From the NCBI GenBank assembly GCA_002742765.1, contig DLUF01000115.1:1-44028 (forward strand): a DNA stretch of 44,028 nucleotides. The letters run 5' to 3'. The notes under the pieces are model-generated. The model was not told where the DNA came from, searched no databases, and was given only the letters and a program-made list of their open reading frames with translations. The position numbers and the translations under genes are program-made. Of the stretch, positions 1 to 44,028 are shown in pieces. Source of the stretch: Sulfurospirillum sp. UBA12182 (GTDB lineage Bacteria > Campylobacterota > Campylobacteria > Campylobacterales > Sulfurospirillaceae). Positions within the stretch are counted from its first letter, which is position 1. Every line of letters begins with the position of its first letter.

Positions 1-208
1 CTCCTTAGAAAATTTTAATTACGACAAAAGTGTACCACAAACTTTTTTCAAATTCAAGAAAAAAATGTAAAAAACATGAAAAATAGGTTATTTTGTTACT
101 CTTTTGAGATAATTGAAGTTTTTTTATTTTTAAAAGTTAAATTTATTTTACGTATTTTGTAAATCGTGAGAGAATGAGATAGTTTTATTCTCATCTAAAG
201 CGATTAAA
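1..208. other. AT-rich non-coding stretch at window edge
   Basis: I see no gene here. At the extreme left, read leftwards, the sequence gives CTAAGGAG, a good ribosome-binding site for a leftward gene lying just outside the window; the AT-rich bases to its right would then be its promoter region. A weak inverted repeat (ATGAGA/TCTCAT, about 175-197) lies just past the stop of the HEPN gene. It has no clear U-tract, so a terminator is possible but not supported. Confidence 0.4.
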
Positions 209-589
209 TTATAGCTCGTCTATATCTACCTTTACACTCTTTGTGCTAAAGAGAGGTTGAATGATTTTTTTTAATGCTGGTAAATTAACACGAACAACAT
301 CTTCTATAATCTCATCATCGACACTATCGTAGTCATGGGCTATATAATTTCTTACAGCGCTTATACCTTTTAAATCTTCATTTGAAAAGTTTTCTAAGAT
401 TTTAAATTCATTTTCATCTTTAAGCTTTGAAAACTGTTCTGCTATTCTTATAAGGTTCATTCTTATAGCAGGTTTTACTATCTTATCCTCTAGTACTTGT
501 GTGATTTTCAAATCAGCACTGTTTAAAATAAACTCTATATCTTCTATACAATTATATATCTTTTCAAGTCGCCCAAGTGCTTTAGACAT
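209..589 (-). CDS. HEPN-domain (HepT-like, DUF86) ribonuclease toxin candidate
   Basis: A 126-residue all-helical protein of the HEPN/DUF86 family. The family's RNase signature RX4HXY is present as RNYIAHDY near residue 80. In characterised HepT-MntA systems HepT is an RNA-cleaving toxin silenced by AMPylation of the tyrosine of this motif, and that tyrosine is present here. The gene overlaps the upstream nucleotidyltransferase by 8 nt: the toxin ATG lies inside the partner's last codons (TATGTCTAA), so translation is probably coupled. The paired layout is what identifies it as a toxin-antitoxin module; activity is inferred. A second, separate pair with the same layout sits at 26447-27068. 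Confidence 0.85.
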   Translation of the reverse strand: MSKALGRLEKIYNCIEDIEFILNSADLKITQVLEDKIVKPAIRMNLIRIAEQFSKLKDENEFKILENFSNEDLKGISAVRNYIAHDYDSVDDEIIEDVVRVNLPALKKIIQPLFSTKSVKVDIDEL

Positions 590-884
590 AAATGATATCC
601 TTTAAAACTTTTTTGTTATTATTTGGGATAAAATCAACATTTTTTTTAAAAATAGTTTCTAACTCTTTTTTTATACTATCAATTTTTAGGAGTTTTGCAA
701 ATCCTCCTTGATACCTTTTTGTAAAAGTTTCATAGTCTACTTCATAAGCAATATCTATGTCGCTGTATTTGTCTTGAGTTTCTTTTGCATAACTACCAAA
801 TAAGCCTATTATAGTAATGCCTTCTTGTGCATAAGCAAATTTCATTTTTTGTAAGATTTTTAAGATTTGTTCTTTATCTAACAT
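582..884 (-). CDS. Minimal nucleotidyltransferase (MntA-like antitoxin)
   Basis: A 100-residue minimal nucleotidyltransferase of the DNA polymerase beta superfamily. The catalytic GSX10DXD motif is complete (GSYAKETQ..., ending SDID near residues 30-44), with a further acidic residue in the FIPN region near the C terminus. In studied HepT-MntA pairs this enzyme transfers AMP to the HEPN toxin and neutralises it. The ATG at 884 is preceded by AAGG at a 6-nt spacing, so the start is well supported. It is the first gene of a two-gene leftward unit, and the upstream dctM unit is closed by a strong hairpin at 945-990, so it is probably transcribed on its own. Confidence 0.85.
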   Translation of the reverse strand: MLDKEQILKILQKMKFAYAQEGITIIGLFGSYAKETQDKYSDIDIAYEVDYETFTKRYQGGFAKLLKIDSIKKELETIFKKNVDFIPNNNKKVLKDIIYV

Positions 885-944
885 ATTAAGCCTTGGTTGT
901 TGTCTTTTAAATTAATTTTACAAAAAAACAAAAAACAAAGCAAG

Positions 945-990
945 AGAAAAAAGCTTTACATGTAAAGGTTGAAGCCTTTACATGTAAATG
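945..990 (-). terminator. Rho-independent terminator of dctPQM built from two TTTACATGTAAA palindromes
   Basis: Two copies of TTTACATGTAAA (955-966 and 977-988) lie 10 bp apart as an inverted pair including the flanking GG/CC. Read leftwards, the transcript past the dctM stop gives TTTACATGTAAAGG, the loop CTTCAA, then CCTTTACATGTAAA, followed by GC and TTTTTT (945-950). That is a 14-bp stem plus U-tract, a standard intrinsic terminator. Each arm is itself self-complementary, so alternative small hairpins can also form. Confidence 0.85.
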
Positions 991-995
991 AGTTG

Positions 996-2276
996 TTAGC
1001 CAAACATCAACGTTGGTAACCAAAGTGAGATAGCAGGTATATAGGTGACTAAAAGAAGTCCTACAAAGATAGTTAAACTCCAAGGTAATGAAGCCATGAT
1101 AACTTCTTTAAGATCAAGTCCAGTGATACCACTAGCCACAAAAAGGTTCAATCCAACTGGAGGAGTTATCATACCGATTTCCATGTTTACAACCATAATA
1201 ACACCAAAGTGTATAGGATCTATCCCTAAAGTTGTAGCGATAGGGAGTAAAAGTGGAACGGTAATCATAACTACTGAACTAGGTTCCATAAACTGTCCCA
1301 TCAAAAGAAGAAGGACGTTTACGATAACTAAGAACATGATAGGACCAACATTTGCATCCAAAATCATCTGTGTTATATGCTGAGGAATCATCTCATCTGT
1401 TAAGAAGTGAGAGAAAATCATAGCATTTGCAATGATAAAGAAAATCATCGCTGTTGTCATCGCTGAATCTAAAAGGATAGGATAGACATCTTTGAGTTTT
1501 AAATCTTTATAGATAAAAAATGCTACAAAAAAAGCATAGACAGCACTTGCCGCACCAGCTTCAGTCGGGGTAAAGATACCACCATAGATACCACCTATAA
1601 CGATAAAGATAAGCATCAATGCCCAAAAAGCATCTTTAAACTTTATCCATCTCTCTTTAAAAGATGCTGGTTTTGTTGCTTCAAATCCTAGTTTTTTAGC
1701 TCCTAGATAAGTTACAAGCATGAGCATAGCACCTATCATAAGACCTGGTACAACACCAGCCATAAATAACTTACCGATAGACTCATCTGCGGTAACGCCA
1801 TAAACGATAAAAACGATAGAAGGAGGGATAAGGATACCTAAACTTCCTGCCGTAGCGATAGTACCGATAGCGTATTTTGAAGGATAACCTGCTTCTTTGA
1901 TAGCACCATACATAACTGAACCAATCGCAACAACCGTAGCAGGTGAACTTCCTGAAACAGCAGCAAAGATGATACTAGCAAAAATCGCGGCAATAGGAAG
2001 ACCTCCAGGAAGATGTCCAACAACCGCTTTAGCAAAATCTATAATTCTACCAGCAGCACTTCCACGAGCAAGAAAAGCTCCTGCAAGTACGAACATCGGA
2101 ATCGCCATCAAAGAGTACTTGTTCAAACCATCAAAAACATGCGAAGTAATCCCTAAAACATCAAAATCCGTAAACATCATCGCTGTAAGCATCGTTGAGA
2201 TACCAAGCGATACAGCCACAGGAACACCGATAAGCATCAATGTAAACAAAAGACCAAATAGACTAAGCATTATCAT
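996..2276 (-). CDS. dctM: TRAP transporter large permease DctM
   Basis: The large membrane subunit of a tripartite ATP-independent periplasmic transporter, which couples sodium or proton flow to uptake of C4-dicarboxylates or similar organic acids. The protein is almost entirely hydrophobic, with about 12 membrane segments. It has conserved DctM stretches: GSSPATVVAIGSVMYGA in the first half, and MEPSSVVMITVPLLLP and IGMITPPVGLNLFV in the second. The start at 2276 (426 residues) is chosen because GGAG sits 6 nt upstream and the overlap with dctQ is then only 14 nt. A start at 2306 is possible in frame but lacks such a site. Last gene of dctPQM. Confidence 0.93.
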   Translation of the reverse strand: MIMLSLFGLLFTLMLIGVPVAVSLGISTMLTAMMFTDFDVLGITSHVFDGLNKYSLMAIPMFVLAGAFLARGSAAGRIIDFAKAVVGHLPGGLPIAAIFASIIFAAVSGSSPATVVAIGSVMYGAIKEAGYPSKYAIGTIATAGSLGILIPPSIVFIVYGVTADESIGKLFMAGVVPGLMIGAMLMLVTYLGAKKLGFEATKPASFKERWIKFKDAFWALMLIFIVIGGIYGGIFTPTEAGAASAVYAFFVAFFIYKDLKLKDVYPILLDSAMTTAMIFFIIANAMIFSHFLTDEMIPQHITQMILDANVGPIMFLVIVNVLLLLMGQFMEPSSVVMITVPLLLPIATTLGIDPIHFGVIMVVNMEIGMITPPVGLNLFVASGITGLDLKEVIMASLPWSLTIFVGLLLVTYIPAISLWLPTLMFG

Positions 2277-2826
2277 GATGAACTCCTGAACGCTCTGTTG
2301 TATCATGAATCACTTCATGTTCATTAGCCTTAAGTACTTTATCTGCATCCATGATCGAAATCTCATAAATCTTTTCACCCGCTCTATAAGCAGCCCCCGC
2401 AAAAGCAATAGGAAGTACTAACTGTGGTATCCACATTGGAATTTCCAAGTCTATACTCATCTCCCCAAAATCTGCAATCAAAAGACAAAGTTCATACCCA
2501 AAATAAGACATCAATGCTAGATAGATGAATGAAACCATATTTGAAAATATAACAAAAGCTTTTGCTACTGCTGAAGGAAAAAGAGAGAGTATAACTGTTA
2601 CAGAGATGTGTATTCCCTTTTTAAAACCATATGCTGCACCAAACAATGCCGACCACATGAACAAGTAGTTTGTCAACTCCCCTGCCCATGTGAGACTGGT
2701 GCCAAAAGCGTATCTTAGCACAACATTAACGAAGGCTAAGATAACACCCAAGGCTATACCGATAACGGCTATGTTTTTATTGATTGCAGCAACCCCTAGA
2801 TCTAAGATCGTAAAGAATTTGCCCAT
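2263..2826 (-). CDS. dctQ: TRAP transporter small permease DctQ
   Basis: The small membrane subunit of the TRAP transporter, 187 residues with four predicted membrane helices. It carries the family stretch WAGELTNYLFMWSALFGAAYGFKKG, in which the conserved Trp-Ala-Gly-Glu and the His-containing KKGIHI segment are recognisable. The C-terminal 35 residues are hydrophilic and histidine-rich. It lies between dctP (16 bp upstream) and dctM (14-nt overlap), the standard P-Q-M order, so all three subunits are probably translated from one mRNA. The ribosome-binding site is weak (AAAGAA). Confidence 0.92.
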   Translation of the reverse strand: MGKFFTILDLGVAAINKNIAVIGIALGVILAFVNVVLRYAFGTSLTWAGELTNYLFMWSALFGAAYGFKKGIHISVTVILSLFPSAVAKAFVIFSNMVSFIYLALMSYFGYELCLLIADFGEMSIDLEIPMWIPQLVLPIAFAGAAYRAGEKIYEISIMDADKVLKANEHEVIHDTTERSGVHHDNA

Positions 2827-2842
2827 TATAGATTCTTTTTTA

Positions 2843-3832
2843 TTATTTTACAGCTTGCGCTTTTTTGATTAAATCTTCTCCAATAGTTTCATAGAACTGT
2901 GGATAAACACCTTCCATAGCTTTTGCCCAAGCAGCTTTTTGCTCTGGAGTTAATTTATAGATAGTAAGCTTACCTGTTGATTTTGCATACTCTTCCATTT
3001 GCGCTAAAAGTTTTGCATCATCCTCAGCAGCTAACTTTCTCTCAAACTCAGTCGCTTCTTTCATAGCTTGAAGAACTTTACCTTTATATTCATCTGGAAA
3101 TTTTTTCCAAAATCTCTCACTCATGATAACTAAATATCCAAGATATCCATGCTCACTGATAGTTAAGCTTGTTTGTACTTCATTGAATTTTTTAGTTACG
3201 AAATTTGAAAGTGGATTTTCAGCAGCATCAACAACACCTTGTTGTAATGCAGAGTAAACTTCTGAGAAAGGAAGAACTTGAACACTACCACCAACTGCTT
3301 TCATTTGTGCTTCTAAAACTTTTGAAGACATGATTCTGAACTTTTGTCCAGCTGCATCTTCTGGGTTTATGATAGGTTTTTTGTTTGAAGAAAAGTGTTT
3401 GAAACCAGCATCCCAATAATCAAGAGCAACGAAACCTTTTGCTGTTACTTTGTCTTTAAGAATTTGTCCAACTTCGCTATCAAGTACTGCGTGAAGGTGT
3501 TTTGTATCTCTAAACAAGAAAGGAAGATCAAAAAGTTGTATCTCTGGAACTAAGCTTGTAAATTTTGAAAAACTAGGAATTGCGATATGAGCATTTCCTA
3601 TCTTCAAGGCTTTCATAACAGCATCATCATTGTAAAGTTGCGCATTTGGAAATACTGCTACTTCAACTTTTCCACCTGTAAGCTCATTAACTCTTTTTGC
3701 AAAAAAGTCAGCAGCCTGTCCTTTTGGTGTTGAAGCACTCACAACGTGACTAAGCTTAATCGTATAATCAGCAGCAAAAGCTACTGAAGCCAAAACTGCC
3801 GATGCAGTAAGTAGTTTGATAAATTTTTTCAT
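2843..3832 (-). CDS. dctP: TRAP transporter solute-binding protein DctP
   Basis: Periplasmic substrate-binding protein of the TRAP transporter, 329 residues. It has a clear signal peptide (MKKFIKLLTASAVLASVAFA, cleavage before ADY). The ligand-binding arginine region (GQKFRIMSS) and the family signature SEVYSALQQGVVDAAENP are present. The substrate is probably a C4-dicarboxylate or related acid, but sequence alone does not settle this. The ATG at 3832 is chosen over an adjacent upstream TTG because GGAG lies 6 nt before it. It is first in dctPQM and is preceded by a 150-bp leader carrying candidate regulator sites; the adjacent two-component genes probably control it. Confidence 0.93.
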   Translation of the reverse strand: MKKFIKLLTASAVLASVAFAADYTIKLSHVVSASTPKGQAADFFAKRVNELTGGKVEVAVFPNAQLYNDDAVMKALKIGNAHIAIPSFSKFTSLVPEIQLFDLPFLFRDTKHLHAVLDSEVGQILKDKVTAKGFVALDYWDAGFKHFSSNKKPIINPEDAAGQKFRIMSSKVLEAQMKAVGGSVQVLPFSEVYSALQQGVVDAAENPLSNFVTKKFNEVQTSLTISEHGYLGYLVIMSERFWKKFPDEYKGKVLQAMKEATEFERKLAAEDDAKLLAQMEEYAKSTGKLTIYKLTPEQKAAWAKAMEGVYPQFYETIGEDLIKKAQAVK

Positions 3833-3982
3833 CAAATTCTCCTTTTGGAATTTTATTTAAACTGAGTATAATCAAAAGATATGTATAAATTATGTAGGTT
3901 TTAATTTTATTCTAAAAAAAGAGTTACAAAAAATTCCTTAGTTACATATAGTAGCATTTGGATTTCACAAAAGAAAAAGATG
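3833..3982 (-). promoter_or_regulatory. dctP upstream region with AGTTACA direct repeats
   Basis: A 150-bp gap between the response-regulator gene and dctP, both leftward. Two exact copies of AGTTACA (3922-3928 and 3940-3946, 18 bp start to start) lie upstream of a possible leftward -10 (TATACT, about 3866-3871). OmpR-class regulators bind direct repeats, so these are candidate sites for the neighbouring regulator. The spacing is longer than the 10-11 bp typical of that class, so this is tentative. No terminator with a U-tract is evident after the regulator gene. Confidence 0.35.
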
Positions 3983-4657
3983 TTACAACTTGTAGCCATA
4001 TCCTTGTATATTTTTGAGTGTATTTGGTGGGAGTTTTTTCCTAAAGTTTTTTATCATGAGTCTCAGAGCATTTAAACTCATGTACTCATCTCCCCACAAT
4101 GTCGCTTCTATCTCTTCATAGCTAAGAACATTTTTCTTCTTTAGAAGCATATCTAAGAGTTTAGACTCTTTTTTTGTTAAATCATAAACTTTAAATCCAT
4201 GTGTAATGGTTTTTTCCAAACTATCATATACCCAACCCTCTTCAAGTTCTACTTTTGTCTCATCCTCACAAGTTGACAAAAACTTTTTTAAAGCTTCCAT
4301 TAGTTTGGTTTCTGTGATAGGTTTTACGATATATCTCACTAAAGACAATTCAACAGCTTCAAGCATAAAATCAACTTCAGTATGCGCTGATAAAATTATA
4401 ATCTCAACTTCTTTATTTTCATCTCTAATCCGCTTCACAAGTTCTATACCATTTAACCTTGGCATTTTGATATCTGTGATAATCAAATCTATCTCTTTTT
4501 CTAAAAAAAGCTCATATGCTTCTTCTCCATCTTTTGCCAAATAAACCTCATCAAAGATTAAAGAGAGCATCTCATGTACATTTTTTCTAACACCTTCTTC
4601 ATCTTCTGCATAAAGGACTTTATATTTGGAGAGTTTTTTTAGCATATTTTCATTCAT
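3983..4657 (-). CDS. OmpR-family response regulator, probably controlling dctPQM
   Basis: A 224-residue two-component response regulator. The receiver domain (about 10-125) has the acidic pair E18/D19, phospho-acceptor D62 in TDIKMP, S90 and K112 (VKP), so it should be phosphorylatable. The C terminus (about 140-224) is a winged-helix OmpR/PhoB-type DNA-binding domain (YDLTKKESKLLDMLL to the GYGYKL ending). GAGG lies about 8 nt before the ATG. It is divergent from the histidine kinase at 4736 and immediately upstream of dctP, so control of organic-acid uptake is likely. The family assignment is firm; the target is inferred from position. Confidence 0.9.
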   Translation of the reverse strand: MNENMLKKLSKYKVLYAEDEEGVRKNVHEMLSLIFDEVYLAKDGEEAYELFLEKEIDLIITDIKMPRLNGIELVKRIRDENKEVEIIILSAHTEVDFMLEAVELSLVRYIVKPITETKLMEALKKFLSTCEDETKVELEEGWVYDSLEKTITHGFKVYDLTKKESKLLDMLLKKKNVLSYEEIEATLWGDEYMSLNALRLMIKNFRKKLPPNTLKNIQGYGYKL

Positions 4658-4735
4658 AGATATTACCTCAACTTTTTGTTGAAGTTATGTTAATATATTA
4701 TCTTTTTTATTTATATTAAAAAAAGGTTTTACATT
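4658..4735. promoter_or_regulatory. Divergent promoter region between response regulator and kinase
   Basis: A 78-bp AT-rich gap between two divergent genes. It holds the inverted repeat TCAAC/GTTGA around 4670-4685 and a TTAATATATTAT stretch that could serve as a -10 in either direction. Both genes must be transcribed from here. No individual promoter can be assigned with certainty. Confidence 0.4.
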
Positions 4736-6304
4736 TTGAAAATCATAAAAGAAACCAACATCTCCAATGTCATAATCTTTAGCTCAATGCTTATAATCAT
4801 GTCTTTAATGCTTTTTAATGGCTATTACTTTATAAAAAAACAATACGATATTTTAGATAGAGGTATAAAAGAGAGTAGAGAAAATTTTGTAGCTTCACAA
4901 AAGCAACTTGTAAAAAGAGAGGTTGATTCTATCATCAATTTGATAGATTTTAAGATAAATGCAACACCAAAAATCTCAAAAGAGGCTTTACAACTAGAGC
5001 TAACAAAATGGATAAGAAGCATACGCTTTGGAAAAGATAATGAAAATTATATCTTCGTATACAAACTAGAAAAACCTGAAGGCGGAGATGATTTTGCAAA
5101 AATGCTTATAAATCCAAATAGACCTGATTTGGAAGGTCGCTATATCTCAGATTCTTACAAAGATAGTGAAGGCAAACAATTTAGAAAGATATTTATCAAA
5201 GAGATAAAATTAAAAGGATCTTCTTTTGTTACCTATACTTATAAAAAACCTGGAGAAAATGAGTTTCGACCTAAGATATCTTACTTTAGACTCTACCCAA
5301 AATGGAACTGGGTTATAGCAGCTGGAGCTTACTTAGATGATATAGATGTAGAGATAAATCAAAAAAAAGAGTCCCTTAAAAGAACAGTGCAACTTGAAAT
5401 CACCTCTGCGATTATCATCTTCCTTTTTTTCTCCTTAGTTGCTAATGCTTTTGCCATATTTTTAGGAAAAGGAATAGAGCTATTTTTAAATGACTACCAC
5501 AAAAAAATAAAACAAAAGACCGATGAGTTGGAGGATTTTAACAAAACACTTGAAAAAAGAGTTGAAGAACAAGTCGTCAAAGCTAGAGAACAAGAACAAA
5601 TGCTTATCCAAAAATCAAAATTTATAGCACTAGGTGAGATGATAAGCAATATCGCTCATCAATGGAGACAACCTCTTTCTGAGCTTTCTGCCCTCATCAT
5701 GACTATTAAAATCAAACATACTTTAAAAAAACTTGATGATGAAACCATGCAAGAAAAAGCACTTCAAGTCGAGAAAATCCTAGAGTATATGTCAAAAACC
5801 ATTGATGATTTTAGAGACTTTTTTATGCCAAAAAAAGATAAAAAAGAGTTTTGTATAAAAGATGCTGTTGAAGCTGTGATGAATATAATCGGTTCAAGTG
5901 CAAAAAGTAGAGATATCGAGATTTTTATAAATATAAAAGATACCGAAAAAATCTATGGTTATAAAAATGAATTTGAACAAGCTATTTTAAATATCATCAC
6001 AAATGCGAAACAAATTCTCAAACAAAGTACCATCACAAATCCATTTATAAAAATTGACCTATCTGTTGAAGGAGAATTTCTTTGCCTTAGTATACAAGAT
6101 AATGGTGGAGGGATTAAAATCGAACCGTTAGAAAAGATATTTGAGCCTTATGTCACGACAAAAGAAGACAGTGGAGGAACAGGAATAGGACTTTACATGT
6201 CAAAACTCATTATTGAAAAAAGCATGGGTGGAATTTTAAGCGTTTCTAACACTAAAGTCGGAGCAAAGTTTGAGATAAGATTAAAAAGGATAAAAACTAT
6301 TTAG
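4736..6304 (+). CDS. Cache-domain sensor histidine kinase, partner of the adjacent regulator
   Basis: A membrane histidine kinase of 522 residues. Order: membrane helix about 12-32; periplasmic cache sensor domain about 35-215 (NENYIFVY, YPKWNWVIAAGAYLDD, typical of single-cache sensors of small organic acids); second membrane helix about 220-245; coiled coil 250-295; dimerisation domain with H308 in SNIAHQWRQPL; ATP-binding domain with N box (ILNIITNAKQ), DNGGG and GGTGIGLY. All catalytic boxes look intact. The start is a TTG at 4736 with AAGG about 10 nt upstream; the next in-frame ATG would cut into the first membrane helix. It probably senses the substrate of the DctPQM transporter. Confidence 0.9.
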   Translation: MKIIKETNISNVIIFSSMLIIMSLMLFNGYYFIKKQYDILDRGIKESRENFVASQKQLVKREVDSIINLIDFKINATPKISKEALQLELTKWIRSIRFGKDNENYIFVYKLEKPEGGDDFAKMLINPNRPDLEGRYISDSYKDSEGKQFRKIFIKEIKLKGSSFVTYTYKKPGENEFRPKISYFRLYPKWNWVIAAGAYLDDIDVEINQKKESLKRTVQLEITSAIIIFLFFSLVANAFAIFLGKGIELFLNDYHKKIKQKTDELEDFNKTLEKRVEEQVVKAREQEQMLIQKSKFIALGEMISNIAHQWRQPLSELSALIMTIKIKHTLKKLDDETMQEKALQVEKILEYMSKTIDDFRDFFMPKKDKKEFCIKDAVEAVMNIIGSSAKSRDIEIFINIKDTEKIYGYKNEFEQAILNIITNAKQILKQSTITNPFIKIDLSVEGEFLCLSIQDNGGGIKIEPLEKIFEPYVTTKEDSGGTGIGLYMSKLIIEKSMGGILSVSNTKVGAKFEIRLKRIKTI

Positions 6305-6332
6305 AAGAGGTGCTTGGCCTTACCTCTTCTAA
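6301..6332. terminator. Hairpin at the end of the histidine kinase gene
   Basis: A perfect 11-bp inverted repeat, TTAGAAGAGGT (6301-6311) and ACCTCTTCTAA (6322-6332), with a 10-nt loop. It starts on the kinase stop codon. The kinase gene and the following lipoprotein gene converge, so this probably ends the kinase transcript. The U-tract is imperfect. Confidence 0.65.
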
Positions 6333-6411
6333 ACTCTTATCTATTATTTTTATCATCTATGAAATTAACTAATGAAATTATAAAAATTCAAGGTAAACCA
6401 TCAGTTAACAA

Positions 6412-6873
6412 TCAATCTAAAATCACCATTTCTTCTTTTGGAACTTCTTTTAAAACTTGTCTACTTTTGGTTCTTTTGTGTTCTTTAAAAACTTCAGTTT
6501 TAGCTTTTTTCATCTCTTTAGTACTAGAGAGCAAAAAATACTCTTTTAACTTTCCATCATCAAAAATCGCATAGATACTCTCCCCTACATTTGCAACTTT
6601 GCGAAAATAGGAGAATCTAGCAAATGGCAATTTTGCATTTGACATATCCTCCCCTTTAATCTCATAAAACCATTCATTTGTCTCTTGTTTATAGTATAAC
6701 TTTTCAATAAACCCTTTTATAACACCACTTTTTTCTGCCTCTTGATTAACACTTTGATTTACATTTTTAGGAGATTCTTGTACATGTACTTTCTCATATG
6801 CTATATACTTTGTCTGAGCTTGACAGCCTAGAAAAAATATAGACACTACTATATATAATATGGTTTTTTTCAT
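6412..6873 (-). CDS. Putative lipoprotein of unknown function
   Basis: A protein of about 153 residues with an N-terminal signal ending in the lipobox FFLGC, so it is probably lipid-anchored in the envelope. The rest is charged and lysine-rich with no domain I recognise. The segment EIKGEDMSNAKLPFARFSYFRKVANVGESIYAIFDDGKLKEYF looks like a small beta-rich fold. The ATG at 6873 is preferred over the adjacent ATG at 6876 because AAGG is then 5 nt upstream. It is 42 bp upstream of the next leftward gene's end region with no clear operon link. Function unknown. Confidence 0.6.
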   Translation of the reverse strand: MKKTILYIVVSIFFLGCQAQTKYIAYEKVHVQESPKNVNQSVNQEAEKSGVIKGFIEKLYYKQETNEWFYEIKGEDMSNAKLPFARFSYFRKVANVGESIYAIFDDGKLKEYFLLSSTKEMKKAKTEVFKEHKRTKSRQVLKEVPKEEMVILD

Positions 6874-6918
6874 CATTACCTTTCTATAATTTTTATAGAT
6901 ATTTTTGCTTAGATTATA

Positions 6919-7233
6919 TTAGTTACCACAAGCTGCTTTATTTCCTGTTCCTTTTGCGAACATTACAAAAAAAGAGACCAAAGAGCGTAAATCTTGTTGA
7001 TTTGTGAGTATTTTTGATTTTGGACACTCTTTTTTAAGCACTTTTGCCAAAGTTTTATTCGAATAAAAATCTTTCCACTCTTGTGCACTATATTTTTGAC
7101 CCATCACATCACCTGTGAAACCACAGCTCTCTTTTAAATTTGTTTCATAAACCTTTCTTCCCTTTAACACACCTGCTTCAAGATGTCCTACAAAAAGAAA
7201 AGAGAGCAAAACAAATGTAACCAACTTTTGCAT
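6919..7233 (-). CDS. Small periplasmic cytochrome-c-like protein without haem motif
   Basis: A 104-residue protein with a signal peptide (MQKLVTFVLLSFLFVGHLEA). The mature part resembles small cytochrome-c-like proteins common in Campylobacterota: a KGRKVYETNLKESCGF opening, an EWKDFYSNKTL centre and a LVSFFVMFAKGTGN end. It has no CXXCH haem-binding motif. The three cysteines (CGF, KECPKS, AACGN) are spread out and may form a disulfide. The ATG at 7233 is chosen because AAGGAG lies 4-5 nt before it; the upstream in-frame GTG would overlap that site. Function unknown; the resemblance is from memory of the family pattern. Confidence 0.6.
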   Translation of the reverse strand: MQKLVTFVLLSFLFVGHLEAGVLKGRKVYETNLKESCGFTGDVMGQKYSAQEWKDFYSNKTLAKVLKKECPKSKILTNQQDLRSLVSFFVMFAKGTGNKAACGN

Positions 7234-7374
7234 TTTCACTCCTTATTTTAAAACTGACTTTTACTATAAAAAATCAAATCTGTGAAACTCTATACTGTTA
7301 GTTTAGCATACGAACTTAAAATTGACGAACAAAATGTCAAAAAATCCTCTTTTTATTAGATATTTTTACTGCTA

Positions 7375-7403
7375 TTGCACATTTTTCTATTTTTAGATAC
7401 AAT
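7375..7403 (+). promoter_or_regulatory. Putative ssrA promoter
   Basis: TTGCAC (7375-7380) and TACAAT (7398-7403) are separated by exactly 17 bp and end 18 bp before the mature tmRNA 5' end, close to the sigma-70 consensus. The rest of the 180-bp gap upstream (7234-7374) is AT-rich with an incidental TTGAC/GTCAA inverted repeat and no gene. Confidence 0.65.
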
Positions 7404-7421
7404 CATTTTCCACTTTTTGCT

Positions 7422-7796
7422 GGGGCTGACTTGGCTTCGACAGGAGTAGTTTTAGCTTATGGCTGCATGTCGCGAGTGAGGGTCTTGCGTTAGACAACCT
7501 TCAAACAATAACTGCTAACAACAGTAACTATCGTCCTGCTTACGCTGCTGCGTAAGTTTTAAAAAACTGAGGACTGCTTCCACTTCTGATTCTATCCAAG
7601 GAAGACTTTGGAAGTATAATAGCTATGATAGATATATCTAAAGAGTGTCTTGGCTTTAGATGAAAGTTAAAGACTCGTTTTGCGTAGTTTTGTAAGTTGT
7701 ATGAAGCAAAATTAAATCCAAACAACTTTTTCTAAGCATGTAGACGTCATAGGTGGCTATTTTTGGACTGGGGTTCGATCCCCCACAGCTCCACCA
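7422..7796 (+). ncRNA. ssrA: Transfer-messenger RNA (tmRNA)
   Basis: The 5' end GGGGCUGACUUGGCUUCGACAGG-type start and the 3' end (T-arm GGUUCGAUCC, then CAGCUCCACCA) are unmistakable. The first and last seven bases pair to form the alanine-type acceptor stem, and CCA is encoded. The tag reading frame runs from a GCT resume codon at 7514 to TAA at 7553-7555 and encodes ANNSNYRPAYAAA. The alanine-rich end fits a protease degron and the ANN start matches other Campylobacterota tags. tmRNA rescues stalled ribosomes with SmpB. Its 3' end is the integration site of the island that follows. Confidence 0.97.
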
Positions 7797-7799
7797 ATT
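7783..7799 (+). repeat. attL: 17-bp direct repeat at the tmRNA 3' end
   Basis: CCACAGCTCCACCAATT here is exactly repeated at 9468-9484. The left copy includes the acceptor-stem strand and CCA of the tmRNA, so insertion leaves a functional tmRNA. The bases next to both copies differ, so the identity is exactly 17 bp. This is the standard signature of site-specific integration into ssrA. Confidence 0.88.
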
Positions 7800-7984
7800 A
7801 TCCATTTCAAACGCTTTCAGATACAGAAATCAAAAAAGCAAAGATAAAAGATAAGGATTATAAGTTAGCTGATGGACAAGGGCTTTATCTTGTCATTAAA
7901 GCAAACGGTACTAAATTTTTCAGATATGACTATTCTTTTTTAAATAAAAGAAAATCTATGTCTTTTTGGCTTTATCCTGATACT
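7793..7984 (+). pseudogene. Truncated tyrosine-type (P4-like) integrase, N-terminal arm domain only
   Basis: The frame beginning at the tmRNA 3' end encodes a segment typical of the N-terminal arm-binding domain (DUF4102) of P4-like integrases: TLSDTEIKKAK, DYKLADGQGLYLVI, GTKFFRYDYSF and LYPDT. About 64 residues survive of a family normally near 400. After LYPDT the homology stops and the frame runs on without recognisable content to 8089. The integrase core with its catalytic Arg, His and Tyr residues is absent. Position next to the att site fits an ssrA-targeting integrase that was deleted. Confidence 0.8.
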
Positions 7985-7987
7985 ATT

Positions 7988-8068
7988 TTAAAACAACTTT
8001 GGTTTTCTTGTGCTTGCACTCTCTGTGAGAAAATCTGCACTAAAAGTCTTTCCTCTTCCTCTTGCCAT
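7988..8068 (-). pseudogene. Short leftward coding fragment, unknown
   Basis: A 26-codon frame starting MARGRGKTFSADFLTE and ending TRKPKLF, with GGAG about 7 nt before its ATG. Having a ribosome-binding site yet being so short suggests the 5' end of a gene cut off by the deletion that removed the integrase body. I do not recognise the protein. It may also be chance. Confidence 0.3.
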
Positions 8069-8103
8069 ATCTATCTCCTAAAATCTTAGATATATTCTAT
8101 CTT

Positions 8104-8262
8104 TTAGGAATTTAAAATCTCAAATTTACTGTCTAAAAGCATATTGACTTCATAATTTTTCCAATCTTTTCCCCATGCATGTTCCCAGTGTTCTTGATCT
8201 TCTAACCGATTGTATGCTAAGCCCTCTTTTGCTTCTTGTTTGTCTCCCCTTACTTGACATAA
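8104..8262 (-). pseudogene. Leftward gene fragment without a start codon
   Basis: An open frame of about 52 codons with no ATG, GTG or TTG at its upstream end. It encodes KEGLAYNRLEDQEHWEHAW, then KDWKNYEVNMLLDSKFEILNS and a stop. The composition (Trp, His, Glu-rich, no low complexity) looks like real protein, probably the C-terminal end of a lost island gene. I do not recognise the family. Confidence 0.35.
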
Positions 8263-8286
8263 TTATCCGATTATCGTATAATTATG
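8254..8286 (+). promoter_or_regulatory. Consensus promoter with overlapping palindromic operator for the toxin module
   Basis: TTGACA (8254-8259), a 17-bp spacer and TATAAT (8277-8282) give a perfect sigma-70 consensus. The promoter is covered by a 29-bp near-perfect palindrome (8258-8286; arms CATAATTAT and ATAATTATG, with inner CGAT/ATCG). A protein bound here would block RNA polymerase. The next gene has a helix-turn-helix-like start, so autoregulation by that antitoxin candidate is the natural reading. The transcript would begin about 10 bp upstream of the ribosome-binding site GGGAG. Confidence 0.8.
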
Positions 8287-8302
8287 AAAAAAGGGAGCTG
8301 TT

Positions 8303-8695
8303 ATGAAAACAAAAGAAATTCACTCTATACTTGGTGTTGCTCCCGCTACATTTTTTGACCGGAACAAGGCAGATAGTAAAAAAAAGAAACTTGCAAAACT
8401 ACTAAAAGAGTTAGATACTGATACTGTTGTCACTCTTTTAGAAAAAGCGAAACAAAAACCTAAAAAACCCAATATGCTTTTATATACGGTTAATCAATCT
8501 ATAGGAGATAAATCAAAACATTTTACGCTTACAAGTCTCAAAAATCTTTTTTATAAAAAAGAGCCTTTCAATCTTTATGACAAGTATGCTATAAATACTA
8601 TAAAAGTTGAGGCTACTAACATTGAAATTGAGCAATTTGCCAACTATTATAAGATACCTATGCAAAGAATTTATAGAGTACTCAAAGCATGTTAA
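8303..8695 (+). CDS. Putative antitoxin/DNA-binding partner of the AbiEii-like toxin
   Basis: A 130-residue basic protein. The first 45 residues (KEIHSILGVAPATFFDRNK followed by KLAKLLKEL) look like a helix-turn-helix. The rest is helical with a conserved-looking FTLTSLKNLFYKKEPFNLYDKY segment. GGGAG lies 7 nt before the ATG. It overlaps the toxin gene by 7 nt, and the perfect promoter/operator at 8254-8286 is directly upstream. Position and DNA-binding start suggest the antitoxin and autorepressor of an AbiE-like system, but it is much shorter than characterised AbiEi proteins and I cannot assign a family. Confidence 0.6.
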   Translation: MKTKEIHSILGVAPATFFDRNKADSKKKKLAKLLKELDTDTVVTLLEKAKQKPKKPNMLLYTVNQSIGDKSKHFTLTSLKNLFYKKEPFNLYDKYAINTIKVEATNIEIEQFANYYKIPMQRIYRVLKAC

Positions 8696-9384
8696 AAAAT
8701 ATTGAATTTATCAAACAACATTATAGTAATCAAATTGAGACACTAAACTGCTTTATCGATGATGCATATCCAAATCTACCAAATCAAGATACTTCACAAG
8801 TTCATTTTGGCGGTGGAACTGCCTTAGCGATATATTACTTTCAACATAGACTGAGCTTTGATGTAGATTTATTTGTGCAAGACCCGCAAATAATAACATA
8901 TCTCAGTCCTAAACATTGGATAGAAGATAGCCAAGCTTTTGGAGATGAAGCATATATAGATTTTGCGCATCATATTCGTGTTTTATCTTCTAAAAACAAA
9001 ATCAAATTAGATGTCCTTGTAGCACAAGACAACCTCGCAAATTGTTTTATTGATGATTCAAATATACTCTTTAATACAACTGTACATGTAGAAAGTATAG
9101 AAGACATTATTGCAAAGAAAATTATCTATAGAAGAGAAGAAAATTTTACAAGAGATATAATAGATATTGGCATTGCCATCCAAAAAGAAAATATCCTTGA
9201 AAAACTAATAGCTTTAGAGGCTATAACAAATCAAGATATTCGTGAATTGCATAATGCTCTTGATAAATTAGATAAGCATAAATATAATATGGAATTAACA
9301 ATTGTTAATCCTTTTAAACAGTATTTTGAAATAGCAAAAAATTCAGCAGAAATCATCCAAAAAGAGTGTAAAATTTTTCTATAG
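8689..9384 (+). CDS. AbiEii/AbiGii-family nucleotidyltransferase toxin
   Basis: A 231-residue nucleotidyltransferase-like protein (DUF1814/AbiEii). The family motifs are visible: GGGTALAIYYFQHRLSFDVDLF (residues about 41-62; the G-G-T and D-x-D pair form the nucleotide and metal site), KLDVLVA (about 102-108), and KKIIYRREENFTRDIIDI (about 142-159; K and RD..D signature). AbiEii proteins are bacteriostatic toxins that also give phage defence by abortive infection, and relatives modify tRNA ends. It overlaps its partner by 7 nt and lies in the tmRNA-integrated island, a common place for defence genes. The family is well supported; the phage-defence role is inferred. Confidence 0.85.
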   Translation: MLKNIEFIKQHYSNQIETLNCFIDDAYPNLPNQDTSQVHFGGGTALAIYYFQHRLSFDVDLFVQDPQIITYLSPKHWIEDSQAFGDEAYIDFAHHIRVLSSKNKIKLDVLVAQDNLANCFIDDSNILFNTTVHVESIEDIIAKKIIYRREENFTRDIIDIGIAIQKENILEKLIALEAITNQDIRELHNALDKLDKHKYNMELTIVNPFKQYFEIAKNSAEIIQKECKIFL

Positions 9385-9467
9385 TAATCAAGTTTTACAG
9401 TACTAAATGAATTATTTTTCTTTTAAGGTTCTTAATTTTAAGTGGTTTTATTATGCACTTTGGTTGA

Positions 9468-9484
9468 CCACAGCTCCACCAATT
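9468..9484 (+). repeat. attR: right copy of the 17-bp tmRNA-end repeat
   Basis: An exact copy of CCACAGCTCCACCAATT from 7783-7799. It marks the right edge of the mini-island. The 83 bp between the toxin stop and this site hold only AT-rich sequence and a small CTTAA/TTAAG inverted repeat. Confidence 0.85.
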
Positions 9485-9507
9485 TTATCTTTATAAAATC
9501 ACAAAAA

Positions 9508-9541
9508 TGCTATAATCAAAGTTATTTTTCAATTTATGGAG
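9508..9541 (+). promoter_or_regulatory. mlaA promoter and ribosome-binding site
   Basis: An extended -10, TGCTATAAT (9508-9516), lies about 33 bp before the mlaA ATG at 9549, and GGAG (9539-9542 region) is about 7 nt before the ATG. It lies just outside the attR repeat, so it belongs to the original chromosome. Confidence 0.6.
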
Positions 9542-9548
9542 TTTAAGT

Positions 9549-10265
9549 ATGAGATTTTTGCTTGGCCTGCTACTCATATTTTCAACTCTTTTTTCTCAAA
9601 ATCTTCAGAGTGATTTTTCTGAAGAATTTGGATACAAAGAGGAGAAAAAAGATCTGTTTTATGAGTATAACTCTTTTATGACCAATGTTAATGACACGGT
9701 TTATACTTATATTTTCAATCCCCTTGCAAAAGGCTATGAAGATATAGTTGCTCAGGATATAAGAATCGGGATATCGAATGCATATGAAAATATCAAATTC
9801 CCAATCAGATTTATAAACAATATCTTACAATTTAAGTTTAAAAACTCTTTTGTTGAACTTGAAAGATTTGTCATCAACTCATCTTTGGGGTTTTTAGGAT
9901 TTGGAGATGTTGCAAAAACTCAATTTGGCTTAGATGCCAAAAAAGAGGATTTTGGACAAACTCTAGGATACTATGGCTTTAACAACACTCCGCACATCGT
10001 ACTTCCTCTTTTAGGACCTTCTAATTTACGAGATATTTTTGGTATGGGTGGAGACTATTTTGCAAATCCTCTATCTTATGTTGAAAATCGTGGAAATCTT
10101 TTAGCAAATGACGAAGAGTCTACATATGTTAAAGCTTTTGATACACTCAATGAAAACTCTTTTAATTATAAAAGATATGAAAGTATCAAAAAAGATTCTC
10201 TGAACTTATATATTCTTTTACGAGATGCTTATGAGCAAAAACGAGATAGAGAAATATCGGAGTAA
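9549..10265 (+). CDS. mlaA: MlaA (VacJ)-family outer-membrane lipid-asymmetry protein
   Basis: 238 residues with a signal peptide (MRFLLGLLLIFSTLFSQ). The MlaA core is clear: FINNILQFKFKNSFVELERFVINSSLGFLGFGDVA, EDFGQTLGYYGF and VLPLLGPSNLRDIFG. MlaA removes misplaced phospholipid from the outer leaflet of the outer membrane and passes it to periplasmic MlaC. Unlike the E. coli protein it shows no lipobox cysteine, so it may be held in the membrane without a lipid anchor. It is followed by mlaC (the old frame overlaps slightly) and an RND exporter rather than mlaFEDB. Confidence 0.9.
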   Translation: MRFLLGLLLIFSTLFSQNLQSDFSEEFGYKEEKKDLFYEYNSFMTNVNDTVYTYIFNPLAKGYEDIVAQDIRIGISNAYENIKFPIRFINNILQFKFKNSFVELERFVINSSLGFLGFGDVAKTQFGLDAKKEDFGQTLGYYGFNNTPHIVLPLLGPSNLRDIFGMGGDYFANPLSYVENRGNLLANDEESTYVKAFDTLNENSFNYKRYESIKKDSLNLYILLRDAYEQKRDREISE

Positions 10266-10269
10266 CAAC

Positions 10270-10839
10270 ATGAAAATAATAACCTTTTTATTAGTATTTT
10301 TACTAGGTACAAATCTTTATGCTTTACAAGAAGATAAAATCCTCTCAACTATGCAAGAAAAAGTTGATTTTGCTACTAAAACGCTTATGCAAAAAGATAA
10401 AAAAATCCAAGAAAAAGCCAAACAAATCTTTTCAGAGATTGAAGGAGTTTTCGATATGCCCCTTATGGGTAGACTCTCTTTAGGAAAATACTGGAATACT
10501 TTATCAAAAGAGCAACAAAATCTTTTTCTCTCTCTTTTTGAAGAGTTTATGAAAAACTCTTACATCGACCAGCTTGAACTTTATAACAATGAAAAAATCA
10601 CCATCAAAGAGTTAGAAAAAATCAAAGAAAATAGAATCTATCTGCACTCACAAATACAAGGGGAAAAAGAGGTTTTTAAAATCATTTATAAATTTCACAA
10701 AAATCCACAAAACAACTGGTTGATATATGATGTTGATATCATTGGAGCAAGTATCATCAAGACTTATAAGGCACAATTTGAAGATATAATGGCAAATAAT
10801 TCATTTGATTATTTGATTGAAAAACTAAAAAATCGATAA
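10270..10839 (+). CDS. mlaC: MlaC/Ttg2D-family periplasmic phospholipid-binding protein
   Basis: 189 residues from the ATG at 10270, which has GGAG 7 nt upstream and opens a signal peptide (MKIITFLLVFLLGTNLYA). An upstream in-frame start at 10225 would bury the signal peptide and is rejected. The mature protein matches the MlaC/tolerance family pattern: VDFATKTLM, GRLSLGKYWNTLSKEQQNLFLSLFEEFMKNSY, then the beta-rich WLIYDVDIIGASIIKTYKAQF ending. MlaC carries phospholipid across the periplasm. Four bases follow mlaA, and the next gene starts directly after its stop, so the three are one operon. Confidence 0.88.
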   Translation: MKIITFLLVFLLGTNLYALQEDKILSTMQEKVDFATKTLMQKDKKIQEKAKQIFSEIEGVFDMPLMGRLSLGKYWNTLSKEQQNLFLSLFEEFMKNSYIDQLELYNNEKITIKELEKIKENRIYLHSQIQGEKEVFKIIYKFHKNPQNNWLIYDVDIIGASIIKTYKAQFEDIMANNSFDYLIEKLKNR

Positions 10840-13263
10840 ATGCTAAAAAATTTTTATAAAAATATACTCTTCAAATACCCTTTTGTCTGTATAGCACTTT
10901 TATCGCTTTTTATAGGCTTTTTGGCATACGAGAGTAAGAATTTGGAGATTGATGCGTCTGCTAAAACTTTACTGTTAGAAGATGATAGCGACCTTTTATA
11001 TACCAACAAAATCTCTCAAAAATACAAAAACTTAGATATCTTGGTTGTAGCTTACAGCCCAAAACTGAATCTTTTAGATAAGCAAACACTTCAAGTTATC
11101 CAAAATATTTCTGATGATTTTTTAAAGTTACAACAAGTTGAAGCTGTAACTTCTATCCTCAATGTTCCTCTGCTACAAAGTCCTATACGCCCAATTAATG
11201 AATTAGTAAATGATGTTACAACACTTTTAAGTCCAACAGTAGATAAAAAACTTGCAAAAGAAGAGTTTTTAAATAGTCCAATATACAAAAACAACCTAGT
11301 AAGTAGTGATTTTAAAACTACTGCCATAGTTTTACATGTAAAGGATGATTCTTTATTAAAAGCTCTTCAAGAAGAGCTAAAATCTTTAAAAAAAGGCTCT
11401 TTTGAAGAGTTAACACTACAACAAAAGATAAAACAGTACAGAGATAATAAAAGAGAAGAGACACATCAGTTTATCAAGGACATACGTCAAATCATCGCTC
11501 ATTATGAACAAGATGGGGAGATGTTTTTAGGTGGTGTAAATATGATAGCTGATGATATGATAACTTATATAAAAAATGACCTTTTTATCTATGGATTTGC
11601 TCTTTTAAGTCTTTTAGTTTTAACACTGTGGTTTATCTTTGGGGAATTACGATGGGTTTTTATCCCTGTTATCATCTCTCTAGCTTCCATCATAGCAACA
11701 AGTGGTATGCTTGGGCTTTTTGGATGGGAAGTGACCGTCATCTCCTCAAACTTCATCTCTTTACAGCTTATTATAACTATTTCCATAGTTTTACATTTGA
11801 TTGTCAGATACAGAGAATTAGCTCTTAGTTCACCATTTTTATCAAAAGAAGAGATTATCTTAGAAACTATGCTTTCAAAAGCAAATCCATCATTTTTTGC
11901 TATCATCACCACTATCGTTGGTTTTGCATCTTTATCTTTTTCAAATATCTTACCTGTTATGAATTTAGGTTGGATGATGAGTAGTGGTATCTTTATCTCA
12001 CTCATTTTATCTTTCATCATTTTTCCACTTATTTTGCTCTTTTTAAAACCAACAAAACCAAAAACATCCTTTGAAAAACACTTTTCTCTCACACATTTGT
12101 TTGCAAGAAGCGTACAAAACCATGGAGGAAAAATTCTTTTTTTTAGCACAATTGCTGCTTTATTTAGCCTTAGTGGTGCTAGTAAATTGCTAGTTGAAAA
12201 TAGCTTTATAAACTATTTTAAAAGTTCAACAGAGATTTACAAAGGCATGGAAGTCATTGATAACAAATTAGGGGGAACTACCCCACTTGATTTAATCGTA
12301 AACTTCAAAGAAAAAGAGGTGCAGATGCCTCAAGAAAGTTTAGATGACTTTGCGCAAGAGTTTAGTGAAGATACGAACGAAGCTCAATACTGGTTTACAA
12401 ATTCAAAAATGCAAAAGATTGAACAAATTCATGATTATCTCAATTCACTTCCGCAAATAGGCAATGTCCAATCTCTAGCTACTATCTTAAAAATCGGCAG
12501 ATCTCTCAACAAAGGAAGAGATTTGGATAATTTTCAATTAGCTCTTTTATATAACAAAATTCCACAAAAATATAAAGATATTCTCTTAAGTCCTTATCTA
12601 AATATTGCTGATAATGAAGTACGCTTCACCACAAGGATTATCGATTCTAATCCTGCTTTACGAAGAGATGAACTTATCCAAAAGATTAATCAAGACATAG
12701 GCAAAATCATAAGTGAAGATGAGGGAAGCTATCGCCTCTCTAACCTCATGATTTTATATAACAACATGCTTCAAAGTCTTTTTGATTCGCAGATTAAAAC
12801 TTTAGGTTTTGTGCTCTTTTCTCTTTTTGTGATGTTTTTAATTATATTTCGCTCACTTAAAATCGCTAGTATTGCTATCATTTCAAATGCGATTCCTATA
12901 AGTATTATCTTTGGGATTATGGGTTGGTTTGCAATCCCACTTGATTTGATGACTATAACGATAGCTGCTATAAGCCTTGGGATAGGAGTAGATGATACTA
13001 TTCACTACATTCATAGATACCTTGAAGAGATAAAAAAAGATGGAGATTTTTTAGCAGCTATGCACCGCTCACATAACTCTATCGGTTATGCAATGTACTA
13101 TACAACTTTTGCCATTATACTTGGTTTTTCTGTTCTTGTTTTTTCGAACTTTATACCAACTATCTATTTTGGATTACTTACTGTTTTAGCCATGTTTATG
13201 GCATTACTTTTTGCACTTTTACTTTTACCGAGGCTTTTTATCATCTTTAAGATAAACGCTTAA
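10840..13263 (+). CDS. RND/MMPL-family membrane exporter, probably lipid-related
   Basis: 807 residues with the duplicated RND layout: membrane helix about 12-30, first periplasmic domain about 35-240, helices about 245-400, a helix at about 435, second periplasmic domain about 455-640, helices about 645-800. The conserved helix-4-like segment GIGVDDTIHYIHRYLEE (about 710-726) carries the acidic residues and histidines typical of HpnN/MMPL-type exporters. It starts one base after the mlaC stop. In the absence of mlaFEDB, position suggests that it works with MlaA and MlaC in lipid transport between membranes; this is inferred. It converges on trpA and shares a palindromic gene end with it. Confidence 0.85.
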   Translation: MLKNFYKNILFKYPFVCIALLSLFIGFLAYESKNLEIDASAKTLLLEDDSDLLYTNKISQKYKNLDILVVAYSPKLNLLDKQTLQVIQNISDDFLKLQQVEAVTSILNVPLLQSPIRPINELVNDVTTLLSPTVDKKLAKEEFLNSPIYKNNLVSSDFKTTAIVLHVKDDSLLKALQEELKSLKKGSFEELTLQQKIKQYRDNKREETHQFIKDIRQIIAHYEQDGEMFLGGVNMIADDMITYIKNDLFIYGFALLSLLVLTLWFIFGELRWVFIPVIISLASIIATSGMLGLFGWEVTVISSNFISLQLIITISIVLHLIVRYRELALSSPFLSKEEIILETMLSKANPSFFAIITTIVGFASLSFSNILPVMNLGWMMSSGIFISLILSFIIFPLILLFLKPTKPKTSFEKHFSLTHLFARSVQNHGGKILFFSTIAALFSLSGASKLLVENSFINYFKSSTEIYKGMEVIDNKLGGTTPLDLIVNFKEKEVQMPQESLDDFAQEFSEDTNEAQYWFTNSKMQKIEQIHDYLNSLPQIGNVQSLATILKIGRSLNKGRDLDNFQLALLYNKIPQKYKDILLSPYLNIADNEVRFTTRIIDSNPALRRDELIQKINQDIGKIISEDEGSYRLSNLMILYNNMLQSLFDSQIKTLGFVLFSLFVMFLIIFRSLKIASIAIISNAIPISIIFGIMGWFAIPLDLMTITIAAISLGIGVDDTIHYIHRYLEEIKKDGDFLAAMHRSHNSIGYAMYYTTFAIILGFSVLVFSNFIPTIYFGLLTVLAMFMALLFALLLLPRLFIIFKINA

Positions 13264-13274
13264 GCGTTTATCTT
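13249..13274. terminator. 26-bp perfect palindrome spanning both convergent stop codons
   Basis: AAGATAAACGCTT and its reverse complement meet with no loop, so the exporter and trpA, which overlap by 4 bp, both read AAG ATA AAC GCT TAA and both end Lys-Ile-Asn-Ala. The sequence can form a hairpin in transcripts from either strand. TTCTCTTTT follows on the plus side, so a bidirectional terminator is likely. Confidence 0.6.
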
Positions 13275-14000
13275 CTCTTTTATGATTCTTGCTTTTTCGC
13301 AGATACTCTTTATCTTTTGGGTATCGCTGATAGTATCGTCTAAGAGCACTTTTACAAAAGCACTTCCTACGATAACTCCATCTACTCCCTCAGCTTTTTC
13401 TTTTGCACTTTTTTCATCGACACCAAAACCTACAAAAACAGGTGTTTTGCTATACTCTTTGATACTACTAATTATCCCACTCAAATCCTCACTTGCACCA
13501 CTTCCTGTGATGCCAGCATACGCAACGAGGTAGATAAATCCTTTTGCATCACTAACAAGCTCTCTTACTCTTGGCCTAGAATCAGTTGGTGCTACAAAAC
13601 TTATAAGAGACATATCTTTTGCAACCACTTGTTTTGCATATACTTTTGCCTCTTCTAAAGGAAGATCAGGGATAATGAAGCCTTTTACACCCAGTTCATG
13701 AGCTTTACATGTAAAGCTTTCAAATCCTTTGTGATAAAAAGAGTTAAAATACCCCATCCAAAATGTATCTATATTTGAACTAATCTTAGATGATATATCT
13801 AAGAGATTTTGAATTTTAAAACCATTTTGTAAGGCTTTTAAATTTGCCAATTCTATAACTGGACCATCTGCTACTGGATCAGAAAATGGAATACCTAGTT
13901 CTAACTTATCAACTCCAGCATCTTTCATACTCAAAGCTAAATCAACACTAAATGAGACACTTGGAAATCCCGCTGTTATATATCCTACTAATTCTTTCAA
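13260..14000 (-). CDS. trpA: Tryptophan synthase alpha subunit
   Basis: 246 residues. TrpA cleaves indole-3-glycerol phosphate to indole, which is channelled to TrpB for serine condensation. The catalytic pair is present in LELGIPFSDPVADGP: E34 and D45, equivalent to E. coli E49 and D60. GSGASEDLS and VFVGFGVDEKSA provide the phosphate-binding loops. It is about 20 residues shorter than E. coli TrpA, mainly at the N terminus. The start overlaps the HPt gene stop by 4 bp. No trpB or other trp gene is nearby in the window, so tryptophan genes are scattered here. Confidence 0.95.
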   Translation of the reverse strand: MKELVGYITAGFPSVSFSVDLALSMKDAGVDKLELGIPFSDPVADGPVIELANLKALQNGFKIQNLLDISSKISSNIDTFWMGYFNSFYHKGFESFTCKAHELGVKGFIIPDLPLEEAKVYAKQVVAKDMSLISFVAPTDSRPRVRELVSDAKGFIYLVAYAGITGSGASEDLSGIISSIKEYSKTPVFVGFGVDEKSAKEKAEGVDGVIVGSAFVKVLLDDTISDTQKIKSICEKARIIKEKINA

Positions 14001-14407
14001 TCTCTCTCCAAATTTACAGGAACTTTGATGATGAGAGGTTCTAACATACTAAAATATTCATCATCATTTTCTATGTTTTGTCTATATTTTTCAAACTGGT
14101 CACTGACCATTAACAGCCAGTCGATAAACTCTTCACTCGCTGGACCTTTGAGCATTCTTGCTTCTTCTGCAACATCTTCACACAAAGTAGCTAATTTGAC
14201 AATAGCGTCCAACTTTAAAAAACCAGCGGCTGATTTCATGTTGTGGAAAATCCTAAAAAGTTCGCCCATATTTTCTTCATAATTATCAATTTTATTTAAA
14301 CCGATTATGAGCGGTTCCATATTTTCACACATGATAGAGTAGTGGGATATAAAATCCTCTACAATCTCTAAATCAAAATCAACCTCTAAGCGCGAAAATA
14401 GTCCCAT
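13997..14407 (-). CDS. HPt (histidine phosphotransfer) domain protein
   Basis: 136 residues, all helical. The phosphotransfer signature HNMKSAAGFL is present with H55 as the phospho-acceptor and K58/S59 in the usual spacing. No kinase or receiver domain is fused, so it is a stand-alone shuttle in a phosphorelay or a chemotaxis-like pathway. The partner is not in the neighbourhood. It is translated just ahead of trpA (4-bp overlap), an unusual pairing that may only reflect shared transcription. Confidence 0.82.
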   Translation of the reverse strand: MGLFSRLEVDFDLEIVEDFISHYSIMCENMEPLIIGLNKIDNYEENMGELFRIFHNMKSAAGFLKLDAIVKLATLCEDVAEEARMLKGPASEEFIDWLLMVSDQFEKYRQNIENDDEYFSMLEPLIIKVPVNLERD

Positions 14408-14530
14408 AAAATCCGTTTCCTCAGTAAAAAGTCTAATCCTTGATTGTAATCATACCATTTTTTAGATAAAATCTAATTCAAAATAGGGGCTTTTCATATT
14501 TTTCAAAACTTTGCCCACAAAAGGTTTTTA
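14408..14530. promoter_or_regulatory. Divergent promoter region of HPt-trpA and panB
   Basis: A 123-bp gap between divergent genes. It holds a perfect inverted repeat TTAGAT/ATCTAA (14462-14476) whose centre (TAAAAT) could be a -10, and GATT/AATC nearby (14441-14450). AAAAGG precedes the panB ATG. The promoters themselves are not resolvable by eye. Confidence 0.4.
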
Positions 14531-15313
14531 ATGAGAACAATTTCTTCTATTAAGAAAGCTAAAAACTCTACTCCTCTTACTGTTATAACAGCTTATGACG
14601 CACTTTTTGCGTCAATTTTTAACCAAAAAGTAGATATGATTTTAGTAGGTGATAGTTTAAATATGAGTTTTGGAAATAAACCAGATACACTCTGTGCTAC
14701 TCTTGATGTTATGATATATCACACAAATGCTGTTTGTCTTGGTGCACCTGATACTTTTATCATCTGTGATATGCCTTTTGGAACATATACGGATAAAAAA
14801 ACAGCTCTCAAAAACGCTTCAAGAGTCTATCAAGAGACAAATGCAAATGCTGTTAAGATAGAAGGTGGAGTACAAAGAGCACATATCATCAAAACGCTTA
14901 CAGAAAACTCTATCGCAGTTGTTGGACATATCGGACTTATGCCTCAATTTGTTAGAAGCGAAGGTAGCTACAAAATCAAAGGCAAAAACGAAGAAGAAGC
15001 ACTACAACTTATCAAAGATGCAAAAGCCGTAGAGGAAGCAGGAGCCTTTTGTCTTGTTATAGAAGGAGTCAAAGCTGACGTAGCAAAACGTATCAGTGAA
15101 GCTGTTAGTATCCCAACCATTGGCATAGGTTCTGGAAATGCAACAGATGGACAAGTGCTTGTTTGGAGCGATATGCTAGGTTTTTATGAAAAATTCCAAC
15201 CTAAATTTACAAAACGATATCTTCAAGGAGCTGATTTGGTCAGACAAGCCCTTGATGAATATGTCCAAGAAGTACAAACAAGAAAATTTCCTGCAAAGGA
15301 ACACACTTATTAA
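14531..15313 (+). CDS. panB: 3-methyl-2-oxobutanoate hydroxymethyltransferase
   Basis: 260 residues. PanB adds a hydroxymethyl group from methylene-tetrahydrofolate to ketoisovalerate, the first step to pantothenate and coenzyme A. The metal-binding residues are in place: D41 in VGDSL, the aspartate in ICDMPFGTY, and the glutamate in VKIEGG. The substrate-site stretch [10 protein letters not shown] and the [10 protein letters not shown] loop are also typical. Its TAA overlaps the ruvB ATG by one base, so panB and ruvB are co-translated. Confidence 0.95.
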
Positions 15314-16335
15314 TGGAAAGAATCATTGAAATAGAAAAAATCTCTTTTGAAAATGAATACGAAAAGAGTCTGCGTCCTAGTTCATGGGATGATTATATAG
15401 GTCAAGAGAAAATAAAAAAGAATCTTCAAGTTTTTATACAAGCTTCAAAAAAAAGAGAGGAAGCTCTTGATCATGTTCTCTTTTTTGGACCTCCTGGTCT
15501 TGGGAAAACAACTCTTGCATATATCATCGCAAATGACATGGGATCAAACATAAAGATGACTGCTGCTCCGATGATAGAAAAAAGTGGAGATTTGGCTGCG
15601 ATTTTAACAAATCTAGAAGCTGGAGATATTCTTTTTATTGATGAGATTCACAGACTTTCTCCTGCGATCGAAGAGATACTCTATCCTGCTATGGAGGATT
15701 TTAGACTTGATATCATCATCGGTAGTGGTCCTGCGGCACAAACTATCAAGATAGACCTTCCACGCTTTACACTCATAGGAGCAACAACAAGAGCTGGTAT
15801 GATAAGTTCTCCTTTACGAGATAGGTTTGGAATGCACTTTCGTTTACAGTTTTATACCCCCGAAGAGTTAGCAACTATCATCATAAGAGCTGCAAAAAAA
15901 CTAGACAAAGAGTGTCATAAAGATGCTGCTTTAGAGATGGCAAAAAGATGTCGTGGAACTCCTAGAATCGCTCTTCGTTTACTAAAGAGAATCCGTGATT
16001 ATGCAGATGTAGCAAATGAAAAACTCATAACTCTTGAGCGTTCTTGTTATGGGTTAGATGAACTTGGCGTGAATGAACTTGGCTTTGACGAACTTGATTT
16101 AAGATTTTTAAAAATCTTACTCGAATCTAAAGGTCGACCAATGGGACTTAGCACTATGGCTGCTGCTTTGAGTGAGGATGAGGGAACTATCGAAGATGTA
16201 ATCGAGCCTTATCTCATCGCAAAAGGCTACATAGAAAGAACAGCTAGAGGAAGGATAGCAACCCCTAAATGTTACGATGTTTTAAAACTCTCAAACCCAT
16301 ATAGCACTGGTCTTTTTGGGCTTGAAGATGAGTAA
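15313..16335 (+). CDS. ruvB: Holliday junction branch-migration ATPase RuvB
   Basis: 340 residues. RuvB is the hexameric motor that drives Holliday junctions through RuvA. Walker A ([11 protein letters not shown], residues about 58-68), Walker B (LFIDEIHRL), sensor 1 (GATTRAG), the arginine finger (SSPLRDRFG) and the C-terminal winged helix ([29 protein letters not shown]) are all intact. RuvA is not in the window. It starts on the panB stop codon. Confidence 0.97.
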
Positions 16336-16349
16336 TTTTTTTAGAAGCT

Positions 16350-16373
16350 TAGTTTTAAATGAGTTTAAAACTA
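16350..16373. other. Hairpin between ruvB and the AI-2E-family gene
   Basis: A perfect 10-bp stem (TAGTTTTAAA / TTTAAAACTA) with loop TGAG in the 53-bp gap. It is AT-only apart from one pair, has no U-tract, and sits directly before the GGAG of the next gene. It may affect processing or translation rather than terminate. Confidence 0.45.
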
Positions 16374-16388
16374 TAGGAGACGCTAAAC

Positions 16389-17426
16389 ATGAACAGTAAC
16401 CGCATCTTTTTAGCTGGTATATTTTTGATTGTTCTTTACTGGATGATTAAACTGTATGAGCCATTTTTAGTTACTTTTGTCATTTCTTGTCTATTAGCCA
16501 TAGCAACTTATGGGATAAATCTTAAGTTATTACAACTCACAAGAAGAAATGTACTCGCTGCTTTTCTCTCGACACTTCTTCTTTCTATACTCTTTTTTGC
16601 ACCTATTATTTATATCATTACCTCAGTTGGAGGAGTTGTAGAAAATTTCAATCCAAAAATTATAGAGAAGATAGTAGCTTACATCAACCAACTTGATTTT
16701 GCAATCCCTAGTAGTCTCTCTTTTGTAGAAAATGACATTAGAGAATTTTTTTCAAATTTTGATTTAAAGCATCTGACTTCACAAACTTTGAGTTATGCTG
16801 CAAATATAGGGAAAAATAGTGCAACATTCCTTAAAGATATGTTTCTCATCGTAGTTTTTTTCTTTTTTGCAAATCTTTATGGTCCCTCTTTAGCCCAGTA
16901 TGCAAAAAATGTTATGCCGATGGAAACAAGCGAAGTAGACTTGGTTTTTAGTGAAGTTGCAAATGTGATGAGTATACTCTTTTATTCTATCTTAGTGACG
17001 GCGATTTTTGAAGGTGCTTTGTTTGCTATCATAGGCATGGCTTTTGGATATGATGGTCTCTTACTTGGGATTTTATATGGTTTTGCCTCTTTAATTCCTA
17101 TCGTAGGAGGAGCTTTGATGTGGGTTCCTATATGTGCATATGAGCTTGCAAATGGAAATATCACTGAAGCTATCATCATCGCACTTTATTCCATCATCGT
17201 TATCTCAGTCATTGCCGATACTTTTATCAAGCCGCTTATCATCAAGTATATCAATCAACTCTCAAAGATTCCAACAAAGATAAATGAACTCTTGATTTTC
17301 TTGGCGATTTTAGCAGGTCTTAGTACTTTTGGTTTTTGGGGAATGATTTTAGGACCAGTGATAACAGCCCTTTTCATAGCGATTTTAAAACTCTATGAGC
17401 TTTTAAAAATGAAAAACTATATGTAG
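16389..17426 (+). CDS. AI-2E-family (PerM/TqsA-like) membrane transporter
   Basis: 345 residues with about eight membrane helices in the family layout: two at the N terminus (9-50), one at 60-80, a soluble stretch 85-150, then a helical block from 150 onward. The conserved C-terminal pattern of the family (GFASLIPIVGGALMWVP, then DTFIKPLIIKY and LAGLSTFGFWGMILGPV) is present. The family has members that export autoinducer-2 and others that act as sodium/proton antiporters, so the substrate is open. GGAG lies 9 nt before the ATG. It converges on the dynamin gene. Confidence 0.85.
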   Translation: MNSNRIFLAGIFLIVLYWMIKLYEPFLVTFVISCLLAIATYGINLKLLQLTRRNVLAAFLSTLLLSILFFAPIIYIITSVGGVVENFNPKIIEKIVAYINQLDFAIPSSLSFVENDIREFFSNFDLKHLTSQTLSYAANIGKNSATFLKDMFLIVVFFFFANLYGPSLAQYAKNVMPMETSEVDLVFSEVANVMSILFYSILVTAIFEGALFAIIGMAFGYDGLLLGILYGFASLIPIVGGALMWVPICAYELANGNITEAIIIALYSIIVISVIADTFIKPLIIKYINQLSKIPTKINELLIFLAILAGLSTFGFWGMILGPVITALFIAILKLYELLKMKNYM

Positions 17427-17450
17427 TACATGTAAAGCTTTACATGTACT
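17425..17450. terminator. 26-bp perfect palindrome between convergent genes, made of two ACATGT motifs
   Basis: AGTACATGTAAAG (17425-17437) is followed directly by its reverse complement. It fills the whole gap between the AI-2E-family stop (17424-17426) and the dynamin stop (17450-17452). Each arm is a variant of the window-wide TTTACATGTAAA motif. It is a likely bidirectional gene-end hairpin, though no U-tract follows on either side. Confidence 0.55.
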
Positions 17451-19471
17451 CATATCTCTTCTTCAAATTCCTTTAGCATTTCGATTATTTTGCGATATCT
17501 ACTCTCTCTCTTTTCGATAAATTCTTCTCTTTGCGCTGCTATCTTGGCAAACTCATCCATCAATCTATCATAATTTTTATTTAAAAAAGTGTTGTTTGTA
17601 GACATATAATTTTGAAGCTCATAAAGATGAAAACTTCTGCTTAAACGCTCTTTTATATCTTCTAATTTTGGTTGATAAAGTGAAAAACGAGTAGGGTTTT
17701 GTACATAAAGTTCGATTGATTTTTCTATTTTTTTCTCCAAAAAAGCCACACTCACTTCTGTCGCATTTTGATAATTAAAGCTTACTGCTGAACTTAGATG
17801 GTTGAACTCTGAACTTATCTTTGCATAAGATGCGTGTATCTCATCACTAAAAGGCTTGAGGATATTTTCGTAAGCTTTTGAGGCAAATTTTCGTATATTT
17901 GCAAACTCGATATCAGAGTAGAGTTTTTTTGGTTTTCTTACTAACTCATAAGGATTTTGCCATTTACGAATCCTTTTTTTAAGCATTTCAAACACTTCTG
18001 CATTGTTTTCATTTACTTCATCTTGGATATCTTTGAGATGTTTAACATACTTTTTAAACATTTTATTGACTAGTTCATCATCATAAAAAAGCTCTTTATA
18101 GATAGCATCACTGTCGATTTTAGGTGCTTTATATTCGATAGCTTCATAGACTTCTGATTTTTGAAACAGGGAACTTTTTTTCAAAACATATCGAAGACGG
18201 TTTTGAGAGTCTATGTGGCTATAAATGTTATTTGCTATTGTTTCTATGAGTTGTTCTATCTTAGCATAAGCCTCTTTTAAATCCTTTGCAAATTTTCTTT
18301 TTAACTCACTAAATCTCTCTTGTGCTTCACTTTCAAAACTTCTTAACTCTGCTTTTAACTCTTCATGGATAGTTAAAAATATCCCATACTGCTCTTGTAG
18401 TTTTATGCATATCGTTTTTAACTCTTTTTTGATAGCATACTCTTTAGCGCTCAGTGCTTGTGGTCTGATTTGGGTATAGATAAAATCAAGAACAGCTTGT
18501 ATATTTGACTCTGCAAGTAGGTGCATGTTTTGGCTCAAATCACTCTTTAAGATTTTTTCTACTTCCTCTTTATAAAGAGCATATTCGTCCAAGATTTTCT
18601 TCTCTTCTTCTTTTACATGTAAAGGGTTCAGTTTTTGTTTTAAGGCTGTTAAGAATTGCTCTAATGCCTCATTAACCAACACATTTTTATCATGACTTCT
18701 GGATTCTAACGCTTGAATAGCTGAGATAGGAATAACCTCACTAAAAAATTGTGCAAAACTTTTTTTTACATATTCTAATGTTTGCGATACTTGCTCTTGT
18801 GTAAACTTGTCTTTTTGGTTTAAGACACATAAAGACTTATTTTGGTACTCACAAAGATACTGTTCGAGAACTCGTGCTTCACTCATTTTACCAGCATTAT
18901 CTATCAAAGAGAGCCAGATAATCCCATCTACTTCTTTTAAGACTTGTTGCGTTACAGAAGTGTCTGCGTTTGAGTTAGAGTTCAGTCCTGGAGTATCTAC
19001 AAAAACAATATCTTTTAAAATCTCTAAAGGAGCATAAAGTGTAAGATACTCAATCTCTTCAACATCCCCTCTTTGGTCTGTGAACTTTGCGATTTCTTCT
19101 ACATTATGATACTCATCTACCCCATCTTTATAGCAAACACGAATCTTTAATTCATCTGCATATCTTATATAATTTACTTTTGAAGTAACTGGAGTAATCC
19201 CTGTTGGAAGGATATTTTTTGACAAAAGGGCATTTAAAAACGTAGATTTTCCGCTTGAGAACTGACCAGTAATAGCCACTTTCATAGGCTCTTTTGCTCT
19301 TTGTTGTAACTTTGTCAATGCTTCTTCGAGTTGCATTGAAGCAGACATCTTTTCATCAAGAAGGATGTATTTTGCTTTTTGTAAAAGCCCTAACAAATTT
19401 TCATCAAATAAAGGAGTAGTTTTGATAAACTTCTCTTGATACTCTTTTATAAAAGCCTCCAACTTACTCAC
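17450..19471 (-). CDS. Bacterial dynamin-like GTPase (second of tandem pair)
   Basis: 673 residues. The GTPase domain has P-loop GQFSSGKSTFLNALL (about residues 65-79), G2 threonine in TPVTSKVNY, G3 DTPGLNSN and G4 NQKDKF. The remaining 400 residues are long helices as in dynamin stalks, ending in a Glu/Arg-rich coil. Bacterial dynamins remodel membranes; the tandem pair in C. jejuni (DLP1/DLP2) forms a hetero-tetramer that tethers membranes. The start is GTG at 19471 with GGAG 5 nt upstream, overlapping the first dynamin gene by 8 nt. Co-translation supports a hetero-complex. A TTTACATGTAAA copy encodes LHVK near residue 287. Confidence 0.9.
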   Translation of the reverse strand: MSKLEAFIKEYQEKFIKTTPLFDENLLGLLQKAKYILLDEKMSASMQLEEALTKLQQRAKEPMKVAITGQFSSGKSTFLNALLSKNILPTGITPVTSKVNYIRYADELKIRVCYKDGVDEYHNVEEIAKFTDQRGDVEEIEYLTLYAPLEILKDIVFVDTPGLNSNSNADTSVTQQVLKEVDGIIWLSLIDNAGKMSEARVLEQYLCEYQNKSLCVLNQKDKFTQEQVSQTLEYVKKSFAQFFSEVIPISAIQALESRSHDKNVLVNEALEQFLTALKQKLNPLHVKEEEKKILDEYALYKEEVEKILKSDLSQNMHLLAESNIQAVLDFIYTQIRPQALSAKEYAIKKELKTICIKLQEQYGIFLTIHEELKAELRSFESEAQERFSELKRKFAKDLKEAYAKIEQLIETIANNIYSHIDSQNRLRYVLKKSSLFQKSEVYEAIEYKAPKIDSDAIYKELFYDDELVNKMFKKYVKHLKDIQDEVNENNAEVFEMLKKRIRKWQNPYELVRKPKKLYSDIEFANIRKFASKAYENILKPFSDEIHASYAKISSEFNHLSSAVSFNYQNATEVSVAFLEKKIEKSIELYVQNPTRFSLYQPKLEDIKERLSRSFHLYELQNYMSTNNTFLNKNYDRLMDEFAKIAAQREEFIEKRESRYRKIIEMLKEFEEEI

Positions 19472-21827
19472 TTTGGCTCCTTAGTTTGAGTATTTTTTCT
19501 TGGATTTGTAAAAGTTTTTTTATCTTCTCTTCAAGCTCTTGTAGCTTTTTCTCTTTGTCAAAATCGCTATCTTCAAGCTCTTTGATAGTTTGATGAAGCA
19601 TCTGTTCTTCTTCTTGAACACTCTTTGTAAGAGAGTCTTGTAAAGAGTTTAACTCTTTTTCAAAGTCAGCATACATCGCTTCATTTATCTGTTCAGACTT
19701 CTTTTCAAAGGCTTGCATAATATCATCAAAGAAGAGACCAAAAAGCTTTTCTAAGTTTGTATCTAAAAGCTCTATATCTTTTTTTGCATGATTGTTTATC
19801 TGTGTATTTACAGCTGAAGTAAGCTGTTTTGTTGATTTAAATAGAAGTGACTTTCCTAAGATATTTTGGAAAAATACAACACTATCTAAAAGTGAAAAAT
19901 CTTCTAAAGAGATATCTTCATACTCTCTTTCAAAACTTTCAAAAACCTCTTGCATCTTTTTTTTAAAACCATAGCGATAGTCTCTTAGTAGATCTATCAA
20001 ACCATCTTTAACCCCTGTGTCTATCATCGTTTCAACACGGCTAGGTTCTGGTATTTTTTTATTTTTTCTTTGTTCATAAGAGACATCATCAACAATACGT
20101 CTTTTAAGAACTCCTTGTAGCTGTGTAAAACGGTTTTTTGCTACATTTTTTAAAACTCCAAAATGTCCTTTTAAATCCTCTTTTGCGTTTTCAACTTGGA
20201 TTTTTAGTTTTTGTAAAAATTTCTGTTTCTGTTTTATCTGTGCTTGAAAGTTTTCTAATAACACATAAAGCTCTTGGGTACTCTTTCCTAAAAGTTCCTT
20301 TTGCTTTTCAAATAGTTCTTTATGAGAACTTACCGCTAGGAGTAACTCTTTTGTAGCAGAGGCTAGAATGATTTTTACTTTTTGTGAGTCTGCACCGAAA
20401 AGTACCTCTTCAAGGTATCTTTCAATTTTCAATATCCCACTTTTTTCCAAATCATATCCTAATTTATGAGCCTCTTCTTCTCTTCCTAATCTACACAAAA
20501 GTGCCATTTTTGAAGCGATTGGTATAAAGTCTAATTTAGAGATAATCGCATCAAAACTACCCTCTTTGTTTAAGCCCTTTAGCCTGTTAAAAATTGCACT
20601 TTTCGTATATGTGATAACTTCTTCAAGCTCTTGATGTTTAACGCTATCAATTCTTGTGATAACAAGAAGAAGCCTTGAAACATTTTGATAAAGCAAAGTA
20701 TCAACGATAAACTCTACATCTTTGGCTGTTGCACTTTGATTGACATTCATAAGATGTATCATCAAATCACAACGACTCAGATACTCTTTTGTTATCTCTT
20801 CTCTTTGTACTACTGGGTCATCAAGACCTGGAGTATCTACGATGCAAACTCCATCTTTTAAAAATTTTAAATCACTATATAACTCTACACTAGAGACAAG
20901 GTTGCATTTTTTTTGGGAATGTTTTGCTGAAGTAAAGTTAGCTAAAGCATTACTTGGAATTTCCATAACATATCCATCTTCACGGATATAGTTTTCAAAT
21001 TCGTCTTTAAAAAACTCTTTTGTTTCAGCAACAAATTTTTCTAAACTTGAATCTTCTTGAGCATTTTTTTCTATTTTAGCCCATTCACTTTTATCCCAAA
21101 ACTTTACAAATGCCTTTTGTTCTTTAGAGTACTTTAAAAGTGTTAGATTTGCCGTCTCAGGAACAACAGATGTACCTAAAATCTCCTCTCCTAAAAGAGC
21201 ATTTAGCATCGTTGATTTTCCCGCATTCATAACGCCAGTCACCCCGATAGAAAACTCTTGTTTTTTTATTCTTTGTGGGATTTCTTCTAGTTTTTGCTTT
21301 GAGTCAAAAAGAGAGGACAACTCTTGGATAAACTCTTCGATAAGAGATATACTATGCTGATAGAAATTTAGATTTTGCTCTTTTTGAACCTCTATTTTTG
21401 TCTCTTGTTGTACTTTTTTCTCTTCGATAAGAGAGAGCAAACTGATAAGCTTTCTTGCTTTTTCATAGCCTATAATCTCCTCTTTTCTTAAGAGTTCAAT
21501 CCTCTTTTGGATTGACTTGTTTAAGCTCAAATCTCCTTTTTCTTTGAGGAAAAAAAGTAACTCTTTTTGGATGTATTGCACCCTTTTTTTCTCTACTTCA
21601 TAAGCTCCAGAAAGTACTTTTATGGCATTTTTAGGAGTTTGAAGTTCTGCAAATTTTTCTATATTAGTTGGGTCACATACAAAAATAATCGCAACATAAT
21701 CACAAAAGACTTCATACTCACTTTTCCAAAATCCTTCCAGATGGGAATCTATATCATGAATACTTGAAAAAAGAGTTTTTGCATCTTCTTGCCAATTTAA
21801 AAGAAAAAAATCATTTAATATATGCAT
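19464..21827 (-). CDS. Bacterial dynamin-like GTPase (first of tandem pair)
   Basis: 787 residues from the ATG at 21827, which has AAGG 6 nt upstream; an adjacent TTG at 21830 is less likely. An N-terminal helical domain (1-190) precedes the GTPase domain: P-loop GVMNAGKSTMLNALLG, G2 threonine in PETANLT, G3 DTPGLDDP, G4 TRID. A long stalk follows with a hydrophobic patch (SLLDSVVFFQNILGKSLLF) that could be a membrane paddle, then a C-terminal coiled coil of Glu/Lys/Gln. It is partner to the following GTPase; the order (larger first) and 8-nt overlap resemble the Campylobacter arrangement. Confidence 0.9.
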   Translation of the reverse strand: MHILNDFFLLNWQEDAKTLFSSIHDIDSHLEGFWKSEYEVFCDYVAIIFVCDPTNIEKFAELQTPKNAIKVLSGAYEVEKKRVQYIQKELLFFLKEKGDLSLNKSIQKRIELLRKEEIIGYEKARKLISLLSLIEEKKVQQETKIEVQKEQNLNFYQHSISLIEEFIQELSSLFDSKQKLEEIPQRIKKQEFSIGVTGVMNAGKSTMLNALLGEEILGTSVVPETANLTLLKYSKEQKAFVKFWDKSEWAKIEKNAQEDSSLEKFVAETKEFFKDEFENYIREDGYVMEIPSNALANFTSAKHSQKKCNLVSSVELYSDLKFLKDGVCIVDTPGLDDPVVQREEITKEYLSRCDLMIHLMNVNQSATAKDVEFIVDTLLYQNVSRLLLVITRIDSVKHQELEEVITYTKSAIFNRLKGLNKEGSFDAIISKLDFIPIASKMALLCRLGREEEAHKLGYDLEKSGILKIERYLEEVLFGADSQKVKIILASATKELLLAVSSHKELFEKQKELLGKSTQELYVLLENFQAQIKQKQKFLQKLKIQVENAKEDLKGHFGVLKNVAKNRFTQLQGVLKRRIVDDVSYEQRKNKKIPEPSRVETMIDTGVKDGLIDLLRDYRYGFKKKMQEVFESFEREYEDISLEDFSLLDSVVFFQNILGKSLLFKSTKQLTSAVNTQINNHAKKDIELLDTNLEKLFGLFFDDIMQAFEKKSEQINEAMYADFEKELNSLQDSLTKSVQEEEQMLHQTIKELEDSDFDKEKKLQELEEKIKKLLQIQEKILKLRSQSE

Positions 21828-21934
21828 CAAAAGCCTTCAAAAGTTATCAAAAAGGAGTTATTATATCACTTTCCCTTATAATAACTAAGAGTTTTTATCT
21901 ATAAAAATAAAACTTAAGAATATAGTATGAAGAG

Positions 21935-21963
21935 TTTGGATGGTGCTAAAAACACCATCCAAA
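21935..21963 (-). terminator. Terminator-like hairpin after frdB
   Basis: A perfect 11-bp inverted repeat, TTTGGATGGTG / CACCATCCAAA, with a 7-nt loop, 4 bp after the frdB stop. The stem is strong. The U-tract after it is poor (ACTCTTC), so termination may be partial. The rest of 21828-21967 is the leader of the dynamin gene and shows no other gene. Confidence 0.65.
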
Positions 21964-21967
21964 AATA

Positions 21968-22687
21968 TTAGCGTAAAGCTACGAGTTTTCTTCTCATATA
22001 AGCGATTTTACTTTGTAGTGGTAAATGCTTTGGACAACTATCTTCACAAGCTAAAAGTGACATACATCCGAAAATTCCGTCATCGTCACCTACTAACTCA
22101 TACCAATCCTCAGCTGTTCTCTTATCATGTGGGTCAACTTCAAAACGAGCCACTCTGTTAAGTCCAACAGCACCTATGAAATTAGGTCTCATAAGTTTTG
22201 TACCACAACTTGCTACACAGATACCACACTCGATACATCTATCAAGCTCAAAAGTATCATCAGCTATCTGAGGGTCAATCGGATCTTCAAGTTTTGAGAT
22301 ATCTACTTCATGATCATTGTGAATCCAACTCTCAACTCTCTTACTCATACCGTTCATCCAAGTACCAGTGTCGACAGATAAATCTTTTATAAGTTTAAAT
22401 GCTGGCATAGGGAAAAGCTCTATCACTCCACTTTCAAAATCTTTTGTTAGAGTTCTACAAGCAAGCTGTGGTTTTCCATTTACCATCATTCCACAACTTC
22501 CACAAATCCCTGCACGACAAACAAAGTCAAAAGACAAATCTGCATCTATCGTCTCTCTTATCTTTGTAAGTGCTATAAAAAGAGTCATTCCATCTGTCTC
22601 TTCTAGCTTATACTCAGCCATATGAGGTTTAGAAATTTTTGAGTTTGGATTATATTTTAATGCTTTAATTGTAATTGTTCTTCCCAT
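21968..22687 (-). CDS. frdB: Fumarate reductase iron-sulfur subunit
   Basis: 239 residues from the ATG at 22687 (GGAG 6 nt upstream), the same length as Wolinella FrdB. A longer frame to 22738 would run into frdA and is rejected. Cysteines for the 2Fe-2S cluster (CRAGICGSC, then CRTL), the 4Fe-4S cluster ([11 protein letters not shown]) and the 3Fe-4S cluster ([12 protein letters not shown]) are all present. It carries electrons from the FrdC haems to FAD in FrdA. The ending [15 protein letters not shown] matches the Wolinella protein closely. It starts two bases after the frdA stop. Confidence 0.96.
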
Positions 22688-22688
22688 C

Positions 22689-24668
22689 TTATTCTCCAAA
22701 TCTCTGATTTTTAGCTTTATAGTATGGTTGTAATTCAAAAGGCATTAGTGCTTCTTGAATTTCATGTCTGTCTTTACCAGCAGCTTCCATCTCTTCACGG
22801 ATTTTATCGACTTCTTCTTGGCGTTTTGCACTTAATTCATTTTCGATAAGCATACCTTTTGCACCGTATCCACGGAATGCTGGAGGCATTTCCATCTTCA
22901 TGATATCAAGGTCTTCATAAGTGATAGTTGGCAATGTATCACCTTTTTTCCAAGAAGCAAGTGTTCTTTTTAGCCAGTTAGCATCATCACGCTTGAGATA
23001 ATCTTCTCTATAATGAGCTCCCCTACTCTCTTTTCGTTGGAGTGCACCAAGTGCAACACATAAAGAGAGTTTTAACATCATAGGAACTCTATATGCCTCT
23101 TCTAACTCTGGGTTTGCTGAACGTTCTTTAGATTTTACTTTTACATCAAGAGACTTTTTGTAAAGTTCTTCAAGTTCAGTCACTGCTTCGCTAAGACCTT
23201 TTTCATCTCTAAAGATAGCGACTTTTTCCCACATAATCTCTTTCATTCTGTTTTTGATTTCAAAAACATTGTAAGTTCCCTCTTTATTTAAAAGTTCACT
23301 TATATAATCCTCTTTTTCTTCAACTGCTTGCGTGATAACAGCAGAATTGATATCAATTTCATTACTTTGGCAAAACTGTGCGAAATAATCCCCAACAATC
23401 ATACCAGCAACAACAGTTTCACTTACAGAGTTTCCACCAAGTCGGTTAAAACCATGCATATCCCAACAAGCTGCTTCACCTGCACTAAAGAGACCTTTAA
23501 GTGTTGGAGACTCACCAGTTGGTTTTGTTCTAACGCCACCCATTGAGTAGTGTTGCATAGGAAGAACTGGCGCCCAACCTTTTGGACCTTCATCTGCTGG
23601 ATCTATTCCATTAAAAATCATACAAATTTCTTGAACATCTCTTAAGTTTCTCTCGATATGTTCACGTCCGAGTATTGAGATATCAAGCCATAGATGATAA
23701 CCATAAGGAGAAGGAACACCTTTGCCATTTCTGATATGCTCTAACATTCTTCTTGAAACAACGTCACGAGATGCTAGTTCTTTTTTCTCTGGCTCATAAT
23801 CTGGCATAAATCTATAACCATCAACGTCACGGAGTATCCCACCATCCCCACGACATCCTTCAGTTAAAAGGATACCTGATGGTACGATTGGAGTTGGGTG
23901 AAACTGAACAGCTTCCATATTTCCTAACGTTGCAACACCAGTTTCAAGAGCTATCGCAGCTCCGATACCTTCACAAACAACAGCATTTGTAGTTTGCTTG
24001 TATATTCTTCCATATCCACCTGTTGCTATCAGTGTTCCTTTTGCCACATAAGCGCAAAGTTCACCTGTAACTAAATCCCTAACAATCGCTCCATAACAGC
24101 GGTTGTTGTGATGGATAAGAGATATAGCTTCTTTTCTATCTTCTATATTTACATCATGTTTCAATGCTTCATTTGCCACTGCAAAAAGCATAGTATGCCC
24201 AGTTGCATCTGAAGTATAACAAGTTCTCCACTTTTTAGTACCACCAAAGTCACGTGAGTGAATATAACCATGAGTCTCATCATCTTCAACGATAGTTGTT
24301 CTCTCTGCGTTGATAACTGCTTCACGTGCACCTTTTCTAATTCTTGTCCAAGGAACACCCCAAGCCGCCAACTCTCTAATCGCTTTTGGAGCGGTTGTTA
24401 CGAACATACGAGCCACTTCTTGATCACAGCCCCAGTCGCTTCCTTTTACAGTATCAGCAAAGTGTACATCTTCGTTGTCACCTCTACTCATCTTTGAATT
24501 ACCAAGACTAGCTTGCATACCACCTTGTGCCGCAGCTGAGTGCGAACGTTTTACTGGAATCAAAGACAATACAGTTGTACTTAAACCTTTTGATTGTGTA
24601 GCAACCGCAGCTCTAAGACCTGCAAGTCCACCACCGATAACCAAAGCATCACAATATTTTACATTCAT
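22689..24668 (-). CDS. frdA: Fumarate reductase flavoprotein subunit
   Basis: 659 residues (Wolinella 656). FrdA holds covalently bound FAD and reduces fumarate to succinate on the cytoplasmic side. The FAD-binding [12 protein letters not shown] (about 12-23) and the FAD-attachment histidine H43 in HSAAAQGG are present. So are the substrate-site segments [21 protein letters not shown] and [23 protein letters not shown], and the late [13 protein letters not shown] motif. With frdC upstream and frdB downstream this is the diheme quinol:fumarate reductase of Campylobacterota. It could run in the succinate-oxidising direction, but the gene order favours reductase naming. Confidence 0.96.
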
Positions 24669-24673
24669 ATCTA

Positions 24674-25447
24674 TTACCCAACCTTAATATCTTCAATCAT
24701 TTTTACCACCGCTGCTGGATGATACTTTTCACCTGCTCTATCTAAATGCTCAATTCCGATTTTTAGATAAGCAGCTAGAGTTACTAGACCCAAGACTAAA
24801 AAGAAAGCCGTTATAAACCATTTTACTTTTTTAAGTTTTGCTCTAGTTTCTTTTGCATTGTTGCCTTCAAACCAGCCCCATTTAACACAAAGGCGATAAA
24901 GACCGATTCCACCATGAAACTCAACCGCTAAAAGAAGAAGAATGTAAAATGGCCACATTGTTACCATCCTATCTCCTGAACCATAAGGTCCGATAGAACC
25001 TGGTTGCGTAAGCATCAAAAAGAGGTGTGCTGAACCCATAAAAAACATAGCAAAACCAGTAAATGCTTGTATAAACCACATATTTGTTTCGTCATGTTGC
25101 ATCATTTTCATATGTGTTCTATATACTTGCCATTGTCTAAAATTGATTGGCAATTTTCTCATACCAAGACCAGCATGGATGATAAAAATAATAAACACAA
25201 TCCCAACGATGATAGAAACCAATCCTGGTTTTGGCTCTTCAAAGATAAAACTACCTTCAAACAACTTCGTTACTGTGTACATAAAATCTTTGCTTATCAA
25301 GATCGATGAAACAAAGAACATATGTCCCCACATAAACAAGCCTAAAAAAAGACCTGTTGCACTTTGGACATAATCAAGCCTAGCTGGAAGCCTACTTTTT
25401 TTGCCCTCTACAGATTTCCCTAAAAAACCCTCAATTAGGTCACTCAC
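24674..25447 (-). CDS. frdC: Fumarate reductase diheme cytochrome b subunit
   Basis: 257 residues, five membrane helices, GTG start with AAAGGA upstream. The four haem-ligand histidines are H42 (MWGHMF), H91 (IIHAGLG), H141 (SAHLFL) and H178 (EFHGG), matching Wolinella H44, H93, H143 and H182. The quinol-site glutamate equivalent to Wolinella E66 (E64, VTKLFE) and the proton-pathway E180 equivalent (E176, AVEFHG) are kept, so the menaquinol chemistry described for Wolinella should apply. First gene of frdCAB. Confidence 0.96.
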
Positions 25448-25578
25448 TGTACATCCTTTCTGAGATTTTAATACTCACACTTTGGGTATTTTTGATTTAT
25501 AATACTACTTTTAGCATTAAATAAAAGTTATGTAAATGCTATACATATTTGAGCAAAATTATAACAAAGCAAAAGGAC
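25448..25578 (-). promoter_or_regulatory. frdCAB promoter region with inverted repeat
   Basis: The leader of frdC contains the inverted repeat TAGCATT (25512-25518) / AATGCTA (25535-25541) with a 16-bp gap, a plausible operator. A leftward -10 candidate (TATTATAAAT, about 25495-25504) lies between it and the gene. frd operons usually respond to oxygen or fumarate, but no known regulator site is recognisable. Confidence 0.4.
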
Positions 25579-25606
25579 AAAAAAGAGACTTTAGAACCTC
25601 TTTTTT
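25579..25606 (-). terminator. Rho-independent terminator of the lgt unit
   Basis: AAAAAAGAG and CTCTTTTTT (25579-25587, 25598-25606) form a 9-bp stem with a 10-nt loop. Read leftwards it ends in TTTTTT, an intrinsic terminator. The lgt stop codon (25591-25593) lies in the loop, so the last lgt codons build one arm. Confidence 0.75.
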
Positions 25607-26418
25607 GAATTTTTGTATAAAAATATATATAAAAATATACTTGCGAAGATAACTAATGACGAAAGAAGCTGTCCCATACTGAGCCAATTTGCATAAACAA
25701 ACCCTAGTTGTTCATCAGGCTCTCTCCAAAATTCTGCAACAAATCTAGCCAGTGAGTACAACAATCCATAAAGAGCAATAAGTTCGCCATCAAATTTTTT
25801 GTAAAACTTGTACATGTAAAGAAGTAAAAACACAACAAGTCCCTCTAAAAGTGCTTCATAAAGCTGAGAAGGATGTCGTAAAACACCATCTACATAGATT
25901 CCCCAACTCACATCTGTCGCCCTACCAACTAACTCTTGATTTAAAAAGTTTCCAACCCTACCAAATATATAACCAACAGGAACACTCAGTGCAACTAAAT
26001 CTAACAAAAGCCAAATGTTAGTTTTTTTGTGTTTATATCTAAATCCTATGGTTGCAAGAACAAAACCAACAAGCGCCCCATGATAACTCATACCTCTGAT
26101 ACCTATGAACTCTCCTGTACTGGAAAATGGGTTAAATATCTGCCAAGGATGTGTAAGATAATAACTAGTATATGGGTCATAAAAGAGGATATATCCTAAG
26201 CGTGCTCCTAAAATCACTCCTATCTCAACCCAGATAAAATAACTATCTAACTCTTTCTCACTGATGGGAAGTTTGTCTTTTTTGACAAAGTATTTCGCCG
26301 CCCCAAGCGCAGTGAGAAGTGCAAGGACATACATAATCCCATACCAATGAACTGAGATAAAGCCAAGCTCAAAAGCTACTGGGTTAAAGTTTGAGTAGAT
26401 GTTGTTCCAAAAATTCAT
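25591..26418 (-). CDS. lgt: Prolipoprotein diacylglyceryl transferase
   Basis: 275 residues, about seven membrane helices. Lgt transfers diacylglycerol from phosphatidylglycerol to the lipobox cysteine, the first step of lipoprotein maturation. The signature [14 protein letters not shown] with the essential arginine, the HWYGIMY start, the GMSYHGAL segment and [12 protein letters not shown] are all present. It is the last gene of the long leftward run and is preceded by the second HEPN/MNT pair, an unusual insertion next to an essential gene. Confidence 0.96.
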
Positions 26419-26446
26419 ATATTATTTATTCCTAATGTTTATAAGA

Positions 26447-26779
26447 TTACTGAAGTATCTCTACTATTTGGTTTTTAAAAGTTGGTAGGTGTTCTTTGAT
26501 AATACTCCATACTTCAAAAGAGTCTACTCCAAAGTAATTATGTGCTACTAAATTTCTAAAGTCTTTTATCTCTTGCCATGGAATTTGAAAATATTGTGCT
26601 TTAAACTCTTCATCTATTTTAACTATCATCTCACCTATAATAACAAATTGCATCATAGTAGCATCAAAATTCAGTTCATGATGATAAAAGTCTTCAGCAT
26701 TTTCAAACTCTTGTGAGTAAGTTTCTATCTTCTTTATAGCTTCTAAGATAGCTTTACATGTAAGAATATTATCTGACAT
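26447..26779 (-). CDS. Second HEPN-domain (HepT-like) toxin candidate
   Basis: 110 residues from the ATG at 26779; an ATG at 26788 would add three residues. The RX4HXY RNase motif is RNLVAHNY. The toxin start overlaps the end of the nucleotidyltransferase gene by 11 nt in the form TATGTCAGATAA, the same junction design as the first pair at 582-589, which is why 26779 is preferred. The two HEPN proteins share the family pattern but differ widely in sequence, so this is not a recent duplication. A partial ACATGT motif lies within codons for LTCKA. Confidence 0.82.
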   Translation of the reverse strand: MSDNILTCKAILEAIKKIETYSQEFENAEDFYHHELNFDATMMQFVIIGEMIVKIDEEFKAQYFQIPWQEIKDFRNLVAHNYFGVDSFEVWSIIKEHLPTFKNQIVEILQ

Positions 26780-27068
26780 ATATCGCATCTTTCAAGATAG
26801 CTTCTTTTGCAAATGGTCGTAGACTTTGCTCATTTGCTATATCTACTTTTCTACAAAAGTACTCTTGAAGTAGCTTTTTTAAAGCTCTTTTTTTTGTATA
26901 AATATCACCTGGATTTTGAATATATGTTACAAGCAAATCTATATCACTATTTTCTTGCTCCAAACCTTTTGCAAAAGATCCAAAAAGAGCAATGTTATCT
27001 ATACTATATTTTTCTCTAAACTCTTGTTTATGAGTTTTAATAAAAGATAAGATATCCTCTTTTGTCAT
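26769..27068 (-). CDS. Second minimal nucleotidyltransferase (MntA-like antitoxin)
   Basis: About 99 residues starting MTKEDILSFIK. The ATG at 27068 has GGGGAAG 5 nt upstream, a far better site than the in-frame ATG at 27095. The motif GSFAKGLE..., ending SDIDLLV is a complete GSX10DXD. The C-terminal KDAIYVR resembles KDIIYV of the first pair, as expected since this end overlaps the toxin start. Predicted to AMPylate and silence the HEPN toxin. Confidence 0.83.
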   Translation of the reverse strand: MTKEDILSFIKTHKQEFREKYSIDNIALFGSFAKGLEQENSDIDLLVTYIQNPGDIYTKKRALKKLLQEYFCRKVDIANEQSLRPFAKEAILKDAIYVR

Positions 27069-27105
27069 ACTACTTCCCCATAAATTTTTTCTCATTATAC
27101 CAAAT

Positions 27106-27126
27106 CTCTACATGTAAAGATTTTTA
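27106..27126 (-). repeat. 21-bp post-stop element with ACATGT core, copy 1
   Basis: It begins at the truC stop codon and is identical over 21 bp to 31724-31744, which begins at the argF stop. Here the flanks extend it into a near-perfect inverted repeat (AAATCT ... AGATTT around TTACATGTA), with one position pairing only as G-U in RNA. It may be a weak gene-end hairpin. Confidence 0.6.
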
Positions 27127-27873
27127 AATTCTCCATCCAAACTCTTTGAAAAGTTTTTGAAACGTTTCATCAAACGAAGCTTTTACATGTAAAGGCACAT
27201 TTGTCATAGGATGAGCAAACGAGATACTTAAGGCATGAAGTAAAAGCCTATGTACATCATACTTTTCACGAAACAAGCGATTGTGCTCTCCTTTGCCATG
27301 TTTTGTATCTCCTATGATATGGTGCATATCGTGTTTCATATGACGTCTTAGCTGGTGTTTTCTTCCTGTTTGCGGTTCTAACTTTACAAGCGAGTACCTT
27401 GAAGTTGCATACTTTCCATTAGCATAAGGCAACTCAACAGTTGCTACTCTTTCATAGTATGTTTTTGCTTCTTGCGCTTCCTTGCTTATACCTTTTTGCT
27501 TTTGCTCTTTGGTATCTAGCATTTGTGTTAAGGGATAATCTATCAGTTTTTTTTCATCTGTATATCCACGAACTAGGGCGATATAAGTTTTTTGTATATT
27601 TTTAGTTTTAAATTCGTAAGAGAGTTTTTGCGCTATCTCTTTGTTGAGGGCAAAGACTAAAACACCAGAGGTTGCCTTATCCAAACGATGTATAGGATAA
27701 ACATATCTTTTTATCTGTTTTCTTAGCATTTGGAGGGCAAATTTTGTCTCTCTTTTATCTATATCAGATTTGTGAACCAAAAGACCTGAGGGTTTGTTGA
27801 TGATAACAAGGAACTCATCTTGATAGAGAATTTCTAATATCTCAGATAAGCTCTCTTGTATGTACTCTTGCAA
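27124..27873 (-). CDS. truC: TruC-like tRNA pseudouridine synthase (RluA family)
   Basis: 249 residues. The catalytic aspartate D65 is in HRLDKATSGVLVF. The order and wording of motifs follow E. coli TruC (tRNA pseudouridine 65 synthase): EILYQDEFLVIINKPSGLLVH at the start, SRYSLVKLEPQTGRKHQLRRHM and IIGDTKHGKGEHNR in the centre, FGWR at the end. The only in-frame start near the expected position is a TTG at 27873, four bases past the hemJ stop, with no strong ribosome-binding site, so translation may be coupled to hemJ. A TTTACATGTAAA copy encodes LHVK near the C terminus. Confidence 0.82.
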   Translation of the reverse strand: MQEYIQESLSEILEILYQDEFLVIINKPSGLLVHKSDIDKRETKFALQMLRKQIKRYVYPIHRLDKATSGVLVFALNKEIAQKLSYEFKTKNIQKTYIALVRGYTDEKKLIDYPLTQMLDTKEQKQKGISKEAQEAKTYYERVATVELPYANGKYATSRYSLVKLEPQTGRKHQLRRHMKHDMHHIIGDTKHGKGEHNRLFREKYDVHRLLLHALSISFAHPMTNVPLHVKASFDETFQKLFKEFGWRI

Positions 27874-27877
27874 ATAA

Positions 27878-28432
27878 TTAATCTTTTAGAGTCTTTAACT
27901 CATCTTGGGCTACTTTGAGGTTTGGCTCTTTTGCGTGTTTGAGTAACACTCTTACCACAACTCCAAAAAGCACAATCATAAAGGCAGTAAAGACAAAAGG
28001 CACATCTTTGAGTATGACATAAGTAACGATAAGTATAGAAAGCAAAGTTGGAAACTCATTGTAAGCTCTAAAAAACTTTCCGCTCTTTTTACATGTAGCT
28101 TTTAAAAGCTCTTTTCGGTAGTGATTCATAGACAAATCATATCCGATAAGCAACAAAACAACTACTATCTTTGCATATGCCCAAAGTCCCATCTCAAACA
28201 AGGCAGGATTGAGGATAAACATAAGAGCTCCACTAAGTACCGTTGCTATCATCGCTGGAAAATCTATATACTTATAGAGTTTATACTCTTGGATTTCAAC
28301 TATCTTGACAAATTCTGGCTTGTCCATATGCTCTGCGTGATAAACAAAAAGTCTCGGAAGATAAAAAAGTCCTGCCATCCAAGACATAAAAGAGATGATA
28401 TGAAAGATAAGTATGTACTGATAGTATTCCAC
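27878..28432 (-). CDS. hemJ: Protoporphyrinogen IX oxidase HemJ
   Basis: About 184 residues, four to five membrane helices. HemJ oxidises protoporphyrinogen IX in bacteria lacking HemG/HemY. The early HIISFMSWMAGLFYLPRLFVYH stretch with the essential histidine, and the later LSGALM, WAYAKIVVVLLLIGYDLSMNHY segment match the family. Two tandem GTG codons are possible starts; the second (28432) is 5 nt from GGAG. The first overlaps the upstream stop. With hemB and hemN in the same leftward run, this is a haem-biosynthesis neighbourhood. Confidence 0.88.
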   Translation of the reverse strand: MEYYQYILIFHIISFMSWMAGLFYLPRLFVYHAEHMDKPEFVKIVEIQEYKLYKYIDFPAMIATVLSGALMFILNPALFEMGLWAYAKIVVVLLLIGYDLSMNHYRKELLKATCKKSGKFFRAYNEFPTLLSILIVTYVILKDVPFVFTAFMIVLFGVVVRVLLKHAKEPNLKVAQDELKTLKD

Positions 28433-28434
28433 CA

Positions 28435-29700
28435 CTACTCCTTTAATGCAGCAGCGATAAGCTCAATAGGATTTTTAAACACTATATCTACATTTTGTCC
28501 GTACATCGCATCGCTTAATTGCACTCTACAAGCACTACACTCAGCACTTACAAAGTCTGCTTTAGTCTCTCGTATCATCGCTGCTTTTGGAAGTCCCGCT
28601 GCTTTTGCGAAGTGGTACTTTTCAGTTTGCATCGTCACCCCACCAAAACCACAACATTGATTTGGGTCACTCATCTCACGCATTACATAGTTTTGAGCTA
28701 AAAGATTTCTTGGCTCTTTAAAAACTCCTTGCATCTTTCTTGCGTGACAAGGGTCATGATATGTGATAGAAAAGTCTTGTTTTTTTCGACTTGCTAAAAC
28801 TTCTTTGAGATTTGTCTTTTTTTCTAAGTATTCAGTAGCCATAAAGATATGAGGTTTGATAGCTTCAGCTCTAGCTTTCCACTCAGGTTGGTTATGAAAA
28901 AAGTGAGCATAATCCTCTTTTATCATCGCACTACATGTAGCCTCAGGGATGATGATAGCGTCAAGGTCATTTACGAAACTTTCAATGTACTCTATGTTAA
29001 ACTTTGCTAAACTATCCACACTCTCAAAATCCCCCGTAAAGTATGATGGAGCACCACAGCATTTTTGCTGTTTTATGAGATACGCATCAATCTCTAAAAC
29101 TTTTAAAATCTCCAATAATGCTTTACCGATATCTGTGTACATGTAATTTGCCAAACAACCGATAAAGATACCAACTTTTCCTTTTCCACCGTTATAAATC
29201 ACATCTGGATGGGAATTTAAAAAACTTTTTTTCTTTAGGCTTGGAAGCATCCTATCTATCTTGATAAGAGGAAAGTTACGCATAACCATAGCACTTTGCT
29301 TCTCTACTTTTTTAAAGCCACAGGTTTGAAATATATAACCAAACCTAGCTACTATATCCATGATATTACGATTGCGAAGTAAAAAGAAAGCTAAACGTTT
29401 CCACCAAGCGATGCCGAACTTTTCTCTGATATCATTTCTTGCTTGCTCTATGAGCATATCTACTGGCAAGTCATTTGGACAAACATCTACACAGTTAGTA
29501 CATAAAAAACAGCTCTCAAAGATGCTTTTTACATTTTTATCAAGTTCTAAATGCCCTTGTTTATAAGCTCCTAAGAGTTCTAAAAATCCTCTTGGGCTTG
29601 TCACCTCATCTGCATTTACATTGTGGATTGTACATGTAGGAATACACTTTCCACATTTTATACATGTATCACTTATCTTGCTATAGTCAAAATCTATCAT
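28435..29700 (-). CDS. GlcF/GlpC-like protein with two 4Fe-4S clusters and two CCG domains
   Basis: 421 residues. The N terminus has two ferredoxin-type clusters (CIKCGKCIPTC at 13-23; CFLCTNCVDVCP), then two cysteine-rich CCG domains (CLANYMYTD with KCCGAPSYF; HDPCHARKMQ with QCCGFGG), the architecture of glycolate oxidase GlcF, glycerol-3-phosphate GlpC and lactate-utilisation LutA. No flavoprotein partner is adjacent, so the substrate is unknown. It sits between hemN and hemJ, and its leader carries the same structured element as hemN. Its ATG is 5-6 nt after AAGGGACA. Confidence 0.85.
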   Translation of the reverse strand: MIDFDYSKISDTCIKCGKCIPTCTIHNVNADEVTSPRGFLELLGAYKQGHLELDKNVKSIFESCFLCTNCVDVCPNDLPVDMLIEQARNDIREKFGIAWWKRLAFFLLRNRNIMDIVARFGYIFQTCGFKKVEKQSAMVMRNFPLIKIDRMLPSLKKKSFLNSHPDVIYNGGKGKVGIFIGCLANYMYTDIGKALLEILKVLEIDAYLIKQQKCCGAPSYFTGDFESVDSLAKFNIEYIESFVNDLDAIIIPEATCSAMIKEDYAHFFHNQPEWKARAEAIKPHIFMATEYLEKKTNLKEVLASRKKQDFSITYHDPCHARKMQGVFKEPRNLLAQNYVMREMSDPNQCCGFGGVTMQTEKYHFAKAAGLPKAAMIRETKADFVSAECSACRVQLSDAMYGQNVDIVFKNPIELIAAALKE

Positions 29701-29706
29701 TTATAC

Positions 29707-29780
29707 TGTCCCTTTTTTATCGAACCAAGTCCGATAAAAATTCCTCGCGACTAAAGCACGAACTAAAGTTCTGTATTTCA
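29707..29780 (-). promoter_or_regulatory. Structured leader element, copy A (before the GlcF-like gene)
   Basis: Read leftwards from the hemN stop: a 4-bp hairpin (GAAC-TTTA-GTTC, 29760-29771), the linker AGTCGCGAGGAA, then a 9-bp hairpin TTTTTATCG / CGATAAAAA (29714-29722 with 29732-29740), then AAGGGACA and the ATG at 29700. Over 29707-29752 it is nearly identical to 31154-31198 before hemN. The two stem positions that differ are compensatory, and the upstream hairpins differ wholly in sequence but keep the fold. There is no U-tract, so it is not a terminator. Likely a cis-acting RNA element that includes the ribosome-binding site. Confidence 0.7.
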
Positions 29781-31148
29781 TTATACTGTCTTTGAAAATC
29801 TACGTTTTGCTTCTGGTATCTTTTTCAGATATGCATCAAACGGCATTACTATATTTCGGATAAGAAGAGTTCCTGTGGTACTTACTGTTATCTTATCTCT
29901 TTCTACTTGCACCAAACCTTCCTCTTCAAAAGTTTTCAACTCTTCTATGGCATCTTTGAAGTATTCAAAAAAGTCTATTTTAAACTCACTTTCAATCTTT
30001 GTAATGTTTAGTTTAAAATTACTCATCATCTCCATGATAACAGCTTTTCTAAGAACGTCATCCTTGCTTAATTCCAAACCTCTGTGAACTGGTAAAATTC
30101 CATTGTCAAGTGCTGCTTCATAATCGCTCATATCTTTGAAGTTTTGAACATAGTGAGCTACTCCATCGCCGATACTCGTAAGCCCAATTCCTATAAGATC
30201 AGTTCCACCTTTTGTAGTGTAGCCTTGAAAGTTTCTATGAAGTTCGCCTTTTTCTATCGCTAAGAAAAGTTCATCATTTGGTTTTGCGAAGTGATCCATC
30301 CCTATCATAGCAAGTCCATGAGAGGTTAGATAATCGATAGTATATTTCATGATAGAGAGTTTTTCACTTGGATGTGGAAGTGTCGTCTCATCTATCTTTC
30401 TCATCGTCTTTTTCATCCAAGGAACATGTGCATAGTTAAAAACTGCAAATCTATCAGTATCTAAGCTCAAAGCTTTTTCTAGTGTTGCTTTAAAACTCTC
30501 AAAACTTTGATAAGGCAAACCATAAATCAAATCCATATTGACCGATTTTATCCCTGCATCTCTAACCATATCCACTGCATTTTTAGTTACTTCATAAGGT
30601 TGGATTCTATGAACTGCTTTTTGTACCTCTTCGTTAAAATCTTGAACACCAAAGCTCACACGGTTAAATCCGCCCTCCACTAAAACATCTACTTGCTCTT
30701 TCGTTAAAAATCTAGGATCTATCTCACAGCTTATCTCAGCTTCATTACTCCAGTTTTTAAAGTATTTTTTGATTAACGCAACAATTCTTTGGAGTTGTTC
30801 AGCAGTAAAAAATGTAGGAGTTCCACCACCAAAATGCATCTGTAAAACTTCTCTACTCATATCTAAATGCTGACAAAGAAGTTCTAACTCTTTTTCAAGA
30901 TAGCTTATATAACGCTCTTTTTTGTCTTCTTTAGAAGTAAAAACCACATTACAGCCACAAAAGTAACAGGCACTTCGGCAAAACGGTAAATGAAAATACA
31001 AAGAGAGTTTTCTGTTTTTATCCATATTTTCTAAAATCTCTACATATCTTTTTGCGTCAAAGCTTTCATTGAACTCTGGGGCTGTTGGATAGCTTGTATA
31101 TCTTGGTCCTGGTTTGGAGTATTTTGCAAATTGTTCAAAATTTATCAT
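29781..31148 (-). CDS. hemN: Oxygen-independent coproporphyrinogen III oxidase
   Basis: 455 residues (E. coli 457). A radical-SAM enzyme that decarboxylates coproporphyrinogen III in haem synthesis without oxygen. The cluster motif CX3CX2C is C57, C61, C64 in FCRSACYFCGC, and YFHLPFC precedes it as usual. SAM-binding segments GGGTPTFF and the RVSFGVQDFNEEVQ, MDLIYGLPYQ and MIGMDHFA stretches follow. It is in the leftward run with hemB upstream and hemJ downstream. Its leader holds structured element B. Confidence 0.96.
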   Translation of the reverse strand: MINFEQFAKYSKPGPRYTSYPTAPEFNESFDAKRYVEILENMDKNRKLSLYFHLPFCRSACYFCGCNVVFTSKEDKKERYISYLEKELELLCQHLDMSREVLQMHFGGGTPTFFTAEQLQRIVALIKKYFKNWSNEAEISCEIDPRFLTKEQVDVLVEGGFNRVSFGVQDFNEEVQKAVHRIQPYEVTKNAVDMVRDAGIKSVNMDLIYGLPYQSFESFKATLEKALSLDTDRFAVFNYAHVPWMKKTMRKIDETTLPHPSEKLSIMKYTIDYLTSHGLAMIGMDHFAKPNDELFLAIEKGELHRNFQGYTTKGGTDLIGIGLTSIGDGVAHYVQNFKDMSDYEAALDNGILPVHRGLELSKDDVLRKAVIMEMMSNFKLNITKIESEFKIDFFEYFKDAIEELKTFEEEGLVQVERDKITVSTTGTLLIRNIVMPFDAYLKKIPEAKRRFSKTV

Positions 31149-31239
31149 TTTATTGTCCCTTTTTTACTGAACAAGTCCAGTAAAAATTCCTCGCGACTGA
31201 AGCTTGTGCCTTGCACAGAATTTTTATCATCTCGTTCTC
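31149..31239 (-). promoter_or_regulatory. Structured leader element, copy B (before hemN)
   Basis: Read leftwards: a 5-bp hairpin (TGTGC-AAG-GCACA, 31205-31217), the conserved linker CAGTCGCGAGGAA, a 9-bp hairpin TTTTTACTG / CAGTAAAAA (31161-31169 with 31178-31186), then AAGGGACA and the hemN ATG at 31148. Compared with copy A the hairpin carries ACTG/CAGT instead of ATCG/CGAT, so two base pairs covary. Both copies precede Fe-S-protein genes in the same leftward run. Confidence 0.7.
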
Positions 31240-31716
31240 TTATTTTAAAATTTGTAAATCTTTCAAATCTATAAAAAGATTTGGATGTTCTTTTTTTATC
31301 TTTCCTACTAATGCTTCTAAATCCACATTAATCACTTTAGAATTGCCATTATCTTTTGAGAGCATCCTAATCTCATCCATCGCAACTGCCCAAACATCTT
31401 GAAAATCGATTGGAACATTTTGCCAAATAGTCTTTTCTAACTTAAGGTTAAAATTTTCCTGTTGCGCTGCTTTGAAATTTGTGATGATTTTATTTACTGA
31501 ATCCATTGATATCATAGTATGGAGTTTATTTTGTTCATCTACGATAAACCAAGGCTCACTTGCTTCCCAACTCCCACTTTGAAGACTTAATCTCTTTATA
31601 TCAGGGTCTTGAGTGCCTTCGATTTGTATGACAGTTTTATCTGATATACCTATATCTTTTGATATGGCATTGATAATCTCATAGATAGAAAGTTCTTTTT
31701 TTTCTTTATCACTCAT
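31240..31716 (-). CDS. UPF0763/DUF2603-like conserved protein
   Basis: 158 residues, soluble and acidic. The sequence pattern (IYEIINAISKDIGISDKTVI, QSGSWEASEPWFIVDEQNKLHTMISMDS, KTIWQNVPIDFQDVWAVAMDEI) fits the UPF0763/DUF2603 family, which I recall as confined to Campylobacterota, with unknown function. The ribosome-binding site GAGGTGA lies 5 nt before its ATG and partly inside the ACATGT-containing element at the argF end. It lies between argF and hemN. Confidence 0.7.
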   Translation of the reverse strand: MSDKEKKELSIYEIINAISKDIGISDKTVIQIEGTQDPDIKRLSLQSGSWEASEPWFIVDEQNKLHTMISMDSVNKIITNFKAAQQENFNLKLEKTIWQNVPIDFQDVWAVAMDEIRMLSKDNGNSKVINVDLEALVGKIKKEHPNLFIDLKDLQILK

Positions 31717-31723
31717 AATTCAC

Positions 31724-31744
31724 CTCTACATGTAAAGATTTTTA
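31724..31744 (-). repeat. 21-bp post-stop element with ACATGT core, copy 2
   Basis: It begins at the argF stop codon and is identical over 21 bp to the element after truC at 27106-27126. Here it runs into the ribosome-binding site of the next gene (TAGAGGTGA), so the palindrome is close enough to affect that gene's translation. Confidence 0.6.
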
Positions 31745-32662
31745 TCGATGTAAATCTAACCAAACCATAACCGCCTTTTGTGCATGAAGTCTATTTTCTG
31801 CTTCATCAAATATCTCATCACTATGCTCTTCAAAAACCTCTTCACTCACTTCATAATCACGATAAGCTGGCAAACAATGTAAAAACATTGCATCATCTTG
31901 AGCTAATGCCATCATCTGCTTATCAACCATAAAACCTGCAAAATCTTTCACTCTTTGTTCTTTCTCATCCTCTTGTCCCATAGAAACCCAAGTGTCTGTG
32001 GTTACAACCGTTGCACCTTTACAAGCCTCTTTAGGGTCACTGCCTACTTTTATAACTGCCCCACTCTGTTTTGCAAACTCTAATGCATCATTTAAGATAG
32101 CTTCATCAACTTCATACCCTTTTGGAGTAGCAATACGAAGTTCAAATCCTAATTTACTAGCTAACATAAGCCAAGAGTGAGTCATGTTGTTCCCATCACC
32201 TACATATGCAACTACTGGATTTTTATCTTTTTTATACTCAACCATCGTAAGATAATCAGCCATCAATTGTACAGGATGATAAGAATCTGAAAGACCACTA
32301 ATAACTGGAACTTTAGAGTATTTTGCAAACTCTTCGAGTTTTGATTGCTCAAATGTTCTAATCATCACCATATCAACCATACGAGTGATTACACGAGCTG
32401 TATCTTTCATAGGCTCGCCTCGTCCTAATTGCAAGTCATTTGAGGAGAGAAACAGACCTTTACCACCAAGCTGATGGATACCAACTTCAAAGCTCACGCG
32501 TGTTCTCGTGCTACTCTTTTCAAAAATCATTCCTAAAGTTTGATCTTTAAGATAAGGTTTTAATTTCCCTTTTTTTGTCTGTTTTTTGATTTTAATCGCC
32601 AAATCAATAATCTCTAAAATCTCTTCTTTGCTAAAATCTTTGAGTGTTAAAAAATGTCTCAT
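31742..32662 (-). CDS. argF: Ornithine carbamoyltransferase
   Basis: 306 residues from the ATG at 32662 ([11 protein letters not shown]), which matches the start of Campylobacter ArgF; an upstream ATG at 32677 has no ribosome-binding site. It makes citrulline from ornithine and carbamoyl phosphate in arginine synthesis. The carbamoyl-phosphate motif STRTR (51-55), the [11 protein letters not shown] segment and the ornithine-binding HCLPAYR loop are intact. It lies between hemB and the UPF0763-like gene, all leftward. Confidence 0.95.
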
Positions 32663-32723
32663 AACCTTCTCTTTCATTATTTTTTTTATTTTATATAACT
32701 TTTTTCAATAAACTCTTAACAAC

Positions 32724-33698
32724 TTATCTTTTATTAAGTAAGTTTGCAACCTCTTTTGCGTGATAAGAGATGATGATATCTGCTCCAGCTCTTTTAAACC
32801 CTAACATCGTCTCCATCATCACCCTCTCATAATCAATAACCCCAGCCGCTGCTGCTGCTTTAAGCATCGCGTACTCACCACTTACATTATATACAGCTAA
32901 AGGAGTCGTGGTATTTTCTTTTATATCTCTAATAATATCAAGATAAGCTAGAGCTGGTTTTACCATGAGTATATCAGCACCTTGCAATTCATCTTCGATA
33001 GACTCTGCGATAGCTTCTCTTCTATTTGCTGGATTCATCTGATAACTTCTTCTATCGCCAAAGCTAGGAGCTGATTCTGCGACATCCCTAAAAGGTCCAT
33101 AGTAAGCTGAAGCGAATTTTGTTGAATAACTCATAATAGGTAAGTTCTCAAATCCCTCACTATCAAGTCCTTCTCTTAAAGCTTCTATCATTCCATCCAT
33201 CATGCCACTTGGAGCTATCATATCTACACCACTTTTTGCGTGTATAAGAGCTTGCTTCACTAAAATTTCAAGTGTTGCATCATTGTCAACTGTTTCGTGT
33301 TCCATATCAAGTATCCCACAGTGCCCATGATCTGTAAATTCACAAAAACACAGATCACTTACTACAAACATATCAGGAAAATCTTTTTTAATCGCTTTTA
33401 TGGCTGTGGCTATAATCCCGTGCTCACAGAGTGCATCACTTCCTATACTATCTTTTACAGCAGGAATCCCAAAGAGGATAATAGAATTAAGTCCTAAAGC
33501 TTGTAACTCTTTACACTCTTCTAATATCTTATCAAGGCTCATTTGATAAACTCCTGGCATCGAGCTTATCTCTTTTTTTATACCCTCTCCACTCTTAACA
33601 AACAAAGGATAAATAAAATCATTTTTGCTTATATCATTTTCTTGAACAAGGTCTCTTAAATTTTTATTAATTCTCAATCTTCTAAATCTTTTAAACAT
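32724..33698 (-). CDS. hemB: Delta-aminolevulinic acid dehydratase (porphobilinogen synthase)
   Basis: 324 residues. HemB joins two 5-aminolevulinates to porphobilinogen. The active-site lysines are in [17 protein letters not shown] and [12 protein letters not shown]. The metal site reads [15 protein letters not shown], the cysteine-rich form typical of zinc enzymes. The [13 protein letters not shown] segment is also conserved. AAGGA lies 8 nt before the ATG. It is first in the leftward run that also holds hemN and hemJ, divergent from ribA. Confidence 0.96.
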
Positions 33699-33781
33699 TT
33701 TTTAGTCCTTATGTAGATATAATGTTTTTTCATTTTAAAAAAAGTACATATTTTACCATAAAGATTGGATATTAAAAAAAG
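33699..33781. promoter_or_regulatory. Divergent promoter region of hemB and ribA
   Basis: An 83-bp AT-rich gap. A rightward -10-like TATAAT lies at 33718-33723 and a TATTAA stretch near 33771. The hemB ribosome-binding site is at its left end. The exact promoters are not resolved. Confidence 0.4.
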
Positions 33782-34345
33782 ATGAGAGTCAATATTTCAA
33801 ATATAGCAAAATTACCTTCCCGTTTTGGAGATTTTAAAATTCAAACTTTTGCAGAAGGAATCAAAGAACATTTAGTTATATTTAAAGAGCCTCTAAGCGA
33901 AATTCCACTTGTAAGAATCCATAGCGAATGTCTTACAGGTGATGCCATAGGAAGCCTTAAATGTGATTGCCGTGACCAACTTGAATATGCCCTAAAAGCC
34001 ATCTCACAAGAGGGAGGCATGGTGATTTATCTTAGACAAGAGGGGAGAAACATCGGTCTTTTGAACAAAACCAATGCTTATGCACTCCAAGATATGGGTT
34101 TTGACACAGTTGCTGCAAACCATCAACTCGGGTTTGCTACTGATGAAAGAAGTTATGAAGTCGTAGAATTTATCCTTAATCACTTTAAAATAGATAAAAT
34201 AAAACTCCTTACAAATAACCCAAAAAAAATAGAATCTTTAGCAGGCATAGAGATAGTTTCAAGAGTTCCGATTATCATAGAACCTAACAAACACAATGAA
34301 AACTATCTAAAAACAAAGAAAGAACAGATGGGACATATGCTCTAA
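33782..34345 (+). CDS. ribA: GTP cyclohydrolase II
   Basis: 187 residues. RibA opens GTP at the start of riboflavin synthesis. The zinc ligands are C50, C61 and C63 (E. coli C54, C65, C67). The catalytic YLRQEGRNIGL segment and the LLTNNPKKIESL guanine-site stretch are present. It is a stand-alone enzyme, not fused to RibB. The leader is short with only AAAAAAAG before the ATG. A TTTACATGTAAA copy follows its stop. Confidence 0.95.
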   Translation: MRVNISNIAKLPSRFGDFKIQTFAEGIKEHLVIFKEPLSEIPLVRIHSECLTGDAIGSLKCDCRDQLEYALKAISQEGGMVIYLRQEGRNIGLLNKTNAYALQDMGFDTVAANHQLGFATDERSYEVVEFILNHFKIDKIKLLTNNPKKIESLAGIEIVSRVPIIIEPNKHNENYLKTKKEQMGHML

Positions 34346-34368
34346 TGTTTTACATGTAAAGGTTAAAA

Positions 34369-34944
34369 TTGTTTAAATACTCCTATAATCTTCCCTCAGA
34401 GTTTGAAAAAAATTGTGAAATTTTTTGTGATTTAATTTTAAAGTACAACAAAACACACAATATAACAGGTGCAAAAAATGCCCAAAGCGTTTATGAAAAT
34501 ATAGAAGATAGTATCTATCCGATAACTTTTTTGCCATTAGAAGAGATTAAAACAGCGATTGATGTGGGAACAGGTGCTGGATTTCCTGGACTTCTTTTAG
34601 CTCTAGCGATGCCTCAAACGCATTTTACTCTTTTTGAGCCTATTAAAAAAAAGAGTGCTTTTTTACATCTTGTCAAATCGACCCTACAACTTAAAAATGT
34701 AACAGTTTGTTCCAAAAGAGTAGAAGAGTACAAAGCTTTTAAAGTTGATTTGATAAGTTCACGAGCGGTGACAAATAGTAAGATGTTAGTAAATTTATGC
34801 CATAATTATATATCATCTCTAACATACCTTCTTTTTTACAAGGGTGAAAATGTGGAAAATGAGATTGATGGAATTAAAAATTATAAGATATACCAAAGAG
34901 GGAAAAGAAACTATCTCTTGATAAAGGATATAAATGATTGTTAA
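34369..34944 (+). CDS. rsmG: 16S rRNA (guanine-527-N7) methyltransferase RsmG
   Basis: 191 residues. RsmG (GidB) methylates G527 of 16S rRNA. The SAM-binding motif DVGTGAGFPGLLLALAMP is clear, preceded by YNKTHNITGAKN and followed by EPIKKKSAFLH. The start is TTG at 34369. Its ribosome-binding site AAAGG is the right end of the TTTACATGTAAAGG motif at 34349-34362, 6 nt upstream, so the repeated palindrome supplies the translation signal. It overlaps the next gene by 11 nt. Confidence 0.92.
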   Translation: MFKYSYNLPSEFEKNCEIFCDLILKYNKTHNITGAKNAQSVYENIEDSIYPITFLPLEEIKTAIDVGTGAGFPGLLLALAMPQTHFTLFEPIKKKSAFLHLVKSTLQLKNVTVCSKRVEEYKAFKVDLISSRAVTNSKMLVNLCHNYISSLTYLLFYKGENVENEIDGIKNYKIYQRGKRNYLLIKDINDC

Positions 34945-35158
34945 GTTGTTGGTTTTTGTTGTTGTTTTACTCATAATTTATGTTGCATTTTTCAAAAAAG
35001 CTTCCCCAGCTCAGAAAAAAAGAGAGACTGAGGATAAAAAAATCGGTAGTGATATTATGATAGAGTGCAGTGAATGTTCTACATTTGTGAGTGAAAAAGA
35101 AGCCATTATCAAAGATGGTAAATTTTTCTGTTCAAAACAGTGTGCAAAGTTAAGGTAA
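34934..35158 (+). CDS. Small membrane-anchored zinc-ribbon-like protein (PP0621-type)
   Basis: 74 residues: one N-terminal membrane helix (4-20), a charged linker, then a four-cysteine module MIECSECSTFV ... GKFFCSKQCAKL. The cysteine spacing (CX2C ... CX3C) fits a small metal-binding fold like the PP0621 family. Function unknown. It overlaps rsmG by 11 nt and precedes the next gene by 3 bp, so it belongs to the ribA-rsmG run. Confidence 0.7.
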   Translation: MIVKLLVFVVVLLIIYVAFFKKASPAQKKRETEDKKIGSDIMIECSECSTFVSEKEAIIKDGKFFCSKQCAKLR

Positions 35159-35161
35159 AAG

Positions 35162-35545
35162 ATGATTATACTAGGGCATAAGTTTTTTGAACATGAAAAA
35201 CTCTATACTGTTTCTTCGTTTGAACAGATAAAAAATACTCCTACTAACTCTACACTTTTGCTGAATTTTCAAGAAACTGATATACTAAATTTTATCAAAG
35301 ATTTGAAAGAAAACTCTATCTCTTTTGCACTTGAGGTACAGAGTATCAAAGAGCTTATCTTTGCTAATAGCTTTGGTGCTAAGTTTATACTTATAGAAGA
35401 ATTTTTAGCTATTGATGCACAAAAAATTGCCAATGAATATCTCTTTGATTCTAAAATTTTAGTTAAAATCAATAGCGAAGAAGAGATAGAAAAATTTGCC
35501 CTTTTAGGAATAGATGGTGTAGTTTTCAATGAAGCAATTTGTTAA
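35162..35545 (+). CDS. Conserved-looking hypothetical protein
   Basis: 127 residues, soluble, alternating strands and helices (LLLNFQETDILNFIKDL, FALEVQSIKELIFANSFGAKFILIE, ILVKINSEEEIEKFALLGIDGVVFNEAI). The last part resembles the final strands of a TIM barrel, but it is too short for a full barrel. I do not recognise the family. It lies 3 bp after the zinc-ribbon gene and 10 bp before the GGDEF gene, in one rightward unit. Confidence 0.6.
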   Translation: MIILGHKFFEHEKLYTVSSFEQIKNTPTNSTLLLNFQETDILNFIKDLKENSISFALEVQSIKELIFANSFGAKFILIEEFLAIDAQKIANEYLFDSKILVKINSEEEIEKFALLGIDGVVFNEAIC

Positions 35546-35555
35546 GAAGGAAAAC

Positions 35556-36743
35556 ATGAAAATAGTTATTTCTTTAGCCTTAAGTGTTTTATACTTGTTA
35601 TTAGAGAGTTACATAACCGCAACTTCTCTCTCTATTGCATTTTTTGATGCCCTTTTGTATCACAATCTTATCATTAAAATTTTTGTTATTGCTGCTTTTT
35701 TGATTTTGCCACAAATTCATTTTCATAAAAATACTCAAGAAAATTCAGAAGCATCAGAGGATATTGAACTGGAAGTTTTTAAAAAAGTTTCACAAGTTAT
35801 TACATCTCCCATACCAATTATCTCTCAAGTAAATCAGATCTCTGCATTGGTTAAAAGTCATCTTAAAACGCCTTGTGTTTTTATCGCTGAATATCAAACA
35901 AATGAGATTCTTATACTCAACACTGATCCAAATCTCAAAGAGTTTGGGATAAAAGAAAAATATAGCCCATACGCTGAAAATCTTCAAGAGAACAGTATCG
36001 AATATATATTATCTCTTTTCTTTTTAGAGAAAAGAGATTTTCTCACTCAAAAGGTAGAGACTTTAGATGGCCCCTATCAAGCTTATTTCTCAGCACTTAC
36101 AAGGGAAAATAGTTCTAAACCTTTCGGCATCATAGTTATCTTATCTGAAAAAGAGGAAAATTTTGAGCATATTATCAAAGGGCTCTCTGCTTTGATTGCT
36201 TTTAGTATTTCACTACATCAAAGAAAAATTGCTTCTGAAAAATTTCAAGAACAACTATTACAAAAAGATGATACCCTTGGTATTCCTACAAATACCGTTT
36301 TACAAACTATTATTGAACGAGAATATCATAGATTCTTAAGATATGAGTCCAATCTCTCTTTAATCATCATAGAGATTGACCATATTCAAAATCTACAAAA
36401 TATTTTCTCAGCAGAAGTTACATTGGAGCTAAAAAAAGAGTTTTCAAAACTGATTACAAAAAACATACGTGCTACTGATACATTTGGAAAGTGGACTGAA
36501 AACAGATTTGCAATCGTTGCTTCCTCGATTGATTTTCGTTCTGCTAGAAGTTTAGCAAAAAAACTAACTTCTCTTTTAGCAAATCATCGCTTTGTCAAAG
36601 TTGGAAAAATTACATGCAGCTACGGAGTAACTTCACTAGCAACAGAAGACACAATCGCTACTTTTAGAAAACGAGCAGAAGATGCTTTGAATGAAGCTAT
36701 CAAAAAGGGTGGTAATGCTATCGAAGTTAAAATCCTTGTTTAA
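35556..36743 (+). CDS. Membrane protein with degenerate GGDEF domain
   Basis: 395 residues from the ATG at 35556, which has GAAGG 5 nt upstream; a start at 35529 would overlap the previous gene. Two N-terminal membrane helices (4-55) are followed by a GAF-like region (about 80-225) and a GGDEF-type domain (about 260-395: RYESNLSLIIIEIDHIQNL, RATDTFGKW, ITCSYGVTSL). The signature GG(D/E)EF is replaced by WTENRF, so diguanylate cyclase activity is unlikely; it may bind a nucleotide or a partner instead. Its end overlaps the alr end by 4 bp. Confidence 0.75.
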   Translation: MKIVISLALSVLYLLLESYITATSLSIAFFDALLYHNLIIKIFVIAAFLILPQIHFHKNTQENSEASEDIELEVFKKVSQVITSPIPIISQVNQISALVKSHLKTPCVFIAEYQTNEILILNTDPNLKEFGIKEKYSPYAENLQENSIEYILSLFFLEKRDFLTQKVETLDGPYQAYFSALTRENSSKPFGIIVILSEKEENFEHIIKGLSALIAFSISLHQRKIASEKFQEQLLQKDDTLGIPTNTVLQTIIEREYHRFLRYESNLSLIIIEIDHIQNLQNIFSAEVTLELKKEFSKLITKNIRATDTFGKWTENRFAIVASSIDFRSARSLAKKLTSLLANHRFVKVGKITCSYGVTSLATEDTIATFRKRAEDALNEAIKKGGNAIEVKILV

Positions 36744-37768
36744 ATAATCTTTCGCTCGATTTCTGGAGAGATTTTTGTAACAATTTCATATGTTATTGTG
36801 TTGAAGTGCTTAGCGAGCATTGTTGCATCATTAAACAAGCAAACTAACTCTTTATCACTCTTTACAAAAAGAGAATCCATAGAAACTCTCCCTACAATAC
36901 TCTCTTTATCTGCGGTGTAGAGTTCTCCAAAGCCATCATATCTAAAAAATCCATCGCCATATCCTATGTCATAGGTAGAAACTATCTCATCTTCCATGCA
37001 CTTATAAACTCCACCATAACCTATCTTCTGTCCTTTTTTTAGCACTCTTGTGCTTAACTTTTTAGCCCATAAAGACATCACTGGTTTAAACTCACAATCC
37101 ACATAAGTTTTAGGAAGATAAGAGTAGCCATACATAGCAATCCCACATCTTGCATAATCATCACTAAAAGAGCCATTTTGCCTTAAAAGTGCTGCAGAGT
37201 TACAAGAGTGAAATAGTGGAGTTTGTATCCCTAATGCATTGAGATGACTTAAAATTTTTACCTTTGCTCTTTGATAATTACTCTCTTGCCAAAAATAATC
37301 ACTATCAAGCTTATCTGCACTTCTAAAATGTGTAAAAACTCCTTTTAAAAAAAGTTTTTTTTGCTGGATTATTTCTAAAGCTAAAAGATACTCATCTTCA
37401 ACTAAGCCATTTCTATGCATCCCTGTATCAAGATTTAGATGGACAGAAGTTTCAGGCATTATTTGTTGGAGTGCCTTTAGAGAGTTAACGGCAATAGAGA
37501 TTTTTGAAGAAATTTTATACGTAGGAGGATGATCTACTAAAACAAGTACCTCATCAAATAAATGTACAATTTTTTCTGCTTCTTTGAGATTTTTTACAGC
37601 TGCTCTTTTTATACCTAATTCACAAGAGAGCTTTGCCATTATCTCTAAGCCATGTCCATAGGCATTGTTTTTAAGAACCCCCATAATCTTTGAAACATCA
37701 CCAGTTTTTTGTGTTAAGGTTTTTATATTGTGTTCAAAATTGGTTTTATTGATAGTAACAAAAGCCAT
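36740..37768 (-). CDS. alr: Alanine racemase
   Basis: 342 residues. It makes D-alanine for peptidoglycan. The PLP lysine K33 is in GVLKNNAYGHG. The HLNLDTGMHRNG segment and the second catalytic site region YDIGYGDGFFR and VGRVSMDS are present. Next upstream (leftward reading) are a small protein and the L,D-carboxypeptidase, so three leftward genes connect to cell-wall metabolism. Its stop overlaps the GGDEF gene's stop, convergent. Confidence 0.94.
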   Translation of the reverse strand: MAFVTINKTNFEHNIKTLTQKTGDVSKIMGVLKNNAYGHGLEIMAKLSCELGIKRAAVKNLKEAEKIVHLFDEVLVLVDHPPTYKISSKISIAVNSLKALQQIMPETSVHLNLDTGMHRNGLVEDEYLLALEIIQQKKLFLKGVFTHFRSADKLDSDYFWQESNYQRAKVKILSHLNALGIQTPLFHSCNSAALLRQNGSFSDDYARCGIAMYGYSYLPKTYVDCEFKPVMSLWAKKLSTRVLKKGQKIGYGGVYKCMEDEIVSTYDIGYGDGFFRYDGFGELYTADKESIVGRVSMDSLFVKSDKELVCLFNDATMLAKHFNTITYEIVTKISPEIERKII

Positions 37769-37773
37769 CGGTT

Positions 37774-38010
37774 TTACTCTGCTTTTAACCCTAACTCTTG
37801 TACTAAAAATCCTCGTAATTTTCTAGCCTGATAATCCAATTTAAAAAAATGCTCATATACTAATTTTGCATCTAGCTGTGGGTTTTTTTCAAAATCAAAC
37901 TCTATGCCATTTGCTTTTTTTTCTATATTTTCATCTAAAAAATTTAGAAAATTTGTTCTTATGTCTATAAGTTTTGAAAGTTCTTGTTCTACTTCTTTTT
38001 TATCTAACAT
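37774..38010 (-). CDS. Small hypothetical helical protein
   Basis: 78 residues from the ATG at 38010, which has AGGA 8 nt upstream; the longer TTG start overlaps the previous gene. Entirely helical and charged (KKEVEQELSKLIDIRTNFLNFLDENIEKKA, then a second helix pair). It resembles small proteins often found next to alr in Campylobacterota genomes, but I cannot name a family. It lies 5 bp before alr and 11 bp after the L,D-carboxypeptidase. Confidence 0.6.
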   Translation of the reverse strand: MLDKKEVEQELSKLIDIRTNFLNFLDENIEKKANGIEFDFEKNPQLDAKLVYEHFFKLDYQARKLRGFLVQELGLKAE

Positions 38011-38020
38011 TTTGTCTATC

Positions 38021-38980
38021 CTATTTTTCAACTATAATAGAAAACTTTCCATCTTTTAACTCAACAAAAAGTTCTTTGTTACCTTTAAAAGTATGTCTTT
38101 TACTCTTGTAATCTTCAAAAAATGAAATTTTAAAAAGATGTTTTCCTTCAATGTTTGGATATAAGGAGATGTTGATATTGGAAAATTTTATCTCTTTATC
38201 ATCACTTTGTGAAAAAACATATCGTTTCATTTGAGAAAATTCTTCTTTATTTTTTCCATCAAATCTCTTGAACTCTTCGCTGTAAAAACTCAAATACTCT
38301 TCAAGCTTATTGTATGTCCATGCTTCTTTCCATCTATAAAGTTCTGCAAGCATAAAGCTTAATTCATCAACATTTGTTCTAGGCATTTCATCTTCAGCAA
38401 CGAGTGTTAGAGCACTATTTGGGTTAATTTTTGTATCAAAGGCTTTGATAATATCGTTTTCCATAACAATACATCCTTTACTCATAGGATCTCTTTGACT
38501 TCCATCCATAGGAGACCCATGAATCCATATACCATATCCATTTTTACCTTGAACTTTATCTAGGGTGTCTGGGTAAGAAAGTGCATACGCCAACGGTCCA
38601 TAAAAGGGATCACTAGGAGTAAACTTTTTTGTTATATCATAAGCACCTAAAGGTGTTTTTAAATCGCCTTCTTTTTCTTTATCTCCATCTTTACCTACGA
38701 TAACATTGTAGGTTTCTAAGCTCTCTAACTTTTTACCGTTGATTTTATACGCATGTAGCGTTTTTTTCTTTTTATTTGCTACTAAAAGTGTCTCTAAATT
38801 TTCATAATACCCAAAAGTAGTATTGTAGTCTTTTAACTTTTCTTTCCATGTTTCCTTAAGAACAAGCTTTTTTTGAATCTCTTTTTCAACTGCTTGTATA
38901 CCCTCTGATAAGTATATATCTATCAAATTTGTTGCATAGGAAAAAGTAACCAAACATAATAAACAAATAACCTTATACAT
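38021..38980 (-). CDS. L,D-carboxypeptidase/transpeptidase of the Csd6/Pgp2 cell-shape family
   Basis: 319 residues with a signal peptide (MYKVICLLCLVTFSYA). The YkuD catalytic domain (about 65-190) has H154 in IHGSPMD and C170 in SKGCIVM. The C terminus (about 205-319) is an NTF2-like domain. This pairing and length match Helicobacter Csd6 and Campylobacter Pgp2, which trim tetrapeptide to tripeptide stems and set helical shape. So it is more likely an L,D-carboxypeptidase than a cross-linking enzyme. It is first of a leftward unit with alr. Confidence 0.87.
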   Translation of the reverse strand: MYKVICLLCLVTFSYATNLIDIYLSEGIQAVEKEIQKKLVLKETWKEKLKDYNTTFGYYENLETLLVANKKKKTLHAYKINGKKLESLETYNVIVGKDGDKEKEGDLKTPLGAYDITKKFTPSDPFYGPLAYALSYPDTLDKVQGKNGYGIWIHGSPMDGSQRDPMSKGCIVMENDIIKAFDTKINPNSALTLVAEDEMPRTNVDELSFMLAELYRWKEAWTYNKLEEYLSFYSEEFKRFDGKNKEEFSQMKRYVFSQSDDKEIKFSNINISLYPNIEGKHLFKISFFEDYKSKRHTFKGNKELFVELKDGKFSIIVEK

Positions 38981-39132
38981 CCATCCCTCACTACACTAAT
39001 TTATAATAAAAAATGATTATACTTAATATAGCCTTAGAGCTATATTTGAAATAAAAACTTGGTTTAAAATCTTTACTTTCATTTCAACCTTTCTTAGCTA
39101 TTATATAAAAAATTTTATGAGAGGTACGTCCT
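38981..39132. promoter_or_regulatory. Divergent region between the cell-wall unit and nuo, with operator-like inverted repeat
   Basis: A 152-bp gap. It holds the inverted repeat AATATAGC (39025-39032) / GCTATATT (39039-39046) with a 6-bp spacer, and rightward -10 candidates TATAAT (39002-39007) and TTATATAA (39101-39108). The nuoA start GTG at 39133 has AGAGG 8 nt upstream. The repeat lies upstream of the second -10 and could be an operator for nuo. Confidence 0.45.
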
Positions 39133-39495
39133 GTGTCACTCGAACTCATTCTTGCTAGTTCGATAATCTTTGCTTTGGTTATCCTCATACCAATGCTTTT
39201 TTTATCGACAAAAAAACTAGGCCCTCAAAACTCAGGTGGTAGAGCCAAAAATCTCTCTTATGAGAGTGGAGTTACAACTTCTGTTGGCAACACTGACAAT
39301 CGCTTCAGTGTAAAGTTCTATTTAGTTGCTATCCTTTTTGTACTTTTCGATGTTGAGATTATCTTCATGTTCCCTTGGGCAGTCAATGTTCGAGAACTCG
39401 GTTTTTTTGGTCTTTTTGAAATGTTTACTTTTATGGGACTTTTGTTAGCTGGTCTCATTTATATCTATAAGATAAAGGCTTTAAAATGGCAGTAG
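39133..39495 (+). CDS. nuoA: NADH-quinone oxidoreductase subunit A
   Basis: 120 residues, three membrane helices, GTG start. The conserved loop [42 protein letters not shown], with the acidic FDVE region, is typical of NuoA. First gene of a rightward nuo cluster in which every gene overlaps the next. Confidence 0.94.
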
Positions 39496-40007
39496 GAGCA
39501 GAAGCTATCTTTGGTGATAGTGTTATCACCACAAAATTAGACAGTGCAATTGCTTGGGCAAGAGAGTCTTCAATGTGGCCTTATATCTTTGGGACAGCTT
39601 GTTGTGCGATAGAGTTTATGAGTGTGGCTTCAAGTAAGTTTGACATCTCTCGTTTTGGAGCTGAAGTTGTGCGTTTTTCCCCAAGACAAGCAGACCTTAT
39701 GATAGTAGCAGGAACTATTAGCTACAAACAAGCTCCAGTTTTAAAAAGAATATATGACCAAATGACAGAACCTAAATGGGTTATAAGTATGGGAGCTTGT
39801 GCTTGTAGTGGTGGCTTTTATGATAACTACACTACACTTCAAGGGATAGATTCTATTATCCCTGTTGATGTATATGTAGCTGGTTGTCCTCCCCGTCCAG
39901 AAGGTATCTTAGAAGCACTTATGCAAATTCAAAAAAAGCAAGCGCAACATGAGAGCATCATCAAAGATAGAGTCAATAAAACTTTCAAAGGATCTTTAGA
40001 TGAGTAA
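39486..40007 (+). CDS. nuoB: NADH-quinone oxidoreductase subunit B
   Basis: 173 residues. NuoB carries the N2 4Fe-4S cluster next to the quinone site. Its ligands are C39/C40 (TACCAIEFM), C105 (GACACSGG) and C134 (GCPPRPEG). It overlaps nuoA by 10 nt and nuoCD by 8 nt. Confidence 0.96.
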
Positions 40008-41670
40008 CACCTTTGAGAGAGAATTAGAAGCTTTACATGTAAAGCGTGAAAATGACTCTTTTGTTTTTAAACCAAACGATATAGAAGCTATCTTTCAAAC
40101 ACTCCTTCAATGTAATTTTTCTTTTTTACTCGATATTACAGCGATTGATTATAGTGAGTATATTCAAAAAAAATCCTCCCGTTTCGCACTTGTTTATATC
40201 TTAAGAAGTGAAGATTTTCAAACCTGTATTAAACTAAAAACTTATCTTGAAAAAGAAAATTTAAAAATCAACTCTATTTCCCATTTATATCAATCTGCTA
40301 ATTGGGCAGAGAGAGAAGTTTATGACCAGTATGGAATCACTTTTTTAAACCATCCTAACTTAAAAAGAGTGTTAAATCATAAAGAGTTTATCGGTCATCC
40401 GCTAAGAAAAGACTACCCTACTACACAAGGACAACTGTGTAAAAGAACAGATGATTTGATGGATGAGATGATTCCAAAGCTAGAGAAAAAAGGCTATACC
40501 TCACATGATGATTTGATGTTCTTAAATCTAGGACCAGCCCATCCAGCAAGTCATGGTACGATAAGAACATTTGTGGCACTTGAGGGTGAAAATATCATTA
40601 GTGCAGTAAGTGAGATAGGCTACTTGCATCGAGGATTTGAAAAATCTTGTGAAAATCACACCTACAACCAAATTATCCCTTATACAGACAGGCTCAATTA
40701 CTGTTCTGCTATTTTGAACAATATCGCTTTCGCCCATACAGTAGAGGGGATGTTAGGAGTAGATATCCCAGATAGAGCAAAGTTTATAAGAGTCATAATC
40801 GGTGAGCTATCTCGTATCATTGACCATCTTGTCTGTTTAGCTGCTAACTTAGTAGACATGGGTGCTCTTACAAATTATTGGTATCTTTATAATCCAAGAG
40901 AAGCAGTTTATGACTTACTCTCAAAACTTACTGGGGCAAGATTAACAAACTCTTACATGAGAATTGGTGGGGTTGCCCACGATTTTTATGAGGGCTTTTA
41001 TGAAGATTTACAAGGATGCATTCAAGCCATTGAATCTGGGATGAGTGATACCCTAGCCCTTATAGAAAAAAATAGAATTTTTCATGATAGAACACAAAAT
41101 ATCGGTGTTGTAAGCGCAAAAGATGCCATCAACAGAGGTTTTAGTGGACCAAATCTTAGAGCAAGTGGAGTAGCTTATGATGTGAGAAAAGCTAATCCAT
41201 ATTACTACTACGATACTTTTGATTTTGATATAGCCATAGGAAGTGTTGGAGATGTATACGATAGGATGATGGTTCGATTTGAAGAGATTAGACAAAGTAT
41301 CCGTATCATTCATCAAGCTTTGAAACTCATTCCACAAGGACGCATTAAGATAGATGATAGAGCTATCTCTTTGCCAGATAAAAAAGATGTTTATACCAAT
41401 ATAGAAGGACTTATGAACCAATTTAAACTCATCTATGAGGGTGTTAAAGTCCCTGCATGTGAGTATTATAACTCCATTGAAGGAGCAAATGGTGAGTTAG
41501 GATTTTTTATCGTTAGTGATGGAAGTGGAACACCTTATAAAGTAAAAGTACGTCCTCCTTGCTTTCCAGCTATGGCAGCACTACCTGACATGGTAGAAAA
41601 TGCCATGGTTGCTGATTCTGTTTTGATTTTAGGAAGTTTAAATATAATAGCAGGGGAGCTTGATAGATGA
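40000..41670 (+). CDS. nuoCD: Fused NADH-quinone oxidoreductase subunits C and D
   Basis: 556 residues. The NuoC part (about 1-145) ends in [24 protein letters not shown] and the family motif GHPLRKDYP. After a short linker the NuoD part (about 165-556) begins at [13 protein letters not shown] and includes [10 protein letters not shown], the [13 protein letters not shown] region and the [12 protein letters not shown] end. It is a true fusion, as in E. coli NuoCD, whereas the Campylobacter and Helicobacter proteins are separate. A TTTACATGTAAA copy near the start encodes LHVK. Confidence 0.95.
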
Positions 41671-42143
41671 GTGGATTTAGTTTTAACAAAGAAAATGAAG
41701 AAAAATTCCAAGCTCTTCTCCAAAGATATCCCAACAAAGCTTCGCTTTGCTTACCTTCACTATGGATGATACAGTATCAAGAGGGATGGATAAGCCAAGA
41801 AGCGATGGTTTATCTAGCACAAAAGCTAGATACAACGCCTATGGAAATCCAAAGTATAGCCTCTTTTTATACGATGTTTAACCTCAAACCAATAGGAAAA
41901 TATCATATCCAACTTTGTAAAACTCTCTCTTGTATGTTAAATGGTTCAGAAAACATTCGAGACTACCTCATAAAAAAGTTAGGCATAAAACCAGGGGAGA
42001 CTAGTAAAGATGGGAAATTTACACTTTCACTTGTAGAGTGTTTAGGCTCTTGTGGAACTGCTCCTGTCATACAACTGAATGATGATTATATCCAAAATGT
42101 AACCATCGAAAAACTAGATGAGATATTGGATGGTTTAAAATGA
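41667..42143 (+). CDS. nuoE: NADH-quinone oxidoreductase subunit E
   Basis: 158 residues. A thioredoxin-like 2Fe-2S subunit of the NADH-input module. Ligands CX4C in CKTLSC and CX3C in CLGSC are in place. Many Campylobacterota lack NuoE and NuoF and use other proteins at this position, so its presence means a conventional NADH-oxidising complex. It overlaps nuoCD and nuoF by 4 nt each. Confidence 0.94.
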   Translation: MSGFSFNKENEEKFQALLQRYPNKASLCLPSLWMIQYQEGWISQEAMVYLAQKLDTTPMEIQSIASFYTMFNLKPIGKYHIQLCKTLSCMLNGSENIRDYLIKKLGIKPGETSKDGKFTLSLVECLGSCGTAPVIQLNDDYIQNVTIEKLDEILDGLK

Positions 42144-43384
42144 TAGTAAAAATAGTAAGTAAAAATTTTGACATTCCAAACTCACATAAACTTGATGTTG
42201 CCCTTAAACATGGAAGATACACCTCTTTAGCAAAACTATTTTCTATGAGTCCTCTTGAAGTTATCGAAGAAGTTTCACAAAGTGGACTTCGAGGAAAAGG
42301 TGGTGGTGGTGCACACACTGGAGATAAATGGAAACTTATCCCCCAAGATAGCCAAAAACCTAGCTATCTTGTTGTTAACGCAGACGAAAGTGAACCTGGA
42401 ACTTTTAAAGATAGACAAATTTTAGAGTTTGATCCTCATCTTTTGATTGAGGGAATTATAAATGCCTCATATGCCATCAATGCTCATCATGCTTATGTTT
42501 ATATAAGAGGAGAGTATGTATTTTGGGCAAAACGCTTTCAAGAGGCTATCGATGAGGCTTATGCTGCTGGTTATCTAGGCAAAAATGTTGGTGGTTTTGG
42601 GTATGCATTAGAGCTTACTTTACACAGAGGGGCAGGTGCTTATATCTGTGGAGAAAAAAGTGCTCTTTTAGAGTCACTTGAGGGCAAACGAGGACATCCT
42701 AGACTCAAACCACAAGGAAAAGAACCAGAGTGGTTTTTTGGAGCACCTAGTGTTGTTAATAACGTTGAAACCATAGCAAGTGTTCCATATATCATCCAAA
42801 ATGGTGCAACAGCTTATCGTCAATTTGGTACTGAATGTAGCCCTGGAACGATGCTGTTTGGATTAAGTGGGCATATAAATAACCCTGGTATCTATGAGCT
42901 TCCATTTGGTATTAGCATGAAAGAGGTGATTGAGAAGATTGGAGGAGGAGTCAAAGGTGGGAAGAGACTAAAAGCGGTTATCCCTGGAGGTTCTTCTGTT
43001 TGTATATTAAAAGCAGATGAGATAGAAAATGTTACTCTTGATTATGAATCCTTGAAAGAACATGGTTCTTCTTTGGGTACAGGGGGGATGATTATCTTAG
43101 ATGAAGATACTTCTATCCCTAAAGCCATGAAAAACCTCTTTGAATTTTACCATCATGAATCTTGTGGACAGTGTACGCCTTGTAGAGAAGGTACTGGTTG
43201 GGTTGATAAAATCCTCAAAAGAATTTTAGATGGAGAGGGTAAAAAAGAGGATTTTGATACCATGCTTGATGTGTGTGATATGCTCAATGGAAAAACGATT
43301 TGTGTTTTTGCCCCTTCAGTTGCCTTTATAGCAAATAGCTATTTAAGTAAATTCAAGGATGAATTTTATAAACTTTGCAAATAA
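42140..43384 (+). CDS. nuoF: NADH-quinone oxidoreductase subunit F
   Basis: 414 residues. The NADH- and FMN-binding subunit. The FMN/NADH glycine loop reads LRGKGGGGAHTGDKW. VVNADESEPGTFKDR, RGAGAYICGEKSALLESLEG and NNVETIASVP follow. The 4Fe-4S ligands are CGQCTPC plus the cysteine of GKTICVFAPS. The nuo cluster stops here in this window: the next gene is a regulator, not nuoG. Confidence 0.95.
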   Translation: MIVKIVSKNFDIPNSHKLDVALKHGRYTSLAKLFSMSPLEVIEEVSQSGLRGKGGGGAHTGDKWKLIPQDSQKPSYLVVNADESEPGTFKDRQILEFDPHLLIEGIINASYAINAHHAYVYIRGEYVFWAKRFQEAIDEAYAAGYLGKNVGGFGYALELTLHRGAGAYICGEKSALLESLEGKRGHPRLKPQGKEPEWFFGAPSVVNNVETIASVPYIIQNGATAYRQFGTECSPGTMLFGLSGHINNPGIYELPFGISMKEVIEKIGGGVKGGKRLKAVIPGGSSVCILKADEIENVTLDYESLKEHGSSLGTGGMIILDEDTSIPKAMKNLFEFYHHESCGQCTPCREGTGWVDKILKRILDGEGKKEDFDTMLDVCDMLNGKTICVFAPSVAFIANSYLSKFKDEFYKLCK

Positions 43385-43403
43385 TTTTAAATAAAGTGTG
43401 AGA

Positions 43404-44028
43404 ATGAGAGAAATTTTAAGAGAAATTTGTCTGTTTGGTTCACTTGATGACAAACAGCTTGAGCAATTAGAAAGAATTAGTACTATTAAAAAATTTCGTC
43501 CTGGCAATATCCTCTTTTATGAGGGTGATGAACCAAAAGAGTTGTATTTTTTAATTGATGGACTCATTAAAATGTATAAATATAATCATAATAACCAAAT
43601 CAATATCCTCAATTACTATCATACTCCTTCTCTCATAGGAGAAGCAGCAACTCTTCAAAAAACACCGCACGAGACAAATGCAGAATGCGATACAAATGCT
43701 ACTGTTTTAGTTATCTCTTATGAAGAGTTTGAAAAATTCTTTTTACAAAACCCAAAGATTGCAGTAGGTATCATTATGCAACTTGTTGCTAAAGTAAAAA
43801 AATTAATGAATGCAAATTTACAGCACTCATCAAACCAAAAAGTTGCACAACTCATTTGTGAAAATCCAGAACTTTTTGAAAAACTCAAAAAGTATAAAAT
43901 AGCAGAAATTTTAAATATGACTCCAGAAACCCTCTCACGAACACTAAAAAAATTTCAAAAAGATGGTTTCATCACATATACAACAAGGTCTTTAAAAATT
44001 CTCAACGAACCAGCCCTAAGAGAGCTTT
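43404..44028 (+). CDS. Crp/Fnr-family transcription regulator (partial, runs off the window)
   Basis: 208 complete codons from the ATG at 43404 with no stop before the window end; only the last residues are missing. The N terminus is a cyclic-nucleotide-binding-type beta barrel (FRPGNILFYEGDEPKELYFLIDGLIKMYKY, SLIGEAATL). A dimer helix follows (about 125-150), then a helix-turn-helix (KIAEILNMTPETLSRTLKKFQKDG). No Fnr-type four-cysteine cluster is visible, so it does not look like an Fe-S oxygen sensor. It lies 19 bp after nuoF on the same strand and may be co-transcribed. The ligand is unknown. Confidence 0.85.
   Translation, partial: MREILREICLFGSLDDKQLEQLERISTIKKFRPGNILFYEGDEPKELYFLIDGLIKMYKYNHNNQINILNYYHTPSLIGEAATLQKTPHETNAECDTNATVLVISYEEFEKFFLQNPKIAVGIIMQLVAKVKKLMNANLQHSSNQKVAQLICENPELFEKLKKYKIAEILNMTPETLSRTLKKFQKDGFITYTTRSLKILNEPALREL

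Follow-up and report, generated by a model that had tools for sequence, protein, structure and literature searches.

The hemN gene and the glcF-like gene of the window (the whole stretch of 44,028 nucleotides analysed here) are each preceded by one copy of a repeat that is dispersed in the Campylobacterales. We consider it probable, at roughly two chances in three, that this repeat has been put at start codons and is tolerated there through a mini-ORF that couples translation to the gene. The element is a real member of a rarely noted kind and is, apparently, previously undescribed. A unit can be read, in order, as a first hairpin (P1), an invariant linker, a second hairpin with a U/A base (P2), an SD-like site and a start codon. 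The repeat unit is about 80-85 bp long, dispersed and strand-oriented with the gene. The features of the two copies and their genes are as follows.

31146 to 31231, minus strand: element copy 1, the hemN leader; full covariance-model match (E=1.6e-20, 86.6 bits), the copy being among those that built the model
31205 to 31217, minus strand: P1 hairpin of copy 1, TGTGC-AAG-GCACA, read in the sequence; P1 covaries over copies
31187 to 31197, minus strand: conserved linker GTCGCGAGGAA of copy 1, by pattern match
31161 to 31186, minus strand: P2 hairpin of copy 1, TTTTTACTGGAC-TT-GTTCAGTAAAAA, from sequence and covariation
31154 to 31160, minus strand: SD-like AGGGACA of copy 1, directly 3' of P2, from sequence
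31150 to 31230, minus strand: mini-ORF of copy 1, MIKILCKAQASVARNFYWTCSVKKGQ and stop, the stop lying 1 nt ahead of the hemN ATG, by ORF reading
29781 to 31148, minus strand: hemN, oxygen-independent coproporphyrinogen III oxidase (TIGR00538, E=1e-196)
29699 to 29785, minus strand: element copy 2, the glcF-like leader; full covariance-model match (E=7.7e-19), the copy being among those that built the model
29760 to 29771, minus strand: P1 hairpin of copy 2, GAAC-TTTA-GTTC, read in the sequence
29741 to 29751, minus strand: conserved linker GTCGCGAGGAA of copy 2, by pattern match
29714 to 29740, minus strand: P2 hairpin of copy 2, TTTTTATCGGAC-TTG-GTTCGATAAAAA, from sequence and formed in the minimum-energy fold
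29707 to 29713, minus strand: SD-like AGGGACA of copy 2, from sequence
29701 to 29781, minus strand: mini-ORF of copy 2, MKYRTLVRALVARNFYRTWFDKKGTV and stop, by ORF reading
28435 to 29700, minus strand: gene for a GlcF/LdhH-like Fe-S protein, 3' of copy 2; LdhH, GlpC and GlcF models matched, all under their curated cut-offs

The product of 29781-31148 is certainly HemN. The start of the copy 2 mini-ORF shares 1 nt with the hemN stop (TAATG), and its own stop abuts the glcF-like ATG (TAAATG). The preliminary description of this DNA had noticed the linker shared by the two leaders, and GTCGCGAGGAA is indeed found in both (31197-31187 and 29751-29741, minus strand). It had also described a downstream stem of 9 bp with two compensatory pairs; the pairs hold (TTTTTACTG/CAGTAAAAA versus TTTTTATCG/CGATAAAAA), but the stem is about 12 bp long when the apical GGAC/GTTC is counted. 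The upstream hairpin is likewise present in both leaders, as TGTGC/GCACA (31217-31205) and GAAC/GTTC (29771-29760), and is kept by compensatory changes. Folded singly, the window copies did not significantly exceed their shuffled versions in stability (z = -1.66 and -1.26); for the hemN copy, the minimum-energy fold also differs from the two-hairpin fold. The folding energy of these copies is, thus, weak evidence of significance, and the case for an RNA structure rests on covariation instead.

The exact linker occurs 5 times in the 2.25 Mb assembly to which the window belongs, compared with 0 matches for a reversed control pattern, and is present in 15 out of 60 relatives. A covariance model was built from 31 copies and, at a threshold of E<=0.05, retrieved 39 copies from the same genome, with a best E=1.6e-20; the window copies helped to build the model, which makes their own scores circular, but this does not apply to most of the other copies. 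The linker counts against the reversed control, together with the covariance-model E-values, exclude a chance origin. Eight members of the Sulfurospirillaceae carry 113, 108, 90, 55, 51, 45, 42 and 28 copies by the covariance model. Copy number ranges from 12 to 45 inside the genus of the window and from 0-3 to 113 across the family, the lowest values being those of genus g2 (0-3 copies), where the site in three genomes is the start of argF. Another family of the order, f7, holds 49 and 35 copies in two genomes, and an even draw of 200 genomes across the phylum gave matches in 22, all from the same order. All named records matching a stricter pattern were Campylobacterota, nearly all of them Sulfurospirillum or unclassified vent MAGs of Campylobacteraceae type.

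In Sulfurospirillum sensu stricto, which is nearly copy-free, the argF copy is found in three genomes (loci L373, L374 and L375 of G010, G003 and G007, respectively); the argF-like gene of the window (31742-32677) has no element copy. Elsewhere the element sits at the same genes across different genera or families, as with rimO (L312, L236), nadC, rpe, ispH and clpX, reflecting either old descent or repeated insertion. Two loci in MAGs labelled Nitratifractor and Helicobacteraceae (L129 and L186) are near-identical to Sulfurospirillaceae loci (L107 and L017); their contigs are probably misbinned, and transfer is possible.

The pairing counts for P2 lean towards the covariance model, two of the three alignments having been fitted to it and the first being plain MAFFT: 95.4% of positions are paired over 31 copies, with changes on both sides in 9 out of 12 pairs, against 93.0% over 98 distinct copies and 94.4% over 73 copies from other taxa. 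The larger sets showed two-sided changes in 11 out of 12 pairs. The covariation score was reached by 0 out of 500 shuffles and was lost when the pairing partners were slid. P1 covaries too, with more misalignment than P2. Among the P2 cells, G-U and U-G together number 127 and A-C and C-A only 33, which fits RNA of the gene strand and not cruciform DNA; the selected structure is thus RNA, kept on the strand transcribed with the gene. From two copies, the preliminary description had proposed that an RNA structure next to the start of translation is under selection. The search with both stems in the covariance model bears this out: it yielded further covariation in P1 and P2 over many copies, and pairing did not break down as copies were added, the stems covarying over about 170 of them. 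An association between a P1 loop CAAAG and a P2 loop CTTTG, which kissing of the two loops would predict, was not found across 143 copies (Fisher p=0.53). The earlier remark that no named riboswitch has this sequence agrees with Rfam, which at gathering scores returned only tmRNA for the window and nothing significant for 11 related loci, and so holds no family for the element. The tmRNA gene is located at 7422-7796 of the window and encodes the tag ANNSNYRPAYAAA.

Copies are tied to start codons rather than scattered without regard to them. Among 88 terminal units with the linker GTCGCGAGGAA, about 80 have the gene ATG at a distance of 48-52 nt from it; most copies end in an SD-like site and a start codon, and for the majority of those in the window's own genome this start codon belongs to a long ORF. 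The genes behind the copies of this genome include typA, upp, nadC, a livF-like gene, atpE, rpe, rpoZ, fliQ, galU, clpX, dnaK, a homoserine dehydrogenase gene, glmM, mreB, ispH, guaB, nuoC and a NifX-like gene, among which there is no common pathway. The link to 4Fe-4S proteins, haem or oxygen that the two window genes had suggested is not supported for the family, and an Fe-S or haem regulon was rejected on the basis of this list. The expectation of many covarying copies before functionally linked genes was borne out as to the copies and failed as to the functional linkage.

Many units are also mini-ORFs of 25-28 codons, a feature that had gone unnoticed in the preliminary description. Out of 55 distinct units with their own ATG, 53 have their stop between -3 and +4 nt relative to the next ATG. 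An ATGA overlap is seen in 38, for which the tail ACAATAAAATGA partly accounts by giving stops in two frames by itself, and in-frame fusion to the gene is seen in none. Units read the linker as VARNF (frame 0), SREEF (frame 1) or QSRGIF (frame 2), and the frame set by the ATG of the unit is open in 38 out of 38, 10 out of 11 and 6 out of 7 cases, respectively. Frame 2 is open in just 22 out of 107 of the other units, and the other frames are closed in 101 out of 118. For frame-2 units, a linker with CTTTAG would contain a stop; CTTCAG is found in 7 out of 8, and the eighth keeps the T and has a closed frame. An upstream gene stops within 5 nt of the unit ATG in 29 out of 64 ATG-bearing units. 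Units are related within arrays and lineages, so that the frame tests hold fewer independent events than the counts; despite this, the agreement of four different tests makes frame-dependent selection persuasive. About half of the units (58 out of 114) have no ATG of their own, and the mini-ORF is, therefore, not a general feature. A conserved leader peptide is unlikely in the Sulfurospirillaceae, given that units differ in the frame in which they read the linker, all three being used.

Units also occur in tandem arrays of 2-4, likewise overlooked before. ATG-bearing tandem units are chained by ATGA overlaps, and the spacing to a second unit with an ATG is a multiple of 3 in 3 out of 24 cases (83 bp being commonest), against 15 out of 26 when the second unit has none. 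In the latter, 81 bp is the commonest spacing, through which a single frame can read, and several such arrays are read straight through. Two forms can be told apart, the first combining an ATG with a P1 of the GTGC-foot type, the second lacking an ATG and having a P1 of the AGC-foot type (association p=3e-7); P1 type was not a significant marker of operon-internal position (p=0.38). The second form dominates outside the Sulfurospirillaceae, where it is found as hairpin leaders, sometimes with an extra upstream stem. At three loci of a genome of family f7 (L342, L343 and L347 of G096), the extra stem is accompanied by a leader ORF of about 40 codons (MIFDKII..CPLGQSF..NFCWN.LPTKRR and stop), which is open through both hairpins and ends just ahead of the gene.

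In relatives without the element, the junction of hemN and glcF reads TCAAAGACAGTATAG and then ATG, TCAAAGACAGTGTAATG or ...TATGATG, so the genes touch or overlap. The window has ACAGTATAATGA ahead of the element and ACAGTATAAATGA behind it, a clear duplication, which supports insertion with a duplicated junction at this site. Extended to loci generally, such a mode of insertion is only partly supported: in a comparison of 37 loci, the 10 nt ahead of the ATG were more alike inside a locus than from one locus to another (permutation p<0.001), but the 9 nt behind it showed no such excess (p=0.16), so that a uniform duplication of the codons behind the ATG is not significant. The site upstream of hemN holds other versions of the element in five g4 genomes and is empty in G002, of the window's own genus, and in g5 genomes. 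Of the two possibilities first offered for the leaders, a regulatory RNA and a mobile-type repeat, the latter is the one supported, whereas the many copies before unrelated genes and the patchy occupancy of sites count against the former.

These observations suggest a route by which the element could persist. It would come to sit at translation starts, often where neighbouring genes nearly touch or overlap, and the old junction would then start a mini-ORF of 25-28 codons that crosses the two hairpins as well as the new SD, ending at the gene start codon or 4 nt into it. Ribosomes from the upstream gene, or from an upstream SD, would be handed to the gene by translational coupling, melting P2 on passage. 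We propose that this coupling is what lets the element be tolerated at start codons; a copy with a closed frame would tend to lower expression and be lost, and units would multiply in tandem. The sequences themselves show the RNA covariation, the position at start codons, the dependence of openness on frame, the ATGA joins, the rule of tandem spacing and the differences in site occupancy among relatives; that the mini-ORFs are translated, that they couple to the gene and that the element moves actively is inferred. A bolder version sees an order-wide family of start-codon-targeting mobile RNA elements, whose RNA structure (linker and two hairpins) directs insertion at SD-ATG junctions and which switch by context between a coupled, translated form and an untranslated structured leader; we hold it tentatively and find it, on balance, doubtful.

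We regard as unlikely a cis-regulatory role, in which the element, as a riboswitch-like RNA or as the target of a protein or small RNA, would tune translation in response to a signal over a large regulon, with the mini-ORFs either incidental or acting as sensing leader peptides. The very strong covariation would suit such an RNA, as would the linker, which is invariant in the forms GCTTYAGTCGCGAGGAA or GCTTYAGTGAGAGGAA, GA-rich and ends in GGAA. So would a 5' UUCUC-like stretch in copies without ATG, able to form an alternative pairing with the linker GAGGAA, and the single argF site long kept in Sulfurospirillum sensu stricto. However, up to 113 copies precede unrelated housekeeping genes, site occupancy is patchy between close species, units form arrays of 2-4, Rfam has no match, and the consensus fold leaves the SD unsequestered.

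A constitutive module for translation initiation or mRNA stabilisation (a 5' hairpin and an SD) that serves high expression and has spread by ordinary duplication and gene conversion, without being mobile, seems to us quite improbable. Whatever the class, a hairpin immediately precedes the SD; a mini-ORF is absent from many copies in other families, and SD-ATG spacers are shared within loci, all of which fit this idea, but it leaves unexplained why openness tracks the ATG frame, the ATGA joins and the empty sites with duplicated junctions. No mobilising enzyme for the element was found in the genomes examined. Most Sulfurospirillaceae genomes have a single Y1_Tnp gene of RAYT size (about 260 aa), whatever their number of elements. 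REP superfamilies are dispersed hairpin repeats, sometimes clustered, with GTAG or CGTC tags (PMC3733652). A REP/BIME-type palindrome moved by this Y1 (RAYT) transposase, for which the dispersed hairpins, the tandem copies and the widespread Y1_Tnp gene might speak, is barely credible. Y1_Tnp does not correlate with copy number: sister genomes holding 0-3 copies have the gene, and none was found in G015, G020 and G023, each with at least 36. The element alignments show neither a GTAG nor a CGTC tag where the palindrome has its foot, and the element, unlike REPs, is tied to start codons and pairs in an RNA-strand-specific manner.

Among known systems, the likeness is to mycobacterial MIRUs, which Supply et al. 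reportedly described in 1997 as also tandem and oriented with genes. A 2025 review (PMC12548453) presents them as apparently mobile repeats at start codons, with an internal ORF coupled at -4 nt and little harm to the gene. As to architecture, the element can be called MIRU-like in all the features that were tested. Both are short repeats, single or tandem (a class of about 40-100 bp in MIRUs; units of about 80-85 bp in arrays of 2-4 here), located at start codons in gene orientation. Both have an internal ORF coupled at -4 nt (ATGA) or similar (here 53 out of 55 ATG units, 38 with ATGA). Both appear to be mobile, the sign of it here being the hemN/glcF and hemN upstream sites that are empty in relatives. 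The element differs from a MIRU in its host, Campylobacterota rather than mycobacteria, and also in its strongly covarying two-hairpin RNA, a linker read in all three frames and a large class without mini-ORF, the untranslated form.

Other systems share single traits. The bicistronic designs (BCDs) of synthetic biology put ahead of the target a short cistron that starts on its own, holds a second SD within its coding sequence and ends in overlap with the target start codon, but they are engineered, whereas the element occurs naturally, as a repeat whose hairpins are conserved. In class 1 integrons, ORF-11/ORF-17 of attI1 is a small ORF that, through translational coupling, supplies the first cassette gene with ribosomes (PMC8876359); unlike the element, it occupies one fixed integron site, is not dispersed and lacks such a covarying hairpin pair. 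The enterobacterial RU-1, RU-2 and RU-3 are small mobile repeats with ORFs that are fused within genes (PMC2759123), in contrast to the mini-ORFs, of which 0 out of 55 are fused to the gene. A literature search, to which subscription journals were mostly closed, found nothing relevant on such repeats in Epsilonproteobacteria or Sulfurospirillum.

If the proposed reading is true, a MIRU-like system exists outside mycobacteria and spans several Campylobacterota families. It would make selection for translation legible from DNA alone, the open frame tracking the start codon though the sequence is read in three frames, and would provide natural ATGA-coupled leader cassettes ahead of dozens of housekeeping genes. 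The number of units varies between species, and so may tune expression as tandem repeats do. The element also makes testable how repeats can invade junctions where genes all but overlap and yet leave the operon intact, and it concerns genome annotators and RNA-family curators, who currently have no entry for it.

Phage carriage was considered and set aside, the exact patterns giving 0 and 1 matches against viral contigs and the single match, L372, being located in an unrelated phage-like contig and having no hairpins. A few copies in the window's own genome are composite (L002/L041, L214 and L042, on contigs C41, C28 and C50), with a second hairpin block inside the P2 loop or between half units, and look as if elements had been inserted into one another.
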